From: an uncultured Hoeflea sp. | Lineage (GTDB): Bacteria; Pseudomonadota; Alphaproteobacteria; Rhizobiales; Rhizobiaceae | Length of the DNA stretch: 64,000 nt | NCBI RefSeq assembly: GCF_947501405.1 | Contig: NZ_CANMVK010000001.1 | Coordinates: forward strand, 1,860,001 to 1,924,000 | Reading direction: 5' to 3' | Part shown: positions 1 through 64,000 of the stretch, piece after piece | How the letters are laid out: each line of letters starts with the position of its first letter | Numbering within the stretch: position 1 is the stretch's first letter | Notes under the pieces: generated by a model | The model's input: only the letters and a program-made list of their open reading frames with translations | What the model was told of the DNA's origin: nothing | The model's database searches: none | Made by a program: the position numbers and the translations under genes

Positions 1-33
1 AAAATCTTTACAGAGACTACCAATGGGGGGACT

Positions 34-759
34 TTGATTATGCTATATCGTATTCGGCCGTTTGGAGATTCCATCACTGCAGGCTACGGCTTCGGTTTCG
101 GATGCAAACCACAACCGCATGACCCGCACCCGATCAGTTGTTGGCCGCCCAATGAGGTGGGTGGCGGTTACCGGGCATTTCTGGCTGGCAACACCCCCAA
201 CAAACTGCCGATGCTGATGGTTGGCGGCCGTCATGACAATTCGGCGATGTGGATGTGGCAGGTCGGCCAGCAGAACCACGATGGTTACGCCAGCCATACA
301 ATGGCGCAACTAATGCCTTATGCGCGTCAATCGCGGCCGTCAGAAGTGATCCTTCTGCATGTCGGAACCAATGACATCCTCACCGGTTCGAACGGCGCGC
401 AGGCAGCCGATGCCTTGCGCGAACTGCTGATTACTCTGCTGATGACCAACAGCACCACACGCATTCTGGTCGCCCAGATCATTCCGGAGTTCAAATACGG
501 AAAGGAAGCGGAAATCCTGGACTACAACAGCCGTGTACCGGGTATTGTAGACCTCTTCAAACCCTGGGGCCGGGATTTGCGGGTTGTCGACATGCATCCG
601 GGTATGACCAGCCAGGATTACATGGATGGGCTGCATCCAAACTTCGCCGGCTATGAGAAAATGGCCAGCCGCTGGCGTGCAGCCATCAACACATTGCCGG
701 AACTGGCGCAGGCAGCGATCCCCGGCGAAGGCGTTGGGCACATCGGCATGGCCTCCTGA
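34..759 (+). CDS. SGNH/GDSL-type hydrolase (5' end uncertain)
   Basis: Predicted serine esterase or acylhydrolase of the SGNH superfamily. Block I (GDSIT) lies near residues 11-15 with the nucleophilic Ser, GTND near residues 111-114 is the block III Gly/Asn signature, and DGLHPN near residue 200 supplies the Asp-x-x-His pair. No signal peptide follows the ATG. Possible starts are TTG at 34 and ATG at 40, the latter about 10 bases after a G-rich run. The frame is open back to base 1, so this may be the C-terminal domain of a longer protein starting outside the window. The substrate cannot be told; such enzymes act on lipids, acetylated sugars or glycans. A strong stem-loop follows the stop. 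Confidence 0.65.
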   Translation: MIMLYRIRPFGDSITAGYGFGFGCKPQPHDPHPISCWPPNEVGGGYRAFLAGNTPNKLPMLMVGGRHDNSAMWMWQVGQQNHDGYASHTMAQLMPYARQSRPSEVILLHVGTNDILTGSNGAQAADALRELLITLLMTNSTTRILVAQIIPEFKYGKEAEILDYNSRVPGIVDLFKPWGRDLRVVDMHPGMTSQDYMDGLHPNFAGYEKMASRWRAAINTLPELAQAAIPGEGVGHIGMAS

Positions 760-764
760 TTGAA

Positions 765-795
765 GTCGCGTTCACAAGGTTCTTGTGAGCGCGAC
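765..795. other. stem-loop after the SGNH hydrolase gene
   Basis: Two 14-base arms (765-778 and 782-795) pair with one G-T mismatch around a 3-base loop. On the plus strand it is followed by an A-run rather than a T-run. It could act as an mRNA 3'-end stabiliser or a weak terminator. Confidence 0.5.
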
Positions 796-1074
796 AAAAA
801 TCATCCTGACGTGCTGCATTGTGCTTTGCGCATCGGATAGGAAACGCTTCGGGCCGTTTTGACCTTTGCGCTTGTGAGACCGGAAACGGGCTTGCAACCG
901 CTACGCGACCCAATTGGTTCTCCACGGCATCGTTGACCAACCGCGTTTTGCCCGTTGCCAACGGCATTTACAGGAACTGGCCGAAGATGCTTCCGCGGAC
1001 GCCGCACTTGCCGTCGTCTGATCAAGGGCCTATGCCAGCTGTTGTTTTGATTGATCGGTTTCAGGCCCAGACCT
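796..1074. other. intergenic region with no recognisable gene
   Basis: About 280 bases between the stem-loop and the EamA transporter. Short open frames exist on both strands, but none has a convincing start, ribosome site or familiar product. I see no clear promoter. Confidence 0.4.
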
Positions 1075-1986
1075 ATGCATGACCAGCTTCGGCAAGCCGC
1101 CGATCACCGAAAGGGGTTGCTGATCACCGCCATCGGCGGGCTGGTCCTGACCATCGACATTCCGCTTATCCGGCTGTCGCAAAGCGACGCCTGGTCAGCG
1201 CTTGCCGTCCGCAGTGCACTGACTTTTCTCGCTGCGGTGATCGCCTGGAGCGTGATCCGCTACGGTTTCAAGCGACGGATCCCGGTGATCCCGGGCAAGG
1301 CCGGCATTCTGGTGGTCACGCTCTATGGCTGCGCCTCCATCACCTTCATGCTTGCCGTTTTCAACACCACCACCGCAAATCTGGTGTTCATTCTGGCGTT
1401 CAACCCGATGTTTTCGGCCTTGCTTGCCTGGTGGCTGGTGGGCGAAAAACCCAAACCGCAAACTTTCGCGGCGATGATTGTGATGATCGCCGGTGTCGCG
1501 CTGATCGTTTCGGGCAGCATTGAAACCGGCAATTTGACCGGTGATCTGCTGGCGCTGACTTCAAGCCTGATCCTGGCCGGGGCGATCACCGCCAGCCGCA
1601 AGGCACGCACCGACATGGGCTTTGCACCGCTGTTTGCGGCCGTGGTGCCATCGATGATCGGGCTTGCCATGGTTGGCGGCCCGTCCGGGCTGGTGCTGGG
1701 GGAGCCGGGCTGGCTGGTGCTTAACGGGCTGATCATCATCCCGATTGCTTTCTGGTGCCTTGCCACCGGTCCGCGCTTTATCTCCGGGCCCGAAGTGGCG
1801 ATGTTTTATCTGCTTGAGACCATTTTGGCCCCGATCTGGGTCTGGATCATCTTCGCCGAAGCGCCGGGTACGCGCGGCCTTGTTGGTGGCGCCATCATCG
1901 TGACCGCGCTGGTGGGCCATTCACTTTGGCAACTGATGGCGCACCGGCGCGCCGTGCGCACCCTGGCGCCGCGTCATCCAACCTGA
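1075..1986 (+). CDS. EamA/DMT-superfamily transporter
   Basis: Inner-membrane protein of 303 residues with about ten hydrophobic segments, the usual size and topology of EamA drug/metabolite transporters. It has the internal two-fold repeat of the family; the first half ends around the conserved FNPMFSALLAWWLVGEK region typical of EamA helices 4-5. Such proteins export small metabolites, often amino acids or purines, by proton-coupled transport; the substrate cannot be told from sequence. I chose ATG 1075; a TTG at 1051 in the same frame would add eight residues without a better ribosome site. No partner gene is obvious; a DUF3750 gene follows 57 bases downstream. Confidence 0.8.
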   Translation: MHDQLRQAADHRKGLLITAIGGLVLTIDIPLIRLSQSDAWSALAVRSALTFLAAVIAWSVIRYGFKRRIPVIPGKAGILVVTLYGCASITFMLAVFNTTTANLVFILAFNPMFSALLAWWLVGEKPKPQTFAAMIVMIAGVALIVSGSIETGNLTGDLLALTSSLILAGAITASRKARTDMGFAPLFAAVVPSMIGLAMVGGPSGLVLGEPGWLVLNGLIIIPIAFWCLATGPRFISGPEVAMFYLLETILAPIWVWIIFAEAPGTRGLVGGAIIVTALVGHSLWQLMAHRRAVRTLAPRHPT

Positions 1987-2043
1987 TCCATTCGCCGTAT
2001 TATGGTCGCAAGCCCGTGATCGAGTGAAGCCAGAGGAAAGGAT

Positions 2044-2781
2044 GTGACCATCGCCATGAAAAAACTCGTCCTGTTCGTGCTTGTGTGTTTCATCGCGCCG
2101 GCGCTGGCTTCTCTGGGTGTCCGCGCGGCCGGTTCGCAACCCAACTCGTGGCACAATGCAGATTGGTCCTCGTCGGGAATCCTGCCGCGGGCCCAGGTCC
2201 ATCAAGCCGCGGTCATCCATGTGATGGCGGCGCGCACCGGCGGGCTCAAGGGCGCGCTGGCGGTGCACAGCTGGATCGTCACCAAGCGTGAGAACGGGCG
2301 CTACAACCGCTATGACAAGGTGGGCTGGGGCAGCCCGATAAGGCACAATTCCTACCCTGCCGATGGCCGCTGGTACTCCAACGAACCCGACATCCTGCTG
2401 ACCATTGAAGGCGAAGCAGCCGAACGGCTGATCCCGAAAGTGGAACAGGCAATCGCGAAATATCCCTATGCGGCGCGCGGCGATTACGCTATCTGGCCCG
2501 GCCCCAACTCCAATTCCTTTGTCGCCCATGTGCTGCGCGAAGTGCCCGAACTCGACATCACGCTGCCGCCCGAAGCCGTCGGCCGCGATTACCGGCCGCT
2601 TGGCGATTTTATCACAATCTCGTCCGACTGGCGCGATCTGGAAGTGTCATTGGGCGGCTATGCCGGACTGGCGATCGGTGCGCGGCACGGGTTCGAAGTG
2701 CGGATCGCCGGACTGGTGTTCGGCATCGACGTTCTGCGCCCTGCCCTCAAACTACCGGGCTTCGGCCGGATCGGCGTGTAA
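2044..2781 (+). CDS. DUF3750 family protein, exported or membrane-anchored
   Basis: A 245-residue protein matching the alphaproteobacterial DUF3750 family in its conserved central part (SWIVTKREN, RYDKVGWG, GEAAERLIPKVE, WPGPNSNSFVAHVLR). An N-terminal Lys-Lys pair followed by a hydrophobic stretch looks like a signal peptide or anchor. Asn/Ser/His residues in the PNSNSF region recall papain-like/NlpC-type folds, but that is only a guess. Start is GTG 2044 or ATG 2056; the AGGAAAGG ribosome site at 2034-2041 is very close to the GTG, so ATG 2056 is also possible. Its stop lies 11 bases from that of convergent parC. Function unknown. Confidence 0.75.
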   Translation: MTIAMKKLVLFVLVCFIAPALASLGVRAAGSQPNSWHNADWSSSGILPRAQVHQAAVIHVMAARTGGLKGALAVHSWIVTKRENGRYNRYDKVGWGSPIRHNSYPADGRWYSNEPDILLTIEGEAAERLIPKVEQAIAKYPYAARGDYAIWPGPNSNSFVAHVLREVPELDITLPPEAVGRDYRPLGDFITISSDWRDLEVSLGGYAGLAIGARHGFEVRIAGLVFGIDVLRPALKLPGFGRIGV

Positions 2782-2792
2782 AACGACCGGGT

Positions 2793-5039
2793 TCAGCTAA
2801 ACTTGCCGGAGCGCGGGAATCCTTTGGGCACCAGGCGGCCGGCCTGGGCGCGGTCGGCGATCCACTCGGCGAGTTCCTGCTTGCCGCGAGCGTGAACGCG
2901 GCCGGCGCTGTCCTCCCAGGTCAGGCCGTCGTCGAGCGCGAAGCATTTGACATCAGCCACGCCGCCATCCTTGTAGCGCTGCAGCCTTACGCCCTTGCCA
3001 CGGCTCATTTCGGGCAGTTGCTTGAGCGCGAAGATCAGCATCTTGCGGTTTTCGCCAATCACCGCGACATGATCGCCGGTCACCGGCACGCACAGACGGG
3101 CCTCGTCGGGCAGACCCACATTCATGATCTGCTTGCCCTTGCGGGTGTTGGCCACCATGTCGCTTTCGGCGACGATGAAGCCATTGCCCACGGTGGACGC
3201 CATCAAAAGCTTGCGTCCAGGATCATGCACAAACGCAGTGAGTACAGCCTGGTCATTGTCCATGTCGACCATGATCCTGAGCGGTTCGCCATGGCCGCGG
3301 CCACCGGGCAGCTTGTCGGCGCCGAGCGTATAGGCCTTGCCGCCCGTGGTGACGATGACCAGTTTGTCGGTGGTGTTGGCGTGGAAGGCGATCTTGAGCG
3401 CGTCGCCATCCTTGAACTGCAGCCCGGCGAACTCGGCCAGATGGCCCTTCATGCCGCGAATCCAGCCCTTCTCGGAGATCACCACCGTGATCGGTTCTTT
3501 TTCGATCATCGCCTGTTCAATGGCCGCGAGATCGGCCACCGGCGCCTCGGCGAATTTGGTGCGCCGCGCGCCCAGCTCGGTATCCTTGGAAAAGGTCTTG
3601 CGGACATTGCCGATTTCCCAGGCCACCGTCTGCCACTGTTTGGCGTCGGAGGCGAGCAGCGCCTCGATACCGGCTTTTTCCGAGGTCAGATTGTCGAACT
3701 CCTTGCGGATCTCCAGTTCCTCGAGCTTGCGCAGCGACCGAAGCCGCATGTTGAGGATTGCCTCGGCCTGAACATCACTGAGTTCAAAGGTCTTCATCAG
3801 CTCAAGCTTGGGCTCATCCTCCTCACGGATGATGCGGATCACCTCATCGAGATTGAGATAGGCGATCAGAAACCCGGCAAGCAGTTCCAGCCGGCGCTCG
3901 ATCGCCGCCAGCCGGTGGCGCGAGCGGCGCTGCAAAACTTCGCGGCGGTGCGCCAGCCATTCGCTGAGCACCTCGCCCAGCCCCATCACCCGGGGCACCT
4001 TGCCCATCGACAGCACATTGAGATTGAGCGGAATGCGCGATTCCAGTTCGGTCAGCCGGAACAGCGATTCCATCAGCAGATTGGGATCGACCGTGCGGCT
4101 CTTGGGTATCAGAACCAGGCGCACGTCCTCGGCGGATTCATCGCGCACATCGTCAAGCAGTGGCAGCTTGCGGGCGATCAGCAGCTCTGCGATCTTTTCG
4201 ATCAGCCGCGATTTCTGCACCTGATAGGGCATCTCGGTGACGACGATCTGGTAGCCGCCGCGGCCGGTGTCCTCGGTGTCCCACTTGGCGCGCACCCGAA
4301 AGCCGCCGCGGCCGGTCTTGTAGGCTTCCAAAATCGCCTCGCGGCTGTCGATGACGATGCCGCCGGTGGGGAAATCCGGACCCTCGACATAGGTCAAAAG
4401 CTCTTCGACCGTGGTGTCGGGTTTGCGGATCAGCGCCAGCGCAGCATCGCACAATTCAGCGGCATTGTGCGGCGGGATCGAAGTCGCCATGCCCACGGCA
4501 ATGCCGGTGGCGCCATTGGCGAGCAGGTTCGGAAACGCGCCGGGCAGAACCACCGGCTCGCTGTTTTCCTCATCATAGGTGGTGCGGAAATCAACCGCAT
4601 CCTCGCCGATGCCTTCGAGCAGCAATTCGGCCACGGCCGTCATTTTGGATTCGGTATAGCGCATGGCCGCGGCGCTATCGCCATCAATGTTGCCGAAATT
4701 GCCCTGGCCGTTGACCAGCGGATAGCGGACCGCGAAATCCTGCGCCAGCCGCACCAGCGCGTCATAGATCGCCTGGTCGCCATGGGGGTGGAAATTACCC
4801 ATCACCTCGCCGACGATCTTGGCGCATTTCTTGAACGAGCCGGCCGAACGAAGCCCCATCTCGCTCATGGCGTAGACGATGCGGCGATGCACCGGCTTCA
4901 AGCCGTCGCGCACATCAGGCAGCGCCCGGTGCATGATGGTCGACAGCGCATAGGCAAGATAGCGCTCCTCGAGCGCCTTCTTCAGATCAATCCCTTGAAT
5001 ATCATCGCCGCCGCCGGGCGGAACCAAGCTTTTTCCCAT
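2793..5039 (-). CDS. parC: DNA topoisomerase IV subunit A
   Basis: ATP-dependent type IIA topoisomerase subunit that decatenates daughter chromosomes together with ParE. The 748-residue protein starts with the winged-helix breakage-reunion domain. The catalytic Tyr is Tyr128 in AAAMRYTE, the quinolone-determining loop is [10 protein letters not shown] (residues 84-93), and the C-terminal half carries the ParC/GyrA beta-pinwheel repeats. The position of the classical quinolone-contact Ser holds Gln89. Length and the weakly charged tail fit ParC rather than GyrA. The gene is convergent with the DUF3750 gene and divergent from the secreted-protein gene at 5341, with about 300 bases between starts. 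Confidence 0.95.
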
Positions 5040-5340
5040 GGCGACGGGTTAAAGGATGCGGTGATTCGGGGCAAGAGGCCGGGGCGGCAGGACCACGGCG
5101 CGACCAGCCCTCGCCCGAACGGCGCAAGCACAATCCGCGGGCCGCGGGTTGCGAATTCCTCGGGCCTGCGCCATCTTTCTGCCGTTTATTGGCGGCTCCC
5201 CTGTGGATGACAGCCATCCGCCCCCATCTCGGTGGGGAAGCCTCCGGGTTGATCGGACGCCACGTCAGACATTGGGACCACGGCAGCACCGTGTAAAATT
5301 CGCGCTCGTCCCGTTGCCGGAATCCAGGAAAGGATCTTTC
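5040..5340. other. divergent intergenic region parC / secreted protein
   Basis: About 300 bases carry the 5' regions of two divergent genes. An AGGAAAGG ribosome site at about 5325-5332 serves the rightward gene. I could not pick out a convincing promoter or operator; no small gene is supported. Confidence 0.4.
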
Positions 5341-6579
5341 ATGACTGTTCATTTTGCCTCCAAAAACGGCGCCATCAGCCGCGGCATACTCGGCGCAGCG
5401 TTTGTCGCATCGCTGCTCGGTTCCGCTGCACCGGCGCTGGCGCTTGACGCGGAGGCTTTCGCCCAGAAGCTCAACGCATCCTTCGGCATGTTCGCAGGCG
5501 AAATCAAATATGACGCCGCCACCGTGGATGGAGATACCGTCACGCTGTCAGCGGTCAGCCTGTCCCAGCCCGGCCAGCCCGATCTTGAAGTCGGCGAGCT
5601 CGTCTTCGAGGGCGTCGCCGAGACCGGAGACGGCGGTTACACCGCGGAACTTCTCGGGTTTGACAATTTCGACTCCACCAACGAGGACACGCAGATCCAG
5701 GTGCAGGGACTCGAGATATCGGGCGTACGCATTCCCGCGGACCCCTCCACCGTCTCCATGCAGCAGATGTTGTTTTACGACGCTGCGCGGGTGGGGCCGG
5801 TGACGGTGACCCACAAGGGCGCAGAGGTGTTCTCCATGGCCGGTGCAGAGGGCACCGTGACGGAGCAACCGGACGGCTCGGCCATGGACACCATCGCCAC
5901 CGCAAGCGGTATCGTGATTTCAGTCGATCAGATCGAGGATGCGAAGGCGCGCGATATGTTTGCCGGGCTCGGCTATGACAAGCTGCGCGGCGATGTGAAG
6001 ATGGATGTCGGCTGGGAACTCGCAACCGGCCGGCTCGACCTGCGCGAATACGCCTTCACTTTCAATGATGTCGGACGTCTCAACATCACCATGAGCATTT
6101 CCGGCTACACCATGGAGTTCATCCAGGGGCTGCAACAGGCCCAGAAAGCCGCCGCAACCAATCCCGATCCAAAGGCCGCCGAACAGGCGATGGGCTTTGC
6201 GATGATGGGCATGTTGCAGCAGCTCTCCTTCAATGGCGCGACAGTGAGCTTCGAGGACGCCTCGCTGACGGACAAGGCGCTCAATTATGCGGGCGAGCAA
6301 CAGGGCATCAGCGGTGAGCAGATGGCCCAGGCGCTCAAGGGCATGATGCCGTTGATGCTGGGGCAGCTTGGCATGCCCGACCTGCAAGCGCAGGTCTCTG
6401 CGGCGGCCAGCACTTTCCTCGACGAGCCGGGCAGCATCTCGATCTCGGCACTTCCCGCGCAATCAGTGGCAGTGCCGATGATCATGGGCGCGGCGATGGG
6501 TGACCCGCGCGGGCTGGTCGATTTGCTCAACGTCAAGGTGACGGCCAATCAGTCGGTGGAAACCTGCTGCAATCCGTAA
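5341..6579 (+). CDS. secreted hypothetical protein
   Basis: A 412-residue protein with a clear Sec signal peptide: basic start, hydrophobic GILGAAFVASLLG core, and a cleavage site near APALALDA. The mature part is Ala/Gly/Met-rich and acidic, with alternating beta-type segments, suggesting a periplasmic or outer-membrane-associated protein. I do not recognise a characterised family. The start is set by AGGAAAGG 8-15 bases upstream of ATG 5341; a longer open frame beginning at 5149 lacks such a site and would hide the signal peptide. A GC-rich inverted repeat follows the stop. Confidence 0.75.
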   Translation: MTVHFASKNGAISRGILGAAFVASLLGSAAPALALDAEAFAQKLNASFGMFAGEIKYDAATVDGDTVTLSAVSLSQPGQPDLEVGELVFEGVAETGDGGYTAELLGFDNFDSTNEDTQIQVQGLEISGVRIPADPSTVSMQQMLFYDAARVGPVTVTHKGAEVFSMAGAEGTVTEQPDGSAMDTIATASGIVISVDQIEDAKARDMFAGLGYDKLRGDVKMDVGWELATGRLDLREYAFTFNDVGRLNITMSISGYTMEFIQGLQQAQKAAATNPDPKAAEQAMGFAMMGMLQQLSFNGATVSFEDASLTDKALNYAGEQQGISGEQMAQALKGMMPLMLGQLGMPDLQAQVSAAASTFLDEPGSISISALPAQSVAVPMIMGAAMGDPRGLVDLLNVKVTANQSVETCCNP

Positions 6580-6593
6580 CCGGCATTCTCTAA

Positions 6594-6629
6594 CGCCGGG
6601 CGCGGTCCATTGTGACGGGTCGCCCGGCG
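6594..6629 (+). terminator. possible terminator after the secreted-protein gene
   Basis: A perfect 9-base inverted repeat (6594-6602 with 6621-6629, CGCCGGGCG/CGCCCGGCG) is followed by the T-rich tract TATTCTTCGTT. The 18-base loop is long, so it is a moderate candidate for a rho-independent terminator. Confidence 0.4.
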
Positions 6630-6777
6630 CTATTCTTCGTTCAGATCCAACCATGCGGCGTCTGGCCACTTGCTTGTTGGCGACCGTGAGCGCAGGGTGT
6701 TTTCATCGAACCGGACCGGCCGAGCCGCATCGCAAAAGCCGATCGTTCCTCTCTCCTGAAAGCACTGGAGCCTCTCC

Positions 6778-7020
6778 ATGATCCGTTTCAAGGCCAAGGC
6801 CGACGAAGCCCCGCCTGCGCGCAGCGACAAGGCGGTCAAGAAGGCTGCTGTCAGTTCGGCTGACGGCTCGAAGCAAGCGTCAGATGCGGGGGCCAGCGCC
6901 CAACCCAAAGCCAAGCCGGCGCGTAAAGCCGCGGGCAGTGCCACGGCGGCGGCGAAGTCCAAGCCGGCCGACAAAACCGCGCCGGATTTGCTCGACCTTG
7001 GCTCGGACAGCGCCAGTTAG
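6778..7020 (+). CDS. small Lys/Ala-rich basic protein
   Basis: An 80-residue, low-complexity protein dominated by Ala, Lys, Ser, Asp and Pro. It has several short repeats around PKAKPARKA that resemble the tails of histone-H1-like bacterial proteins, and an acidic C-terminus (LLDLGSD). No fold or family can be assigned; nucleic-acid or polyanion binding is only an inference from composition. The start has GGAG about 9 bases upstream. The gene stands alone and ends 30 bases before a strong shared terminator, which supports it being expressed. Confidence 0.55.
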   Translation: MIRFKAKADEAPPARSDKAVKKAAVSSADGSKQASDAGASAQPKAKPARKAAGSATAAAKSKPADKTAPDLLDLGSDSAS

Positions 7021-7049
7021 CTCGCAGCATTCCGATGAAATCGGACCTA

Positions 7050-7087
7050 AAAAAGCCCGGAGAACCAATTGGTTGTCCGGGCTTTTT
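7050..7087. terminator. bidirectional rho-independent terminator
   Basis: A 12-base perfect stem (AAAAAGCCCGGA with TCCGGGCTTTTT) whose loop is itself a palindrome (AACCAATTGGTT). T-runs appear on both strands. It lies between the convergent small basic protein gene and aspS and can end both transcripts. Confidence 0.85.
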
Positions 7088-7124
7088 GGCAAACTGATTC
7101 CGCGTGGATGCGGAAACCCGCTAC

Positions 7125-8912
7125 CTATTCCGGCTTCGGCGGAATGGCGCGGATCGAGAGATCGCGCAACTGCGCAGGCGAAGCCGGGCTCGGGGCGCCC
7201 ATCAGCAGATCCTGCGCCTGCTGGTTCATCGGGAACAAAGCCACTTCGCGCAGGTTCTTGGCGCCCACCAGCAGCATCACAACGCGGTCGACGCCGGCTG
7301 CCATTCCGCCATGCGGCGGCGCGCCATACTGGAACGCGCGGTAGAGGCCGCCGAAGCGCTCTTCCACATTGGCCTGGCTGAGACCCACCTTCTCGAAGGC
7401 CTTGACCATCAGATCCGGCGACTGGTTCCGGATCGAGCCCGAGGCGATCTCGAAGCCGTTGCAGACCAGATCGTACTGGTAGGCCTTGATGGTCAGCGGG
7501 TCCTGATTCTCGAGCGCTTCCATGCCGCCCTGCGGCATCGAGAACGGATTGTGGGCAAATTCCACCTTCTTGGCGTCCTCATCCCATTCATAGAACGGGA
7601 AATCGACGATCCAGCACAGTTCGAACCGGTCGAGATCGATCAGCTTGAGTTCTTCGCCGGCGCGGGCGCGCGCATCGCCGGCAAACCGGGCGAACTTCGC
7701 TGGGTCGCCTGCGGCGAAGAAGCAGGCGTCGCCATCTTCGAGCCCCATCTGGATACGGATCGCCTCGGTGCGCTCGGGGCCGATGTTCTTGGCGATCGGG
7801 CCCGCGCCTTCGAGTTTGTCGCCCTCCTTGCGCCAGAAGATGTAGCCAAGGCCCGGCTGCCCCTGCCCCTGCGCCCAGAAATTCATACGGTCGCAGAAGG
7901 CGCGGGAACCGCCGGTCTTGGCAGGGATCGCCCAGACCTCGACCTTGGGATCGTTGGCGATCATGCCGGCGAAAACCTTGAAGCCCGATCCGGCAAAATG
8001 GTCGGTCACTGCCTGCATTTCGATCGGATTGCGCAAATCCGGCTTGTCGGTGCCGTATTTGCGCACAGCTTCCTCATAGGGAATGCGGCGGAAGTCATGC
8101 GTGACCGGCTTGCCTTCGGCGAACTGCTCGAACACGCCGCGCATCACCGGCTCCATCGTGTCCCAGACATCTTCCTGAGTGACGAAGCTCATTTCCAGAT
8201 CGAGCTGGTAGAATTCGCCCGGCAGGCGGTCGGCGCGCGGGTCTTCATCGCGAAAACACGGCGCGATCTGGAAGTAACGGTCGAAGCCTGCCACCATCAA
8301 TAGCTGCTTGTACTGCTGCGGCGCCTGCGGCAATGCATAGAACTCACCGGGATGAATGCGGCTGGGCACCAGAAAATCGCGCGCGCCTTCCGGTGACGAG
8401 GCGGTCAGGATCGGGGTGGCGTATTCGCCAAAGCCGATTTCGGTCATGCGGCGGCGCATGTCGGCGATGACCTCGGTGCGGCGGACGATGTTTTTGTGCA
8501 GGGTCTCGCGGCGCAGATCGAGAAAACGGTACTTGAGCCGCACGTCCTCGGGATATTCGGGCTCCCCGAACACCGGTAGCGGCAGCTCCTTGGCCGCCGA
8601 CAGGATCTCGATCTCCTGTGCAAAGACTTCGATTTCACCGGTGCCGAGATTGGGGTTGATGGTTTCAGCGGTACGCTCCTTGACCACACCGTCAATGCGG
8701 ATCACCCATTCGCCGCGCACGGTTTCGGCCTCTTTGAAGGCCGGCGAATCCGGATCGGCCACCACCTGGGTGAGGCCGTAATGATCGCGCAGATCGATAA
8801 ACAGCACGCCGCCATGGTCGCGCACGCGATGCACCCATCCCGAAAGCCGGACATTGGCGCCGGTGTCGCTCTTGCGAAGCGTGGCGCAGGTGTGGGAGCG
8901 GTAGCGATGCAT
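7125..8912 (-). CDS. aspS: aspartate--tRNA ligase (bacterial type)
   Basis: Class II aminoacyl-tRNA synthetase charging tRNA-Asp, 595 residues. The N-terminal OB-fold anticodon domain ([12 protein letters not shown], residues 24-35) is followed by the catalytic core with motif 2 ([10 protein letters not shown]) and motif 3 ([12 protein letters not shown]). The length implies the GAD insertion of bacterial AspRS. His33 sits where non-discriminating enzymes keep His and the discriminating E. coli enzyme has Leu, so it may also charge tRNA-Asn; this is an inference by motif comparison. I chose ATG 8912 because it begins at the OB fold; the open frame continues upstream to 9350 without a homologous sequence. 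Confidence 0.95.
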
Positions 8913-9143
8913 ATCAAATCCTCGGTGGCTGGCGCCTGGTGCCAATGCGGGCGAACCGGCGCGGGTCGTGCGCGATCCATCACCGTTTCGGCGCAGGGGC
9001 AAAATCGCGCGGAAAAGCGCATGGCGCACCCGGTTTGTCAAGGCGAAAGGGCGCAAACCGGCCGTGTCCCGCCGGGTTTTCGAGGCGACGTGCGAACAAA
9101 TCCGGTGTAAGGATTCAGTCGATCGATTTTCGGCCGGACCTTC

Positions 9144-10457
9144 ATGCATTCCCTGCGCCCCCTCATCCCGCTTCTGACCACCGCCGGCGTGCTGCTGGCG
9201 GGGAACGGGCTGCAGGGCACACTGATTACCCTGCGCGGCTCGGCGGAAGGGTTTTCGGCCACCGTGATCGGGTTGTCGGGTGCCGGGTATTTCTTCGGTT
9301 TCATCATCGGCTGCTGGGTCACGCCGTGGATCTTGCGAACCGCCGGGCACATTCGCGCCTTTGCCGCGCTAGCGGCGATTGCGGCCTGTGCCTCACTGGC
9401 TATGGTCACCGTCATCGATCCGTTCTTCTGGTTCTTGATGCGTCTGGTGACCGGGGTCTGTTTCGCCTCGATGTTTGCCAATGTGGAAAGCTGGATCAAC
9501 GCGCAGGTCACCAACACCAACCGCGCGCGCACGCTGGCGGTTTACCGCTTCGTGGATCTGGGAGCCGTTACGCTGTCGCAATATATGCTGCCCCTGTTCG
9601 GCATTGACGGTTTCGAGATTTTCGCCGTGATGACCATGCTGATCATCCTGTCGATCGTGCCGGTGTCGCTGGCCGACCGCTCCAATCCGGCGCCGCCGGC
9701 GCCGTTTTCCTTCAACCCGAAACTGCTCTGGGCGGTGTCGCCGCTGGCCTGCGCGGGCGCAATCACGGTGGGGCTGACCACGGCTTCGTTCCGTTCGGTG
9801 GGCCCGCTCTATGCCGAAGGCCTGGGGCTGCAGGTCACCGACATCGCCTCGTTCATGAGCGCCGGCATCATCGGCGGCATCGTGCTGCAATACCCGCTGG
9901 GCTATCTCTCCGACATCATCAGCCGCCGGTCGGTTTTGCTGATGGCCACCACCGGCTCGACCCTTGCAGGCCTGTTTCTGGTCTGGTTCGCGGGCGGCGA
10001 TGTGGCGCTCAACCTGATCGGCATCTTCCTGTGGGGCGCCTTCACCATGCCGCTTTATTCGCTGTCGGCGGCGCATGCCAATGACAAGGCCAAGGCCGGG
10101 GAGTTCGTGCAGATCGCCTCGGGTCTGATGTTCTTCTGGGCGATCGGCGCGTCGATCGGCCCGCTGCTGTCGGCGGTGCTGGTGGACTGGTTCGGACCGG
10201 TGGCGTTCTTCACCTATGCCTGCTCGATGCATGGCGCATTCGTGATCTACACCATCGTGCGGATTGTTCGCGGCGCGCCGGACGAGCCTGATCGCGGCCG
10301 CTTCGCTGCTGTGCTTCGAACCTCGCCGGTGTTTGCGCGCATGGCCCAGCAATCGGTTCAGGGCGAGACCGCCAAGAGCGGGGCAAACCCGGCCGATGGC
10401 AGCGAAGGCGGGGATGAAGCGCGCGGGGGAGAAGACAAACCCGAAAATTCCCGCTAA
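9144..10457 (+). CDS. MFS transporter, YcaD-like
   Basis: A 437-residue inner-membrane protein with about twelve transmembrane segments in two halves. It carries the MFS loop pattern [14 protein letters not shown] between helices 8 and 9, where GxxxDxxxRR is conserved. The N-terminal half resembles the YcaD/UMF2 group of putative exporters. The cytoplasmic C-terminus is long, hydrophilic and rich in Gly, Glu and Asp (about 60 residues after the last helix). The substrate is unknown. It is divergent from aspS, and rnd follows 9 bases after its stop, so the two may be co-transcribed. Confidence 0.8.
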
Positions 10458-10466
10458 ACGCCAAGC

Positions 10467-11618
10467 ATGGACATGATTACAACGACCGAGGCGCTTGCCG
10501 CCTTTTGCGCCCGCCTTGCAGCCCATGACTTCGTCACCGTCGACACAGAGTTCTTGAGGGAAACCACCTACTGGCCCGAGCTGTGCCTGATCCAGATGGC
10601 CGGCCCCGAGGACGACGGCATCGTTGATCCGCTCGCTCAAGGGATTGATCTGCAACCATTTTACGATCTGATGGCGGACACATCAGTGGTCAAGGTGTTC
10701 CACGCCGCGCGTCAGGACATCGAAATCATCGTCAATCGCGGCGATCTGGTTCCACACCCGATCTTCGACACCCAGGTTGCCGCCATGGTGTGCGGCTTCG
10801 GCGATTCGATCTCCTATGACCAGTTGGTCTCGCGTATCACCGGGGCGCATATCGACAAGTCATCGCGGTTTACCGATTGGAGCCGGCGGCCGCTTTCGGA
10901 CAAGCAGCTCGATTACGCACTTGCCGATGTCACCCATTTGCGCGACGTCTACGCCGAGTTGCTCGGCCGGCTTACCGCCGAGGGCCGCAGCCATTGGGTC
11001 GCCGATGAAATGGCGATACTGGAATCGCGCGCAACTTACGAGATTGACCCCGCCGACGCCTGGCGGCGGCTGAAAATGCGGGTCAGGAAACCTATCGAAC
11101 TGTGCGTGCTTCAACACATCGCCGCATGGCGCGAACGCGAGGCGCGCAGCCGCAATGTGCCGCGCGGACGCATCTTGAAAGACGACGCGCTCTATGAGGT
11201 TGCCCAGCAACAACCCAAAACCGAGGAAGCGCTGGGGCGGCTGCGCACCATCCCCCGGGGCTGGGAGCGTTCGGCGCAGGGCGCTAAACTGACGGAGATC
11301 GTCAGCCAGGCGCTGGAGACGCCCAAGGAAGAGCTGCCGAAACTGCCGCGGCAACGGCAAGCGCCCGAAGGCGCACAGGCCGCGGTCGAATTGCTGAGAG
11401 TCCTGCTGAAGCTTACAGTGGAGCGGGAAAACGTCGCCGCCAAAATCATCGCCACGGCTGATGACCTGGAGGCCATCGCTGCGCAAGGCGACGACGCCGA
11501 TGTGGGCGCGCTCAAGGGCTGGCGGCGGGAGCTTTTCGGCGAGCGGGCGCTCAAGCTGATCCGCGGCGAACTGGCGCTTAAGTTTTCCGACAGGAAGGTT
11601 GACGCGGTGGAGCTTTGA
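10467..11618 (+). CDS. rnd: ribonuclease D
   Basis: 3'-5' exoribonuclease that trims tRNA precursors and other structured RNAs, 383 residues. The DEDDy exonuclease core is visible: Exo I with VDTEF (Asp26, Glu28), Exo II with FHAARQDIE, and Exo III with YALADVTHL, where Tyr and Asp are catalytic. The middle part (ELCVLQHIAAWRE...) is the HRDC domain that positions RNA. Two in-frame ATGs lie at 10467 and 10473. It starts 9 bases after the MFS gene and is convergent with the cfa-like gene. Confidence 0.92.
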   Translation: MDMITTTEALAAFCARLAAHDFVTVDTEFLRETTYWPELCLIQMAGPEDDGIVDPLAQGIDLQPFYDLMADTSVVKVFHAARQDIEIIVNRGDLVPHPIFDTQVAAMVCGFGDSISYDQLVSRITGAHIDKSSRFTDWSRRPLSDKQLDYALADVTHLRDVYAELLGRLTAEGRSHWVADEMAILESRATYEIDPADAWRRLKMRVRKPIELCVLQHIAAWREREARSRNVPRGRILKDDALYEVAQQQPKTEEALGRLRTIPRGWERSAQGAKLTEIVSQALETPKEELPKLPRQRQAPEGAQAAVELLRVLLKLTVERENVAAKIIATADDLEAIAAQGDDADVGALKGWRRELFGERALKLIRGELALKFSDRKVDAVEL

Positions 11619-11657
11619 GCTCTCTCCTCCTCCAAATCCGGCGATTGAGGCAGATCT

Positions 11658-12953
11658 CTAGCGATAGAGGTCTGCACGGGTCGGCGGCAGGCCGGCCGGG
11701 CCGCGCTGCACCTTGGTTGTCACGGTCTGGTAGAGGCGCACGGTGTTGCGTTCAAAAGCGATCGAGCAGCCGCCGAGATAGACCAGCCACAGCCTGGTCT
11801 TGACCTCGCCGACCTCGGCCACCGCCGCTTCGTAGTTGGCCAGCAGGCGGTCATGCCAGAGCCTGCAGGTGCGCTGGTAATGCTCGCGCCAGTTCTCAAC
11901 ATCATGAACCTCGAATCCGTGCTGTTCGAGCATGGTCACAGTGTTGCCGATATGGTCCAGCTCCCCGCCGGGGAAGATGTATTTGGTCAGGAGCTTGAAC
12001 TCCTTGTTCTTCTTGCGGAAGGTCTTGGCGTCTTTTTTGGCGGGCCGGGTGATGGCGTGATGGAGATAGATGCCGCCGGGCTTGAGCACCCGCGCGATGG
12101 TTGAGTAATAGGTCGGATAATTGTCGATGCCGATGGCTTCATGCATCCCGATCGAGGAGATCTTGTCGAACTCGCCGGCCACTTTTGCGTAATCAATCAA
12201 TACGAAATTGACCTTGTCTGCCAAACCAAGCTGCTCGGCCTTGGCCTGGGCGTATTCGAGCTGGTTTTCGGACAGAGTGACGCCGGTGACGTGCACCCCG
12301 AAATTGGCCGCGGCATAAAGCGCCAGCGAGCCCCAGCCGAAACCGATGTCGAGCATCTTGTCGCCGGGTTTCAGCCGCAGCTTGCGGCAGATCATCTCCA
12401 GCTTGTCAGTCTGCATCTGATGGATGTCATTGTCCCAGTTGGTGCAATAACCGCAGGTGTAAACCATCTGATCGTCCAGGAAGAGCCGATAGAAGGCGTT
12501 GGAGACATCATAGTGATAGGCGATGTTTTTCTGGTTTTCCTCGGCATTTCCATCGGAGGGTTTTTCATCCGGCTGATCGCTGAGCGGCCAGGGGCCGCCC
12601 TTGTTCAAGAACAGGAATTTTCTCAGCGTGTTGGCCACCTGGAACTTGCTCAACTGCTTGCGGATTTCGCGGGTGCGCACCTTGGGCCGCCGCGCCAGCA
12701 GGTCGAACAAGTCGCCATTCTCGAAATCGATGCGCTTGGAAACCCAGAGATTGAGGAGAGTTTCGGGCTGCGGCGAGCGCATCAGCGCTGCGACCAGGTT
12801 TTCATCGGCGAGACGGATGGTGAAGGCGCCCGGGGCCAGGTCCTCCGGCACTGTCGAACCGTCCCAGAGCCGGAAGCCGATATCAAGCTCGAGGATCTGG
12901 CGCGCATGTGCCAAAAGCTTGCGAAAACTCTTCAGGCGGCTGTTCGTACTCAT
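11658..12953 (-). CDS. cyclopropane-fatty-acid synthase-like methyltransferase (copy 1)
   Basis: SAM-dependent enzyme of the CFA/CmaS family, 431 residues, expected to add a methylene bridge to unsaturated acyl chains of membrane phospholipids. The N-terminal helical domain of about 130 residues precedes the methyltransferase fold. The SAM motif is MLDIGFGWGSLALYAA, and NIAYHYDVSNAFY is the family hallmark before it. The conserved Glu in MHEAIG and the YIFPGGELD motif are also present. Start ATG 12953 gives the usual N-terminus; the frame stays open to 13223 but adds non-homologous Pro/Arg-rich sequence. A diverged paralogue lies at 26185. Confidence 0.88.
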   Translation of the reverse strand: MSTNSRLKSFRKLLAHARQILELDIGFRLWDGSTVPEDLAPGAFTIRLADENLVAALMRSPQPETLLNLWVSKRIDFENGDLFDLLARRPKVRTREIRKQLSKFQVANTLRKFLFLNKGGPWPLSDQPDEKPSDGNAEENQKNIAYHYDVSNAFYRLFLDDQMVYTCGYCTNWDNDIHQMQTDKLEMICRKLRLKPGDKMLDIGFGWGSLALYAAANFGVHVTGVTLSENQLEYAQAKAEQLGLADKVNFVLIDYAKVAGEFDKISSIGMHEAIGIDNYPTYYSTIARVLKPGGIYLHHAITRPAKKDAKTFRKKNKEFKLLTKYIFPGGELDHIGNTVTMLEQHGFEVHDVENWREHYQRTCRLWHDRLLANYEAAVAEVGEVKTRLWLVYLGGCSIAFERNTVRLYQTVTTKVQRGPAGLPPTRADLYR

Positions 12954-13409
12954 CGTCCAATGCTCCGTTGCAGGCGGCAGAATTTCACACCGTTGCGGCC
13001 AGACCCCGGCCAGATTGGCTGAAGGCCGTGGTCGCCGCCAAGCTTTAGCCGACCTGTGGCGCGAGACAAGCCCGGATGATGGTTTTGTGGATGGGGATTG
13101 AGCCGGACGCCGCGTGCCATTCGCGGCTGAGGGCGTAACCGGCAGTAAAGGGCGGCCGCTGTTCAATGCGATGATCAAGCCAAAATCGGTCGGATATGGC
13201 AGACTGTCCTTGATCAGATGCACAAAGCGGCAATGCGGCTTGATTGCAGATCGCCTGGGGTTCGGTTGTCAGGTGGTTCCGTCTGATATGAACCTTTGGC
13301 TGCAACCGGACGGAAGACGGCAGCCTACAGGGGCATGATCAGACTTGGCCGCGGCGCGCCTGCAGCCGCTTTCAATCGCTCAAGCGCGTTCAACAATGGA
13401 GGAAAGTTG
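12954..13409. other. long divergent intergenic region
   Basis: About 455 bases between the cfa-like and DUF1428 genes, carrying both promoters. GGAGGAAAG at 13398-13406 is the ribosome site of the DUF1428 gene. Short frames are present, but none has a recognisable product, and I see no clear operator. Confidence 0.4.
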
Positions 13410-13757
13410 ATGGCATACATGGACGGATTCATGGCAGCGGTGAAGACCGCGCAGAAGGATGAATACAAGGCATTTGCCGAATTCGCGGCGGGTGTGTTCA
13501 AGGACCACGGAGCGCTGGGTCTGATCGAATGCTGGGGTGATGATGTGCCTGACGGCAAGCTTACCTCGTTTCCGATGGCGGTCAGACTGGAAGAGGATGA
13601 AACCGTGGTGCTTTCCTGGATCCGCTGGCCCGACAAGGAAACCCGCAACGCCGGGCATGACGCGGTGTTCAACGACGCGCGCATGGTCAATGCCGAGATG
13701 CCGTTTGACGGCTCCCGCATGATATTCGGTGGTTTCGAGCTGCTGATGGAAGCCTGA
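13410..13757 (+). CDS. DUF1428 family protein
   Basis: A 115-residue cytoplasmic protein of the DUF1428 family, a ferredoxin-like (dimeric alpha-beta barrel) fold. Conserved pieces are YMDGFMAAV near the start, GLIECWGDDVPDGKLTSF in the middle, and FDGSRMIFGGFE at the end. The family's biochemical role is not established. The start is well supported by GGAGGAAAG 4-12 bases upstream. The single gene faces away from the cfa-like gene and is convergent with ppx. Confidence 0.88.
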   Translation: MAYMDGFMAAVKTAQKDEYKAFAEFAAGVFKDHGALGLIECWGDDVPDGKLTSFPMAVRLEEDETVVLSWIRWPDKETRNAGHDAVFNDARMVNAEMPFDGSRMIFGGFELLMEA

Positions 13758-13817
13758 GCCCGGCCCGGCGTTTCAGATCACGCTGCGCCGGGTTCCGCCT
13801 GGAAGCACCGCGCCGGA

Positions 13818-15344
13818 TCAGGTCAGGCGCATGCCGAGTTTCTTGCCGGTCAGTTTGGCGAGCTGCTGCAATCGCCCTTCCGGCCGTTCGCCCATGAAGT
13901 TCTCGTAGGCGCGCGGCACCACCAGCACGATGTCAACGCCGCCGTCGCCGGGCCCGGCAGGTTCAAATGCGAGCTGGGGGATAATCCCCGGCATCGAGGC
14001 GGAGAACAGATAAACCACCCGCAAAAGCCCGCCCAGGAGCTTGGCGTAATCTTGGTATTTGGGGCCGGCAATCTCCGCCAGGCGCGACGACACGCCGTCG
14101 TCACTGAGGCCTTCAAATCGAAAATAGTTGGTCAAGGCAATGTAGGCCCGGCCGCCATGGCTGATTCCGGTAAAGGTGCTGTGGGCGATGATGTTGAGCG
14201 CCTGGAGCCCCCGGTAGTCGGGATGGGCCCGCCAGGAGATGTCGGCCAGCAGGCAGGCCGCCTGGCGGTAGCGGGCATCTTCGTCGCTCTCTTTGACGCC
14301 GAAGACGGGAAACATCCGGCCGGTCCAGGCGGCGAGTTCGCGGGCGTGCTCGGGCGAACGGGCGCGCAGGATCGCCAGTTCGTTCGCGGCGGTCAGCAAC
14401 GGGTCGCTTGCGGCCTCTTCATCGCCGAGCAACGAGTAGAGATAGCCCTCGCGCACGCCGAGTGCTGAAAAGCTGACCCGGTCCGCTTTCATGATCGAAA
14501 GCACTTCCTGTAGCGCCACCGCGCCATAGGGCAGCAGCGAACGCCGGTTGCGCGAAATCGCCTTGATGGCGTCGATCTTGGACTGTTTCATGGCCGCGAC
14601 CTCGCCAAGAAACTCGATCGCCTCGGAGCTTTCGATCTCGTAGGCCTGCATCATGTGCAGCGGATATCGACGGATATCCATGTGCAGCTTGGCAAGGTTG
14701 CGCCAGGTGCCGCCGACGGCATAAAAAGTACGCCCGGTGCCGCCCGGCAAAACCCGGGTCTTCTTCAAGTGTTTGCGGGCGATGGCGCGGGCCTTGGCGA
14801 TGGAGTTGCCCGACAGCTCGGCGAGCCGCAGACCGCCCAGCGGCAAGGTCTGCCCGCCCGAATGGCTCCCGTCGCGAATATCGACGAGTTCGAGCGATCC
14901 GCCGCCCAGATCGCCGGCAACGCCATCGGGTCGGAAATATCCGGAAATGATGCCGAGCGCGGAAAAGCGCGCCTCTTCCTCACCGGTGAGAATACGGATG
15001 CGCCGCCCGAGAATTGCTTCGGCATTCCCGATGAAGGCCGGGCCGTTTTCCGCTTCGCGCGCGGCGGCAGTGGCGAGCACATGCATTTCAGTGGCACTCG
15101 CCTGCTCGGACAGCGCCCGGAACCGCCTAAGCGCGGACAGCGCCCGGGCAATGGCGGTCTCGTCCATGCGCCCGTTGGCCGCGAGACCGCGACCCAGCCC
15201 GCACAGCACTTTCTCATTGAACAGCACCGACGGCGCGCGGTTGAGCCCTTCATAGATCACCAGGCGCACCGAATTGGAGCCGATATCGACCACCGAGACG
15301 GGATTTATGCCGGGCAGACGCCCCTGCGCTTCCGATTCCACCAT
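13818..15344 (-). CDS. ppx: exopolyphosphatase / Ppx-GppA family phosphatase
   Basis: Processively removes phosphate from the ends of polyphosphate, or acts on pppGpp. It is 508 residues long with the actin-like ASKHA fold. The first phosphate loop is VVDIGSNSVRLVIYE (residues 18-32), and the second is GDLGGGSLELVDI. Catalytic Glu is expected in the ATAAAREAENG region. The helical C-terminal part is the HD-type domain of long Ppx proteins. It follows ppk on the same strand with a gap of about 200 bases; the pairing makes a polyphosphate role more likely than GppA activity. Confidence 0.9.
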   Translation of the reverse strand: MVESEAQGRLPGINPVSVVDIGSNSVRLVIYEGLNRAPSVLFNEKVLCGLGRGLAANGRMDETAIARALSALRRFRALSEQASATEMHVLATAAAREAENGPAFIGNAEAILGRRIRILTGEEEARFSALGIISGYFRPDGVAGDLGGGSLELVDIRDGSHSGGQTLPLGGLRLAELSGNSIAKARAIARKHLKKTRVLPGGTGRTFYAVGGTWRNLAKLHMDIRRYPLHMMQAYEIESSEAIEFLGEVAAMKQSKIDAIKAISRNRRSLLPYGAVALQEVLSIMKADRVSFSALGVREGYLYSLLGDEEAASDPLLTAANELAILRARSPEHARELAAWTGRMFPVFGVKESDEDARYRQAACLLADISWRAHPDYRGLQALNIIAHSTFTGISHGGRAYIALTNYFRFEGLSDDGVSSRLAEIAGPKYQDYAKLLGGLLRVVYLFSASMPGIIPQLAFEPAGPGDGGVDIVLVVPRAYENFMGERPEGRLQQLAKLTGKKLGMRLT

Positions 15345-15541
15345 GGTCAGGACAATTCACTGTTGGCTGGATACATCATGCGCGTTGAGCTTTGGCGCAT
15401 GACACCGGGGTTTGGCAAGCGCGCACTGTGTTCAGGCGTGAATTGGCTTTGGATAGAGCCCGGAAAGCGCCAAACCGTCGCGCCGGAGGGCAATGGCCGG
15501 CCGAAACCATGAGGCACGCGAGCCCAGTCGCGGCGGCCTGC

Positions 15542-17755
15542 TCAGCGGTTGCTGTGGGTGGATTGCGCCACGCGATGGGCAATCAGCTTGGGCGCGTTTG
15601 ATTTCAGCGCCTCCCCGCGTCCCGACAGGCTGGGATTGGTCATGAAATAATGCTGGGCGTTGAACGGTTCTTCATCCTCACCGGGTTCCATCCGGCGCGA
15701 AGTGCCATCGGGCAGGATTTCGTAGCTTTGCTGATTGTCGATCATGTTGCCGAGCATGATCTGGGAGAGCACCTGCTCATGCACGGTCTTGTTGTTGATC
15801 GGCACCAGGGTTTCGACCCGTCGGTCGAGATTGCGCGGCATCAGATCGGCCGAGCTGATATAGACCAGCGCCTCGGCCGAGGGCAGCCCCTGTCCGTTGC
15901 CGAAACAATAGATGCGGCTGTGCTCGAGAAAGCGGCCGACGATCGATTTGACCCGGATGCGCTCGGACAGGCCCGGCACCAGCGGCCTCAGGCAGCAAAT
16001 GCCGCGCACCACCAGATCGATCTCGACGCCTGCCTGGCTTGCCCGGTAAAGCGCATCGATGATCTCGGGATCGACCAGCGAGTTCATTTTCATCCACACC
16101 GCTGCGGGCCTGCCAGCCTCGACATGCAGGATCTCCTCCTCGATATGATCGAGAATGCGGGTGCGCAGATCAAGCGGCGATATGGCGAGCTTGCTCAGGC
16201 TTTCGGGTTCGCCATAGCCGGTGATGAAATTGAACACATGGGCGACATCGCGCGCCACCACCGGATCGCAGGTGAAATAGGACAGATCGGTGTAAATCTT
16301 GGCGGTGATCGGGTGATAATTGCCGGTGCCGAGATGGCAGTAGGACACCAGCTTGCCCTCCTCCCGGCGTACGATCAGCGACATCTTGGAGTGGGTCTTC
16401 AGTTCGAGAAAACCGAACACCACCTGCACACCGGCGCGCTCGAGGTCGCGCGCCCAGCGAATGTTGGCCTCCTCGTCAAACCGCGCCTTGAGTTCGACCA
16501 GCGCTGTGACCGATTTTCCGGCATCGGCGGCATCAATCAGCGCGCGCACGATGGGGCTGTCATTGGAGGTGCGGTAAAGCGTCTGTTTGATCGCCAGCAC
16601 GTCGGGGTCGCGCGCAGCCTGGAACAGGAACTGCACCACCGCATCGAAACTCTCATAGGGGTGATGGATCACCAGATCCTTTTCGCGGATGGCGGCTAGC
16701 GTGTCGCCGGCATGTTCGCGGATGCGCTCGGGGTAACGCGCATTGTAGGGCTCGAATTTGAGATCGTCGCGTGGCGCCTTGGTGATTTCCGACAGTGTGT
16801 TGAGCGCCAGCAATCCCGGCAGCACCGCGACCCGGTTTTCCGCGACATTGGTTTCGTGAACAACGAATTCACGCAGGCTCTGGGGCAGTTCGGAATCGAA
16901 CTCGATGCGGATCACCGAGCCGCGGCGGCGGCGTTTGAGCGCACTTTCAAACAGCCGCACCAGATCCTCGGCCTCTTCCTCCACCTCGATGTCGGAATCG
17001 CGAATGATGCGGAAGGTGCCGGAGCCGCGCACTTCATATCCCGGATAGAGCGAGGAAATGAACAGGCTGACCACATCTTCGAGCGTGATGTAGCGGATCG
17101 CACCCTCGAGATCAGGCAGCCGCAGGAAGCGGTTGAGCGCCACCGGCAAGCGGATCAGCGCGGTCATCGGCTCATTGGCCGATTTGGACGCCAGTTGCAG
17201 GCAGATCGAAAAGCCGAGATTGGGAATGAACGGGAATGGATGGGCCGGATCGATCGACAAGGGCGTAAGCACCGGAAAGATCGACTGCAGGAACTCATCC
17301 TCAAGCCAGGCCATGTCGCCTTCGGCCAGCGCCGAGGGCCTGACGAAGTGAATGTTCTCGCTGGCCAGATGCTGCTGCAGGATGGCAAGCGAGGCTTGCT
17401 GTTCGAGCTGCAGGCCGTCGATCTCCTCAAGGATGCGGTCCAGTTGCTCGGCGGGCGACAGGCCGTCGGGCGAGCGGTTGGTGATCCCCTCGCGCACCTG
17501 GCCCTCGAGGCCCGCAACACGGACCATGAAGAACTCGTCGAGATTGGCCGCGGAGATCGACAGGAAGCGAATGCGCTCAAGCAGCGGATGGCTGACATTG
17601 AGCGTTTCCTCAAGCACGCGGCGATTGAACTGCAGCCAGGAAAACTCGCGATTGACGAACCGTTCGGGGCTGGTGGTGAGATCGGTTCCCGGCGCAACAT
17701 CGGTGACCGGATCCACCCGCAACTCGCCCACGCCGGCACCTTCAATCATGTCCAT
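15542..17755 (-). CDS. ppk: polyphosphate kinase 1
   Basis: Makes polyphosphate from ATP reversibly through a phospho-His intermediate; 737 residues, the usual PPK1 length. The N and head domains are followed by two phospholipase-D-like catalytic domains. The phosphorylated His is in [14 protein letters not shown], preceded by the conserved [13 protein letters not shown] segment, with a second His motif near [12 protein letters not shown]. It sits between hdaA (60 bases upstream) and ppx on the same strand. It is probably part of one transcript with the genes from 20239 leftward. Confidence 0.95.
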
Positions 17756-17815
17756 CTCTCACTCCACAGGCCCAGGTTCAGTCCGCCTTGCGTTTATAGC
17801 ACAACCAAGAAGGAA

Positions 17816-18517
17816 CTATGACAGTTGTGTGTCAGTGCCGTTGTCGATCTCGGCCAGCACCTCGGCGGCCAGCGCCCGGCTGATTTTGACACCGCGCGCC
17901 AGTGCAAGCCGGTCGAGCCGGTCAACGATGTGGTGCGCCGCCTCCAGCGACCGTTCCATGCGGGCAACCAGCCAGGCAATGATGCGGTCGTCGACTGCCA
18001 CCTGGCGATCGGCAAACAGTTTCAGCATCACCTGGGCCAGCAAATCCTCATCGGGCTCGCCGATTTCCACGACCGTTGCGGCCTTGAGTCGCGATGCCAG
18101 ATCCGGCAGGGCGACCGACCAGGCGGCGGGAAACGATCGCGCGGTCATCAGCAGGGTCTGGCCGTGCTCGCGCACCGCGTTGATGAGATGAAACAGCGTG
18201 TCGTCATCAAAGCCGGCGCGGTCCGCATCCTCCAGCAGGACCGGCGCCTGGGCGGCCGCGGCAATGGCCAGATTACCCGGATCGCCGGCCGTGATCGTGC
18301 TTGCTCCGGCGCGCTGTACCCAAATCGCTGCGAGATGAGATTTTCCGGACCCGGTGGGCCCGGCCAGGATGACCACCGGCGATTGCCAGTCGGGCCAGCG
18401 GTCCATCACCGCCACTGCGGCATTCAGGCTGTCAGAGACAATCAGATCATCGCGGCTCAAGCCGGAATCGTGGCCGAAAGCCAGCGGCAATTGCCGCGTC
18501 GCGGGCGGTCGTCCCAT
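17816..18517 (-). CDS. hdaA: DnaA-homologue replication regulator HdaA
   Basis: AAA+ protein related to the ATPase core of DnaA. Together with the sliding clamp it promotes hydrolysis of DnaA-ATP to prevent re-initiation, as described for Hda in E. coli and HdaA in Caulobacter. It is 233 residues long. QLPLAF at residues 9-14 is the clamp-binding motif, and GPTGSGKS at residues 53-60 is Walker A. LLEDADRA occupies the Walker B position, and an arginine-containing SRLKAA sensor follows. No DNA-binding domain IV is present. The start ATG overlaps the TGA of the upstream permease gene (ATGA), so translation is coupled. The ppk gene follows. Confidence 0.92.
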   Translation of the reverse strand: MGRPPATRQLPLAFGHDSGLSRDDLIVSDSLNAAVAVMDRWPDWQSPVVILAGPTGSGKSHLAAIWVQRAGASTITAGDPGNLAIAAAAQAPVLLEDADRAGFDDDTLFHLINAVREHGQTLLMTARSFPAAWSVALPDLASRLKAATVVEIGEPDEDLLAQVMLKLFADRQVAVDDRIIAWLVARMERSLEAAHHIVDRLDRLALARGVKISRALAAEVLAEIDNGTDTQLS

Positions 18518-19650
18518 CACTTGTTCCAGGTGCTGTCACCCTGTGCGGGCGGCGACGGCGCCTGCTCGGGCACGCGCCGGCCATGATAGAGATCACTGTC
18601 GAGATAGCGTGAGATTGCAAAGCGCATCAGCACGCCAACGCACGCCGCAGCGGGCACCGCGATCAGCATTCCGACAAATCCGAACAGTGCGCCGAAGGCG
18701 AACAATGCGAACATCAGCCACACCGGATGCAGGCCGACCGATGATCCCACCAGCCGCGGCTGCAGGATGTTGCCCTCAAAGAACTGACCCACGGCAAACA
18801 CCGCCACGACCGCGCCGATCATTACGAAGTCCGGCCAGAACTGGACAATCGCAACCACCAGAGCCAGCACCAGACCTACCATCGAACCAACATAGGGAAT
18901 GAAGCTGATGATGCCCGCGAACAGGCCGATCAGCAGGCCGAAATTGAGCCCGACGATCGACAGGCCAACCGCGTAGATGATGCCGAGGATCACACAGACG
19001 CTCCCCTGCCCGCGCACGAAGCCGGCAATGGCCCGGTCGATCTGCCGGGTGAGATCACGCACCGTCTCAACATGATCGCGCGGGACCCAGCTGTCGATCT
19101 TTTCGATCATCCGGTCCCAGTCGAGCAGCAGGTAAAACGCCACCACCGGAGTGACGACGAACAGCGCGGCAATGTCCAAAAGCGCCATGCCGGAGTTCCA
19201 GATCTGCTGGAAGATGGTGGCGACGAAGCCTGCGCCCTCGCTCAATAGCGCGGCAAAGCTGTCCTTGATCTGGTCGAGCTGGCCGCTCATCCATTCGGGC
19301 AGCAGCCTGTTTTCCGAGGTCAGCAGCGTCTGCAGTTGGGTGATGTAGCCCGGGATGCGCCCGCCCAGATCGGCGGCCTGGGTAACCAGCACGGGGATCA
19401 ACACGACCAGCGCCATCGCAAACAGCGCCACAAAGATGATCAGGATCACCCCGGTCGCCATTAACCGCGAGAGGCCGCGGCGCTCGAACCAGTCGGCCAC
19501 CGGGTCCAGGAAATAGGCCAGCGCCATGCCGGCGATGAACGGCAGCAGAATGGATCTGAACACCATCAGGAAGATGACGAACACGGCAAATGCAAGCAGC
19601 CAGAAAAAGACTTGCCGCCTGAGCGCTGACGGATCGATCTGGGTTGTCAT
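18517..19650 (-). CDS. AI-2E family transporter (PerM-like permease)
   Basis: A 377-residue inner-membrane protein of the AI-2E/PerM family. Hydrophobic helices cluster at the N-terminus (VFFWLLAFAVFVIFLMVF) and in the C-terminal half, with the family motif FIPYVGSMVGLV and the region PRLVGSSVGLHPVWLMF. Members have been linked to autoinducer-2 or ion export, but the substrate is usually unknown. GAGGGA about 6 bases upstream supports ATG 19650 over longer alternatives. It overlaps hdaA by one base pair group (ATGA), a common arrangement in Alphaproteobacteria. Confidence 0.88.
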   Translation of the reverse strand: MTTQIDPSALRRQVFFWLLAFAVFVIFLMVFRSILLPFIAGMALAYFLDPVADWFERRGLSRLMATGVILIIFVALFAMALVVLIPVLVTQAADLGGRIPGYITQLQTLLTSENRLLPEWMSGQLDQIKDSFAALLSEGAGFVATIFQQIWNSGMALLDIAALFVVTPVVAFYLLLDWDRMIEKIDSWVPRDHVETVRDLTRQIDRAIAGFVRGQGSVCVILGIIYAVGLSIVGLNFGLLIGLFAGIISFIPYVGSMVGLVLALVVAIVQFWPDFVMIGAVVAVFAVGQFFEGNILQPRLVGSSVGLHPVWLMFALFAFGALFGFVGMLIAVPAAACVGVLMRFAISRYLDSDLYHGRRVPEQAPSPPAQGDSTWNK

Positions 19651-19693
19651 GCTTCCCTCGCTTGCCGTGCCTTTGTTGCCGCGAACCCCCGGT

Positions 19694-20239
19694 TTACCCG
19701 GTTTCGCCGTTGCCGGCCATGTGTCTAAGCCAGGTGACGAGATAGGCGCTAGCCGAAGCAATGGTCAAGCCCGCGGTGATATAGATCATCCAGACGGTGA
19801 CCGCGCCAAACTCGGCAATGCCGGCAAGTTCAGCCAGAATCAGCACGATCAGAAGGATCTGAGCGGTGGTGTTAGCCTTGGAGATAAACAGCGGCCGCAT
19901 GGCGACCGGTTGATCCATCAGGCTCGACAGCACCACCGCGCCAATGATCAGCGTATCGCGCGACACCGCCAGAAGCACCAGCCAGTTGGGCAGCACGTTG
20001 AGCCAGCCCAGCATCACGAAAACACTGACCAGCAAAACCTTGTCGGCGATCGGATCGAGCCAGGTGCCGAGCTCGGATCTCTGGTTGAACTGACGGGCGA
20101 TAAAGCCATCGACCCCATCGGAAACACCGGCGAGCAGGAACAGCACAAAGGCGATCATCATCTCGTCATTGATCATGGCGAGAATGATGACGGGCACCAG
20201 AACAAAGCGGGCGATGGTGATAAAGTTCGGCAGCGTCAT
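19694..20239 (-). CDS. CDP-alcohol phosphatidyltransferase family protein
   Basis: A 181-residue integral membrane enzyme that transfers a phosphatidyl group from CDP-diacylglycerol to an alcohol. The full signature is present: DGVDGFIAR, then after eight residues GTWLDPIADK, giving the D-x2-DG-x2-AR-x8-G-x3-D-x3-D pattern. Several hydrophobic helices follow. A second family member at 41640 is the likely PgsA, so this one may be a cardiolipin-synthase-type or other phospholipid enzyme; the acceptor cannot be told. It is the first gene of the leftward cluster, divergent from purM. Confidence 0.82.
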   Translation of the reverse strand: MTLPNFITIARFVLVPVIILAMINDEMMIAFVLFLLAGVSDGVDGFIARQFNQRSELGTWLDPIADKVLLVSVFVMLGWLNVLPNWLVLLAVSRDTLIIGAVVLSSLMDQPVAMRPLFISKANTTAQILLIVLILAELAGIAEFGAVTVWMIYITAGLTIASASAYLVTWLRHMAGNGETG

Positions 20240-20439
20240 AGGCAAAATTTCCTGACTGGATTCGATATGGCGATCCGGCGCGTGCATTCCAAGGGTGGCC
20301 GGAGCTGTGACGCGGGCTTGTCCCCGGCTTTTTGCATCGAATATCAGGCCCGCCCTCACCCGGCGGCTTGCGAAAATCGCAACAAAATGTCATCCCCCGG
20401 GCCGTATCCGATCTTCACCAGAACCGAGGCGGCATCCAG

Positions 20440-21507
20440 ATGGCAGATCCCAAGAACGGTCTCACCTATGCCGACGCCGGTGTCGATATCGACGCGGGCA
20501 ATGAAATGGTCAGCCGCATCAAGCCGCTGGTGCGCGCCACCCGCAGGCCCGGTGCGGACGGCGAAATCGGCGGCTTCGGCGGTTTGTTTGACCTGAAAGC
20601 CGCAGGATTTACCGATCCGGTGCTGGTGGCCGCCAATGACGGGGTCGGCACCAAGCTGAAGGTGGCGATCGAGGCCGGCCTGCACGACACAGTCGGCATC
20701 GACCTGGTGGCAATGTGCGTCAACGATCTGGTGGTGCAGGGCGCAGAACCGCTGTTCTTTCTGGACTACTTCGCTACCGGCAAGCTCGACCCTGACCAGG
20801 GAGCGGCGATTGTCAGCGGCATCGCCAAGGGCTGCATCGAGGCCGGATGCGCGCTGATCGGCGGCGAGACAGCCGAGATGCCCGGCATGTACCGCGATGG
20901 CGACTACGATCTGGCGGGCTTTGCCGTAGGTGCCGCCGAGCGCGGAAGCCTGCTGCCCGCCGGGATCATAAACGAAGGCGATGTGCTGCTCGGCCTTGCC
21001 TCCTCCGGCGTGCATTCCAACGGCTATTCGCTGGTGCGCCGCATCGTCGAGATTAGCGGGCTTGGCTATGACGCGCCAGCGCCGTTCGAGGACGGTGTGA
21101 GCCTTGGCGAGGCGCTGATGCGGCCAACCCGGATCTATGTCAAATCGCTGCTTGCCGCCATGCGCGAAACGGGCGCGATCAAGGCGCTGGCCCATATCAC
21201 CGGCGGCGGATTTCCCGAAAACCTGCCGCGGGTGCTGCCGGCGGGTCTGACTGCCGAGATCGAGCTCGGGGCAGTCTCGCCGCCAGCAGTTTTTGCGTGG
21301 CTGGCGCGCAATGGCGGTGTGGCGCCGCAGGAGATGCTGCGCACCTTCAATTGCGGGGTCGGCATGGTGGTGGTGACCGGCGAGAGTGACGCCGGTCGGC
21401 TGACAACAGCGCTCGAAGCCGAGGGTGAAAGCGTGATCCGGCTCGGCCGGCTCGCCCCGCGCAGTGACGGCGCAGCGGTAACATATCATGGAACGCTGGC
21501 GCTGTGA
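20440..21507 (+). CDS. purM: phosphoribosylformylglycinamidine cyclo-ligase (AIR synthetase)
   Basis: ATP-dependent ring closure of FGAM to AIR, the fifth step of purine synthesis. It is 355 residues long. The start carries the family hallmark [14 protein letters not shown], then GVGTKLKVA, the [10 protein letters not shown] segment and the Gly-rich [13 protein letters not shown] loop. [16 protein letters not shown] lies in the C-terminal domain. ATG 20440 gives the standard N-terminus; an upstream frame to 20332 adds unrelated residues. purN overlaps its stop codon, so the two are translationally coupled. Confidence 0.96.
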
Positions 21508-22169
21508 ACGCCACCTCCCCTGGACCGCGGACCGAAGCGCCTGCGGATAAAACGGCCGACAAGACGCCGGTCGCCATTTTGATTTCCGGGCGCGGCTCGA
21601 ACATGGGAGCGCTGATCGCCGCTTCGCTGGACGGCAACTATCCGGCGCGGATCGTGCAGGTGATTTCCGACAAACCGGACGCTGCCGGCCTTGAGCACGC
21701 ACGCAGCTTCGGGATCGCGGCCGAGGCCATTTCCCGCTCCGATTTCAATGACAAGGCCAGTCACGAAGCCGCGGTCATCGCCGCCATCGAGGGCTCGGGC
21801 GCGCAGATTGTCGCACTGGCGGGCTATATGCGGCTGTTGTCGGGCGATTTCGTCAACGCCTATACGGGGCGAATGATCAACATCCACCCCTCGCTGCTGC
21901 CCGCCTTTCCGGGGCTTGCCACCCATGAGCGGGCTCTGTCGGCGGGCTGCCGGGTGCATGGCTGCACCGTGCATTTCGTCACCGAAGGCATGGATGAAGG
22001 GCCGATCATCGAGCAGGAGGCGGTGCGCGTCGCGCTCGAAGATACGCCGGACTCGCTCGCCGCGCGTGTGCTTGAGGCCGAACACCGCATCTATCCGCGT
22101 GCGCTGGCGATGCTGGCGCGTGGCGAGGTGCGCATGACCGGCGAAGGCCGCGCCCAGTTCACCAGCTGA
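21504..22169 (+). CDS. purN: phosphoribosylglycinamide formyltransferase
   Basis: Transfers the formyl group of 10-formyl-THF to GAR in purine synthesis; 221 residues. Motifs are [13 protein letters not shown] at the phosphate-binding N-terminus, the catalytic stretch [13 protein letters not shown] with Asn/His, and the Asp-bearing [11 protein letters not shown]. The first roughly 25 residues are an extra hydrophilic tail compared with E. coli PurN. The GTG start at 21504 overlaps the purM stop (GTGA). The accessory 90-residue gene cassette begins about 340 bases downstream. Confidence 0.95.
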
Positions 22170-22511
22170 CACGCTTGGGTCAGCACGCCGATCCTACCGC
22201 ATTACAGCCGTACGGCATCAGCCGACACAGGCGGCCGAACCGCTAAGCAGAGCGTGTATCAGCCACAATACAACCTACTATACATTAGTGTATTTTGTGC
22301 TACCTTAGGTGTTATTCACATCCTGTCCGGCAAGAGCCCGGATATCCATGTCGACATCGGCATGGCCTGAACCGGAGCGGTTTGCGGCCGGAGGCGGAGC
22401 TATGCCCGCACACACCCGGATCCGCCGAATAGGGTGATGAACAACAGGCCGGGGTCCGCATCACGGCGCCCTATCAACTCAATGCATGACAAAGCAAAGG
22501 GAGACACCGTC
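22170..22511. other. AT-rich leader region upstream of the 90-residue gene triplet
   Basis: About 340 bases. The stretch around 22262-22318 is much more AT-rich than the surroundings and probably carries the promoter. It holds a 5-base inverted repeat (ATACA at 22280-22284, TGTAT at 22289-22293). It also holds the words CTACTATA (22275), TGTATTTTG (22289) and TAGGTGTTATT (22306), all of which recur upstream of the gene at 40847. The distance to the first ATG is about 200 bases, so a long leader is possible. No gene is supported here. Confidence 0.5.
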
Positions 22512-22784
22512 ATGTCCAATTTCGCATCCAAACCCCCATCCCGCGACAAGGGCGGCCCCAGCGGCTTTTTTCAGGGCGGAATGATGCCGGCGGCGCCGAT
22601 GGACTACGCCTCGCTGATCGTGTTCGACATCCGCGCGCTCAAACTCAGCGTCGATGAGGGCCGCAAACTCGAAGGCGAGTTGCGCGAAGTCCTGTTCAAG
22701 ATGCTCGACGGCCGCGCCAAGGGCTTGTCCGAGCGCAGCGCTGCTGATCTGGGCGGCACCGTGCTGGGCATTGCCATCGAGTAG
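22512..22784 (+). CDS. 90-residue tandem-family protein, copy 1
   Basis: First of three tandem paralogues of identical length (273 bases each). The N-terminal 32 residues are polar and Pro/Gly-rich (PPS, GGMMP). The C-terminal 58 residues begin ASLIVFDIRALKL, then carry a charged amphipathic helix (DEGRKLEGELREVLFKML) and the tail LGGTVLGIAIE. There is no signal peptide and no Cys. The start is supported by AAGGGAGA upstream and by the same M-(S/T)-(N/D)-F-x-S-x-PPS beginning in all copies; an ATG at 22434 is not conserved. Function unknown; the context suggests a substrate for the oxygenase and aminotransferase downstream. I do not recognise a named family. Confidence 0.75.
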   Translation: MSNFASKPPSRDKGGPSGFFQGGMMPAAPMDYASLIVFDIRALKLSVDEGRKLEGELREVLFKMLDGRAKGLSERSAADLGGTVLGIAIE

Positions 22785-22936
22785 AAGACTGCCTGCCCAG
22801 GGTTCCCCCGCAAGCAGCCTTGCAAACCTCACACCCGGTCGGCCGTGCAGCCAAATCGCCGTCGCCAGTCACCGTATTGCTTGTCCGTTTGCAAGACCGG
22901 CAGTCGGACGCGGCCGCCATACCACAGGAGAACGAT

Positions 22937-23209
22937 ATGACCGATTTTTCGTCCCGCCCGCCGTCCAAGGCCCGTCCGGCGCCTGAAGGCCTGTTTCGCG
23001 GCGGATTGATGCCTGTTGAAGTCACAGGCGCCGCCTCGCTGATCGTGTTCGATATCCGTGCGCTCAAGCTCGGCATCGACGAGGGCCGCGAACTTGAAGG
23101 CCAATTGCGCGAGGCCCTGTTCAAGATGCTCGATGGCCGCACCAAGGGCTTGTCCGAGCGCAGCGCCGCCGACCTTGGCGGCACCGTTCTGGGCATCGCC
23201 ATCGAATAG
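22937..23209 (+). CDS. 90-residue tandem-family protein, copy 2
   Basis: Second paralogue, 90 residues. Residues 33-90 differ from copy 3 at only 3 of 58 positions, whereas residues 1-32 agree at about 18 of 32. The most variable segment is six residues (VEVTGA) just before ASLIVFD. CAGGAG about 7 bases upstream of ATG 22937 is a good ribosome site. It lies 152 bases after copy 1 and 32 bases before copy 3. The near-identity of the 3' halves at DNA level suggests recent duplication or gene conversion. Confidence 0.75.
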   Translation: MTDFSSRPPSKARPAPEGLFRGGLMPVEVTGAASLIVFDIRALKLGIDEGRELEGQLREALFKMLDGRTKGLSERSAADLGGTVLGIAIE

Positions 23210-23241
23210 CCCTCCCAACACCTGTTCAAGGAGACCACAGC

Positions 23242-23514
23242 ATGACGGATTTTGCCTCCACACCACCATCCAGGGCGAAAGACGCGCCGGAAGGCATGTT
23301 TCAACGCGGCATGGTGCCTGTCGATCCGATTGGCATTGCCTCGCTGATTGTGTTCGACATCCGCGCGCTCAAGCTCAGCGTCGATGAGGGCCGCGAACTA
23401 GAAGGCCAGTTGCGCGAGACCCTGTTCAAGATGCTCGACGGCCGCACCAAGGGCTTGTCCGAGCGCAGCGCCGCCGACCTTGGCGGCACCGTCCTGGGCA
23501 TCGCCATCGAATAG
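23242..23514 (+). CDS. 90-residue tandem-family protein, copy 3
   Basis: Third paralogue, 90 residues, starting MTDFASTPPSR and ending LGGTVLGIAIE. Predicted features are a short beta strand (SLIVFDIRAL), a charged amphipathic helix over roughly residues 46-66, and a Gly-containing hydrophobic tail. The ribosome site AAGGAGA lies 9 bases upstream. The gene is followed by a GC-rich hairpin and then the JmjC-type oxygenase gene. Its role is unknown; see copies 1 and 2. Confidence 0.75.
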   Translation: MTDFASTPPSRAKDAPEGMFQRGMVPVDPIGIASLIVFDIRALKLSVDEGRELEGQLRETLFKMLDGRTKGLSERSAADLGGTVLGIAIE

Positions 23515-23566
23515 GCTCGCATTGCGAAGGCCCGTTCCCTTCGGTCGGCGCCTCGTACACGCATCG

Positions 23567-23587
23567 GCGGCCGCAGACAGCGGCCGC
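23567..23587 (+). other. GC hairpin between small genes and enzyme genes
   Basis: Two GCGGCCGC arms (23567-23574 and 23580-23587) flank a 5-base loop. There is no T-run after it, so it is more likely an attenuator or mRNA-protecting stem than a full terminator. It lies between copy 3 and the oxygenase, where it could keep the small proteins in excess over the enzymes. Confidence 0.5.
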
Positions 23588-23613
23588 TGCAACCTAAGCC
23601 AGGGAGAGCGCAA

Positions 23614-24615
23614 ATGAGTGAAGCCAGAGCCGTGATCGACACCGACGCGTGGACGGAATGGGTGGCGCACAATCTCGCCATGGGTGTGCCGGCCGCGGAA
23701 ATCTCCGGCGAACTCTTGAGCGCCGGCATGGACCGGGCGGCCATCGACCACCTGATCGCCGACATAGAGACCAGCCCCGTGTTCCGCGCCGCCCGCAGGC
23801 TTGGCAATGATGTGCGCAAATGGACGGTGTTGAGCGACACATTGCTCGCCATGGAGGGCCAGACCCACGATTATGACCGCATCGAGAGGGTCTCTGGATT
23901 GTCGTCGGAAGCGTTTCACCGCGATTACTACGCGCTCAACCGGCCGGTCATCATCACCGATGTGGCCAGCCAATGGCCCGCAGTGTCGAAATGGAACCTC
24001 GATTTCCTGATCGAGCATTTTGGCGGGGCGGCGATCACCTATCAGCATGGCCGCTCGCGCAGCGATCATCGTGATTCCTTCGTCGACCATTCCACACGCG
24101 CGACGCTCGGCGAATATATCGAGCTGATCCGCGGCGGCGGCGAGACCAATGATTACTATCTCATCGCCCATGACAAGATTCTCGACCGGCCGGATTTCAA
24201 GCCGCTGCTGGACGACATCGTGTTCGATCCACGCTATTTCGACGCCGTCAACCAGCCCGGCCGGGTGTTTTTCTGGCTCGGCCCCAAGGGCTCGACAACA
24301 CCGATGCACCGGGATCTCGGCAATGTCTTCTTCGCCCAGATCATGGGCCGCAAGCGGGTCACGCTGATCCCGTCAAAGCAGATGCACAAGGTCTACAACG
24401 AGACCGGCTATCACAGTGAGATCGACTTCGACCGCGAAGATCTTTCCGATTACCCCCGGCTCGAAGGCGCCCACATCGTCGATGAAATCATCGCCCCGGG
24501 TGAATTGCTGTTTATTCCGCTCGGCTGGTGGCACGCGGTTAAATCGCTCGATGTCAGCGTCACGGTGACGGGCAACAATTTCCGCTTCCCGAATGTCTTC
24601 ACCGAGATCTTCTGA
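23614..24615 (+). CDS. JmjC/cupin_8-type Fe(II)/2-oxoglutarate-dependent oxygenase
   Basis: A 333-residue protein. An N-terminal helical region of about 85 residues precedes a FIH/JmjC-like double-stranded beta-helix. The 2-His-1-carboxylate iron triad is His232 and Asp234 in PMHRD and His307 in GWWHAVKSL. Lys247 or nearby basic residues in GRKRVTLIP are placed to bind 2-oxoglutarate, and PVIITD is the usual domain entry motif. The family hydroxylates protein or peptide side chains. GGGAGA about 8 bases upstream supports the start. It lies 99 bases after copy 3 and 2 bases before the aminotransferase gene, suggesting a joint role with the small proteins; this is inference. Confidence 0.85.
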   Translation: MSEARAVIDTDAWTEWVAHNLAMGVPAAEISGELLSAGMDRAAIDHLIADIETSPVFRAARRLGNDVRKWTVLSDTLLAMEGQTHDYDRIERVSGLSSEAFHRDYYALNRPVIITDVASQWPAVSKWNLDFLIEHFGGAAITYQHGRSRSDHRDSFVDHSTRATLGEYIELIRGGGETNDYYLIAHDKILDRPDFKPLLDDIVFDPRYFDAVNQPGRVFFWLGPKGSTTPMHRDLGNVFFAQIMGRKRVTLIPSKQMHKVYNETGYHSEIDFDREDLSDYPRLEGAHIVDEIIAPGELLFIPLGWWHAVKSLDVSVTVTGNNFRFPNVFTEIF

Positions 24616-24617
24616 TC

Positions 24618-25940
24618 ATGGAAGACAACGCGCAGCCGCCGCACCGACCGGGCGGCGGCGCTTCGCATCCGGATCGGAGCTCCGGCGTCGATCCGAACGC
24701 CGGCCCGGCGGAAGCCGCTGATTCCGGCTTTTCCGTCCGCCGCTCATCTGAATTGCTGCGGCGGATCCGGCGCTCGGAAGCACTGATAGATGCCCGTCCG
24801 GGGCTCTATTTCACCGGCTATGAGCGGATTGGCGGCTATCCGGTGTTCATCGACCGGGCGAAAGGCGCCAAGCTCAAGGATGTCGACGGCAACATCTACA
24901 CCGATTATCTGCTCGGCTTCGGCTCGGTGGTGCTGGGGCATGCCGATGTACGGGTGAACGCCGCAGTGGTCGCGGCGCTGGAACGCGGCGTCAATCCCAG
25001 CCTTCTCGACCGCTCCCATCTCGAGCTTGCCGAGCGGATGGTGGAGCTGGTGCCGGCGGCTGATTGCGTAACCTTTCTCAAAACCGGGTCGGACGCAGTC
25101 GATGCGGCCGTGCGGCTCGCCCGGGCGGTCACCGGCCGCCAGCGGGTGCTGCATTACGGCTATCACGGCTGGCATGACTGGTGCTCCGCGTCCCCCGGCG
25201 TGCCGCCGGCCGGCAAGACCTTGCTGCACAGCCTGCGCTACAATGCGCCCGAGGACGCAGAGGCATTGTTCGCCGCCCATCCCGGAGAGATCGCCTGTGT
25301 GGTGATGATGCCTTACGAGATCGAGGCGCCAGCCCCTGGCTATCTCCAGGCAATGCGCGCCATCGCCCACCGCCACGGGGCGCTGTTCATTCTCGACGAG
25401 GTCCGCTCCGGTTTCCGCATCGGGCTGGGTGGCGCGCAGACGCATTTTGACGTCACTCCGGATTTGACGGCCTTCGGCAAGGCGATGGCCAATGGCCATG
25501 CCATCTCGGCGCTGGCCGGACGCCGCGAGATCATGGCAAGGATCCTCGATCTGGGTCTGACGGTGACTTATTTCCGCTCGCCCGATGCCATGGCGGCAGC
25601 GATGGCCACGCTTGAAACACTCGAGCAGGACGACGTACCGGCCCGGCTGGCCTTGCTTGGCGCGAGGTTGATGGCCGGGCTCGATGAGGCGGCGCATCAG
25701 ACCGGAACGCCGGCCCGCGCGGTGGGACTGCCGGCAACACCGTTCCTGCGCTTCGAGCACGCGCGCGAGGCAGACCGGGACAAGGCGATACGGCTGTTTT
25801 GCAACGCCATGCTCAGCCAGGGCCATTTAATGACGCCGGCGCATCACTGGTTCGTCTGCGCTGCAATGCGCGAAGCCGACATCGACCAGACCGTCCAGGC
25901 GGCACGGCAGGCCTTTCAAATGCTGCAACGGATGCTTTAG
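24618..25940 (+). CDS. class III PLP aminotransferase, glutamate-1-semialdehyde aminomutase-like
   Basis: A 440-residue fold-type I PLP enzyme. Phosphate-binding LKTGSDAVDAAVRLAR (Gly/Ser near residues 157-158), the YHGWHDW motif, Asp260 in FILDEVRSGFR contacting the PLP ring, and Schiff-base Lys288 in AFGKAMANG are all visible. It resembles HemL, but the first 40 residues are a Pro/Gly-rich extension, and its setting is not tetrapyrrole synthesis. It follows the oxygenase by 2 bases and is therefore surely co-transcribed. It may convert an aldehyde or keto group to an amine, or move an amino group, on a product of the oxygenase; the substrate is unknown. Confidence 0.85.
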   Translation: MEDNAQPPHRPGGGASHPDRSSGVDPNAGPAEAADSGFSVRRSSELLRRIRRSEALIDARPGLYFTGYERIGGYPVFIDRAKGAKLKDVDGNIYTDYLLGFGSVVLGHADVRVNAAVVAALERGVNPSLLDRSHLELAERMVELVPAADCVTFLKTGSDAVDAAVRLARAVTGRQRVLHYGYHGWHDWCSASPGVPPAGKTLLHSLRYNAPEDAEALFAAHPGEIACVVMMPYEIEAPAPGYLQAMRAIAHRHGALFILDEVRSGFRIGLGGAQTHFDVTPDLTAFGKAMANGHAISALAGRREIMARILDLGLTVTYFRSPDAMAAAMATLETLEQDDVPARLALLGARLMAGLDEAAHQTGTPARAVGLPATPFLRFEHAREADRDKAIRLFCNAMLSQGHLMTPAHHWFVCAAMREADIDQTVQAARQAFQMLQRML

Positions 25941-26184
25941 GCGGCGCCGGCGTTATCGTCGGGCGAAGGCCCCGCGTTTAGCCGTGAATTCAAACCGGAC
26001 AGCTTGACGCGACTGGCGCCGGCGGCAATGCCGCATCATCGGAAATCATGCTTTGACATCCGCAGCTTGGCCCTTATCCTTCAACGCACTGTCAGTCATG
26101 TGTGTGAAGGGTGCGAGGCTGGTCCCGGTCGGGGTTTGCATTGCTGCCCGTTTCGGTGCATGACCCGGCTTTTGGAGGCTCCCG

Positions 26185-27459
26185 ATGTTTTCGCTTTATG
26201 GCCTGCTTGGAAAGGCGATCCGCAATGGCCGCCTGACGGTGACCGACGCCAAGGGCGGCGTGCACAAGTTCGGTGGTGAGGCGCCCGGACCCGAGGCGGC
26301 GATCCGGTTTACCAACCCGTCGGCCGAATGGAAAATCCTGCTGAACCCCGAACTCAACGCCGCCGAGGCCTATATGGATGGCCATCTGGTGGTGGATAAT
26401 GGATCGATCCACGATCTGGTTCGGGTGTTTTACGCCAACAAGCGTCATTTCGACCTCACACCCAGCCAGATCTTCTGGCGCAATCTGTCGCGCAAGATCC
26501 GCCGCTTCCAGCAAAACAATGCGCTGAGCCGGTCGCGCGCCAACGTCAAGGCGCATTACGACATCGGCGAGGACCTCTACCGGCTGTTTCTCGATCGAGA
26601 CATGCAATATTCCTGCGCCTATTTCGCCGATGGCTCGGAGACCATCGATCAGGCGCAGACGCTGAAAAAGCGCCACATCGCCGCCAAGCTGCACCTCAAG
26701 GATGGCCAGCGGCTGCTTGATATCGGCTGCGGCTGGGGCGGACTGGGGCTTTATCTCGCACATGTCGCCGACATCGAGGTCGTCGGTGTTACGCTGTCTG
26801 AACGGCAACTGGCCGTGGCGCGCCGCCGCGCCGAAATTCTGGGTGTCAGCGACCGGGTGAAATTCGAGCTGATCGATTACCGCGAAGTAACCGAAACCTT
26901 CGACCGGGTGGTGTCGGTCGGCATGCTCGAACATGTTGGCGCGCCCTTCCTGCCGGCCTATTTTCTCACCGTGCGCGACCGGCTAGCGGCCGACGGGCTG
27001 GCAATGATCCACTCGATTTCATCGAAAGCACCGCCAGGCGTCACCGGTCCGTTCTTGCGGAAATACATCTTTCCGGGCGGCTATTCGCCGTCGCTGTCGG
27101 AAACCGTCGAGGCAATCGAGCCGACCGGGCTGTGGCTGCTCGATTGCGAGATCCTGCGCTGCCATTATGGCTACACGCTCAGGCACTGGCGCGAGCGCTT
27201 TGCGGAAAACCGCGACAAGGCGGCCGAGATCATGGACGAGCGCTTTTGCCGGATGTGGGAGCTCTATCTGTCGATCGCCGAAGCCGTGTTCCTGCAGGGC
27301 TCGAGCCACGTTTTCCAGCTTCAGCTTGGCCGCGAGCGCGACGTGGTGCCAATCACCCGGACCTATATCGAGGCCGAAGAGAGCCGTATCGCCGAGCGCG
27401 AAACCGAGTTTCTCGAACGCGTGACGGACAGCGCCCATCAGGCGCTGAACGGTGACTGA
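26185..27459 (+). CDS. cyclopropane-fatty-acid synthase-like methyltransferase (copy 2)
   Basis: A SAM-dependent CFA/CmaS-family enzyme of 424 residues, predicted to modify phospholipid acyl chains. NVKAHYDIGEDLYRLF marks the family, the SAM site is LLDIGCGWGGLGLYLA, the catalytic-base region is VGMLEHVG, and KYIFPGGYSPSLSE follows. The N-terminal domain is of the CFA type. GGAGG about 9 bases upstream supports ATG 26185. It is only distantly similar to copy 1 at 11658, so the two probably differ in substrate or in when they act. It is convergent with the multicopper oxidase gene. Confidence 0.88.
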   Translation: MFSLYGLLGKAIRNGRLTVTDAKGGVHKFGGEAPGPEAAIRFTNPSAEWKILLNPELNAAEAYMDGHLVVDNGSIHDLVRVFYANKRHFDLTPSQIFWRNLSRKIRRFQQNNALSRSRANVKAHYDIGEDLYRLFLDRDMQYSCAYFADGSETIDQAQTLKKRHIAAKLHLKDGQRLLDIGCGWGGLGLYLAHVADIEVVGVTLSERQLAVARRRAEILGVSDRVKFELIDYREVTETFDRVVSVGMLEHVGAPFLPAYFLTVRDRLAADGLAMIHSISSKAPPGVTGPFLRKYIFPGGYSPSLSETVEAIEPTGLWLLDCEILRCHYGYTLRHWRERFAENRDKAAEIMDERFCRMWELYLSIAEAVFLQGSSHVFQLQLGRERDVVPITRTYIEAEESRIAERETEFLERVTDSAHQALNGD

Positions 27460-27494
27460 GAGAACACGACGCGGTTTTCCCTGGGGCTAGTCGG

Positions 27495-28895
27495 TCAGGT
27501 GACCGTAAACTGCCCCATCATCCCGGCATCCTCGTGCTCGAGAATGTGGCAATGGAACATGAACGGCTTGTCCCTTGGCGCAGGCTGATCGAAACGGGCG
27601 ATGATTTCCGCTTCACCGGGCACGTAGACCGTATCCTTCCAGCCCCTGTTTTCAGGCCGCGGAGTGTTTCCATTCTCACTTACGACCTGGAATCGGACGC
27701 CATGCACGTGAAAAGGATGCGGCAGCATCGTGCTGGTAACGACCCATCGTTCGACCGATCCAAGCGCCACCTCGAAATCAATCCGATCCATATCGAAGGC
27801 ACGTCCGTTGATCCCGAAACGGGCGCCTCCCATCATCATCCCGCCCATGCCCATATCGAGTGAGACCTGTCGTGTGCGCATTTCCCTGCCCGACAGGTCC
27901 TCGAGCTCGCCATCCAGCACATCCGGAACGCGTGTGATGCGAACCGGCAGCGCGGCATCAGTCGCAAATTCCTGAACCGCGAAAGGCTGCGTTGCACCGC
28001 TGATCAGCACCGGCGCCGCACCATCGGAGAAATCAACCAGGATCTCGATGCGTTCGCCCGGCGAGAGATTGATGGATTGCAGCGCGACCGGGGCGGACAG
28101 ATAGCCGCTGTCGGTGGCGACCAGGTGCATGGGGCGCCCATCGTCGAATGCCAGGAGATAGGCCCGCGCGTTTGATCCGTTGAGAAGCCTCAGCCGCACA
28201 ACGCCCTTCGGAACCGCAGCCACGGTTCCCGCCTGGCCGTTGACCAGCATCCAATTGCCCAGGAAGCCATGCATGACATCCATCATCGAGGGCTCATAGA
28301 GCATCGCCCCGGAACCGGTGATGCGCCGATCCTGAAGCACCAGCGTCAGATCATCGACACCATAATTGGCAGGCAGTCCGCGCTCGTCGTCGCGCCCGTC
28401 GCTGACGTGAATCACACCCGCCAGGCCGCTATAGACCTGGGCTGCGGTTCGTTCGTGAATATGGGTGTGATACCAGGCGGTTGTTGGCGGCTGGGCGATG
28501 TTCAGGTCCGGCTTCCAGCTGTTGCCGGAAGCGACCGGCTGATGCGGGCCGCCATCCTGTTCGCCCGGCACCATCAGCCCATGCCAGTGCACGCTGACCG
28601 GTTCATTCAATTCATTGTCGACCCGAGCCTCGACTTCCCCGTTTTTCATTATCACGGTCGGTCCGAGATAACCCTGATTGAAACCGGTGGTGGGAGTGGC
28701 GGGACCATCAAACACTTTCAAGCTGCCGGTTTTCGCCGTCAGCGACAATCTGCCGGTCGTTTGGGTATCGAGCAGCGGCGGTATTTGCAGGCGGGGCTTG
28801 GACTGCGCCCGCGCCGGTTTTGTCGCGAAACTGAACCCTGCTCCATAGCCTGCCGCGGCCATGGCGCTGGCAGCGAGAAATTGCCGTCTTTTCAT
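27495..28895 (-). CDS. Tat-exported multicopper oxidase (CueO/SufI type)
   Basis: Periplasmic copper oxidase of 466 residues, probably oxidising Cu(I), phenols or metals with O2. The N-terminus MKRRQFLAASAMAA is a twin-arginine signal. All four copper-ligand clusters are present: HWHG, WYHTHIHE, HPFHVHG and HCHILEHEDAGMM, so both the type 1 and the trinuclear sites look intact. A Met-rich loop (MGMGGMMMGGARF) near the C-terminal third could bind extra copper as in CueO. No copper efflux genes are adjacent. Its stop faces the Cfa-like gene. Confidence 0.92.
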   Translation of the reverse strand: MKRRQFLAASAMAAAGYGAGFSFATKPARAQSKPRLQIPPLLDTQTTGRLSLTAKTGSLKVFDGPATPTTGFNQGYLGPTVIMKNGEVEARVDNELNEPVSVHWHGLMVPGEQDGGPHQPVASGNSWKPDLNIAQPPTTAWYHTHIHERTAAQVYSGLAGVIHVSDGRDDERGLPANYGVDDLTLVLQDRRITGSGAMLYEPSMMDVMHGFLGNWMLVNGQAGTVAAVPKGVVRLRLLNGSNARAYLLAFDDGRPMHLVATDSGYLSAPVALQSINLSPGERIEILVDFSDGAAPVLISGATQPFAVQEFATDAALPVRITRVPDVLDGELEDLSGREMRTRQVSLDMGMGGMMMGGARFGINGRAFDMDRIDFEVALGSVERWVVTSTMLPHPFHVHGVRFQVVSENGNTPRPENRGWKDTVYVPGEAEIIARFDQPAPRDKPFMFHCHILEHEDAGMMGQFTVT

Positions 28896-29024
28896 GCTGG
28901 GTCTCCTGAATGAACTGCATCACTGGAATTGGTCGATGATGGCAAAATCAAGGGTATGGCGGATTGGCGCCATGATCCCGATCATGTTCACGCAGATGTG
29001 AGCAGATAGCCGCAATTGGGCCGG

Positions 29025-31157
29025 TCACTCCGGCCGGACCCAGACCTTGATGTCGTGAAACGCCGCGCCGCCATAGGGGGCGCAGGAATCGGCCCCGGTG
29101 AGCAGGTTGATCCCCTCCCCGCCTTCGAAGGCCGAATTGGGCCACAGCCCCTGATGGATGACCACGCCCCGGCGCTGGCCCGCATCGAGCCGGGCGTGCA
29201 TGGCCAGGTCGCCGCGGTGGTTGCCGAGCCGCACCCGGTCACCTCCGGCGATGCCAAGCTCTTCAGCGTCGTCGGGATGGATCAGCAATTCGGGCCGGAC
29301 TTCCTTGGTTTTCGACGATGGCGTTTCGGCAAAGCTCGAATTCAGGAACGATCGCGCCGGCGACGTGGTCAGACGGAAGGGATGCTCGGCGTCTGCGCTT
29401 TCGATGAGCTCGACATGGTCGGGAAACTCCGGCAGCGCCTCGACCGGCCCCTGCGGGCCCATGCGCTTGGGCGGCTTGTTGGCGGCCGGCGTGGTGGTCC
29501 AGTCCGGACGGAATCGGAACTTGCCGTCGCGATGTCCAAAGCCGCCCAGAAAATGCGCCGTGTCGAAATCGGGCTGCAGATCCACCCATTTGTCGGCCTT
29601 GAAACTGTCGAAATCGCCCAGCCCGCGCTTTTGGAGCATGTGATCGATGTGCTGGCGCGGCGTCATACCGAAGCCGTCGCGATCGCTCACGCCGAGGCGG
29701 GTGCCCAGCGCTTCGATCACGTCGTGGTTCTGCCAGGGGCCTTCGGGCGCATCGACCAGCTTGGGGCCGAGAATGATGTGCTGATGGCCGCCGCCGCGGT
29801 AGATGTCGTCATGCTCGAGGAACATGGTGGCCGGCAGCACCACATCGGCCAGGTGAGCGGTGTCGGTCATGAATTGCTCATGGACCGCAAGGAAAAGATC
29901 CTCGCGCCTGAACCCTTCAACCACCTTGCGCTGTTCGGGCGCGACATTGGCGGGATTGGTGTTCTGGATCAGCATGGCGGTGACCGGTGGACCGCCGTTA
30001 AGCGCCTCGGCCTCGCCCGTCAGCACCCGGCCGATCCGGGATTGATCGAGCCAGCGGCGGCCGGGATCGAAATATTTCCGGCCCTCAAGCAGCGTCTTGT
30101 CGAGACGGAAGATATCGGAATTGGAGTGAAACGCGCCGCCGCCTTCATGCTGAAACGCGCCGGTGACCACCGCGAGAGAGAGAGCGGCATGCATGTTGAC
30201 CGCGCCGTTGCGCTGGCGGCTAAAGCCATAGCCAAGCCGGAAATAGCTGCGCCTGGTCTCGCCGATCAATCGGGCCAGAGCCTCGATTTCGGAAGCCGGC
30301 ACGCCGGAGATGGCTTCGGCCCACTCTGGCGTGCGGTCTTGCAAATGTGATTCAAGACCTGCCGGGTCATCGCTGAATTTGTTGAGATATTGCCGATCGG
30401 CCAGGCCATCGCGAAACAGCACATGCATCAACGCGCAAGCCAGTGCGCCGTCGGTGCCGGGCTTGAGCACGACTTTGACATCGGCCTGTTTCATGGTGGG
30501 ACTGTCATACACGTCGATCACAACAATCCTGGCGCCGCGTTCCTTGCGGGCGCGAATCGCGTGAGTCATGACATTGATCTGGGTGGAGACCGGATTGGTG
30601 CCCCAGATCACTACACAATCGGACTTGGCCATCTCGCGCGGGTCCGGGCCGCGCAAGGCGCCTGCGCCCATGGCGAACCCGGTCCAGGCCAGATTGGTGC
30701 AGAAACTGTCGAACTGGTTTGAGTAGCCCTTGGCGTGGCGCAGGCGGTGGATACCGTCGCGCTGCACCAGCCCCATGGTGCCCGCATACTGGTTGAGCCA
30801 CACAGTTTCCGGGCCGAACTCGGCTTCGGCCTTGAGGAATTTCTCGGCGATCAGATCAAGTGCGGCCTCGAAGCTTGCTTCCTTCCAGCGGCCCTCGCCT
30901 TTGCCGCCGGCGCGAACCAGCGGCTTGAGCAAACGGTCGGGATGATGGATGCGCTCGGCATAGCGCGCCACCTTGGCGCAGATCACGCCCGCGGTGTAGC
31001 TGTTGGCCGCATCGCCGCGCACCCGGCCGATGCGGTTGTGCGACAGAAGCTCGACTTCCAGCGCGCAGGTGGAAGGACAATCATGCGGACAGGCCGAATG
31101 ACCGATTACCGCTTGCACGGCGGAGGGGTCTGAATTCAGGGGGCTCGCGTCGTTCAT
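29025..31157 (-). CDS. molybdopterin-containing oxidoreductase (DMSO reductase family)
   Basis: A 710-residue enzyme. Cys23, Cys27, Cys31 and Cys60 form the N-terminal 4Fe-4S pattern CPHDCPSTC...GVIC. Mo-bisPGD-binding segments (VVIWGTNPVSTQIN, NTNPANVAPEQRKV) follow, and the C-terminal beta-barrel domain carries GDRVRLGNHRGDLAMHA. There is no Tat signal, so it is probably cytoplasmic. The reaction is unknown; the family includes formate dehydrogenases, nitrate reductases and sulfoxide reductases. ATG 31157 was chosen over a start 12 codons upstream because that one adds only a Pro/Arg-rich tail. It is divergent from rlmJ; moaD and moaE in this window serve the same cofactor. Confidence 0.9.
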   Translation of the reverse strand: MNDASPLNSDPSAVQAVIGHSACPHDCPSTCALEVELLSHNRIGRVRGDAANSYTAGVICAKVARYAERIHHPDRLLKPLVRAGGKGEGRWKEASFEAALDLIAEKFLKAEAEFGPETVWLNQYAGTMGLVQRDGIHRLRHAKGYSNQFDSFCTNLAWTGFAMGAGALRGPDPREMAKSDCVVIWGTNPVSTQINVMTHAIRARKERGARIVVIDVYDSPTMKQADVKVVLKPGTDGALACALMHVLFRDGLADRQYLNKFSDDPAGLESHLQDRTPEWAEAISGVPASEIEALARLIGETRRSYFRLGYGFSRQRNGAVNMHAALSLAVVTGAFQHEGGGAFHSNSDIFRLDKTLLEGRKYFDPGRRWLDQSRIGRVLTGEAEALNGGPPVTAMLIQNTNPANVAPEQRKVVEGFRREDLFLAVHEQFMTDTAHLADVVLPATMFLEHDDIYRGGGHQHIILGPKLVDAPEGPWQNHDVIEALGTRLGVSDRDGFGMTPRQHIDHMLQKRGLGDFDSFKADKWVDLQPDFDTAHFLGGFGHRDGKFRFRPDWTTTPAANKPPKRMGPQGPVEALPEFPDHVELIESADAEHPFRLTTSPARSFLNSSFAETPSSKTKEVRPELLIHPDDAEELGIAGGDRVRLGNHRGDLAMHARLDAGQRRGVVIHQGLWPNSAFEGGEGINLLTGADSCAPYGGAAFHDIKVWVRPE

Positions 31158-31242
31158 GCTTTCCCTATAAGGGAAACGCGGCGGTGGCGCCACGGTGCCG
31201 CGCGTCCGATCACATCAATTCAGGAACAGATCACGCCAAACG

Positions 31243-32100
31243 ATGAATTACCGGCACAGCTACCATGCGGGAAATTTCGCCGACGTGCTCAAGCACGCCG
31301 TGCTGGCGGCTGTTCTTGACTATCTCAAACGCAAGGATCCCGGGTTTCGCATCATCGACACCCATGCGGGCATCGGCATCTATGATCTGTCATCTATAGA
31401 GGCGCAGAAAACCGGCGAATGGCGCGACGGCGTCGGCCGCGTGATGGATGCCGATCTGTCCGAACCATTGGCGGCCTTTCTGTCACCCTGGCTTCAGGCG
31501 GTACGCGCGCTCAATCCGCAAGCCGAGGCAGCGTTGCAGCTCTATCCCGGATCGCCAAAGCTTGCCCGGATGCTGATGCGCAAGCAGGACCGGCTGTCGG
31601 CGATCGAGTTGCACCCCGCCGACGCTGAGATGCTCAAATCGGTGTTTGAGGGGGACTACCAGGTCCGGGTGACCGAGCTGGACGGCTGGCTGGCGCTGGG
31701 TGCGCATCTGCCGCCCAAGGAACGGCGCGGCCTGGTGCTGATCGATCCGCCATTTGAGCAGAAGGGCGAGTTCGACCGCATGGTCGACGGGCTGGCGCGG
31801 GCGACGCGGCGGTTTGCCACCGGAACCTATATGCTGTGGCATCCGATCAAGGCCGACAGCCCGCTTGAAGCTTTCGACGCCAAGCTTGCGGCGCTGGGCC
31901 GGCCGCGCACGCTCACCGTGCGGCTGCTGGTGCGCGATAACAAATCCACGCCGGGCCTCAACGGATCGGGACTGGTGATCGTCAATCCGCCATTCACACT
32001 GGAAGCAGAGCTTTCCGCGGTACTGCCGGAACTCGCCGCCCTGCTCGCCCAGGGGCCGGGTGCATCCGCGGAAACTCGAATGCTGGTTGGCGAAAACTGA
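31243..32100 (+). CDS. rlmJ: 23S rRNA (adenine2030-N6)-methyltransferase
   Basis: SAM-dependent methyltransferase that modifies A2030 of 23S rRNA, 285 residues. The start MNYRHSYHAGNFADVLKHAV is the RlmJ signature. IDTHAGIGIYDL is the SAM site, and LVLIDPPFEQKGEFDRM holds the DPP(F/Y) catalytic motif of N6-adenine methylases. ATG 31243 places the conserved start correctly; an earlier in-frame start at 31195 does not. The gene stands alone between the molybdopterin oxidoreductase and the convergent Crp/Fnr gene. Confidence 0.94.
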   Translation: MNYRHSYHAGNFADVLKHAVLAAVLDYLKRKDPGFRIIDTHAGIGIYDLSSIEAQKTGEWRDGVGRVMDADLSEPLAAFLSPWLQAVRALNPQAEAALQLYPGSPKLARMLMRKQDRLSAIELHPADAEMLKSVFEGDYQVRVTELDGWLALGAHLPPKERRGLVLIDPPFEQKGEFDRMVDGLARATRRFATGTYMLWHPIKADSPLEAFDAKLAALGRPRTLTVRLLVRDNKSTPGLNGSGLVIVNPPFTLEAELSAVLPELAALLAQGPGASAETRMLVGEN

Positions 32101-32141
32101 GACACCGGCGTTCCGCAGCGCCTTGACGGACCTTGAGAGCC

Positions 32142-32714
32142 TCAGCTCTGCGGCAATGCGTAGGCGCCGCGTCCGGTCTTGATCAAGCGGCCCTTGCGGA
32201 CAAGCACTGCAAGCGCCCGGTAGACCGCCTCATGGGTCAGTCCGATCTGTGCAGCCAATGTCTTGATGTCACTGGTCAGGAACCCGTCAGCCATGGCCGC
32301 GAACACCCGGGACTCGGCGTCGCGGATGGCGAGGATTTCCAGCCGCCGCCGATAATCCTGGATTTGGCCCGCAAAGCGCGCGGATATCGCCAGGGCGAAT
32401 TCGGGATCGATTCGCATGAGCTTCAGGACTGCGGGCTTTTCGATCCGGATTACACGGGCGTCTGCTGTGGCAATGGCGTCACAATGATAGCGCGGTGAAA
32501 ACAGCGCCGCCTCGGCGAAACTCTCGCCCGGACCGGCGCGGTGAATGACGATCTCGTCGCCTTGACGGGTGTAACGGAGAAGCTTGAAGCCGCCTGATTG
32601 CACCAGAAAAATCGCCTTCCCCGGATCATCGCGGCGAAACAGCGCCGCGCCCTCGGCTATCAAGGCGGTTGTGATGGCGGAGACCGGCAGACTTTGGAAC
32701 GGTTCGGGCAGCAT
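32142..32714 (-). CDS. Crp/Fnr family transcriptional regulator
   Basis: A 190-residue regulator. The N-terminal cyclic-nucleotide-binding-like beta-roll (GKAIFLVQSGGFKLLRY, GESFAEAALFSP) is followed by a C-terminal winged helix with the recognition region LAAQIGLTHEAVYRALAVL. No Cys cluster for an Fnr-type Fe-S centre is present. The ligand is unknown. A perfect palindrome begins 10 bases upstream of its start codon, between it and the divergent exported-protein gene. That suggests autoregulation and control of the neighbour. Confidence 0.88.
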   Translation of the reverse strand: MLPEPFQSLPVSAITTALIAEGAALFRRDDPGKAIFLVQSGGFKLLRYTRQGDEIVIHRAGPGESFAEAALFSPRYHCDAIATADARVIRIEKPAVLKLMRIDPEFALAISARFAGQIQDYRRRLEILAIRDAESRVFAAMADGFLTSDIKTLAAQIGLTHEAVYRALAVLVRKGRLIKTGRGAYALPQS

Positions 32715-32723
32715 GGGTCATCA

Positions 32724-32741
32724 ATATGATTGAAATCATAT
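32724..32741. promoter_or_regulatory. palindromic operator, probable Crp/Fnr site
   Basis: ATATGATT (32724-32731) and AATCATAT (32734-32741) form a perfect 8+8 base palindrome with a 2-base centre. The core TGATT-GA-AATCA has the TGA...TCA shape of Crp/Fnr-family sites. It lies in the 90-base divergent intergenic region of the regulator gene. Confidence 0.65.
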
Positions 32742-32804
32742 GTGCACAAGCCTCTCGCCGCCACTGTCCCGTAAAGCCTCTGTTCGTTCAAACAGGAGAC
32801 ACGC

Positions 32805-33428
32805 ATGACCCTTCGACGCTTTCTTGGCAAGCCAATGCACTTGATAACCGGTAGCCTTGCGCTCATCGCCGCCATTGCCACCGGCCTCCTTCTGTTTGGC
32901 GGCGGGCTCGGTTCCGGCGGGGCGTCAACCGGACCGGTGGCGCACGGATCCCATTCCGCGGAAGCCATGACCGCGCATGACGTTCCGAAGGAGGCCGGTC
33001 AATCGGCCTTTGCGGCAGTTGCCGAGATCGTCGCCATGCTTGAAGCGGATCCGCAGACGAACTGGTCTCGGGTTGATATCACAGCGCTTCGCGAGCATTT
33101 GGTGGACATGGATCGACTGATGCTCGGGGCCAAGGCTACGGCCTCGTTTAACAACCGCACGGCAGTGCTTTCGATCCGCGGCGAAGGGCCTGTGCTCCGC
33201 GCAATTCATACAATGGTGCCCGCTCATGCGCTGGAACTGAGTAAAATTGATGGTTGGGATAGCTCAACCACAACCACGGAAGACGGCGCAACGCTGCGAA
33301 TAACCGTGGCACACGCCGGAGAGCTTGCAAAAATCAAGGCCCTTGGCTTTTTTGGCGTCATGGCGCTTGGCGCGCATCACCAACCGCATCATCTGGCGAT
33401 GGCCAGGGGCGACATGGGCGCTCATTGA
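32805..33428 (+). CDS. exported or membrane-anchored hypothetical protein with His-rich C-terminus
   Basis: A 207-residue protein with one N-terminal hydrophobic segment (LITGSLALIAAIATGLLLF), likely an anchor or signal peptide, then a His-containing linker. The C-terminus, GAHHQPHHLAMARGDMGAH, contains five His in 19 residues and might bind metal. The central part has no family I recognise. AGGAGA 7 bases upstream supports ATG 32805. It is divergent from the Crp/Fnr regulator across a shared palindrome, so it is probably a target of that regulator. Confidence 0.7.
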   Translation: MTLRRFLGKPMHLITGSLALIAAIATGLLLFGGGLGSGGASTGPVAHGSHSAEAMTAHDVPKEAGQSAFAAVAEIVAMLEADPQTNWSRVDITALREHLVDMDRLMLGAKATASFNNRTAVLSIRGEGPVLRAIHTMVPAHALELSKIDGWDSSTTTTEDGATLRITVAHAGELAKIKALGFFGVMALGAHHQPHHLAMARGDMGAH

Positions 33429-33593
33429 CGTAATTTGCGGCAAGCCGGCGCAGAAGAGTCGCCGGTTGAGGACCGGACGAACAGCATTACGCCATTGAGG
33501 CACCAACGACATGGGACTTTGCACCCGCAACGGCCTTGCCCAATGCCATGGCCTCGCCCTATACCGGGACTCATCCTGTATGGAGGACCGCTG

Positions 33594-34004
33594 ATGACCA
33601 TGAAAAGCCTGATACTTGCGCTGGGCATTGCGATGCTGGGCTTTACCGCGCCGGCCTCCGCCTTCAGTGGCGGCAATTTTCCCGCCTGCGACGCACCGCA
33701 GGTGCTGAGCTATATCCAGAAGCGATTCGAATGGACCGACCGGATGCTGCTCAAGCGCGGGCTGGCGATCGAGACCATCGAGCACGCCCACCGCAACCGC
33801 AGCCGTTATGGCGATCAGTACTGGTCGATCCCCAGGCTTTACTGCCACGGAACGGCGCGCATGAATGACGGTCACAAGCGCCAGATCTGGTGGCTGATCG
33901 AGGGTGGTCAGGGCTTTGCGGGCCTGCGCGACAATCTCGAATTCTGCATCTCCGGCCTCGATCCGCTCAAGGTGCACGGCGCCTGGTGCCGGTCGGTCCG
34001 CTGA
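33594..34004 (+). CDS. small secreted hypothetical protein
   Basis: A 136-residue protein with a Sec signal peptide (LILALGIAMLGFTAPASAF, cleavage after ASA). The mature part has four Cys (CDAPQ, LYCHG, EFCIS, AWCRS), likely two disulphides, and ends LDPLKVHGAWCRSVR. It resembles cytoplasm-external alphaproteobacterial proteins of unknown function. TGGAGG about 8 bases upstream supports ATG 33594. The RNase T2 gene begins 8 bases after its stop, so the two are probably one operon. Confidence 0.75.
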   Translation: MTMKSLILALGIAMLGFTAPASAFSGGNFPACDAPQVLSYIQKRFEWTDRMLLKRGLAIETIEHAHRNRSRYGDQYWSIPRLYCHGTARMNDGHKRQIWWLIEGGQGFAGLRDNLEFCISGLDPLKVHGAWCRSVR

Positions 34005-34012
34005 TCGCCATC

Positions 34013-34714
34013 ATGCCGGGACGGGCGATCACGCGGGCCTTGGCGGCCCTGCCGGTGCTGGCGCTGATGGCCTGTTCCGACAGCGCCGCGCCGCCCGCCA
34101 GGGCAGAGCAAAGCTCTCAAGCCTCACCTGACATCGAGATCGGAAGCGGTTTCGATTTTTATGTGCTGGCGCTGTCCTGGTCGCCGTCCTATTGCCTGGC
34201 CGAAGGCGCTAACGCCAATCAGCAGCAATGCGATGAAGACCGTGACCTGGGGTTTGTGGTTCATGGCCTGTGGCCGCAATTCGAAACCGGCTACCCGGAA
34301 TACTGCCCAACTCAAGAACCCGACCGCGTGCCTTCGCGGCTGGGCCGGGCCTATCTCGACATCGTGCCGTCAATGGGTCTGATCGGACATCAGTGGCGCA
34401 AACACGGCTCGTGCTCGGGGCTCAGCCAGAAACAGTATCTTGACGCGACCCGTGCGGCGCGCGGCCGTGTGAAGATGCCCGAGGCTTTCGCGCCTGATAA
34501 GCTGCCCCGCGGAATTGATGCCATGGTGGCCGAAGCGGCCTTCATCGCAGCCAATCCAGGGCTCACGCCGGCCGGCGTCGCGGTCAAATGCGAATCCGGT
34601 CTGCTGCGCGAGATTCGCATCTGCCTGACCCCGTCGCTCGATTTCCGCGATTGTCCGGAAGTTGACCGCAAGGGCTGCCGCCAGGCCGATCTGGATGTTC
34701 CCGAGCCCGACTAG
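34013..34714 (+). CDS. ribonuclease T2 family lipoprotein
   Basis: Secreted RNase of the T2/RNase I family, 233 residues. A lipobox (LALMAC, Cys21) suggests lipid anchoring after export. CAS I is FVVHGLWPQ with His83, and CAS II is IGHQWRKHGSC with His125, Lys129 and His130. The catalytic Glu usual in HEW is Gln126 here. Several Cys can form the family disulphides. ATG 34013 follows the preceding gene by 8 bases; a longer frame from 33890 would run through that gene's 3' end and lose the signal peptide. Likely role: scavenging extracellular or periplasmic RNA. Confidence 0.88.
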   Translation: MPGRAITRALAALPVLALMACSDSAAPPARAEQSSQASPDIEIGSGFDFYVLALSWSPSYCLAEGANANQQQCDEDRDLGFVVHGLWPQFETGYPEYCPTQEPDRVPSRLGRAYLDIVPSMGLIGHQWRKHGSCSGLSQKQYLDATRAARGRVKMPEAFAPDKLPRGIDAMVAEAAFIAANPGLTPAGVAVKCESGLLREIRICLTPSLDFRDCPEVDRKGCRQADLDVPEPD

Positions 34715-34756
34715 CCTCCTGGTGCACCAGCTACCTTTCACGAAAGACGAGATCTC

Positions 34757-35353
34757 ATGAAAATTCTCTACTCGCCCGCTTCGCCCTACTCCGCCAAGGT
34801 TCGTATGGGAGCACATTGCGCCGGGCTTTCGGCCGATGCCGTGCTGACCGACACCAATGCGGCGCCCGCGGAACTGGTCAGCAACAATCCGCTGGGCAAG
34901 ATCCCGGTGCTTGTTACCGATGAAGCCGCGGCGATCTATGACAGCCGCGCGATCATGCAACATCTCGACCGGGCTGGATCAAAGCGGCTCTACCCGCGCA
35001 ATGCCGCAAAGCGCACCGAAATCGAGGTGCTCGAGGCGCTATGCGACGGCGTTTGCGATTGTCTTCTGGCGATCATCTATGAGCGGAGGTTCCGGCCTGC
35101 CGAGATTGTTCATCAGCCGTGGATCGACAAGCAGTGGGAAAAGGCCGGCCGGGCGCTCGATCATCTCGAGGCCAATCTGCCGCGCATCACCAAGGCGCCC
35201 CATGCCGGGCATCTGGCGCTTGCGGCGCTGACCGGCTATCTGGCGCTGCGCTTTGACGGCCAATGGGAGCGCGGACGCCCCAAGCTCAAGCGCTGGAGCG
35301 CAAAATTCGCGGCAAGCTTTCCGGAGCTGGATGCGATGCGGCCCCATGCATGA
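34757..35353 (+). CDS. glutathione S-transferase family protein
   Basis: A 198-residue protein with an N-terminal thioredoxin-like domain (MKILYSPASPYSAKVRM; a Ser is in the active position) and the glutathione-contact motif GKIPVLVTDEAAAIYDSRAI. An all-helical C-terminal domain contains HAGHLALAALTGYLALR. It probably conjugates glutathione to an electrophile; the substrate is unknown. Its TGA stop overlaps the start of dgkA (ATGA), which points to a common transcript. Confidence 0.88.
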   Translation: MKILYSPASPYSAKVRMGAHCAGLSADAVLTDTNAAPAELVSNNPLGKIPVLVTDEAAAIYDSRAIMQHLDRAGSKRLYPRNAAKRTEIEVLEALCDGVCDCLLAIIYERRFRPAEIVHQPWIDKQWEKAGRALDHLEANLPRITKAPHAGHLALAALTGYLALRFDGQWERGRPKLKRWSAKFAASFPELDAMRPHA

Positions 35354-35736
35354 GTGAAAGGCCCGGCAAACATGCCGGTCTGGCGCATGTGATTGCGGCA
35401 ACGCGCTACTCGCTGGCCGGGGCGCGGCGATTGTGGCGGGAAGCCGCGTTTCGACACGAACTGCTGGCGTTTGGTCTCATCGTCGGATTGTTTGCCTTCA
35501 GCGCCGTGCCGTTATGGGCCTATCTCGGGGCCATTTTGCTGATGCTTGTCACCGTTGCCGTCGAGGCGGTCAACACCGCGATCGAGGAAGTGACAGATCA
35601 TTCCTCGCCGGACTATTCCGACATGGCGAAACACGCCAAGGATCTGGGCTCGTTCGCAGTATCCTGCCTGTTGCTCGCCAACGGGCTGTGGGCTGTCTGG
35701 GTGCTGGCGCTCGCCTGGAACCTCGTGACGCTTTAA
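35350..35736 (+). CDS. dgkA: diacylglycerol kinase
   Basis: Small trimeric inner-membrane kinase that phosphorylates diacylglycerol, recycling lipid left from envelope glycan synthesis. It is 128 residues with three hydrophobic helices. The catalytic stretch VEAVNTAIEEVTD followed by MAKHAKDLGSFAV matches E. coli DgkA (Glu and Asn in the first, Lys-Asp in the second). The start overlaps the GST stop codon. A strong terminator lies 45 bases beyond its stop. Confidence 0.93.
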   Translation: MSERPGKHAGLAHVIAATRYSLAGARRLWREAAFRHELLAFGLIVGLFAFSAVPLWAYLGAILLMLVTVAVEAVNTAIEEVTDHSSPDYSDMAKHAKDLGSFAVSCLLLANGLWAVWVLALAWNLVTL

Positions 35737-35780
35737 GATCAAGCCGGGGTGCAACCGGACCAAATCGCTGAAACGAAAAA

Positions 35781-35804
35781 GCCCGGACAGTCGCCTGTCC
35801 GGGC
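35781..35804 (-). terminator. rho-independent terminator of the porin gene
   Basis: A perfect 10-base stem (GCCCGGACAG with CTGTCCGGGC) and a TCGC loop. On the minus strand it is followed by TTTTTCG, so it terminates the Omp25-like gene; the weaker CTTTG on the plus side may also help end dgkA. Confidence 0.85.
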
Positions 35805-35830
35805 CTTTGTAGTCTGTCTGAGCGGCTGGA

Positions 35831-36469
35831 TCAGAACTTCACGCCGATACCGAGACGGACCGAATGGTCGTCAAAGCCCGACGAGATGGTGGCGCCGCCG
35901 ATACCGAAGTCTTCCGACTGGTAGTCGGTGTAGCGGTACTCAAGACGGGTGGTGATGTTTTCCGTCACGAAGGCTTCCGCGCCTGCGCCGACGGTCCAGC
36001 CGAAATGGGTGTTGCTGTCAGAACCGGCGCCGGTGGTGACTTCAGCCTGAGTGGCGGCAACACCGCCTGTGGCATAGAGCAGGAACGGATTGATGTCGTA
36101 ACCCATGCGGGCACGCAACGAGCCGTTCAAACCCTGCTCGGCGGTTACGCCACCGACGTTGACATCCGCGCCGGAGAAGCCGACATCGGCTTCAACACCA
36201 TAGACGATGCGGTCGGACTGCCAGTTGTAGCCGCCATAGACGCCACCGCCGAAGCCATCGGCATTGTCAGCCGGCAAGGCGCTGAACTCGCCCCATTTGT
36301 ACTCGGCGTAGCCACCGACATATCCGCCGGTCCAGGTGTAGGTCTGAGGCAGCACTTCTGCGACCGGAGGTACGGGCGGCTGTTCCATGATAGCGTCCGC
36401 GGCCAGCACGGGTGCGGCAAGCGGCACGGAGAGGGCTGCGGCCAGCAGTGCCAGTTTACGAATACGCAT
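35831..36469 (-). CDS. outer-membrane beta-barrel protein, Omp25/Omp31 family
   Basis: A 212-residue protein with a signal peptide (KLALLAAALSVPLAAPVLAAD). An eight-stranded barrel pattern follows, with WTGGYVGGYAEYKWG near the start and a C-terminal Phe (VRLGIGVKF) recognised by the assembly machinery. Repeated Tyr/Gly-rich strands such as GGGVYGGYNWQ and TRLEYRYTDYQ fit the Rhizobiales Omp25/Omp31 porin-like family, abundant proteins that stabilise the envelope. AGGAGA upstream is a good ribosome site. It is divergent from the Ca2+/Na+ antiporter and ends at a strong terminator. Confidence 0.88.
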   Translation of the reverse strand: MRIRKLALLAAALSVPLAAPVLAADAIMEQPPVPPVAEVLPQTYTWTGGYVGGYAEYKWGEFSALPADNADGFGGGVYGGYNWQSDRIVYGVEADVGFSGADVNVGGVTAEQGLNGSLRARMGYDINPFLLYATGGVAATQAEVTTGAGSDSNTHFGWTVGAGAEAFVTENITTRLEYRYTDYQSEDFGIGGATISSGFDDHSVRLGIGVKF

Positions 36470-36746
36470 GTTAATCTCCTTGTTCGATCAGGGTCCGCAC
36501 CGGGCTTGGGACCGCGGGCGGCCGGACCATGTGATTTCGCGCCTCCCAACACCAGCGAAGATGGAGAGGGATTGCGGCGGCGGCGAAGCGGAATTGTGAA
36601 AACACAGCGGCAGAAAAACGGCAGTGCCCGGTGTTGCCTTCCTGCAACATTCTCCGCAGCAGGAATTGCCCCTTCCATTGCGTAGCGGCTGCCGCCGCCT
36701 ATATGAGATGAGGTCCCATCCATTTCACGAGCGTTGATTCCCCGGC

Positions 36747-37688
36747 ATGCTGAGTATCTTGACCCTGATCGCGGGCCTCGTCGTCCTTGTGTTTGCAGGT
36801 GACTATCTGGTTCGTGGAGCGGTTGCGCTTGCCGAAAAACTATCCATTGACCCCCTGATTATCGGACTGACGATCGTGGCCTTCGGCACCTCCGCGCCGG
36901 AACTGTTCGTTTCGTTGCAAGCCGCGTTCGACGGCGTTTCGGGGATCGCGATCGGCAATGTGGTTGGATCCAACATCGCCAATGTCTTGCTGGTGCTGGG
37001 TGCGCCGGCGCTGCTGATGACGATTAACTGCCGCGAGAACGGCATCGGCAAATCGCTGGCGGTGATGATTTTCATGACGCTGGCACTGATGGCCATGATG
37101 GCGCTTGGCGATGGGCTGAGCCGTCTTGATGGCGCGCTGTTGCTGGCCATGATCGGGCTTTACCTGGCCTGGCAGATCAAGGCGGCGCGCAGCTGCGGTC
37201 AGGACGACATCCCCGATTATCACGAGGAAGTGGCCGATCTTCCCCAGGAAACCTGGAAGACCGCGGTCTTTATCGTGGGCGGACTGATCGGCCTGCCGAT
37301 CGGCGCCTGGCTGACGGTTGAGGGCGCGTCCCACCTCGCGCGGATGCTCGGCGCCACCGAGACCATGATCGGGCTTACCATCGTGGCGATCGGCACGTCG
37401 CTACCCGAACTGGTCACCTCGGTGATGGCGGCGTGGCGCAAATCCGGCGCGGTGGCGATCGGAAACGTCGTCGGATCCAATGTATTCAACATCGGTCTGA
37501 TCCTGGGTGCTACGGCGACCGTGCTGCCGCTCGAGGTCGACACGCGTATCGTGAGGATCGACATCTGGGTGATGCTCGCGGCCAGCCTTTTGATCGTGGC
37601 GCTGGCGCATTGGAACGTGCCGATCAAAAAGCTTGGCGGCGCGGCTATGCTCGCGGCTTTTGCAGCCTATATCCTTTCGGTGTTCTAA
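36747..37688 (+). CDS. calcium/sodium antiporter (CaCA superfamily, YrbG-like)
   Basis: A 313-residue inner-membrane exchanger made of two inverted Na_Ca_ex repeats. Each repeat has an alpha motif: GTSAPELFVSL with GNVVGSNIANVLLVLG in the first, and GTSLPELVTSV with GNVVGSNVFNIGLILG in the second. The Glu in each is the cation ligand. An acidic cytoplasmic loop (DDIPDYHEEVADLPQE) separates them. It lies alone; the SDR gene follows 39 bases later. Confidence 0.92.
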   Translation: MLSILTLIAGLVVLVFAGDYLVRGAVALAEKLSIDPLIIGLTIVAFGTSAPELFVSLQAAFDGVSGIAIGNVVGSNIANVLLVLGAPALLMTINCRENGIGKSLAVMIFMTLALMAMMALGDGLSRLDGALLLAMIGLYLAWQIKAARSCGQDDIPDYHEEVADLPQETWKTAVFIVGGLIGLPIGAWLTVEGASHLARMLGATETMIGLTIVAIGTSLPELVTSVMAAWRKSGAVAIGNVVGSNVFNIGLILGATATVLPLEVDTRIVRIDIWVMLAASLLIVALAHWNVPIKKLGGAAMLAAFAAYILSVF

Positions 37689-37727
37689 CTGTCGCGGCAC
37701 AATCGCGGCCAGCAAGCTGGATTGCCG

Positions 37728-38492
37728 ATGAGTTCCACATCTCCGACTGTTCTAGTGACCGGCGCCAGCCGCCGGATCGGTAAGGCGATTGCCCAGGATC
37801 TGGCGACCCATGGCTATGCGGTGGCAGTTCACGCCCATTCCCACGGCGAAGAAGCGCAGGCGCTGGCAATTGAGATCCGCGAGGCCGGCGGGGTGGCCGA
37901 AGCTTTCATCGCCGATCTGACCCGGGCCGGCGCGGTTCGCAAACTGCATGCGGATGTGACGGCGCGGCTTGGCTGGCCGGAGCTGATTGTCAACAACGCC
38001 TCCGCCTTTCAGGATGACGATGTTCGCAGTTTTGACGAAGATCTGTTCGATCTGCACTTTGCGCTGCACGTCAAAGCACCGGCGCTGCTGGCCGAGGCCA
38101 TGGCAAACAGCCTTCCGGGCGGCCGCGAGGGATTGATTGTCAACATCATCGACCAGCGGGTGTGGCGGCTGACACCGCGGTTTTTTTCCTACACGCTATC
38201 CAAATCGGCGTTGTGGACCGCGACGCAAACCATGGCGCAGGCGCTGGCGCCGCATATCCGCGTCAACGCCATCGGCCCCGGCCCGACGCTTGCCAATCAG
38301 CGCCAGCGGAACGCGGATTTCGAAAGACAGGTCGCCGCCGTGCCGCTCGAGCGCGGACCGCAACTCGCCGAATTCGGCGCCACCATCCGCTATCTGCACG
38401 AGGCGCGCTCGGTGACCGGACAGATGATCGCGCTGGATGGCGGCCAGCATCTGGCGTGGAAAACGCCGGATGTCACCGAGGCCGGTGAGTAG
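37728..38492 (+). CDS. SDR family oxidoreductase, pteridine-reductase-like
   Basis: A short-chain dehydrogenase of 254 residues. The coenzyme motif is TGASRRIGKAIA, where the Arg pair suggests NADPH, NNAS follows, and the catalytic YTLSK has Tyr and Lys. The sequence around NNASAFQDDD and the NAIGPGPT segment resemble FolM/pteridine reductase-like SDRs, so reduction of a pterin is a reasonable guess. ATG 37728 is preferred over TTG 37722. uvrC begins 94 bases downstream. Confidence 0.83.
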   Translation: MSSTSPTVLVTGASRRIGKAIAQDLATHGYAVAVHAHSHGEEAQALAIEIREAGGVAEAFIADLTRAGAVRKLHADVTARLGWPELIVNNASAFQDDDVRSFDEDLFDLHFALHVKAPALLAEAMANSLPGGREGLIVNIIDQRVWRLTPRFFSYTLSKSALWTATQTMAQALAPHIRVNAIGPGPTLANQRQRNADFERQVAAVPLERGPQLAEFGATIRYLHEARSVTGQMIALDGGQHLAWKTPDVTEAGE

Positions 38493-38586
38493 ACGCGCCA
38501 CTTTATGGCAGCAATGGCGACCGGCCCGCTCGAGCTGCCCGTTCTCCCCTTGCCCGCACCGGCCGGGAAGTTGATAAGATCACCAG

Positions 38587-40689
38587 ATGACTCGCCCTTC
38601 TCACCCTAAAGCTCCCAAACCATCCGGCGCGGCCGCGCCGTCCGATGGCGGGGTGATGTATGAGGAAACCGACAGCGACGAGGATGAGCAGATCGAGGCT
38701 GAAGCCCCGCCATCCGCATCGCCCATCGATGTATCCGGCATTGAATGGAACGAAAGCCCCGTCACCACTCCGGGCCTCAAGGGCGCGAAGGTGATCCAGG
38801 CCTTCGTCAAGCATCTGCCCAATCAGCCCGGCGTCTACCGGATGACCAATGAGGCGGGCGACGTGCTTTATGTCGGCAAGGCGCGGAGCCTCAAAAAACG
38901 GGTGACCAATTACGCGCAGGGCCGCGGCCATTCCAACCGGATCAACCGGATGATCGCGCAGACGGCGAATATGGAATTCGTCACCACCCGCACCGAAACC
39001 GAAGCGCTGCTGCTCGAGGCCAATCTGATCAAGCGGCTGAAACCGCGCTTCAACGTGCTGATGCGCGACGACAAGTCATTTCCCTATATTCTGGTAACCG
39101 GCGACCACGAGGCGCCGGCAATCTTCAAGCACCGCGGCGCGCGCAACCGCAAGGGTTCCTATTTCGGCCCGTTTGCCTCCGCCGGCGCGGTTGGCCGGAC
39201 GATCAACGCGCTGCAGCGGGCGTTCCTGCTGCGCACCTGCACCGACAGCGTCTATGAAAGCCGCACCCGGCCTTGCCTGCTCTACCAGATCAAGCGCTGC
39301 GCGGGCCCCTGCACCGGCGAGATCGACACCGAAGGCTATCAGCGGCTGGTGGACGAGGCTCAGGCTTTTCTTTCCGGCCGCAGTCAGGCGGTCAAGGCGC
39401 AACTGTCGAACGCCATGCAGACAGCGTCAGAGGATCTCGATTTCGAACGCGCGGCAGTCTATCGCGACCGCCTGTCAGCGCTGAGCCATGTGCAAAGCCA
39501 CCAGGGCATCAATCCCCATACCGTGGAAGAGGCCGATGTGTTTGCCATCCACCATGATGCCGGGATGGCCTGCATTCAGGTGTTTTTCTTCCGCACCGGG
39601 CAGAACTGGGGCAACCGCGCCTATTTCCCGAAGGCCGATCCGGCGCTGTCACCGGGCGAGATCCTGGGCGCCTTTATCGGGCAATTCTATGACGACAAAC
39701 CGGCGCCGCGGATGATCCTGGTGTCGGATGATTTCGAGGACCGCAGCCTGCTCGCCGAAGCACTGGGCGTGCGCATGGACCGCAAGGTGGCGATCAGCCG
39801 GCCGCAGCGCGGCGAAAAACGCGAACTGGTCGATCAGGTGCTTACCAATGCCCGTGAGGCCCATGGCCGGCATCTGGCCGAGACCGCGAGCCAGGCGCGG
39901 TTGTTGGAAGGATTGGCCGAAACCTTCGGCCTTGAACGGCCGCCGCGGCGCATCGAGGTTTACGACAATTCCCACATCATGGGCACCAATGCGGTGGGCG
40001 GGATGATTGTCGCCGGGCCGGAAGGCTTTGTGAAAAACCAGTACCGCAAGTTCAACATCAAATCGACCGACATCACCCCGGGCGACGATTTCGGCATGAT
40101 GCGCGAGGTGATGCAGCGCCGGTTTTCCCGGCTGATCAAGGAACATGGCGACGAAAGTCCTTCGGATCCAACGCCGGAAGCAGTTGGCGATGGCGAAGAC
40201 ATGCCGGAGACCGGCCCGCAGCCAATGCCAGCCTGGCCGGATCTGGTGCTGATCGACGGCGGCAAGGGGCAGATGAGCGCGGTGCGCGCGATGCTCGACG
40301 AGCTAGGGATCGCCGACAAGATCACCGCCATCGGGGTGGCCAAGGGCATGGACCGCGAGGCCGGCCGCGAACGCTTTTTCATGCAGGGCAAGCCGGATTT
40401 CACACTGCCGCCGCGCGATCCGGTGCTTTACTTCGTACAGCGGCTGCGTGACGAGGCGCACCGCTTCGCCATCGGATCGCACCGCGCCCGGCGCAAGAAA
40501 GAGATGGTGACCAATCCGCTCGACGAGATCGGCGGCATCGGGCCGAGCCGCAAACGTGCGCTGCTGCATCATTTCGGCACCGCCAAGGCGGTCTCGCGGG
40601 CCGGCGTCGATGATCTGGTCAAGGTCGAGGGCATCTCGCGAACCGTGGCGGAGCTGATCTACAATCACTTCCACGAGGACAAGCGCTGA
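38587..40689 (+). CDS. uvrC: UvrABC system protein C
   Basis: Excinuclease subunit making both incisions in nucleotide-excision repair; 700 residues, longer than E. coli UvrC by an acidic N-terminal extension of about 70 residues. The GIY-YIG domain ([20 protein letters not shown]) makes the 3' cut. A Cys cluster ([19 protein letters not shown]) follows, then the UVR motif near [13 protein letters not shown]. The RNase H-like domain ([30 protein letters not shown]) makes the 5' cut. Helix-hairpin-helix repeats ([13 protein letters not shown]) are at the end. Confidence 0.96.
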
Positions 40690-40734
40690 GAGCCGAAAGA
40701 TCCCTGGAACCGCGGCGAAACCTTCTGCACCTTA

Positions 40735-40784
40735 TAGGTGTTATTTTCAAGAAATTTGACTAAAAGTTGTATTTTGCTACTATA
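40735..40784 (+). promoter_or_regulatory. probable sigma-70 promoter with words shared with the 22.3-kb region
   Basis: TTGACT (40756-40761) and TACTAT (40778-40783) are 16 bases apart and fit a sigma-70 -35/-10 pair. The AT-rich stretch also contains TAGGTGTTATT (40735-40745), TGTATTTTG (40768-40776) and CTACTATA (40777-40784). All three occur upstream of the 90-residue gene triplet. Confidence 0.55.
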
Positions 40785-40846
40785 TCCGGGCAACATATGT
40801 GCGTCCGTCGCCTTTGGGCGGGCGCCGGGCCCGGGAGGACGAGACA

Positions 40847-41038
40847 ATGGCCGAGGAATTCAAGGTCTTTATCGAACAGGACATCTCTCCGGAGGTGCGT
40901 GAGGAAATCGAAACAGCGATCCGCGCGGCGGTGCTGACTTCGGTGGCGAAGCTCGATTTTTCCAAGGAGATGTCGGTTGCCCCGATCAAGGGCATCGGCG
41001 GCGGACTGGCCGGCATCTATCTGCGCGCGCCGCGCTAG
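40847..41038 (+). CDS. 63-residue protein distantly like the tandem 90-residue family
   Basis: A 63-residue protein with a beta-type start (EFKVFIEQD), an amphipathic helix (SPEVREEIETAIRAAVL), and a C-terminal GIGGGLAGIYLRAPR. Order and spacing match the C-terminal 58 residues of the proteins at 22512-23514: VFDIR, then DEGRELEGQLREALF, then LGGTVLGIAIE. Identity is low, so homology is tentative. GGGAGGA about 8 bases upstream supports ATG 40847. A Cys-rich gene follows 4 bases after its stop. Function unknown. Confidence 0.65.
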   Translation: MAEEFKVFIEQDISPEVREEIETAIRAAVLTSVAKLDFSKEMSVAPIKGIGGGLAGIYLRAPR

Positions 41039-41042
41039 CCAC

Positions 41043-41465
41043 ATGGGCAAGCGCGCGGATGCAGACAGCGCGGCTGCCTGTCCCAGTGCCGCCTGCGAGC
41101 CGGGAAGCCGCCTGCACGGCCTTTTCGGACCGGACGGGCGGCTGATGAGGCTTTCGCCGCCACTTGAGATTGATCAATCCTTTGTCGAAGCGGCGCGGCA
41201 GGGCCGCTCGCCGACCAAACGGTTCCGGTTCACCAGCGAGTGCGTCGAAGGCCGCTGCGGCCAATGGCGGGACGGTAAATGCGGCGTGGCAATCAAGGCA
41301 CGCGAGCAGCTTGCGGGTCACGCGGGAGCCGAAGCGCACGTCCGGCCCGGCGGTAGATCATCTGCCCTCCCGGCTTGCGCGATTCGCTCCACCTGCCGCT
41401 GGTTCGCTCAGGAAGGCGGCGATATCTGTGCTGCGTGCAGTTTCGTGGTCACGGATCAAAGCTGA
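41043..41465 (+). CDS. Cys-rich hypothetical protein
   Basis: A 140-residue protein with nine Cys. Two lie near the N-terminus (ACPSAACEPG), then C-x4-C-x7-C (CVEGRCGQWRDGKC) and C-x5-C-x10-C-x2-C (CAIRSTCRWF...CAAC). The spacing could hold an Fe-S cluster or zinc. There is no signal peptide, so disulphides are less likely. The gene starts 4 bases after the 63-residue gene and is surely co-transcribed with it. I do not recognise a named family. Confidence 0.65.
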   Translation: MGKRADADSAAACPSAACEPGSRLHGLFGPDGRLMRLSPPLEIDQSFVEAARQGRSPTKRFRFTSECVEGRCGQWRDGKCGVAIKAREQLAGHAGAEAHVRPGGRSSALPACAIRSTCRWFAQEGGDICAACSFVVTDQS

Positions 41466-41639
41466 CCGGCAAAACACCACGCGCGCCGCGCCGGATTGCC
41501 GCAGACGCGTCTTCGCCACGCGAAAATGCGACCACCGGCCGGGATTATCTCTGACAGACACACACTAAGCCCATTCCGGCGGTTGACCTTTGGGGGCGCT
41601 CCCGCGCATCTTGCGGAAAATCCTCAAACGGGGCGCTCC

Positions 41640-42224
41640 ATGGCTTCGCCAGCAATGAACATTCCCAACATGCTCACCTATGGGCGAATTCTGGCCGTGC
41701 CGTTGATTGTGTTGTGCTTTTTCGTCGAAGGCCGGCTGCATGGCTCGGACTTTGCCCGCTGGACGGCGCTCGGCATCTTCATCGTTGCATCGCTCACCGA
41801 TTTTCTCGACGGCTATCTCGCCCGCATCTGGGACCAGACCTCGAATATCGGCCGAATGCTCGACCCGATCGCCGACAAGCTGCTGGTCGCCTCCGTGCTT
41901 TTGCTGATCGCCGCCGACGGCACCATTGCCGGCTGGTCGATCTGGGCGGCGATCATCATCTTATGCCGCGAGATCCTGGTCTCGGGGCTGCGCGAATATC
42001 TGGCGGCGCTGAAAGTGTCGGTACCGGTTACCTGGATCGCCAAATGGAAAACCGCGCTGCAGATGATCGCGCTGGGATTTTTGCTGGCCGGCCCCGCCGG
42101 TGACAAGGTTTTGCCTTACAATACCGAGATCGGCATCGGTCTGTTGTGGATCTCGGCGGTCATTACGATTTACACCGGCTATGACTATTTCCGCGCCGGT
42201 TTGCGGCATGTGGTGGATGAATGA
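41640..42224 (+). CDS. pgsA: CDP-diacylglycerol--glycerol-3-phosphate 3-phosphatidyltransferase
   Basis: Membrane enzyme making phosphatidylglycerol phosphate; 194 residues with several hydrophobic helices. The full CDP-alcohol transferase signature is present (DFLDGYLAR, then GRMLDPIADK), and NIPNMLTYGRI at the start plus CREILVSGLREYL are typical of PgsA. ATG 41640 or ATG 41655 could start. It is followed by moaD with an ATGA overlap. The uvrC-pgsA-moaD-moaE order is common in Rhizobiales, which supports PgsA over the paralogue at 19694. Confidence 0.9.
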   Translation: MASPAMNIPNMLTYGRILAVPLIVLCFFVEGRLHGSDFARWTALGIFIVASLTDFLDGYLARIWDQTSNIGRMLDPIADKLLVASVLLLIAADGTIAGWSIWAAIIILCREILVSGLREYLAALKVSVPVTWIAKWKTALQMIALGFLLAGPAGDKVLPYNTEIGIGLLWISAVITIYTGYDYFRAGLRHVVDE

Positions 42225-42478
42225 GCGTGAAACTTGTCTATTTCGCCTGGGTGCGCGAGCGCATCGGCAAAGGCTCCGAAGAGATCGACCTGCCCGAGGG
42301 CGTGACGACAGTGGGCGAACTGATTGCCCACCTGTCGACGCTGGGCGAAGAATATGAGGCGGCCTTCGCTGTTCCCCAGGTGATCCGGGCGGCCATCGAC
42401 GAGGAACATGCCGACCATGACGAAGCCATCGGCGCCGCGCGCGAGATCGCGCTGTTTCCGCCGATGACGGGCGGCTGA
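42221..42478 (+). CDS. moaD: molybdopterin synthase sulfur-carrier subunit
   Basis: Ubiquitin-like sulfur carrier of molybdopterin synthase, 85 residues, beginning VKLVYFAWVRERIG and ending PPMTGG. The C-terminal Gly-Gly is adenylated and thiocarboxylated to feed sulfur to MoaE. It overlaps the pgsA stop by ATGA and is followed by moaE one base after its own stop. Its product is needed by the molybdoenzyme at 29025. Confidence 0.95.
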   Translation: MSVKLVYFAWVRERIGKGSEEIDLPEGVTTVGELIAHLSTLGEEYEAAFAVPQVIRAAIDEEHADHDEAIGAAREIALFPPMTGG

Positions 42479-42479
42479 G

Positions 42480-43001
42480 ATGACGGCGCCGCATCGCCCG
42501 ACCGGCGAGGCTTCCGCGCATCCCGCGGCATCGGTTACAGTTCGCATTCAGGCCGAAGACTTTGACATTGCCCATGAGACCGGATTGCTCACGCAAGGCC
42601 GGGCGGATGTTGGCGCAGTCGCAAGCTTCACCGGCCTGTGCCGCGATGAGGGCGGGAGGCTTTCAAGCCTGGAGCTCGAGCATTATCCCGGCATGGCCGA
42701 ACGCGCCATTCGTGTGATCGCCGACCAGGCCGTCTCGCGGTTCGGGCTGACGGGCATCGTCGCAATTCACCGCTACGGCAAGATCGCGCCCGGTGCCAAC
42801 ATCGTTTTCGTGGCGGCTGCCGCACCGCATCGCCAGGCCGCGTTCGACGGGGCGGCGTTTCTGATGGATTTTTTAAAGACCGATGCGCCGTTCTGGAAGA
42901 AGGAGCACCTCAAGGAGGGCGGCTCGGGCGAATGGGTCTCGGCCAAGGACGCCGATGACGCAGCCAAGGCGCGCTGGGACGAAACGATCAAGCCGCAATG
43001 A
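42480..43001 (+). CDS. moaE: molybdopterin synthase catalytic subunit
   Basis: Catalytic partner of MoaD that inserts two sulfurs into precursor Z to make molybdopterin; 173 residues. Conserved pieces are ASFTGLCRDEGG, LELEHYPGMAE, IHRYGKIAPGANIVFV and the C-terminal KTDAPFWKKEH with the catalytic Lys pair. The first 20 residues are a Pro/Ala-rich extra tail. The gene begins one base after the moaD stop. Confidence 0.95.
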   Translation: MTAPHRPTGEASAHPAASVTVRIQAEDFDIAHETGLLTQGRADVGAVASFTGLCRDEGGRLSSLELEHYPGMAERAIRVIADQAVSRFGLTGIVAIHRYGKIAPGANIVFVAAAAPHRQAAFDGAAFLMDFLKTDAPFWKKEHLKEGGSGEWVSAKDADDAAKARWDETIKPQ

Positions 43002-43029
43002 CCAGGCGAAAGCCCGGCGAGGAGCCAAA

Positions 43030-43833
43030 ATGATACGTGCGGGATGGTTTTGTTCGGCAATGTGCGCCCTGTCAATCGGCATGGCTCCGCTTGCGACGGC
43101 GCAAACCACAAAAGCTTCGCAGACAGATACCGATGCCATTTATGATATTGCGCTGAGCAACATCATCCTGATCCTTCATCACGAAATCGGCCACGCGTTG
43201 ATCGATCAATTCGGACTGCCGGTGGTCGGCCAGGAGGAGGATGCGGTCGACGCCTTTGCGACCTTGTTGGTGCTGGATACTTACGAGGATCCCGGACCGA
43301 TCCTGCTTGATTCGGCAGCCATGTGGTTTGCCTTTGACGAGTTGTCCAAACAGGAGGGGCATGAGCCCAGCTACTACGACGAGCATGATCTCGATATCCA
43401 GCGCGCCTACCGGATCCTTTGCCTGGCCCATGGGCTTGATCCGGACACCTATGCCGAAGCCGCCAAACGCCGGGCGATGCCAGATGAGCGGCTGGAGACC
43501 TGCGAATATGACGCCGCACTGGCATCGGACTCCTGGGAGGTCCTGCTTGAGGGAGCGCAGCGCCAGGGAGACACCCCCGCCGGCGCCGTGACAGTGGCAA
43601 TCAACTCCAGCGAGGAATTTGACGATCTCCGGCAGGAGCTCGAATACACCGGAGTTCTGAAAGATATCGGCGAGTGGATCGACACGCACTACGCCTGGCC
43701 CAATCCGATGGTGCTCGAAGCGTCCGAGTGTGGCGAGGTCAATGCGTTTTATGATCCGGCCGAAATCAAGATCACCTTGTGCTACGAGATGATGGACGAA
43801 TTGCTTTACGTCGCCGAAACACTGAAGCAATAG
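43030..43833 (+). CDS. secreted DUF4344-family putative metallopeptidase
   Basis: A 267-residue protein with a Sec signal peptide (MCALSIGMAPLATAQ). The zinc-protease motif HEIGH is at residues 51-55 (His51, Glu52, His55), followed by EEDAVDAFATLL, where a downstream Glu could be the third ligand. Four Cys in the second half may pair. Proteolysis has not been shown for this family as far as I know. GAGGAG 6 bases before ATG 43030 marks the start. It lies 28 bases after moaE in the same direction and may be read through from that operon. Confidence 0.82.
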   Translation: MIRAGWFCSAMCALSIGMAPLATAQTTKASQTDTDAIYDIALSNIILILHHEIGHALIDQFGLPVVGQEEDAVDAFATLLVLDTYEDPGPILLDSAAMWFAFDELSKQEGHEPSYYDEHDLDIQRAYRILCLAHGLDPDTYAEAAKRRAMPDERLETCEYDAALASDSWEVLLEGAQRQGDTPAGAVTVAINSSEEFDDLRQELEYTGVLKDIGEWIDTHYAWPNPMVLEASECGEVNAFYDPAEIKITLCYEMMDELLYVAETLKQ

Positions 43834-43910
43834 ACCACCCGCGACCGGCGTTGCGATCAGCCCTTTTGAAGGCCCTGAACCAGCAATTCGGGTGCAAGCT
43901 CCCCAAACGA

Positions 43911-44027
43911 AAACGGCTCCTGAGGGGCGCCTTGCAATCCATCGAACCTTGAAGGGTTCAGCCTACGATTTCGGGGCCGGAGAACCGGTGGACGATTTCT
44001 TCAGAGGTGGTTCAGGCGGTTTCCGGG
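43911..44027 (-). pseudogene. relic of the ndk 3' end and terminator
   Basis: Read on the minus strand, 43958-44027 encodes PETA-stop-TTSEEIVHRFSGPEIVG-stop. This closely parallels the end of the intact ndk product, [20 protein letters not shown] 9-base insertion brings an internal stop. The AAACGGCTCC arm of the ndk terminator recurs at 43911, exactly 47 bases from the relic stop, the same distance as at intact ndk (46956 to 47003). Nothing upstream of the relic matches the rest of ndk. Confidence 0.75.
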
Positions 44028-44071
44028 ACGAACTCCTGGAGTCCGGCTGGCAGCCCGGGCATCAGATCACG

Positions 44072-45187
44072 TCATGCCAACGCCAAACGCGATCTACCGG
44101 GATTGAGGACGCGCGATTCCGGCCGTTGGGCTTCGCCCAGCGGGACTTTTACGATGTCGGGTGCTGCCATGGCGTGCATCAGCGCGGAATAATTCATCTG
44201 AAACCTCACCTCGCTTCCGACGCGCGGATGTTGCCGGCTGGTGGCCATCACCGTGTGGTCGCTGGTAGCGCCAACCAGCACACCGCTCCCAGGCATTGTA
44301 AGACCTTCGACGTCGGTGTCCTGCCGCCCAATGGCAAGGATCGACCGCGCGACCGGAGCATCGCCGGCTGCGGAACATGGAGTTGCCGGATCGCCCTTCG
44401 TAAGCCTGAAAACCTCTGGATTAGCTTGTGTTTCAATCACTTCGGCGATCAAAGCAAATGCATCGGTCCATAGTCCGTCGATTGGATGCCCGGAGATCGG
44501 GTCGACGCCCAGAAGGATAGCCTCTCCCAACCGCAGATCGTTGATGCGGTATGGCTGATCTTGTCCCAGCGCCCATGGCAAATTGGCCGAGTTGCCGCCG
44601 GATATCGTGGCAAGCCGAAAATCGAACATCACCTCGAGCTTTTTGGCGATCCTTGACAGATCAGACATGTCTGACGCTTCGGGCACCTGGCCTTGAAGAC
44701 AGGCGAAATTTGCGCCGATGCCTTTGAGAACCACGCCCGGCATGCCCAAAACCTGCCGTGCCACCGCACCGAGATGTTCGGGCAGGATCCCCTCGCGCAT
44801 ATCGCCCATTTCAACCATCAAGATGATGCTATGAACTGTCTTCATGCGCATCGAAGCCGATGCGAGGCCGGCGATTACCGACATTTCGGTGTTGTAACTC
44901 GTCTGACAGTTCAACACGATGTCGTCGAGCTGGCTTGGCAAGGGTGTACGGATCATGGAGACCGGACACGTGATACCGGCCCTGCGAAGCCTCATCACAT
45001 TGCTGATGCGCGCCTCCGCAAGCCCTGAAACGCCGCCATCAAGCATGGCTCTTGCGACGCCCGGGTGTCCGCAAACGGCCTTCGTCACCCCGGTGACTGC
45101 GATCCCGCGCACTTTCAATCGTTCAACGAGGCTGCGCGCATTCTGGCGGATCTTTCCCAAGTCAATCTCGAGGCGCGGTGTAGCCAC
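44072..45187 (-). CDS. alanine/ornithine racemase-family PLP enzyme
   Basis: A fold-type III PLP enzyme of 371 residues. TPRLEIDLGKIRQNARSL is the family start, and VTGVTKAVCGHP holds the PLP-binding Lys. The TIM-barrel strands continue through SGGNSANLPWAL (phosphate loop) and LRLGEAILLGVDP, and the C-terminal beta domain follows. It probably racemises an amino acid; the substrate is unknown. GTG 45187 is chosen because it overlaps the stop of the upstream DUF1611 gene (TAGTG) and gives the family N-terminus. The relic of ndk lies beyond its stop. Confidence 0.85.
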   Translation of the reverse strand: MATPRLEIDLGKIRQNARSLVERLKVRGIAVTGVTKAVCGHPGVARAMLDGGVSGLAEARISNVMRLRRAGITCPVSMIRTPLPSQLDDIVLNCQTSYNTEMSVIAGLASASMRMKTVHSIILMVEMGDMREGILPEHLGAVARQVLGMPGVVLKGIGANFACLQGQVPEASDMSDLSRIAKKLEVMFDFRLATISGGNSANLPWALGQDQPYRINDLRLGEAILLGVDPISGHPIDGLWTDAFALIAEVIETQANPEVFRLTKGDPATPCSAAGDAPVARSILAIGRQDTDVEGLTMPGSGVLVGATSDHTVMATSRQHPRVGSEVRFQMNYSALMHAMAAPDIVKVPLGEAQRPESRVLNPGRSRLALA

Positions 45188-46383
45188 TAAGCCGCCACAC
45201 CGGGCTTCTGGCAAAGATCGGGAAAAGCCTCCTGCACCAGTCCGACGAGCCGCGCGGCCGGGCGGCTGAGTGCGTCGGTAACCGGCAGGCCAAGTTTTTC
45301 CGACCAGTTGGTTATTGCGGCTGCAATCTCGGCATCACTCATGTGCTCGTGATTGATGGTCAGGCCAATTACCCTGGTGTCGGCAAAGGCTTCGATCAGG
45401 GCAATCTCGGCCAAAGGATCAGGCATGGCCATATCGGGAAAGTCGCAGCGGTGCGCGCGCTTGGGCGCATGTTGCAGGATGACGGCGTCAGGCTGGCTGC
45501 CGCGCAGAATGAATGCGGATGTGCAAAAGGCAGGATGGCTTAATGCGCCCTGGCCTTCGATCAGGATAACATCGGGTTGTTCAGCATCAGATGCCGCGAC
45601 AATGGCCCCTTCAAGTTCGCCGCAACAGAATTGCGGCGGAACCGCATCCATCGCCACACCATATCTTGCGCCTTGCATCAGGCCGGTCTGCCCGGTGCCG
45701 ACCAGCACCGTCTTGATGCCTTGGGCGTTCAAGGCGCGTGCCAGCACGGTCGCGGTCGTCCTTTTGCCAATCGCACAATCGGTCCCGAGCACTGCAATCC
45801 GGATGGCGCCCACCTTGGCGACACTGCCGTCAAACAGGCGCATGTCCTTGCTGAGCTTTGGCTTGCGGATGTCGCGGATGGTCACGCCACGGGATGCGGC
45901 CAGGGCCGAAAATTCGGCGTCATCGCTGAGATATTCATGCAGACCGCTGACAATGTTCATGCCATCCGCGATTGCCGCGCGGACAACGCCGCGATCGGTT
46001 GGCGAGAGCTTCCCGCTTGATGGAGCCATGCCATAAATCAAGGTGTCCGGGGTTGCCGGTTCATTTTTGATCGCAGCTTGAAGAGTGGCGAACACAGGGA
46101 TGTGGTTGATCACACCGTCCAGAACCATGCCGCTGTCCGATCCGTCCTGCGTGCTGTCGATCACCGAGACAATGCGATAGGACTGCGAATGCCTGATGAG
46201 GCCGTTCGCGGTCTTGCCATCGATCCTGGCGAAGTTCCCCTCGCAGTAGACAATCGCCGTTGGCGTGTGCTCCGTCCTGGAATCCCCTACGGCGCCCTGA
46301 TCCAGGGAGTGTCCGGAAAGCGGGGCCTGCATCGCCTTGGCGTTGTGCTGAGGAGTGGGTTCGGTCTTGAGTTCGGTGTTCAT
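45187..46383 (-). CDS. DUF1611 family protein (DgcN-like)
   Basis: A 398-residue protein of the DUF1611 family. After about 40 polar residues comes a Rossmann-like domain (TPTAIVYCEGNFARIDGKTA, IYGMAPSSGKLSP), then a P-loop-like domain with VLGTDCAIGKRTTATVLARAL, where GKRTT binds phosphate. ILIEGQGALSHPAF follows. Members have been implicated in D-amino-acid use (DgcN with the epimerase DgcA); here the partner is an alanine/ornithine-type racemase instead. AAGGACC about 6 bases upstream marks ATG 46383. Stop and racemase start overlap, so the pair acts together. Confidence 0.85.
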   Translation of the reverse strand: MNTELKTEPTPQHNAKAMQAPLSGHSLDQGAVGDSRTEHTPTAIVYCEGNFARIDGKTANGLIRHSQSYRIVSVIDSTQDGSDSGMVLDGVINHIPVFATLQAAIKNEPATPDTLIYGMAPSSGKLSPTDRGVVRAAIADGMNIVSGLHEYLSDDAEFSALAASRGVTIRDIRKPKLSKDMRLFDGSVAKVGAIRIAVLGTDCAIGKRTTATVLARALNAQGIKTVLVGTGQTGLMQGARYGVAMDAVPPQFCCGELEGAIVAASDAEQPDVILIEGQGALSHPAFCTSAFILRGSQPDAVILQHAPKRAHRCDFPDMAMPDPLAEIALIEAFADTRVIGLTINHEHMSDAEIAAAITNWSEKLGLPVTDALSRPAARLVGLVQEAFPDLCQKPGVAA

Positions 46384-46955
46384 GCCTGGTCCTTATGGTC
46401 GACCCGGGCACCAGATCTTGTAGCGCTGGCGCGGGTGATTAAGCTCCGGGCTGATTGCCCGGGGATCTGATGGCTTTGAAGGCATTGCGGTATTCCCGGC
46501 CACGATCTCGTAACCGGCACGATCCGACAGTAGTCCGACGGCAAGCGCATGGGCCTGGCCAACCACTCCAGACGGATGCTGGAGGGTCATAGATGACGTG
46601 GTCGTGCGCGCAGAGTCGGCAACAGCCCCACACACCAGCCCTCCATGAGGGGCGTGACACCTGAATTATCGGATTGAGAAACGCGAATTCGCTTCGGCGG
46701 GCAATGCGCCCGGGCGGCACAAGTCAAGCGCCGCTACACGCAGTACATAGGCACTCCGCGCTCCATAAGCAACCGCGATTGTCCTGATAGAGGTGCCGCA
46801 CCGCGCTTTAGCCGTCCTCGGTTTCAAGGCTGCGGCGGACAAGTCGACGGATTGACCCGCGCCTCAAGGCAGCAATACGCGATGCGTGGAGTTGCATCAA
46901 AACGTGCTAGCGGCACCCGCTGGCAAGTTCAGCTCGAAGATGGCTTTGAATACAA
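46384..46955. other. gene-poor stretch between DUF1611 gene and ndk
   Basis: About 570 bases with only small overlapping open frames on both strands, none with a good start or recognisable product. It may be decayed sequence from the same event that left the ndk relic at 43911. The promoter of the leftward DUF1611/racemase pair should lie in its left part. Confidence 0.45.
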
Positions 46956-46979
46956 AAACGGCTCCCGAAGGAGCCGTTT
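46956..46979 (-). terminator. rho-independent terminator of ndk
   Basis: A perfect 10-base stem (AAACGGCTCC with GGAGCCGTTT) and a CGAA loop, running into a TTTTTG tract on the minus strand, 23 bases past the ndk stop. Confidence 0.85.
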
Positions 46980-47002
46980 CGCAGTCAGTTCATGGCTTGA
47001 AT

Positions 47003-47425
47003 TCAGCCGACGATTTCGGTGCCCGAGAACCAGTAGGAGATTTCTTCAGCGGCGGTTTCCGGCGCATCCGAGCCATGCACGGAGTTTTCGCCGATCGACA
47101 GGGCGAAGGCTTTGCGGATGGTGCCTTCAGCGGCGTCGGCCGGGTTGGTGGCGCCCATGACTTCGCGGTTTTTCAGAATGGCGTTTTCACCTTCCAGCAC
47201 CTGAACGATGGTCGGGCCCGAAGACATGAACTCGGTCAGTTCGCCAAAGAAGGGACGCTCCTTGTGGACCGCATAAAAGCCTTCGGCTTCGCGCAGGCTC
47301 ATCCACACGCGCTTGGAGGCAACGACGCGCAAACCTGCGTCCTCGAGCATCTTGGTGATGGCGCCGGTCAGATTGCGCTTGGTGGCGTCGGGCTTGATCA
47401 TCGAGAAAGTGCGTTCAATCGCCAT
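47003..47425 (-). CDS. ndk: nucleoside diphosphate kinase
   Basis: Transfers the gamma phosphate of ATP to nucleoside diphosphates via a phospho-His; 140 residues, the usual length. [13 protein letters not shown] is the start hallmark, and the active His is His117 in ENSVHGSD. The C-terminus is [11 protein letters not shown] 47425 is standard. A good terminator follows, and a diverged copy of this gene's 3' end lies about 3 kb to the left. Confidence 0.97.
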
Positions 47426-47506
47426 GGCGGTGAATTCCTGTTGGTTGGTGAGCGCCCGAGCGATGTTCGGCCGGGTCAATTCAGGGTGCAAAAAATCCGG
47501 GCCGCA

Positions 47507-48466
47507 TCAATCCGCCCCGGAGTTGCGGCCTAAATAGCCCCATGCCCCGCCAATCGCAAGAGGGGTTACGGGAATGGGCCGAAGGCTCTCTTCGGCCAGC
47601 ACTCGCCGCAGCCAGTCGGCAACCCGGGAGACGGGTCCGCGTGTTGCGGTTCCGGGATTTTGCACCAGCCAGATGGAGTTCGGCCGCTCAAGGGCCTTGT
47701 CGCCGAAGGGGGCAACCAAGAGGCCAGCTTGCAAACTGTCGCGTATCATCGACAAGCGCGCCAGTGCAACGCCCTCACCGCACTCCGCGGCCCGCAGCAC
47801 AATGTCGCCGGAATCAAACTGCAAGCCCGAACCGGCGTCACTGTCGCCCAAGCCATAGGCCCGCATCCAGTCGCGCCATTGCGCGCCCGGATCGCGATCA
47901 TGGAGCAGCCGCATTGCGCCAATGCCGGTTCCGGGTGGCAAACTGCGCAGATATCCAGGACTGGCAACGGGCAGAAGCAGGTCGTTGCAAAGCGCCATCG
48001 CACCAGCCTCCGGCCAGGGGCCAGGCCCGAAGCGTATCGACAAATCCGCTCCCTGGGTTTGTGGCGCGGCAACGTCACGACTGATCGTCACGGAGACGTC
48101 AATGCCGGACAGCGCCTGTTTGTGCTCAAGCATTCGCGGAAACAGCCATCGTGAAGCGAAGGATGATGTGGTGTTGATGACGACACCGTTGCGGCTGCGC
48201 GGCCGGGAAATGGCGGCGACGGCTGCCTCCAACCCCGCCATGGCCGAGACTGCGGCGTTGGCCAACAGGCGGCCCTCCGGCGTCAGCTCGATCTTGCGTC
48301 CCTGGTTCCGGCGCCGCGTCACCGGCACCCCGACAACCGCCTCAATCTCGCTTAGCGAGCGGCTGACGGCGGAATGGGAGATGCCCAATCGCGCAGAAGC
48401 GGACCGGACCCCTCCCTCCTCCATGACCGCGGCCAAGGCGCGCAAATGGATAAAGGCTGGCAACAT
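47507..48466 (-). CDS. LysR family transcriptional regulator
   Basis: A 319-residue regulator. The N-terminal winged helix (IHLRALAAVMEEGGVRSASA, LGISHSAVSRSLSEIE) is followed by a periplasmic-binding-protein-like effector domain. The effector domain resembles those of GcvA-type regulators (ISRDVAAPQTQGADLSIRFG). It is divergent from the glutathionyl-hydroquinone reductase gene, with about 100 bases between starts, the classical arrangement of a LysR regulator and its target. The inducer is unknown. Confidence 0.88.
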   Translation of the reverse strand: MLPAFIHLRALAAVMEEGGVRSASARLGISHSAVSRSLSEIEAVVGVPVTRRRNQGRKIELTPEGRLLANAAVSAMAGLEAAVAAISRPRSRNGVVINTTSSFASRWLFPRMLEHKQALSGIDVSVTISRDVAAPQTQGADLSIRFGPGPWPEAGAMALCNDLLLPVASPGYLRSLPPGTGIGAMRLLHDRDPGAQWRDWMRAYGLGDSDAGSGLQFDSGDIVLRAAECGEGVALARLSMIRDSLQAGLLVAPFGDKALERPNSIWLVQNPGTATRGPVSRVADWLRRVLAEESLRPIPVTPLAIGGAWGYLGRNSGAD

Positions 48467-48480
48467 GGTCTACTTGATAG

Positions 48481-48510
48481 ACCAGTTTTGTTTGCGATTG
48501 AACCAGTTTT
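48481..48510. promoter_or_regulatory. direct repeat in LysR/reductase divergent promoter region
   Basis: ACCAGTTTT occurs at 48481-48489 and 48502-48510, 21 bases (about two helical turns) apart, between the two divergent starts. This is suitable for binding a LysR dimer or tetramer, but no T-N11-A match is asserted. Confidence 0.4.
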
Positions 48511-48565
48511 TCTCTTCCGCTTCGCTAGTATCGGCTTCGATGATCGCAACTGAAGGCCGAATACA

Positions 48566-49537
48566 ATGTTGATTGAAGGAAAATGGATTGATGATGCCGA
48601 CCGGATCGCTGCCGCCAGTTGTCGCACATTGAGCCCAAAGTGGTCTTCAACATCGACCATATGTGAAGTCGGATCGCCCGTGTCGCGGTACATATTGGTC
48701 GCGTCCTACAGTTGCCCGTGGTCGCATGCGACCCTGATCGCCCGCAATATCCTGGGACTTTGCGAACTGATCCCAGTTCATATTGCCGGAGGTCCACGGA
48801 TTCAGGGCTATAGGCTGGCCGACGAAGGACCGATCGCATTTCCGAACGTCAGTTCCAGCGCGACTGATGGTCCCGTCCGTCACGTGCATCAGCTCTACAC
48901 GGCCACCGACCCGAACTATACCGGACGGGCTACGGTTCCGGTGCTGTGGGATTCGCAGAATTGCAAACTGGTTCTGGGCGATTCCGCCGACATTCTGCAG
49001 TGGCTTGATGCCGTGTCCGCGCAATCTGGATCTGCACAGCCGGGCGTTCGGCTACACCCCGAAGACCAGCGCGGTGACATGGAGCATCTGCTCGAGCTGT
49101 TGCGGGGCCAGTTGGCCGAGCCGATTTACCGGGCCGGGCTGGCCCGGGAGCAGAGCGTCTACGACCATGCGGTTGACCAGGTGTTTTCCTCCCTGGACAA
49201 GCTCAACTCGATGCTGGAGAGCAGACGCTTCCTTCTCGGCCCGTGGCTGTCGGCCTGCGACATCCGGCTGTTCTGTCTGCTTGTGCGCTTCGACGCCGCC
49301 TATTTGCCGCTCTTTCGCATCACCCGCAAACGCATAGCCGATTACCAGGGGTTATGGGCATTCGCCCGCGATGTCATGGCCTGGCCCGGGGTGCGCGTAA
49401 CCGTCGACATGCAAGCCATTGTGGAAGGCTATTTCCTCAATGATGGCGATACCAATCCGCACCGCATAGTCCCGGAAGCACCTGACCTTGACTGGACGCC
49501 CGATCCTGACCGCAGACGGCTCGGATCGACGGCCTGA
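48566..49537 (+). CDS. Xi-class glutathione transferase (glutathionyl-hydroquinone reductase)
   Basis: A 323-residue enzyme expected to reduce glutathionyl-hydroquinones. The thioredoxin-like domain carries the catalytic Cys50 in SYSCPWSHATLI, and YTATDPNYTGRATVPVLWD matches the family's second signature. The helical domain contains SACDIRLFCLLVRFDAAYLPLF and the Tyr/Trp-bearing IADYQGLWAFARD. It is somewhat shortened before the Cys motif compared with YqjG. The ribosome site is weak. It is divergent from, and probably controlled by, the adjacent LysR regulator. Confidence 0.85.
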   Translation: MLIEGKWIDDADRIAAASCRTLSPKWSSTSTICEVGSPVSRYILVASYSCPWSHATLIARNILGLCELIPVHIAGGPRIQGYRLADEGPIAFPNVSSSATDGPVRHVHQLYTATDPNYTGRATVPVLWDSQNCKLVLGDSADILQWLDAVSAQSGSAQPGVRLHPEDQRGDMEHLLELLRGQLAEPIYRAGLAREQSVYDHAVDQVFSSLDKLNSMLESRRFLLGPWLSACDIRLFCLLVRFDAAYLPLFRITRKRIADYQGLWAFARDVMAWPGVRVTVDMQAIVEGYFLNDGDTNPHRIVPEAPDLDWTPDPDRRRLGSTA

Positions 49538-49596
49538 CAGCCGCAACAGGAGCCGCGGGATTTGGTTCTCATCTTCAATCATTGTAGGATTGCACC

Positions 49597-50169
49597 ATGA
49601 CAAGCTCAGTTGTCGCCACCGGACTGATCGCCGCCGTGGTCTTCGGCTTCGGCGCCCACAGTCAAGCGATGTTCAAAGCCGGCGGCCAGCGAATGCTGCG
49701 CCCGGTGATCGACGCCTTCACCGCCAATCTGGTGGGATGGCTCCTAATGTTCGCCGTGGCGCTGGCTGCACTGTATTTCCTCCCCGCCTGGGCCTCCAGC
49801 GTAGCGATCTTCGTTTCGGCGATATTTCTGGCGCTGGCCGGGGCGGCACGCTATCTGGCACCGCCGGGCGCATTCGCCCGGGATTTGCCCGCGGCGACGC
49901 GGTCGAGTGCTTTCTTGCCGGTGCCGCGCGCGGGCGAAGCATGGGCGATGGCGTTTTTCCTGGCTGGTTCGGCGCTCACCGGATCGGTTACGCTGGCAGT
50001 CGCCTTTGCCGGACTGACAGTGCTCACTGTTATGGGACTGGGTTTGTGGGCGGCGGCAGGCTGGTCAGGCTGTCAGATGCTCAGTTCCGGCTGGCATCGG
50101 CGTCACCTGGATTGGGCGTTCGGCATTTTTCTGTTTGTGGCAGGGATCGCGGCGCTGTTGCCGGGGTAG
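49597..50169 (+). CDS. hypothetical integral membrane protein
   Basis: A 190-residue hydrophobic protein with about six transmembrane segments, for example VVATGLIAAVVFGFGA, LVGWLLMFAVALAALYFL and LDWAFGIFLFVAGIAALL. The second half faintly recalls LysE/RhtB exporters, but key motifs are not clear. It starts 59 bases after the reductase gene and may be co-transcribed. It is convergent with a GST gene. Confidence 0.6.
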   Translation: MTSSVVATGLIAAVVFGFGAHSQAMFKAGGQRMLRPVIDAFTANLVGWLLMFAVALAALYFLPAWASSVAIFVSAIFLALAGAARYLAPPGAFARDLPAATRSSAFLPVPRAGEAWAMAFFLAGSALTGSVTLAVAFAGLTVLTVMGLGLWAAAGWSGCQMLSSGWHRRHLDWAFGIFLFVAGIAALLPG

Positions 50170-50181
50170 TAGCTTCGAGCG

Positions 50182-50877
50182 CTACTGGTCCGCGGCGGGC
50201 ACTGAACGACCGAGGCCATCATGGAGATCAAGGCAGCGCTCGAACCAGTCGGCAACCGCGCTGCCATCTTCCAGCAAAGACGCCGTCGACGTGATCCGCG
50301 CCCATTGCAGCGCGCCAAAGACGATATAATCCGCAAACAAGGGTGAGGCGCCGCCAATCCAGGGCTGCTTTTTGAGCATCACCTTGAGCGGCAGCAGCTT
50401 GGCGGCAAAGCTTGCGATCTCCTGGTCGCGGCGCGCGGTCACGTCCGTGAACCGCTCTCCGAGCTTCACTTCCCGGCTTTCGCGGAAGTACGTCTTGTCT
50501 TCGGGCACAAGGAAATCGAGGACTTCCTGCAACAGGATCGGTGCGAGCGCCACATGCAACGTCGACTGGGACCAGGATTCGACAAAACGCGCCAGCGCCT
50601 GGCCACCCTCCCCGCCAAACAGCGACGGCCGATCCGGATAGGTCTCATCGAGATAATCGGCAATCAGGAAGCTGTCGGCCACCACCTTGGTTCCGTCACG
50701 GATTATCGGAACCGTTTTCGACACGCCCTGCTCGAGCTGCGGAACTTCCATAAAGCAGACGTTGCGACGCTCAAACGGCAATCCCTTATGGGCCAGCGCC
50801 ATCGCCACTTTCCAGCAATGCGGACTGAATGGCCGCGCGGGATCGGCGCCGATAAGGTCGTGCAGAATGATGCTCAT
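50182..50877 (-). CDS. glutathione S-transferase family protein, beta-etherase-like
   Basis: A 231-residue GST. The N-terminal domain contains RPFSPHCWKVAMALAHKGLPFE with a Ser/Cys pair at the active site, and VPIIRDGTKVVADSFLIADYLDE contacts glutathione. The helical C-terminal domain has SPLFADYIVFGALQWAR. It resembles LigE/LigF-type and related GSTs that cleave ether or act on aromatic compounds; the substrate is unknown. ATG 50877 begins the domain directly. Confidence 0.85.
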   Translation of the reverse strand: MSIILHDLIGADPARPFSPHCWKVAMALAHKGLPFERRNVCFMEVPQLEQGVSKTVPIIRDGTKVVADSFLIADYLDETYPDRPSLFGGEGGQALARFVESWSQSTLHVALAPILLQEVLDFLVPEDKTYFRESREVKLGERFTDVTARRDQEIASFAAKLLPLKVMLKKQPWIGGASPLFADYIVFGALQWARITSTASLLEDGSAVADWFERCLDLHDGLGRSVPAADQ

Positions 50878-50950
50878 GAGTGTCAGCTCCGGAAATAAAT
50901 TTAAGATCTATGTTGAACGTTGATTGGCCAGTTTCATACTCTGATTTCTT

Positions 50951-51352
50951 TTAGCGCCGAGACGTTGCCACCGGCAAACCCAGATGCCGTTTCATGGTGT
51001 GAAAATCCTTGTCTCGATGCAAAAGCGGAATTTTGTTCTCTATGCACCAGGTGGCGATAATCACATCAATGGTGCCGCGTGGCGTTATGCCCCCACGCCG
51101 CAATGTGCGGTAGGCCTGGGCGGCAATCGGAGCAATTCGCGGTCCGCAGAGAGTTTCTACCGGCAGTTCGGAAAAGGCCCGGCGGATACGTTCGACATCG
51201 CGTTGATATCTGGGGCCCTGCAAAAGTTCGACCAGAATAAGATCGCCAACAAGCGCCCGCCCCTCGATGATCGCCTGTCTAAGCAACGCAACCTCCGACG
51301 AGTTTCGCCCGGCAAAGAAATCAATCCAGACCGAGGTGTCAACCAGGATCAT
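50951..51352 (-). CDS. vapC: type II toxin, PIN-domain RNase (VapC)
   Basis: A 133-residue PIN-domain ribonuclease, the toxin of a VapBC pair. Acidic metal ligands are visible in ILVDTSVWIDFF (Asp5), LILVELLQG (Glu), RGTIDVIIATWC (Asp) and HRDKDF (Asp). Cleavage of tRNA or rRNA is usual for the family; the target is unknown. Its start overlaps the stop of vapB (ATGA), so toxin translation is coupled to antitoxin. Confidence 0.9.
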   Translation of the reverse strand: MILVDTSVWIDFFAGRNSSEVALLRQAIIEGRALVGDLILVELLQGPRYQRDVERIRRAFSELPVETLCGPRIAPIAAQAYRTLRRGGITPRGTIDVIIATWCIENKIPLLHRDKDFHTMKRHLGLPVATSRR

Positions 51353-51546
51353 CGGAGCTGGCGCGGCAAATCTGCTTCATCGGTCCACTCAATTGAACCT
51401 TCCAGTTCGAGAAGCGCCTTAGCCGCTCGTTTGCGACGCAATTGATCACGAAGCGCATCATCAATGACCTGACGTTTGGTCTTTCGACCCGTCAGCTTCA
51501 TCAACTCCTGCACAACTGCGTCATCGATCTCTATATTCGTGCGCAT
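51349..51546 (-). CDS. vapB: type II antitoxin VapB
   Basis: A 65-residue antitoxin. The N-terminus RTNIEIDDAVVQELMKLTG followed by KTKRQVIDDALRDQLRR is the ribbon-helix-helix DNA-binding domain of VapB proteins. The acidic tail (EGSIEWTDEADLP) should fill the toxin groove. The start lies 11 bases from a perfect inverted repeat that is likely its own operator. Confidence 0.9.
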   Translation of the reverse strand: MRTNIEIDDAVVQELMKLTGRKTKRQVIDDALRDQLRRKRAAKALLELEGSIEWTDEADLPRQLR

Positions 51547-51556
51547 GGCAGCTCAC

Positions 51557-51585
51557 ATGTGTATGTTTTTGGAAATTATACACAT
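51557..51585. promoter_or_regulatory. inverted-repeat operator of vapBC
   Basis: ATGTGTAT (51557-51564) and ATACACAT (51578-51585) are perfect inverted repeats with a 13-base A/T-rich centre, 10 bases upstream of the vapB start. VapB or the VapBC complex probably binds here for autorepression. Confidence 0.65.
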
Positions 51586-51648
51586 CGCTCCATGTTCGCG
51601 CAATGCATCCCCTTGCCATTTGCGCCAAACCCGGCCAGAAGCGCGGGC

Positions 51649-53529
51649 ATGCTGACGATCACCGACCTTTCCGCCCGCATTGCCGGACGCCTTTTGATTG
51701 ACAATGCCTCGCTGGCGCTGCCGGCGGGCATCAAGGCCGGGCTTGTGGGGCCCAATGGTGCGGGAAAATCGACGCTGTTCCGGATCATCACCGGTGAGAT
51801 GGCGACCGAAACCGGTCATATCTCGATCCCCAAAAACACCCGTGTTGGTCAGGTCGCGCAGGAAGCGCCGTCTGAAGAAACCGCGTTGATCGAGATCGTG
51901 CTGCGCGCCGATATCGAGCGCACAAAGCTGATGGCCGAGGCGGAAACCGCGACCGACCCCAACCGGATCTCCGACATCCAGACCCGGCTGATCGACATCG
52001 ACGCCCATTCGGCCGAAGCCCGCGCCGCCTCGATCCTGGCCGGCCTCGGTTTCGATCAGGCGGCCCAACAGCGCCCGGCGTCAAGCTTTTCAGGCGGCTG
52101 GCGAATGCGCGTGGCGCTGGCCTCGGTGCTGTTTGCCGAGCCGGATCTGTTGCTGCTCGATGAGCCGACCAACTATCTCGATCTCGAAGGCACCTTGTGG
52201 CTAGAGGACTATGTCCGCCGCTATCCGCATACGGTGCTGATCATCAGCCATGACCGCGACCTTCTCAACACGGCGGCCAATGCCATTGTGCATCTCGATC
52301 AGAAGAAGCTGACATTCTATCGCGGCGGCTTCGACCAGTTCGAACGCCAGAAGGCCGAACGCGACGAGCACCAGATGAAGGCGCGCGAGAAGAGCCTCGC
52401 CGCGCGCAAGCACATGGAAGCCTTTGTCGAGCGGTTCCGGGCCAAGGCTTCGAAAGCCCGTCAGGCGCAGTCCAGACTCAAGGCGCTCGAACGCATGGGG
52501 ACGGTCGACGCGGTGGTGGAAAGCAATGTCCGCGGCTTCTCCTTTCCCCGGCCCGATCGGGGTGTGGCTTCGCCGATCATTGCCATTGAAGACGGTTCGG
52601 TGGGTTACATACCGGGATCACCGGTGCTGAGCCGGCTCGACCTGCGCATCGACGCCGACGACCGCATTGCGCTTCTGGGATCGAACGGCAACGGCAAATC
52701 GACCTTTGCCAAGTTCATCGCCGGGCGGCTCGAGGCCGAGGATGGGCGGCTCAAGCTGGCGCCACAGCTCAAAACCGGGTTCTTTGCCCAGCACCAGATG
52801 GATGATCTCAGACCGCGGGAATCCGCGGTGGCGCATGTGCGTGCGTTGATGCCCGATGCGCCGGAAGCCAGGGTGCGGGCGCGGGTGGCGCAGATGGGGC
52901 TGACAGCGGACAAGATGAACACGCCCGCCAAGGATTTATCGGGCGGTGAAAAGGCACGGCTGCTGATGGGGCTTGCCACTTTCGACGCGCCCAATCTGAT
53001 TATCCTCGATGAACCCACCAACCATCTCGACATCGACAGCCGTGCGGCGCTGATCCGCGCTCTCAACGATTTTCCCGGCGCGGTCATCCTGATCTCCCAT
53101 GACCGGCATCTGATCGAGGCCACGGTGGACCGGCTGTGGATTGTGCGCGACGGCACGGTGAGCTCATTTGACGGCGACCTCGAGGATTATCGCCAGGAGG
53201 TGGTTGGCACTTCCGGCCGCGGCAAAAAGGCGGCCGATGGCGATGGCGGCTCCAAGGCCGAGAAGCGCAAACAGGCCGCCCAGCAGCGCGCAAATCTCGC
53301 GCCGATGAAGAAAAGACTCAATGATCTTGAATCCTTGGTGCAAAGGCTTACCAAACAGATTCAATCGCTTGATGCGGAGCTCGCGAAGCCCGAGCAGTTT
53401 GCCGACGCGCTCTACAAGATCACCCAGAAATCCAAGCAACGCGCCGAGCGCGCAGCCGAACTGGAGCAGGCCGAACTGCAATGGCTGGAACTGACCAGCG
53501 AGTATGACGATAAGTCGGCGGCCGAATAG
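51649..53529 (+). CDS. ABC-F family ATP-binding cassette ATPase
   Basis: Soluble protein of 626 residues with two ABC domains and no membrane segments. Walker A motifs are GPNGAGKST and GSNGNGKST, signatures are FSGGWRMR and LSGGEKARL, and Walker B motifs are LLLLDEPTNYLD and LIILDEPTNHLD. A charged linker between domains and a basic coiled-coil C-terminal region (KRKQAAQQRAN, LVQRLTKQIQSLD) fit the YheS/Uup group. Such proteins act on the ribosome or on DNA structures. ATG 51649 begins the first domain; the frame is open farther upstream through the vapB region but that part is not coding. Confidence 0.92.
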   Translation: MLTITDLSARIAGRLLIDNASLALPAGIKAGLVGPNGAGKSTLFRIITGEMATETGHISIPKNTRVGQVAQEAPSEETALIEIVLRADIERTKLMAEAETATDPNRISDIQTRLIDIDAHSAEARAASILAGLGFDQAAQQRPASSFSGGWRMRVALASVLFAEPDLLLLDEPTNYLDLEGTLWLEDYVRRYPHTVLIISHDRDLLNTAANAIVHLDQKKLTFYRGGFDQFERQKAERDEHQMKAREKSLAARKHMEAFVERFRAKASKARQAQSRLKALERMGTVDAVVESNVRGFSFPRPDRGVASPIIAIEDGSVGYIPGSPVLSRLDLRIDADDRIALLGSNGNGKSTFAKFIAGRLEAEDGRLKLAPQLKTGFFAQHQMDDLRPRESAVAHVRALMPDAPEARVRARVAQMGLTADKMNTPAKDLSGGEKARLLMGLATFDAPNLIILDEPTNHLDIDSRAALIRALNDFPGAVILISHDRHLIEATVDRLWIVRDGTVSSFDGDLEDYRQEVVGTSGRGKKAADGDGGSKAEKRKQAAQQRANLAPMKKRLNDLESLVQRLTKQIQSLDAELAKPEQFADALYKITQKSKQRAERAAELEQAELQWLELTSEYDDKSAAE

Positions 53530-53642
53530 CGGCGCCCGATCGCGGATCTTAAACATCAGCGCGCCTGATGGGCCGGTCACGTTTTCGAATAAACGCCCGA
53601 ATTCAGGCTGACTGCGGCCCCTGGTTTGGCTACTGATTGGCC

Positions 53643-54746
53643 ATGTTGTTCGACCTGCCCGATGACGACACGCTTTATGCGGCGCTGCTCTCGCGTGATC
53701 CCGGCTATGACGGTCAGGCCTATGTAGCGGTGTCGTCCACCGGGGTGTTTTGCCGGTTGACCTGCCCGGCGCGCAAACCCAAGCGCGAAAACTGTACATT
53801 CCACGCCACCGTCGGCGCCTGTATCGAGGCCGGCTATCGCGCCTGCAAGCGATGCCATCCCATGGCCCCGGCGGCGGAGGCCGAACCGGCGATCAAGGCG
53901 CTGCTTGCGGCGATGATCGAGCGGAAAGGCCATCGCTGGAGCGAAGCCGACGTGGCGCGCATGGGATTTGACCCCTCCACCGTACGGCGCGCTTTTAAAC
54001 GCCATTTCGGGATGACCTTTCTGGAGATGGCGCGGCTTGAACGGATCCGCAATGGCATGACCACGCTGTCGGACGGCGGCAAGGTGATCGAAGCGCAGAT
54101 TGATGCGGGCTTTGCCTCGCCAAGCGCGTTCCGCGAGGCGTTTGCCAAGCTGATGGGGCGGCCGCCCGGCGGCTTTCCGGACAACTCGCTGGTCAAGGCC
54201 AGCTATATCGACACGCCGCTCGGCGCGATGATTGCGCTGTGCGACGCCACCCATTTGCACCTGTTGGAATTCGCCGACCGGAAGGCGCTGCCAACGGAAC
54301 TCAAGCGCATGTATGCCGCGCTCAACGGCCGGATCGGCATCGGGCGCACGGCGCTCACGGCACAGATCGAGCGCGAGCTGGGTGAGTATTTCGACGGCCG
54401 TAGAGCCTCTTTCACCGTGCCGATGGCGTTTTTTGGCAGCGACTTCACCAAAAGTGTCTGGCGGGCGCTTGCCGGGATACCGGCCGGTGAGACCCGCAGC
54501 TATTCCGAACTCGCCAGGGCAATCGGCAGGCCTTCGGCGACCCGCGCGGTGGCCCGCGCCAACGGCGCCAACCAAATCGCCCTGCTGGTGCCCTGTCACC
54601 GGGTGCTTGGCGCTGACGGTTCGCTCACCGGCTATGGCGGCGGGCTATGGCGCAAGCAAAAACTCATCGAAATCGAACGGCGCTACTCAGCGGTTGCGCC
54701 GATGGAAACCGGAACCATGGAGAAAACCAGTCATGACCCAAGTTGA
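53643..54746 (+). CDS. ada: bifunctional DNA methylation-repair regulator Ada
   Basis: A 367-residue three-part protein. The N-terminal zinc site is Cys37 and Cys41 (GVFCRLTCPAR) with Cys68 and Cys71 (CKRC), where Cys37 accepts methyl groups from phosphotriesters. An AraC-type helix-turn-helix follows (SPSAFREAFAKLMG). The C-terminal O6-methylguanine methyltransferase carries the PCHR active site. Methylated Ada activates the adaptive response to alkylation. ATG 53643 is preferred over TTG 53637. Its 3' end overlaps the next gene by 14 bases. Confidence 0.95.
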   Translation: MLFDLPDDDTLYAALLSRDPGYDGQAYVAVSSTGVFCRLTCPARKPKRENCTFHATVGACIEAGYRACKRCHPMAPAAEAEPAIKALLAAMIERKGHRWSEADVARMGFDPSTVRRAFKRHFGMTFLEMARLERIRNGMTTLSDGGKVIEAQIDAGFASPSAFREAFAKLMGRPPGGFPDNSLVKASYIDTPLGAMIALCDATHLHLLEFADRKALPTELKRMYAALNGRIGIGRTALTAQIERELGEYFDGRRASFTVPMAFFGSDFTKSVWRALAGIPAGETRSYSELARAIGRPSATRAVARANGANQIALLVPCHRVLGADGSLTGYGGGLWRKQKLIEIERRYSAVAPMETGTMEKTSHDPS

Positions 54747-55494
54747 AAAAGCAATCGCCTTCACCGCGCTCCACAAGGCGGGCGACCCGCTGGTGCTGTT
54801 CAATATCTGGGATGCGGGCAGCGCCAAGACAGTGGCCGAAGCCGGCGCCGCGGCGATTGCCACCGGAAGCTGGTCGGTGGCCGCGGCGCAAGGGTACCCA
54901 GATGGCGAGAAGATCCCGCTTGAGCTGCTGCTTGATATCGCCAAGCGCATTGTGGATGCGACCACCCTGCCCGTTTCCATCGATTTCGAAGGTGGTTACG
55001 CGCGTGAACCCGAGGCGCTGAAGGCCAATATCGCAGCCCTGATCGCGACGGGCGCGGTGGGGTTGAATTTCGAGGACCAGATTGTCGGCGGTGACGGGCT
55101 CTATGGCGAGAGCGAGCAGGCCGGCCGCGTTGCCGCCGTTCGCGAGGCCGCAGAACAGGCCGGAGTTCCACTGTTTATCAATGCGCGCACGGATTTGTTC
55201 CTCAAAGAGCGCGAGCCGCTCAAGCACAAGGATCTGATCGACCAGGCGCTCAGCCGCGCCAAAGCCTACGCGGATGCCGGCGCCAGCGGCTTTTTTGTTC
55301 CCGGCCTCAGCGATCCGGATCTGGTCGCCAAGGTCTGTGCGCAGTCGCCGCTGCCGGTCAATGTGATGCGTTTGGGAGCGATGCCGCCGCGCGCTGATTT
55401 GGGAGCATTGGGCGTATCGCGGATTTCAGCCGGCCCGGGCCCCTATCGCGACATGATCGCTCATGTGAGCGCACAGTTCATAGCACTGAGCTGA
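54733..55494 (+). CDS. isocitrate lyase/PEP mutase family protein
   Basis: A 253-residue TIM-barrel protein of the ICL/phosphoenolpyruvate mutase superfamily. The sequence FNIWDAGSAKTVAEAGAAAIATGS is typical of the N-terminal strand, with metal-binding Asp/Glu in SIDFEGGYA and LNFEDQIVG, and INARTDLFL in the middle. The reaction cannot be told; family members cleave or rearrange 2-hydroxy or phosphonate carboxylates. It overlaps the ada 3' end by 14 bases, so it is co-expressed with an alkylation-repair regulator, an odd pairing. Confidence 0.87.
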   Translation: MTQVEKAIAFTALHKAGDPLVLFNIWDAGSAKTVAEAGAAAIATGSWSVAAAQGYPDGEKIPLELLLDIAKRIVDATTLPVSIDFEGGYAREPEALKANIAALIATGAVGLNFEDQIVGGDGLYGESEQAGRVAAVREAAEQAGVPLFINARTDLFLKEREPLKHKDLIDQALSRAKAYADAGASGFFVPGLSDPDLVAKVCAQSPLPVNVMRLGAMPPRADLGALGVSRISAGPGPYRDMIAHVSAQFIALS

Positions 55495-55632
55495 CGGGCA
55501 CGCCCCGCCCGTCGCCTGTTCCAGGTCGCCCCGCCGCCACACGGCGTTCAATGGATGCTCACGATCTGTTGATTTGGGGCAAATCCCAGCTTTGATAGTC
55601 TGGAGCCGTAGAATTCTGGGGGCTTTGGGACG

Positions 55633-56268
55633 ATGGCGACGGGCGCAACAACGTTCGATCCGTCCAAAACGGGATGGTGTCTTCAGGCGCGCGCGACACG
55701 CTCGCGCGTCAGTGTTGCGACTGGTTTGGCCGCGGTGATGGTGCTGGGTCTTGCTTTGGTGGCGGCAGGTTGCACCTCGGGGAAACCGGGTACGACACAC
55801 CGCAATTATTTCGTCCATGGTGCGGATGCACAGGCGTTTGCCCGCAGCGTTCGCAGCAACGCGCCGCGTGCTGGACGCGCTTTCGGCCTGGTCGAGATCA
55901 CCTTTCATCCCGATTTCACGCTGGTGCCCAAGGACAGGGGATGTCGCGCCCAGGTCCGTGACGTTGATCTGGAACTAGTGATCACTTTGCCGAAATGGCG
56001 GTCTGGCAAATCCGTGCCGGCCGGCGTCAAACGGCGCTGGACAAGGTTCCGGCAAACCATCACCCGACATGAAGACACCCATGTGCGTATTGCGCGCAGC
56101 TACGCAAAACGGATGGCCAAGGCGATTGCCGCCACCCGCTCCAACAAGGATTGCCGCGATCTTTCCCGAAAGATCAAAACACGGATCGCCAAGATCAAGG
56201 TCGATCATCTCAAGGCCCATGCCCGGTTTGACAGGCGTGAACGCAAACGCCTCAAGACCTTGCTCTAA
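55633..56268 (+). CDS. DUF922-family lipoprotein, putative zinc protease
   Basis: A 211-residue protein. A long N-terminal hydrophobic stretch ends in a lipobox (LVAAGC, Cys47), so it is probably lipid-anchored. The DUF922 domain contains HEDTH at residues 146-150 (His146, Glu147, His150), a zinc-protease-like motif, and a basic C-terminal helix. Catalysis has not been shown for this family as far as I know. Start ATG 55633 has a weak ribosome site. A 12-base hairpin lies about 55 bases past the stop. Confidence 0.82.
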   Translation: MATGATTFDPSKTGWCLQARATRSRVSVATGLAAVMVLGLALVAAGCTSGKPGTTHRNYFVHGADAQAFARSVRSNAPRAGRAFGLVEITFHPDFTLVPKDRGCRAQVRDVDLELVITLPKWRSGKSVPAGVKRRWTRFRQTITRHEDTHVRIARSYAKRMAKAIAATRSNKDCRDLSRKIKTRIAKIKVDHLKAHARFDRRERKRLKTLL

Positions 56269-56322
56269 TCCACGTCGACAGGCGCTGCTCAAGCTCAAGC
56301 CATGCCTCAGATTTGGTGTGAA

Positions 56323-56351
56323 CACTGCGTCCGCGGTTGGCGGACGCAGTG
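56323..56351 (+). other. 12-base hairpin after the DUF922 gene
   Basis: CACTGCGTCCGC (56323-56334) pairs perfectly with GCGGACGCAGTG (56340-56351) across a 5-base loop. No T-run follows. It could protect mRNA ends or act as a rho-assisted stop. Confidence 0.5.
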
Positions 56352-56413
56352 CAGCCCAAGAATGTGGTATCGGAGGGCAGCCGGGTAATCCGTGTTGACG
56401 TTGGAGACCAGCA

Positions 56414-57328
56414 ATGAGCGATTTGACCTTTCCCGCCCTGCCCTATGCCCAATGGGTCGAGACCAAGGAGACCCTGCATCTGTTCCTGCAGATCATCGGC
56501 AAGATCCGATTAAAGGCCCACCCCAAGCAAAATCACTGGTGGCACGTGACCCTCTATCCGGCGGCGCGCGGGCTCACCACCGGCCGCATTCCCTATCAGG
56601 GCGGCGGCTTTCAGATCGATTTCGACATGCTCGACCATCTGGTGCTGATCTCCAGGAACGATGGCCGCGTTGAATCCTTCCCGGCAGCGGGCAAGACGGT
56701 GGCTGCGTTTTACAAATCGGTGTTTGAGGCGATGGAGCGGCTGGAACTCGGCGTCGCGATCAAGGCCGTGCCCTATGAGAACAAGAGCACGATCCCCTTT
56801 GCCGAGGATGAAGAGCACAAGATCTACGATCGCGACGCCGTCACCCGCTTCTGGCGGGCGCTTTGCTCAATCGCATCGGTGTTCGAGCGGTTTCGCGGCG
56901 AGTTTGCCGGCAAGCAAACGCCGGTACATCTGTACTGGCATTCCTTCGATCTGGTTTCCACGCGCTTTTCGGGCCGCGCCGCGCCTCTCGAAAACGCCCG
57001 CACCCAATCAGACCGTGAAGCTTATTCTCATGAGGTCATTTCGGTCGGTTTCTGGCCCGGCGATGACACATTCCCGGAAGCCGCTTTTTACGGCTATGCC
57101 TATCCGGAACCGGAAGGATTGAGCCAAACCAGCCTGTCACCGGATGCGGCGTTCTGGGCGGAGAAAAACGGCGGTGCGCTGGCGGTTCTCAAATATGAGG
57201 ATATGCGCCAGGCCGCCGATCCGGAAGCCGCGCTGCTGGCCTTCCTGCAAAGTGTCTATATGGGTGCTGCAGCAAAAGCCGGCTGGAAAACCACCGACTA
57301 CGCCCACGCCTATGCCGATCGCACCTGA
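56414..57328 (+). CDS. DUF5996 family protein
   Basis: A 304-residue cytoplasmic protein of the DUF5996 family. WVETKETLHLFLQIIGKIRL at the start, HPKQNHWWHVTLYP with a cluster of aromatic and His residues, LYWHSFDLVSTRFSG in the middle, and FWPGDD near the end are conserved features. No catalytic site is evident to me. TTGGAGA about 8 bases upstream supports ATG 56414. It is convergent with holC. Confidence 0.87.
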   Translation: MSDLTFPALPYAQWVETKETLHLFLQIIGKIRLKAHPKQNHWWHVTLYPAARGLTTGRIPYQGGGFQIDFDMLDHLVLISRNDGRVESFPAAGKTVAAFYKSVFEAMERLELGVAIKAVPYENKSTIPFAEDEEHKIYDRDAVTRFWRALCSIASVFERFRGEFAGKQTPVHLYWHSFDLVSTRFSGRAAPLENARTQSDREAYSHEVISVGFWPGDDTFPEAAFYGYAYPEPEGLSQTSLSPDAAFWAEKNGGALAVLKYEDMRQAADPEAALLAFLQSVYMGAAAKAGWKTTDYAHAYADRT

Positions 57329-57354
57329 GTACGGGCGGGTTTATAAAGCGCCGG

Positions 57355-57804
57355 TCATGCTTTCTTGACCCAGCGACGGTCCTCGGTCTGCTGCCAATAG
57401 GTCAGTGCGTGGCCATCGTCCTTGAGCCGCTTCCATTGCGTCCGGGCGGTCTCGAGCTGGGTCTGATCGTGACCGTCAAACATCATCACAAGCCGCTCGG
57501 CGCCTTCGAGTACAGGCACCTGCGCGCCATCGGCGACAAAGCGGACGGTCGAGTTGTTCGCCGCATCCGACGACAAGGTCAAAAGCACCGGCTGGCGCTC
57601 GGCGTGGGGCGGCTGGTCCGCCCCATGCGGCAAAAACGCCTCATCACGATAGGTCCAAAGATGCGCATCCAGCGCCGCGCAGCGCTCTTCGCTGCCCAGA
57701 TGAACTGAAACCCGCCACCCCCGCTCGAGGCTTTTTTCGAGCAGAGGCGGCAGCGCATCCTCAAGCCGGGATTCGGTCAGGTGATAGAACAGAACCTCGG
57801 CCAC
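57355..57804 (-). CDS. holC: DNA polymerase III subunit chi
   Basis: A 149-residue chi subunit that links the clamp-loader to single-strand-binding protein. EVLFYHLTESRLEDALPPLLEKSL is the family start. The protein ends with DRRWVKKA, resembling the SSB-tail binding region. The GTG start at 57804 follows GAGGAGAG and lies 14 bases after the pepA stop, so holC is read with pepA; a longer frame exists inside pepA but is not homologous. Confidence 0.9.
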   Translation of the reverse strand: MAEVLFYHLTESRLEDALPPLLEKSLERGWRVSVHLGSEERCAALDAHLWTYRDEAFLPHGADQPPHAERQPVLLTLSSDAANNSTVRFVADGAQVPVLEGAERLVMMFDGHDQTQLETARTQWKRLKDDGHALTYWQQTEDRRWVKKA

Positions 57805-57817
57805 GCTGCGGCTCTCC

Positions 57818-59305
57818 TCAGCTTTCGTAATTGGCGCGGACCAGTTCATCGAGCAACCGGACGCCGAAGCCAGAGGCCCAGGACTGGTTGATCTCGGTGG
57901 ACGGCGACCCCATCGCGGTGCCGGCAATGTCGAGATGCGCCCATGGCGTGTCGCCCACAAAGCGCTTGAGGAATTGCGCCGCGGTGATGGAGCCGGCGTA
58001 ACGGCCGCCGGTGTTTTTCATATCGGCGAACTTGGAATCGATCATCTTGTCGTAGTCGGGGCCCAGCGGCAGCCGCCAGACCCGCTCCCGGGTGGTTTCG
58101 CCGGCCTTGACGAGCGCTTGACTGAGCTCATCGTCATTGGAGAACAGGCCGGCATGATGCTGGCCCAACGCCACCATCACCGCCCCGGTGAGCGTGGCGA
58201 GATCGATCATGACCGCCGGCTTGTATTTCTCCTGGCAGTAGGTCAGCGCATCGCAGAGAACCAGCCGGCCCTCGGCGTCGGTGTTGATGATTTCGATGGT
58301 CTGGCCCGACATCGAGCGTACGATATCACCGGGGCGCTGGGCCGCGCCGTCGGGCATATTTTCCACCAGGCCGATGATGCCGACGGCATTGACCTTGGCC
58401 TTGCGGGCAGCAAGCGTGTGCATCAATCCGATCACTGCCGCCGCGCCACCCATGTCGCCTTTCATGTCTTCCATGCCGGCGGCGGGCTTGATCGAGATGC
58501 CGCCGGTGTCGAACACCACGCCCTTGCCGACAAAGGCCACCGGCTGGTCCTTGGGCTTTGCGCCCTGCCAGCGCATGACCGCCAGTCGCGGCGGCCTGAC
58601 CGATCCCAGCGCGACGCCGAGCAGCGCTTCCATTTTGAGCTTCTTCATGTCCTTTTCGGTGAGGATTTCCACCTCCATGCCAAGCGCTTCTAGCGCTTTG
58701 GCGCGGTCGGCGAACTCCACCGGGCCAAGCACATTGGCCGGTTCATTGACCAGATTGCGCGCAAGTTCGACCCCTCCCGCCACTGCTTCGCGGATGGTGA
58801 ACGCCTTCTTGCAGGCGGTGGCGTTGCTGTGCTGGAAGACGATCTTGACCTTGCGCACGCCGGCATCGTCATCATCGCCCTTCTTGGTCTTGTAGGCGTC
58901 AAACGCATAGGCTCGCATCAACAGCCCGAGCGCCATATCGGCGGTTGCCTCCGCGGATGGCGCTTCCTGATCGCCCAACAGCACCGTTACCTTGTCGACC
59001 TTGCCGATCAACGTGAAGATTTTGCCGCCGGCGCGCATCCAGTCATGCGCCTCGAGCTTGTCGAGATCGCCCAGACCGACGATGGCAATCCGGTCGGCCG
59101 GGGAATTGGCGGGGGCCAGAAGATCTACAGTGGTCAGCGATTTGCCGGAAAAGCCCGCCACCTTGATCGCCTTGTCGAGCTGATCAGATGCACCCACCGC
59201 CCGCGCTGACGCCGACACCGGCTCGGCGAGCGTGCCGGTGGCCACGGCCAGGCCGCCGGTCACCTTGGCGGATTTGGAAAAACTGATTTCAATGCTCATC
59301 GACAT
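57818..59305 (-). CDS. pepA: leucyl aminopeptidase
   Basis: Two-metal cytosolic aminopeptidase of the M17 family, 495 residues, a hexamer in relatives. The C-terminal catalytic domain has [16 protein letters not shown], the metal-binding GDMGGAAAV and the M17 signature NTDAEGRL. The N-terminal macro-like domain also binds DNA in E. coli PepA. ATG 59305 is preferred; the frame extends to 59413 without homology. pepA and holC form an operon divergent from lptF. Confidence 0.95.
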
Positions 59306-59550
59306 GACGGCTCCGTTGGATTCTCGACTGATTTGGCGTGGGCCGCGATCTTGGCGTTTTCGCGTCAGAAGGCAAGGGCTGGGGCGAATGCCGGCGTTGC
59401 ATTTGCGCCGCATCGCTGCAAGAAACGGTTAACCGTGTTTGTTTGCCGCAGATTATCCATTTTGCGATCTGATAAGACCGGTGCCATGACCGCCCTGAAC
59501 AACGGGGTACATCGAGGCCCAATGGCCCACGCCCGCTCCGGAAAGGCGCG

Positions 59551-60741
59551 ATGACGCAGATCGAACGTTACATCCTCAAGCGCATGGCGTCTTTGACCTT
59601 CTGGTCGCTGATTGCCGTCACGCTTCTGGTGATGACCACACAGGTGCTGATCCGTGTCGATGTGCTGACCACGACCGGTCAGGCCTTTGGCGCCTTCATG
59701 CTTTTGGCGGCGACGGTGATTCCGTCGGTTTTGTCGGTGGTAGCTCCATTTGCGCTGCTGATCGGGGTCGCCCAGGTCCTCTCGGGCATGAATTCGGACA
59801 GCGAACTGGTGGTGGTGGAAGCAGCCGGCGCAAGGCCCGCGACCGTGTTGCGCCCAGTCCTGCTGCTGTCGGTGGCGGTCTCGATCATGGTGCTGCTGGT
59901 GGCGAATTTTGTCGAACCCTGGTCCAACCGCAAGCTTTACGACGTGCTGGCGCAAGCCCAGTCCGATCTGTTTTCGGTGGCCGTGCGCTCAGGCACGTTC
60001 ATGAAACTCGAGGACGGGCTTTACGTTCAGGTCAATGAAAAGCTGCCCGGCGGGGCGCTTGGCGGCATCTTCCTGTCCGATATTCGCACCGAGGGAACCG
60101 AAGCGATCTATTACGCCAAGAACGGGGTCATCAGGCAGTCGCCGGACAGTGATATCCTGCTGCTGATCGACGGCGAGTTGCAGCAACGCGACACCAGCAA
60201 CGGCCAGATTTCGATCGTTACGTTCTCGTCCTACGCGCTCGACATGGCGGCTTTTGTGCCAGCCGGCCAGGCCGCTGTGCGCCGCCCTAAGGAGCAGACG
60301 ACCGGCTATCTGCTCAATCCACCGGAAGATGATTATTACGTCCGGGAAATCCCCTCCGCGTTAAAAGAGGAGCTGGTGCAGCGCTTTTCGACCTGGCTTT
60401 ATCCGCTGGCATTCGGGCTGATCGCCTTTACCTTCTTGGGCAAGGCCCGGTCCAACCGGCATGAGCAGTTTCAAAATGGGGCGCTGGTCGCTGGCATCGC
60501 GCTGAGCGCACGTGGTCTCGGGTTTTACACCGTTGAAAAAGCCGGTGTCAGCTCCGCCATGGAGATGCTTGCCTACGCAGTGCCCGCAGCCCTTATCGTG
60601 CTGTTCGGAGCGCTGGCCTTGAGCGGCCGCGCGCTCACCATGCCCAAAGCCTGGGCTCGCCTGAACGAGCGCCTGGTCGAGGCGATAATCGCCCGCTTCC
60701 AACGCTGGAATCGCTCCGCCGATGGAGGGCAATCGGCATGA
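59551..60741 (+). CDS. lptF: LPS export ABC transporter permease LptF
   Basis: Inner-membrane permease of the LptB2FGC machine that extracts lipopolysaccharide. It is 396 residues, with three N-terminal helices, a periplasmic beta-jellyroll of about 150 residues, and three C-terminal helices. The start IERYILKRMASLTFWSLIAV and SGMNSDSELVVVEAAG fit LptF. lptG overlaps its stop (ATGA). It is divergent from pepA, an order common in Proteobacteria. Confidence 0.94.
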   Translation: MTQIERYILKRMASLTFWSLIAVTLLVMTTQVLIRVDVLTTTGQAFGAFMLLAATVIPSVLSVVAPFALLIGVAQVLSGMNSDSELVVVEAAGARPATVLRPVLLLSVAVSIMVLLVANFVEPWSNRKLYDVLAQAQSDLFSVAVRSGTFMKLEDGLYVQVNEKLPGGALGGIFLSDIRTEGTEAIYYAKNGVIRQSPDSDILLLIDGELQQRDTSNGQISIVTFSSYALDMAAFVPAGQAAVRRPKEQTTGYLLNPPEDDYYVREIPSALKEELVQRFSTWLYPLAFGLIAFTFLGKARSNRHEQFQNGALVAGIALSARGLGFYTVEKAGVSSAMEMLAYAVPAALIVLFGALALSGRALTMPKAWARLNERLVEAIIARFQRWNRSADGGQSA

Positions 60742-61826
60742 AGATCGTTTTTCCAACCCTTTCGCGCTATTTCTTCAAGCGCTACTTGTGGACTTTTCTG
60801 ATCTATTGCCTTGCGATCCTGGTGGTGGTGCTGCTGGTCGACTTCAACGAGACAGGCCGCCGTCTGTCCGGCGCAGAGAACTACACCGTGGCTCTGGGAT
60901 TGATGCTTTCGGCCTTGAGAGTGCCCACTGTGATGCAAGCGGTCATCCCTTTCATCGTGTTAATCGCATCGATCGCTACCCTGATGCAGCTCAACCGCAA
61001 ATACGAGCTGGTCGTCACCCGGGCGGCCGGCGTTTCGGCCTGGCAGTTCCTGGCCCCGCTGATTGCTGCAAATCTGCTGATCGGCGCCTTATCCATCACC
61101 GCGCTCAACACGCTGGCGGCTTCCGCGCTGCAACTGGCGGAATCGATCGTGGTCGAACAACAACTCGGCTCCAGGCAAAACAGCGGCAGCGCGCCCTGGC
61201 TGAGGCAACGCACCGAATTGGGCGATACGGTGGTGGGCGCGCGCGCCAGCGCCGAAGGCGGCACCAAACTGTCGGGCGCGACGTTCTTCCTGTTTGATGA
61301 GGACCAAAACATCAAGGAGCGGCTGGAGGCCGAGCGCGCGGAACTGGGAGACGGCCAATGGCTGCTCTCCAATGTCAAGCGGATCACGGGGTCTGCCCCT
61401 GTGGAACAGTTGGACAGCGCCACCGTGACCACCGGTTTGAAGGCTGAATTCGTTGGCGAATCGCTGACGTCTCCGGAAACCGTTCCCTTCTTCGAACTCA
61501 GGGGCAAGATCGCCGTGGCCAAATCCTTCGGACTTCCAGCCACCAGTTACGAGATGCAATTCCATCGATTGCTGGCCCAGCCGGCGCTTTTGGCGGCCAT
61601 GACGCTGATTGCTGCGATGGTCTCATTGAAATTTGTTCGCTTCGGTCAGTCTTTAACGGTGATCCTGGGTGGAATCCTGGCGGGCTTCGTGCTTTATGTC
61701 GTCTCCGAGTTGATCCAGGCGTTTGCAAATGCCGGGACTATCCCGCCTGTGGTGGCGGCGTGGCTTCCGGTATTGGTCGCCTCGGCTTTGGGGACGACAG
61801 TGCTTCTCCACAAGGAGGACGGATAG
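60738..61826 (+). CDS. lptG: LPS export ABC transporter permease LptG
   Basis: Partner of LptF in the lipopolysaccharide extraction complex, 362 residues with the same 3+3 helix layout around a periplasmic domain. LSRYFFKRYLWTFLIYCLAI begins the protein, LNRKYELVVTRAAGVSAWQF is the coupling region that meets LptB, and VLGGILAGFVLYVVSELIQAF lies in the last helices. Start and stop overlap lptF and lptD, so all three are translationally coupled. Confidence 0.94.
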   Translation: MKIVFPTLSRYFFKRYLWTFLIYCLAILVVVLLVDFNETGRRLSGAENYTVALGLMLSALRVPTVMQAVIPFIVLIASIATLMQLNRKYELVVTRAAGVSAWQFLAPLIAANLLIGALSITALNTLAASALQLAESIVVEQQLGSRQNSGSAPWLRQRTELGDTVVGARASAEGGTKLSGATFFLFDEDQNIKERLEAERAELGDGQWLLSNVKRITGSAPVEQLDSATVTTGLKAEFVGESLTSPETVPFFELRGKIAVAKSFGLPATSYEMQFHRLLAQPALLAAMTLIAAMVSLKFVRFGQSLTVILGGILAGFVLYVVSELIQAFANAGTIPPVVAAWLPVLVASALGTTVLLHKEDG

Positions 61827-64000
61827 TGGCGGGTGTGCGCCGGTCTAGAGTTCAAGCGTTCGCCAGTGCATTGTGCGCCGGCGCGGCCTTATGCGCGTTC
61901 GTGGCGACCATGCCGGATTCGGCAATGGCGCAGACGGGTATTCCGGGCAGCATTAGTGTGCCCGAGGATCAGAAGCTGCTGCTGGCAGCCGATGAGCTGA
62001 TTTACAACAACGACACCGGCATCGTCATTGCGACCGGCGGCGTGCAGATCGATTACGGCGCCTACAAGCTTGTGGCCGACCGTGTCGAATACGATCAGAA
62101 TACCGGCCGGATGCGGGCGATCGGCTCGGTGGAGATGATCGAACCCAATGGCAATCGTATTTATGCCGATGATCTGGATGTAACCGACAATTTCGGCGAT
62201 GGCTTTGTCAACACATTGCGCATCGAAACACCTGATAACACCCGCATCGCGGCCGAAAGCGCCGAACGCAGCGGCGGCGTGAGCACGACCTTCAATAATG
62301 GCGTCTACACCGCCTGCGAGCCCTGCAAGGAAAATCCCGAACGAGCGCCTTTCTGGCAGGTGAAGGCCAAGCGGGTGATCCAGAACGGCGAAACCAAGAC
62401 CGTACGGCTTGAGCATGCGCGATTCGAATTGTTCGGCCTGCCGATTGCCTACCTGCCCTATCTTGAACTTCCCGATCACGACAAGAAGCGCAAGACCGGG
62501 TTTCTCACCCCGTCTTACCGCAATTCCGAGAACCTGGGAGATGGCGTCTCGGTGCCGTTTTATATCGCGATTTCCCCCTATATGGATGCGACAATTACGG
62601 GCACCTATTATTCCCAACAGGGTTTTCTGGGCGAGGTGGAATTCCGGCAAAACTTCGCCAATGGCGAACACACGCTACGGATAGCCGGAATTTCACAAGA
62701 TACGCCAGGCGAATTCTCCGCAGGAACATCGGACGCGCTGGAAATCGAACGCGGAATGATCGCCTCGAAAGGCCAGTTCCGCATCAATCCGCGCTGGACC
62801 TTTGGCTGGGACGTGATGGCCCAGAGCGACAACAACTTCGCGCGGACGTATGGAATCGAGGACTACAGTGACAGTACCCAGAAGTCCGAGGTCTATCTGA
62901 CCGGGGTATCCAACCGCAGCTATTTCGATCTGCGCGCTTACCGGTTTGACGTCCAGGACGCCAACCCGGCAGACACCGCTGAGGACCAACAGGCCGTCGC
63001 GCATCCAACGCTCGACTATGCGCGCACCTTTTCCGATCCTGTTGCCGGGGGTGAACTGGCATTCAATCTTAGTGCCTATTCAATTTCGCGTGAGAGGGAT
63101 GAAATCAGGGTACGCGCCGGTTCCGCGGCCACTGATCCCTTGAATGCCGACCGATACAAGGGGCTGGCGGGCGACAATGAGCGTTTGAGCGCCGAACTCG
63201 AGTGGAAAAAGACGATCACCACCGAACAGGGCCTTCGGCTGACACCGATCCTGGCGGCGCGCGGCGACGTCAATTCGGTCGATGTCGACAATGCGCCCAC
63301 AGACTACAACGGCACCTTCGCCGGCAACGGCTCGCACACACGGGGCATGGTGACGGCCGGGCTCGAGGCCAGCTATCCAGTGCTGATAACCACGGCAAAT
63401 TCGAGCCACGTCATCGAACCGATCGCCCAGATCTATGTCCGTCCCGACGAGCAATTGGCGGGCGGGCTTCCCAATGAAGACGCGCAAAGCTTCGTGTTTG
63501 ACGCCACGTCCTTGTTTGAACGCGACAAGTTTTCGGGCTTCGACCGCACCGAGGGCGGCACCCGCGCCAATGTCGGTGTGCGCTACACCGGCAGTTTCGC
63601 CAATGGCATGACCACCCATGCCAGCTTTGGCCAGTCCTACCATCTGGCGGGGCTGAACTCATTCGCCGCACCCGACCTTTCGCAAGCCACCCGCAATTCG
63701 GGACTTGAAGAGGATGTCTCGGATTTTGTCGGCATGTTGGGCTTTACCACTGCCAATGGGCTGTCATTTGCGGCCTCCGCGCGGTTCGACAAGGATGATT
63801 TCCGGGCCGAGCGCACCGATCTGCGCGCTGGCTACAGCCACGGAAGGCTCAGCCTTTCGGCGACCTACAGCGAAATCAAGGCGCCGCGGCCCTATGTGAC
63901 CGGCGATGAGGACCGCCGGGAAGTTACCGGTACGGGCACACTCAAAATTCACGATTTCTGGAGCGTGGCCGCTTCGGCGAGCTATGATCTGGTGGACGAT
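61826..64000 (+). CDS. lptD: LPS assembly protein LptD (3' end outside the window)
   Basis: Outer-membrane barrel that inserts lipopolysaccharide into the outer leaflet with LptE. The first 725 residues are present and the frame runs off the window. The GTG start overlaps the lptG stop (TAGTG) and follows AAGGAGGA. A signal peptide (ALCAGAALCAFVATMPDSAMAQ) precedes the LptA-like N-domain (LLLAADELIYNNDTG, VQIDYGAYKLVADRVEYDQ). CEPCKENP carries the Cys pair of the LptD disulphide system. PIAYLPYLELPDH and KTGFLTPSYRNS open the barrel. Confidence 0.93.
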   Translation, partial: MAGVRRSRVQAFASALCAGAALCAFVATMPDSAMAQTGIPGSISVPEDQKLLLAADELIYNNDTGIVIATGGVQIDYGAYKLVADRVEYDQNTGRMRAIGSVEMIEPNGNRIYADDLDVTDNFGDGFVNTLRIETPDNTRIAAESAERSGGVSTTFNNGVYTACEPCKENPERAPFWQVKAKRVIQNGETKTVRLEHARFELFGLPIAYLPYLELPDHDKKRKTGFLTPSYRNSENLGDGVSVPFYIAISPYMDATITGTYYSQQGFLGEVEFRQNFANGEHTLRIAGISQDTPGEFSAGTSDALEIERGMIASKGQFRINPRWTFGWDVMAQSDNNFARTYGIEDYSDSTQKSEVYLTGVSNRSYFDLRAYRFDVQDANPADTAEDQQAVAHPTLDYARTFSDPVAGGELAFNLSAYSISRERDEIRVRAGSAATDPLNADRYKGLAGDNERLSAELEWKKTITTEQGLRLTPILAARGDVNSVDVDNAPTDYNGTFAGNGSHTRGMVTAGLEASYPVLITTANSSHVIEPIAQIYVRPDEQLAGGLPNEDAQSFVFDATSLFERDKFSGFDRTEGGTRANVGVRYTGSFANGMTTHASFGQSYHLAGLNSFAAPDLSQATRNSGLEEDVSDFVGMLGFTTANGLSFAASARFDKDDFRAERTDLRAGYSHGRLSLSATYSEIKAPRPYVTGDEDRREVTGTGTLKIHDFWSVAASASYDLVDD

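Follow-up and report, generated by a model that had tools for sequence, protein, structure and literature searches.

The cassette analysed here lies in a window of 64,000 nucleotides (the whole stretch of DNA that was analysed) from an uncultured Hoeflea sp., and consists of five genes running in one direction, on the + strand, between purMN and a cfa-like gene. Three adjacent paralogues of 273 bases, stop included, encode proteins of 90 aa each (small protein 1, 22512..22784; small protein 2, 22937..23209; small protein 3, 23242..23514), and are followed by the genes of a 333 aa cupin_8/JmjC-type oxygenase (23614..24615) and, after a gap of 2 bases, of a 440 aa HemL-like class III PLP enzyme (24618..25940). 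This arrangement had been described in an earlier note on this DNA, together with an intact HxD...H triad in the oxygenase and intact Asp260 and Lys288 in the PLP enzyme, and each element was found as described. The flanks, said there to be housekeeping genes, were confirmed by domain matches: AIRS and Formyl_trans_N for purM/purN and, on the other side, CMAS for the cfa-like gene, which encodes a CMAS-type methyltransferase and also occurs in genomes without the cassette. Neither the ORFs nor their Pfam matches revealed a protease or transporter gene between purN and cfa, and no further pathway gene was recognised at the cassette locus. Beyond purM, on the opposite strand, there is an AI-2E-family transporter gene (18520-19761), with nothing that links it to the cassette. 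The intergenic region located 5′ of the cassette (22170..22511, + strand) gives a poor alignment with its counterparts in the two relatives, whereas the small ORFs are 71-83% identical at the DNA level; on both strands of this region no sigma-70-type promoter-like site was found ahead of the cassette. A candidate hairpin in the gap that separates small protein 3 from the oxygenase gene was considered and dropped, its z being −2.20 here, 0.41 in Hoeflea olei and −1.63 in Hoeflea sp. BAL378.

Pairwise identity among the three small paralogues is 72, 79 and 81%, and is unevenly distributed along the chain: over the last 58 residues the paralogues agree at 90-95%, while residues 1-32 are only 41-56% identical. 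The window has 71 called ORFs that reach 60 aa; at E≤1e-10 no other adjacent paralogues occur among them, and the two further paralogue pairs are both non-adjacent. They have the marks of neighbouring genes. The GC3 of the small ORFs is 0.77-0.82 vs 0.77-0.79 in purN, cfa and both enzyme genes, their GC by codon position is similar to that of the neighbouring genes, and an SD-like GGAG or GGGAG ends 6-8 bases before the ATG of each. The small ORFs are under purifying selection, with a dN/dS of 0.18-0.31 (ten pairs), about the same level as that of the oxygenase (0.20-0.26, three pairs). The N-terminal third is low-complexity-like and keeps the frame F-x-S-x-P-P-S ... P-x-G-x-F-x-x-G-x-x-P. Conserved residues of the small protein include R41, K44 and a basic residue at position 13. 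The C-terminal 58 residues, nearly invariant, are predicted with low confidence as beta-alpha-beta. The AlphaFold models made in this analysis are poor (mean pLDDT 54.5 and 43.3) and support no claim on a fold. In the five aligned sequences an invariant GGTVLGIAI block precedes an acidic C-terminal residue, Glu in four and Asp in one, and the three copies of this genome contain no cysteine.

Searches of Pfam, NCBIfam, PHROGs and the PDB sequences assign the small proteins to no family, a profile search of the last giving no match at E≤10, and no copy besides the three was found in their own genome. When 101 relatives were searched at E≤0.001, four genomes matched, one of which was then dropped since its match (5.8e-4) falls inside an ORF that, by eye, we take to be RNase HII. 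At E≤0.01 the 289 genomes of the class and the 199 of the family returned the own genome only, after the removal of one match each: in the class, a stretch of 41 residues (0.0098) inside what we recognised by eye as an RNA methyltransferase, and in the family, a match of 0.006 at a place where no ORF of at least 40 aa matches at E≤1. Plasmids, phages and viral contigs contained no small-protein match. In the samples searched, no true homologue was seen outside Hoeflea.

Within the genus, Hoeflea sp. BAL378 and Hoeflea olei have the same two enzymes in the same order and at the same locus, but with one small-protein gene instead of three; small protein 1 is the copy nearest to these single copies. 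The earlier note had set as a test of its proposal whether homologues occur mainly without the enzymes. This is not what was found: both enzymes, in unchanged order, accompany the small protein in the three genomes with a true homologue, and it is on this account that the genes are considered to travel together as a cassette, with the proviso that only three species are concerned. These species are diverged (oxygenase 76-83% identical, dS 0.42-0.82). Among 17 genomes of the genus with the locus, 13 have no detected cassette gene there, and in one the tail of the PLP gene is all that remains; within the genus the cassette probably has a long history, with frequent loss. Since it is contiguous, and one deletion removes all of its parts, joint absence is weak evidence.

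The oxygenase scores 132.9 bits against Pfam Cupin_8 (cut-off 27.4) and contains the metal triad H232, D234 and H307, which places it among the JmjC/cupin_8 2OG oxygenases; K247 is also present. A low-confidence model predicts a helical N-terminal part, at about residues 10-80, followed by the catalytic domain. Its nearest relatives, taken among solved structures only, are sequences of JMJD5 (PDB 6f4r and others), aligned over query residues 91-318 with an E of 6.7e-30. Searches of 297 genomes of the order (1e-20) and 237 of the family (1e-25) returned the own genome only; these sets are samples and not a census, because the genomes G005 and G006 are missing from the oxygenase matches there. 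Among 398 genomes of the phylum (1e-30) three others matched, at four distant loci, and at none of the four is a small protein or a PLP enzyme the neighbour. Plasmid matches amounted to 11 records, the best with 33% identity and none covering 80% of the query. Genome contigs scanned with two short N-terminal patterns gave 63 stretches, of which 2 encode a relative, both from Hoeflea; confinement to this genus is unproved, because such a scan would miss distant relatives.

The PLP enzyme belongs to class III (Pfam Aminotran_3, 163.8 bits vs a cut-off of 30.5; D260 and K288 present) and falls below the cut-offs of these curated models: 232 bits vs 527.3 for HemL (glutamate-1-semialdehyde aminomutase), 276.8 vs 486 for the glutamate-1-semialdehyde aminomutase of the PRK06209 type, and 235.6 bits, also under the cut-off, for the guanitoxin transaminase GntE. 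The loop after YHGWHDW is short, the gating-loop region being about 13 residues shorter than in two aligned GSA aminomutases; by score and loop the enzyme does not classify as HemL. A short loop after YHGWxDW is common to this enzyme and the aligned distant relatives. At 1e-80 it was found in 12 of the 398 phylum genomes, its own included, and in no viral contig. Distant loci were examined in 8 of the 11 other genomes; an oxygenase or small protein was seen at none of them, and in 7 of the 8 the relative adjoins what, from the translations, we take to be nonulosonate or sugar-type genes.

Taken as a whole, the best single reading is that of a protein- or peptide-modification cassette, a reading held with a little less than even confidence; that the two enzymes modify the small protein, in what would be a new protein-modification system, is plausible from the sequences. 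In its favour, gene order and locus are the same in three species, with the small protein always accompanied by both enzymes, the small ORFs show selection at about the oxygenase level and stay similar in DNA next to a poorly aligning upstream region, and the catalytic residues are kept in both enzymes. The related oxygenases JMJD5, BipG and PbsQ act on proteins or peptides, and in daptides ribosomal peptides are substrates of class III aminotransferases. Against it, both enzymes have distant relatives at loci where the small protein is missing. The earlier note had seen in the cassette the layout of ribosomal peptide or modified-protein systems, and this claim stands in one part: short precursor-like genes are kept beside genes of modifying-type enzymes in all three genomes. 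In other respects the cassette does not match that layout: the tandem copies are dispensable (two of the three genomes have a single copy), the purN-cfa interval has neither of the protease and transporter genes that are common, if not universal, in RiPP clusters, and the precursor pattern is atypical. The paralogues vary at the N-terminus and are near-identical elsewhere, unlike a conserved leader with a variable core; the small proteins would agree with a follower-type layout, in which the core is N-terminal, although it is unproved. No RiPP recognition element was detected by Pfam models, which are not RRE-specific, in the five cassette proteins.

A lesser but serious possibility is that the enzymes work on a small metabolite, which they produce or change through hydroxylation and then transamination, the 90-residue protein being an accessory stabiliser, activator or regulator. 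The curated models nearest to the PLP enzyme, PRK06209-type and GntE, describe small-molecule enzymes, which would argue for metabolite chemistry and against modification even if both lie below their cut-offs, and the sugar-type genes beside most of its distant relatives point in the same direction. The near-invariant C-terminal part would likewise suit a folded partner protein, but there is no obvious reason to triplicate such a partner with a diverged N-terminal third. Moreover, the oxygenase is closest to protein hydroxylases, a statement that holds among solved structures, and the locus has no further gene that was recognised as belonging to a pathway. It is improbable that small protein and enzymes have no functional link and are just neighbours that arrived or persisted as one block between purN and cfa. 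A single deletion takes out the whole block, and 13 of 17 locus-bearing genomes have no detected cassette gene there; but in three diverged species all three gene types are still intact and in unchanged order, with dN/dS well below 1, despite common loss in the genus. Very improbable is a carrier function, in which an amino acid is attached to the C-terminal Glu/Asp and the two enzymes work on the attached group: the acidic end after GGTVLGIAI in all five sequences and a match to the LysJ model (a class III aminotransferase with a carrier-bound substrate) would fit, but that match reaches 98.9 bits vs a cut-off of 700, no ligase is among the five cassette proteins, and the small proteins lack the EDWGE end of LysW and, in the three copies here, cysteines.

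For the preferred reading, modification of the small protein, we propose a two-step model. In the model the substrate would be the 90-residue protein, whether encoded by a single gene or by three as in this genome, and its nearly invariant C-terminal stretch of 58 residues would serve for recognition. The JmjC/cupin_8 oxygenase would hydroxylate or oxidise a side chain of this protein, and the PLP enzyme would then act on the resulting carbonyl; the substrate role of the small protein, the residue changed, the order of the steps, the oxidise-then-aminate chemistry itself and the function of the product are what we infer. The most specific version, in which the JmjC-type hydroxylase oxidises a folded protein that represents a new family, the HemL-like PLP enzyme then aminates it, and the modified protein stays inside the cell with an unusual amino-bearing residue, the whole constituting an undescribed minimal system, must be considered rather unlikely as a whole. 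Among the matches listed, no literature title or abstract describes a small protein together with such an enzyme pair. Should the small protein prove to be the substrate, a JmjC-type hydroxylase and a class III PLP enzyme would together place an amine on a protein side chain by a new route in two steps, and with only three gene types the cassette would be easily rebuilt in E. coli. Even in the case of metabolite chemistry, a new small-protein family would be tied to two enzymes.

Several known systems share single features with the cassette. The LysW carriers of lysine biosynthesis, to which the amino acid is attached, have an EDWGE end, zinc cysteines and an ATP-grasp ligase as partner; both combine a class III aminotransferase with a small protein that has an acidic end, but ligase, cysteines and EDWGE end set LysW apart from the cassette proteins. 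GSA aminomutases, PRK06209-type included, share with the cassette PLP enzyme the family and the catalytic Asp and Lys, and differ in gene context, besides the scores under both cut-offs. Daptides (PMC10036551, PMC12670281) are RiPPs with a C-terminal amine whose clusters combine several precursor genes with a class III aminotransferase (PF00202), and in this combination they resemble the cassette. However, the five cassette proteins include no oxidative decarboxylase (PF00465 or PF13561), having a JmjC-type oxygenase instead, and the small proteins end in Glu/Asp whereas the daptide C-terminus is Thr. According to PMC10036551, the RiPP recognition element is present in about half of the prokaryotic classes. 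In biphenomycin-type pathways (PMC12707348, PMC12257519) the JmjC/cupin hydroxylases BipG and PbsQ hydroxylate ornithine in RiPP precursors, so that a JmjC/cupin-like 2OG oxygenase is encoded with ribosomal precursors there too. Those clusters further encode an MNIO, a B12 radical SAM enzyme, an arginase-type enzyme and a metallopeptidase; the cassette proteins include no such enzymes, and the word aminotransferase occurs 0 times in the main texts of the two papers. JMJD5 is, according to PMC5862942, an arginyl hydroxylase that acts on protein; its catalytic domain, metal ligands and GRK lysine align with those of the cassette oxygenase, which differs in being bacterial and in its predicted helical N-terminal extension.

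Three ORFs of 273 bases each, encoding small proteins 1, 2 and 3, were found on the plus strand at 22512-22784, 22937-23209 and 23242-23514. Downstream of them lie the genes of an oxygenase (23614-24615, 333 residues) and, starting 2 bases past it, of a PLP enzyme (24618-25940, 440 residues), all at the coordinates reported in the earlier note. The cassette is flanked by purM and purN on one side and on the other by a cfa-like CMAS gene, followed by a multicopper oxidase gene on the opposite strand. An AI-2E-family transporter gene, on the opposite strand past purM, has nothing linking it to the cassette. In every small ORF a GGAG or GGGAG ends 6-8 bases ahead of the ATG, and codon-position GC resembles that of the adjoining genes. 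The stretch separating small protein 3 from the oxygenase gene (23515-23613) contains a GC-rich hairpin (z -2.20) that is unmatched in the two relatives (z 0.41 in Hoeflea olei, -1.63 in Hoeflea sp. BAL378). The window holds a second cfa/CMAS-like gene, since the ORFs at 11658-13223 (-) and 26185-27459 (+) share 38% identity across a 270-residue stretch.

The small proteins are 72, 79 and 81% identical in pairwise comparison and constitute the sole adjacent paralogues at E<=1e-10 among the 71 ORFs of at least 60 aa called in the window, where two further, non-adjacent paralogue pairs occur. Identity amounts to 90-95% in the last 58 residues and to 41-56% in the first 32; the conserved N-terminal frame of five sequences comprises F4, S6, P8, P9, S10, P16, G18, F20, G23 and P26. 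The dN/dS computed was 0.18-0.31 for the small proteins (ten pairs) and 0.20-0.26 for the oxygenase (three pairs). In the last 58 residues dS is lower too, in the paralogues and in those orthologue pairs where it was computable, which would make gene conversion between the copies possible. The small proteins gave no match at E<=1 in Pfam, NCBIfam or PHROGs, small protein 1 none at E<=0.01 in PADLOC, and the five-sequence profile none at E<=10 against PDB sequences. For the small protein AlphaFold predicts a strand at 35-39, a helix at 47-65 and a strand at 84-88 (mean pLDDT 54.5), with a poorly predicted N-terminus, and for the oxygenase helices between residues 10 and 80, best at about 10-60 (mean pLDDT 43.3); these low-confidence models may serve as weak hints only.

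The oxygenase is a Cupin_8 protein by Pfam (132.9 bits), its best solved sequence being JMJD5 (E 6.7e-30, query residues 91-318), and H232, D234, K247 and H307 are all present. K247 aligns with the JMJD5 GRK lysine, of which we take it to be the 2OG-binding counterpart, and would hence bind 2OG. Three Cupin_8 oxygenases from compared genomes (L017 7668-8708, L019 6269-7297, L020 6379-7362) also match the N-terminal part of the window's enzyme and are devoid of a small-protein or PLP neighbour; this part may be a common accessory domain. The PLP enzyme is an Aminotran_3 protein by Pfam with D260 and K288 present. By NCBIfam it is HemL-like, scoring far under the curated cut-offs, and its loop is shorter than in the two glutamate-1-semialdehyde aminomutases of the alignment.

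Among 101 relatives, true small-protein matches were confined to a single genus, with three genomes: Hoeflea sp. BAL378, Hoeflea olei JC234 and the one that the window comes from. In BAL378 and H. olei the order is purN, a single small-protein gene, oxygenase, PLP gene and cfa-like gene. Among 18 genus genomes, the oxygenase orthologue is limited to the same three, as is that of the PLP enzyme (E<1e-260). Class III enzymes of lower similarity are widespread, 15 of the 18 matching at 1e-20, the three cassette genomes included. By the earlier note, its candidate peptide-modification cassette would be refuted if homologues of the small proteins turned up mainly without the two enzymes. The orthologue counts place both enzymes in all three genomes bearing the small protein. 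A weak oxygenase match in G011, another genus genome (E 2.4e-11), was rejected as an orthologue, being a different cupin-type ORF. At the G011 locus L060, a different cupin-type ORF (1387-2283) matches the oxygenase profile at E 6.8e-17, and the ORF directly after it is presumably a second JmjC-type protein; no match to the small protein or the PLP enzyme was obtained in that locus.

purN was found in 17 of the 18 genus genomes, the exception, G007, being 77% complete, and three of the 17 contain the cassette. The purN-cfa interval of G011 (L047) retains a 93-residue PLP C-terminus, 59% identical, the sole cassette trace detected there. The remaining 13 showed no cassette similarity at the locus (tblastn, E<=0.05), barring two PLP matches (0.023 and 0.038) dismissed as chance-level, both lying inside the cfa region. 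For the cfa-like gene of G014 (L049), similarity is restricted to the two termini (residues 1-62 and 387-422), which looks like a deletion of most of the gene. The four carriers do not form one group on the purM+purN protein tree, several deep nodes of which are weakly supported. This is most simply read as repeated loss of an old cassette; interspecies transfer through recombination in the flanking genes is a possible alternative. As the cassette genes lie side by side, losing them together does not amount to independent evidence of joint function.

Of 398 phylum genomes, 3 besides the window's own contain distant relatives of the oxygenase, at four loci in all, with neither small protein nor PLP partner. 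Eight of 11 distant PLP loci were checked and had neither oxygenase nor small protein alongside; seven of the eight adjoin what we take, from the translations, to be nonulosonate or sugar-type genes. Going by these partnerless loci, both enzyme families also operate where the small protein is missing. Since the cassette joins both enzyme kinds with a small protein, modification of that protein by the cassette enzymes is the best single reading, at a little under an even chance. The main rival explanation, not far behind, is a small-molecule pathway in which the small protein would be an accessory.

The usual leader/core pattern is absent from the small proteins, and the cassette contains no protease or transporter gene. 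The cassette was undescribed among the matches listed in titles and abstract openings on RiPP, JmjC, class III aminotransferase, 2OG oxygenase, daptide and Hoeflea. By the membership tests the cassette falls outside the daptides, and the PLP enzyme outside HemL. Both enzyme kinds have counterparts in known systems: BipG and PbsQ are JmjC/cupin-type hydroxylases acting on ribosomal precursors (PMC12707348, PMC12257519), and in daptides the peptide C-terminus is the site at which class III aminotransferases act (PMC10036551, PMC12670281).
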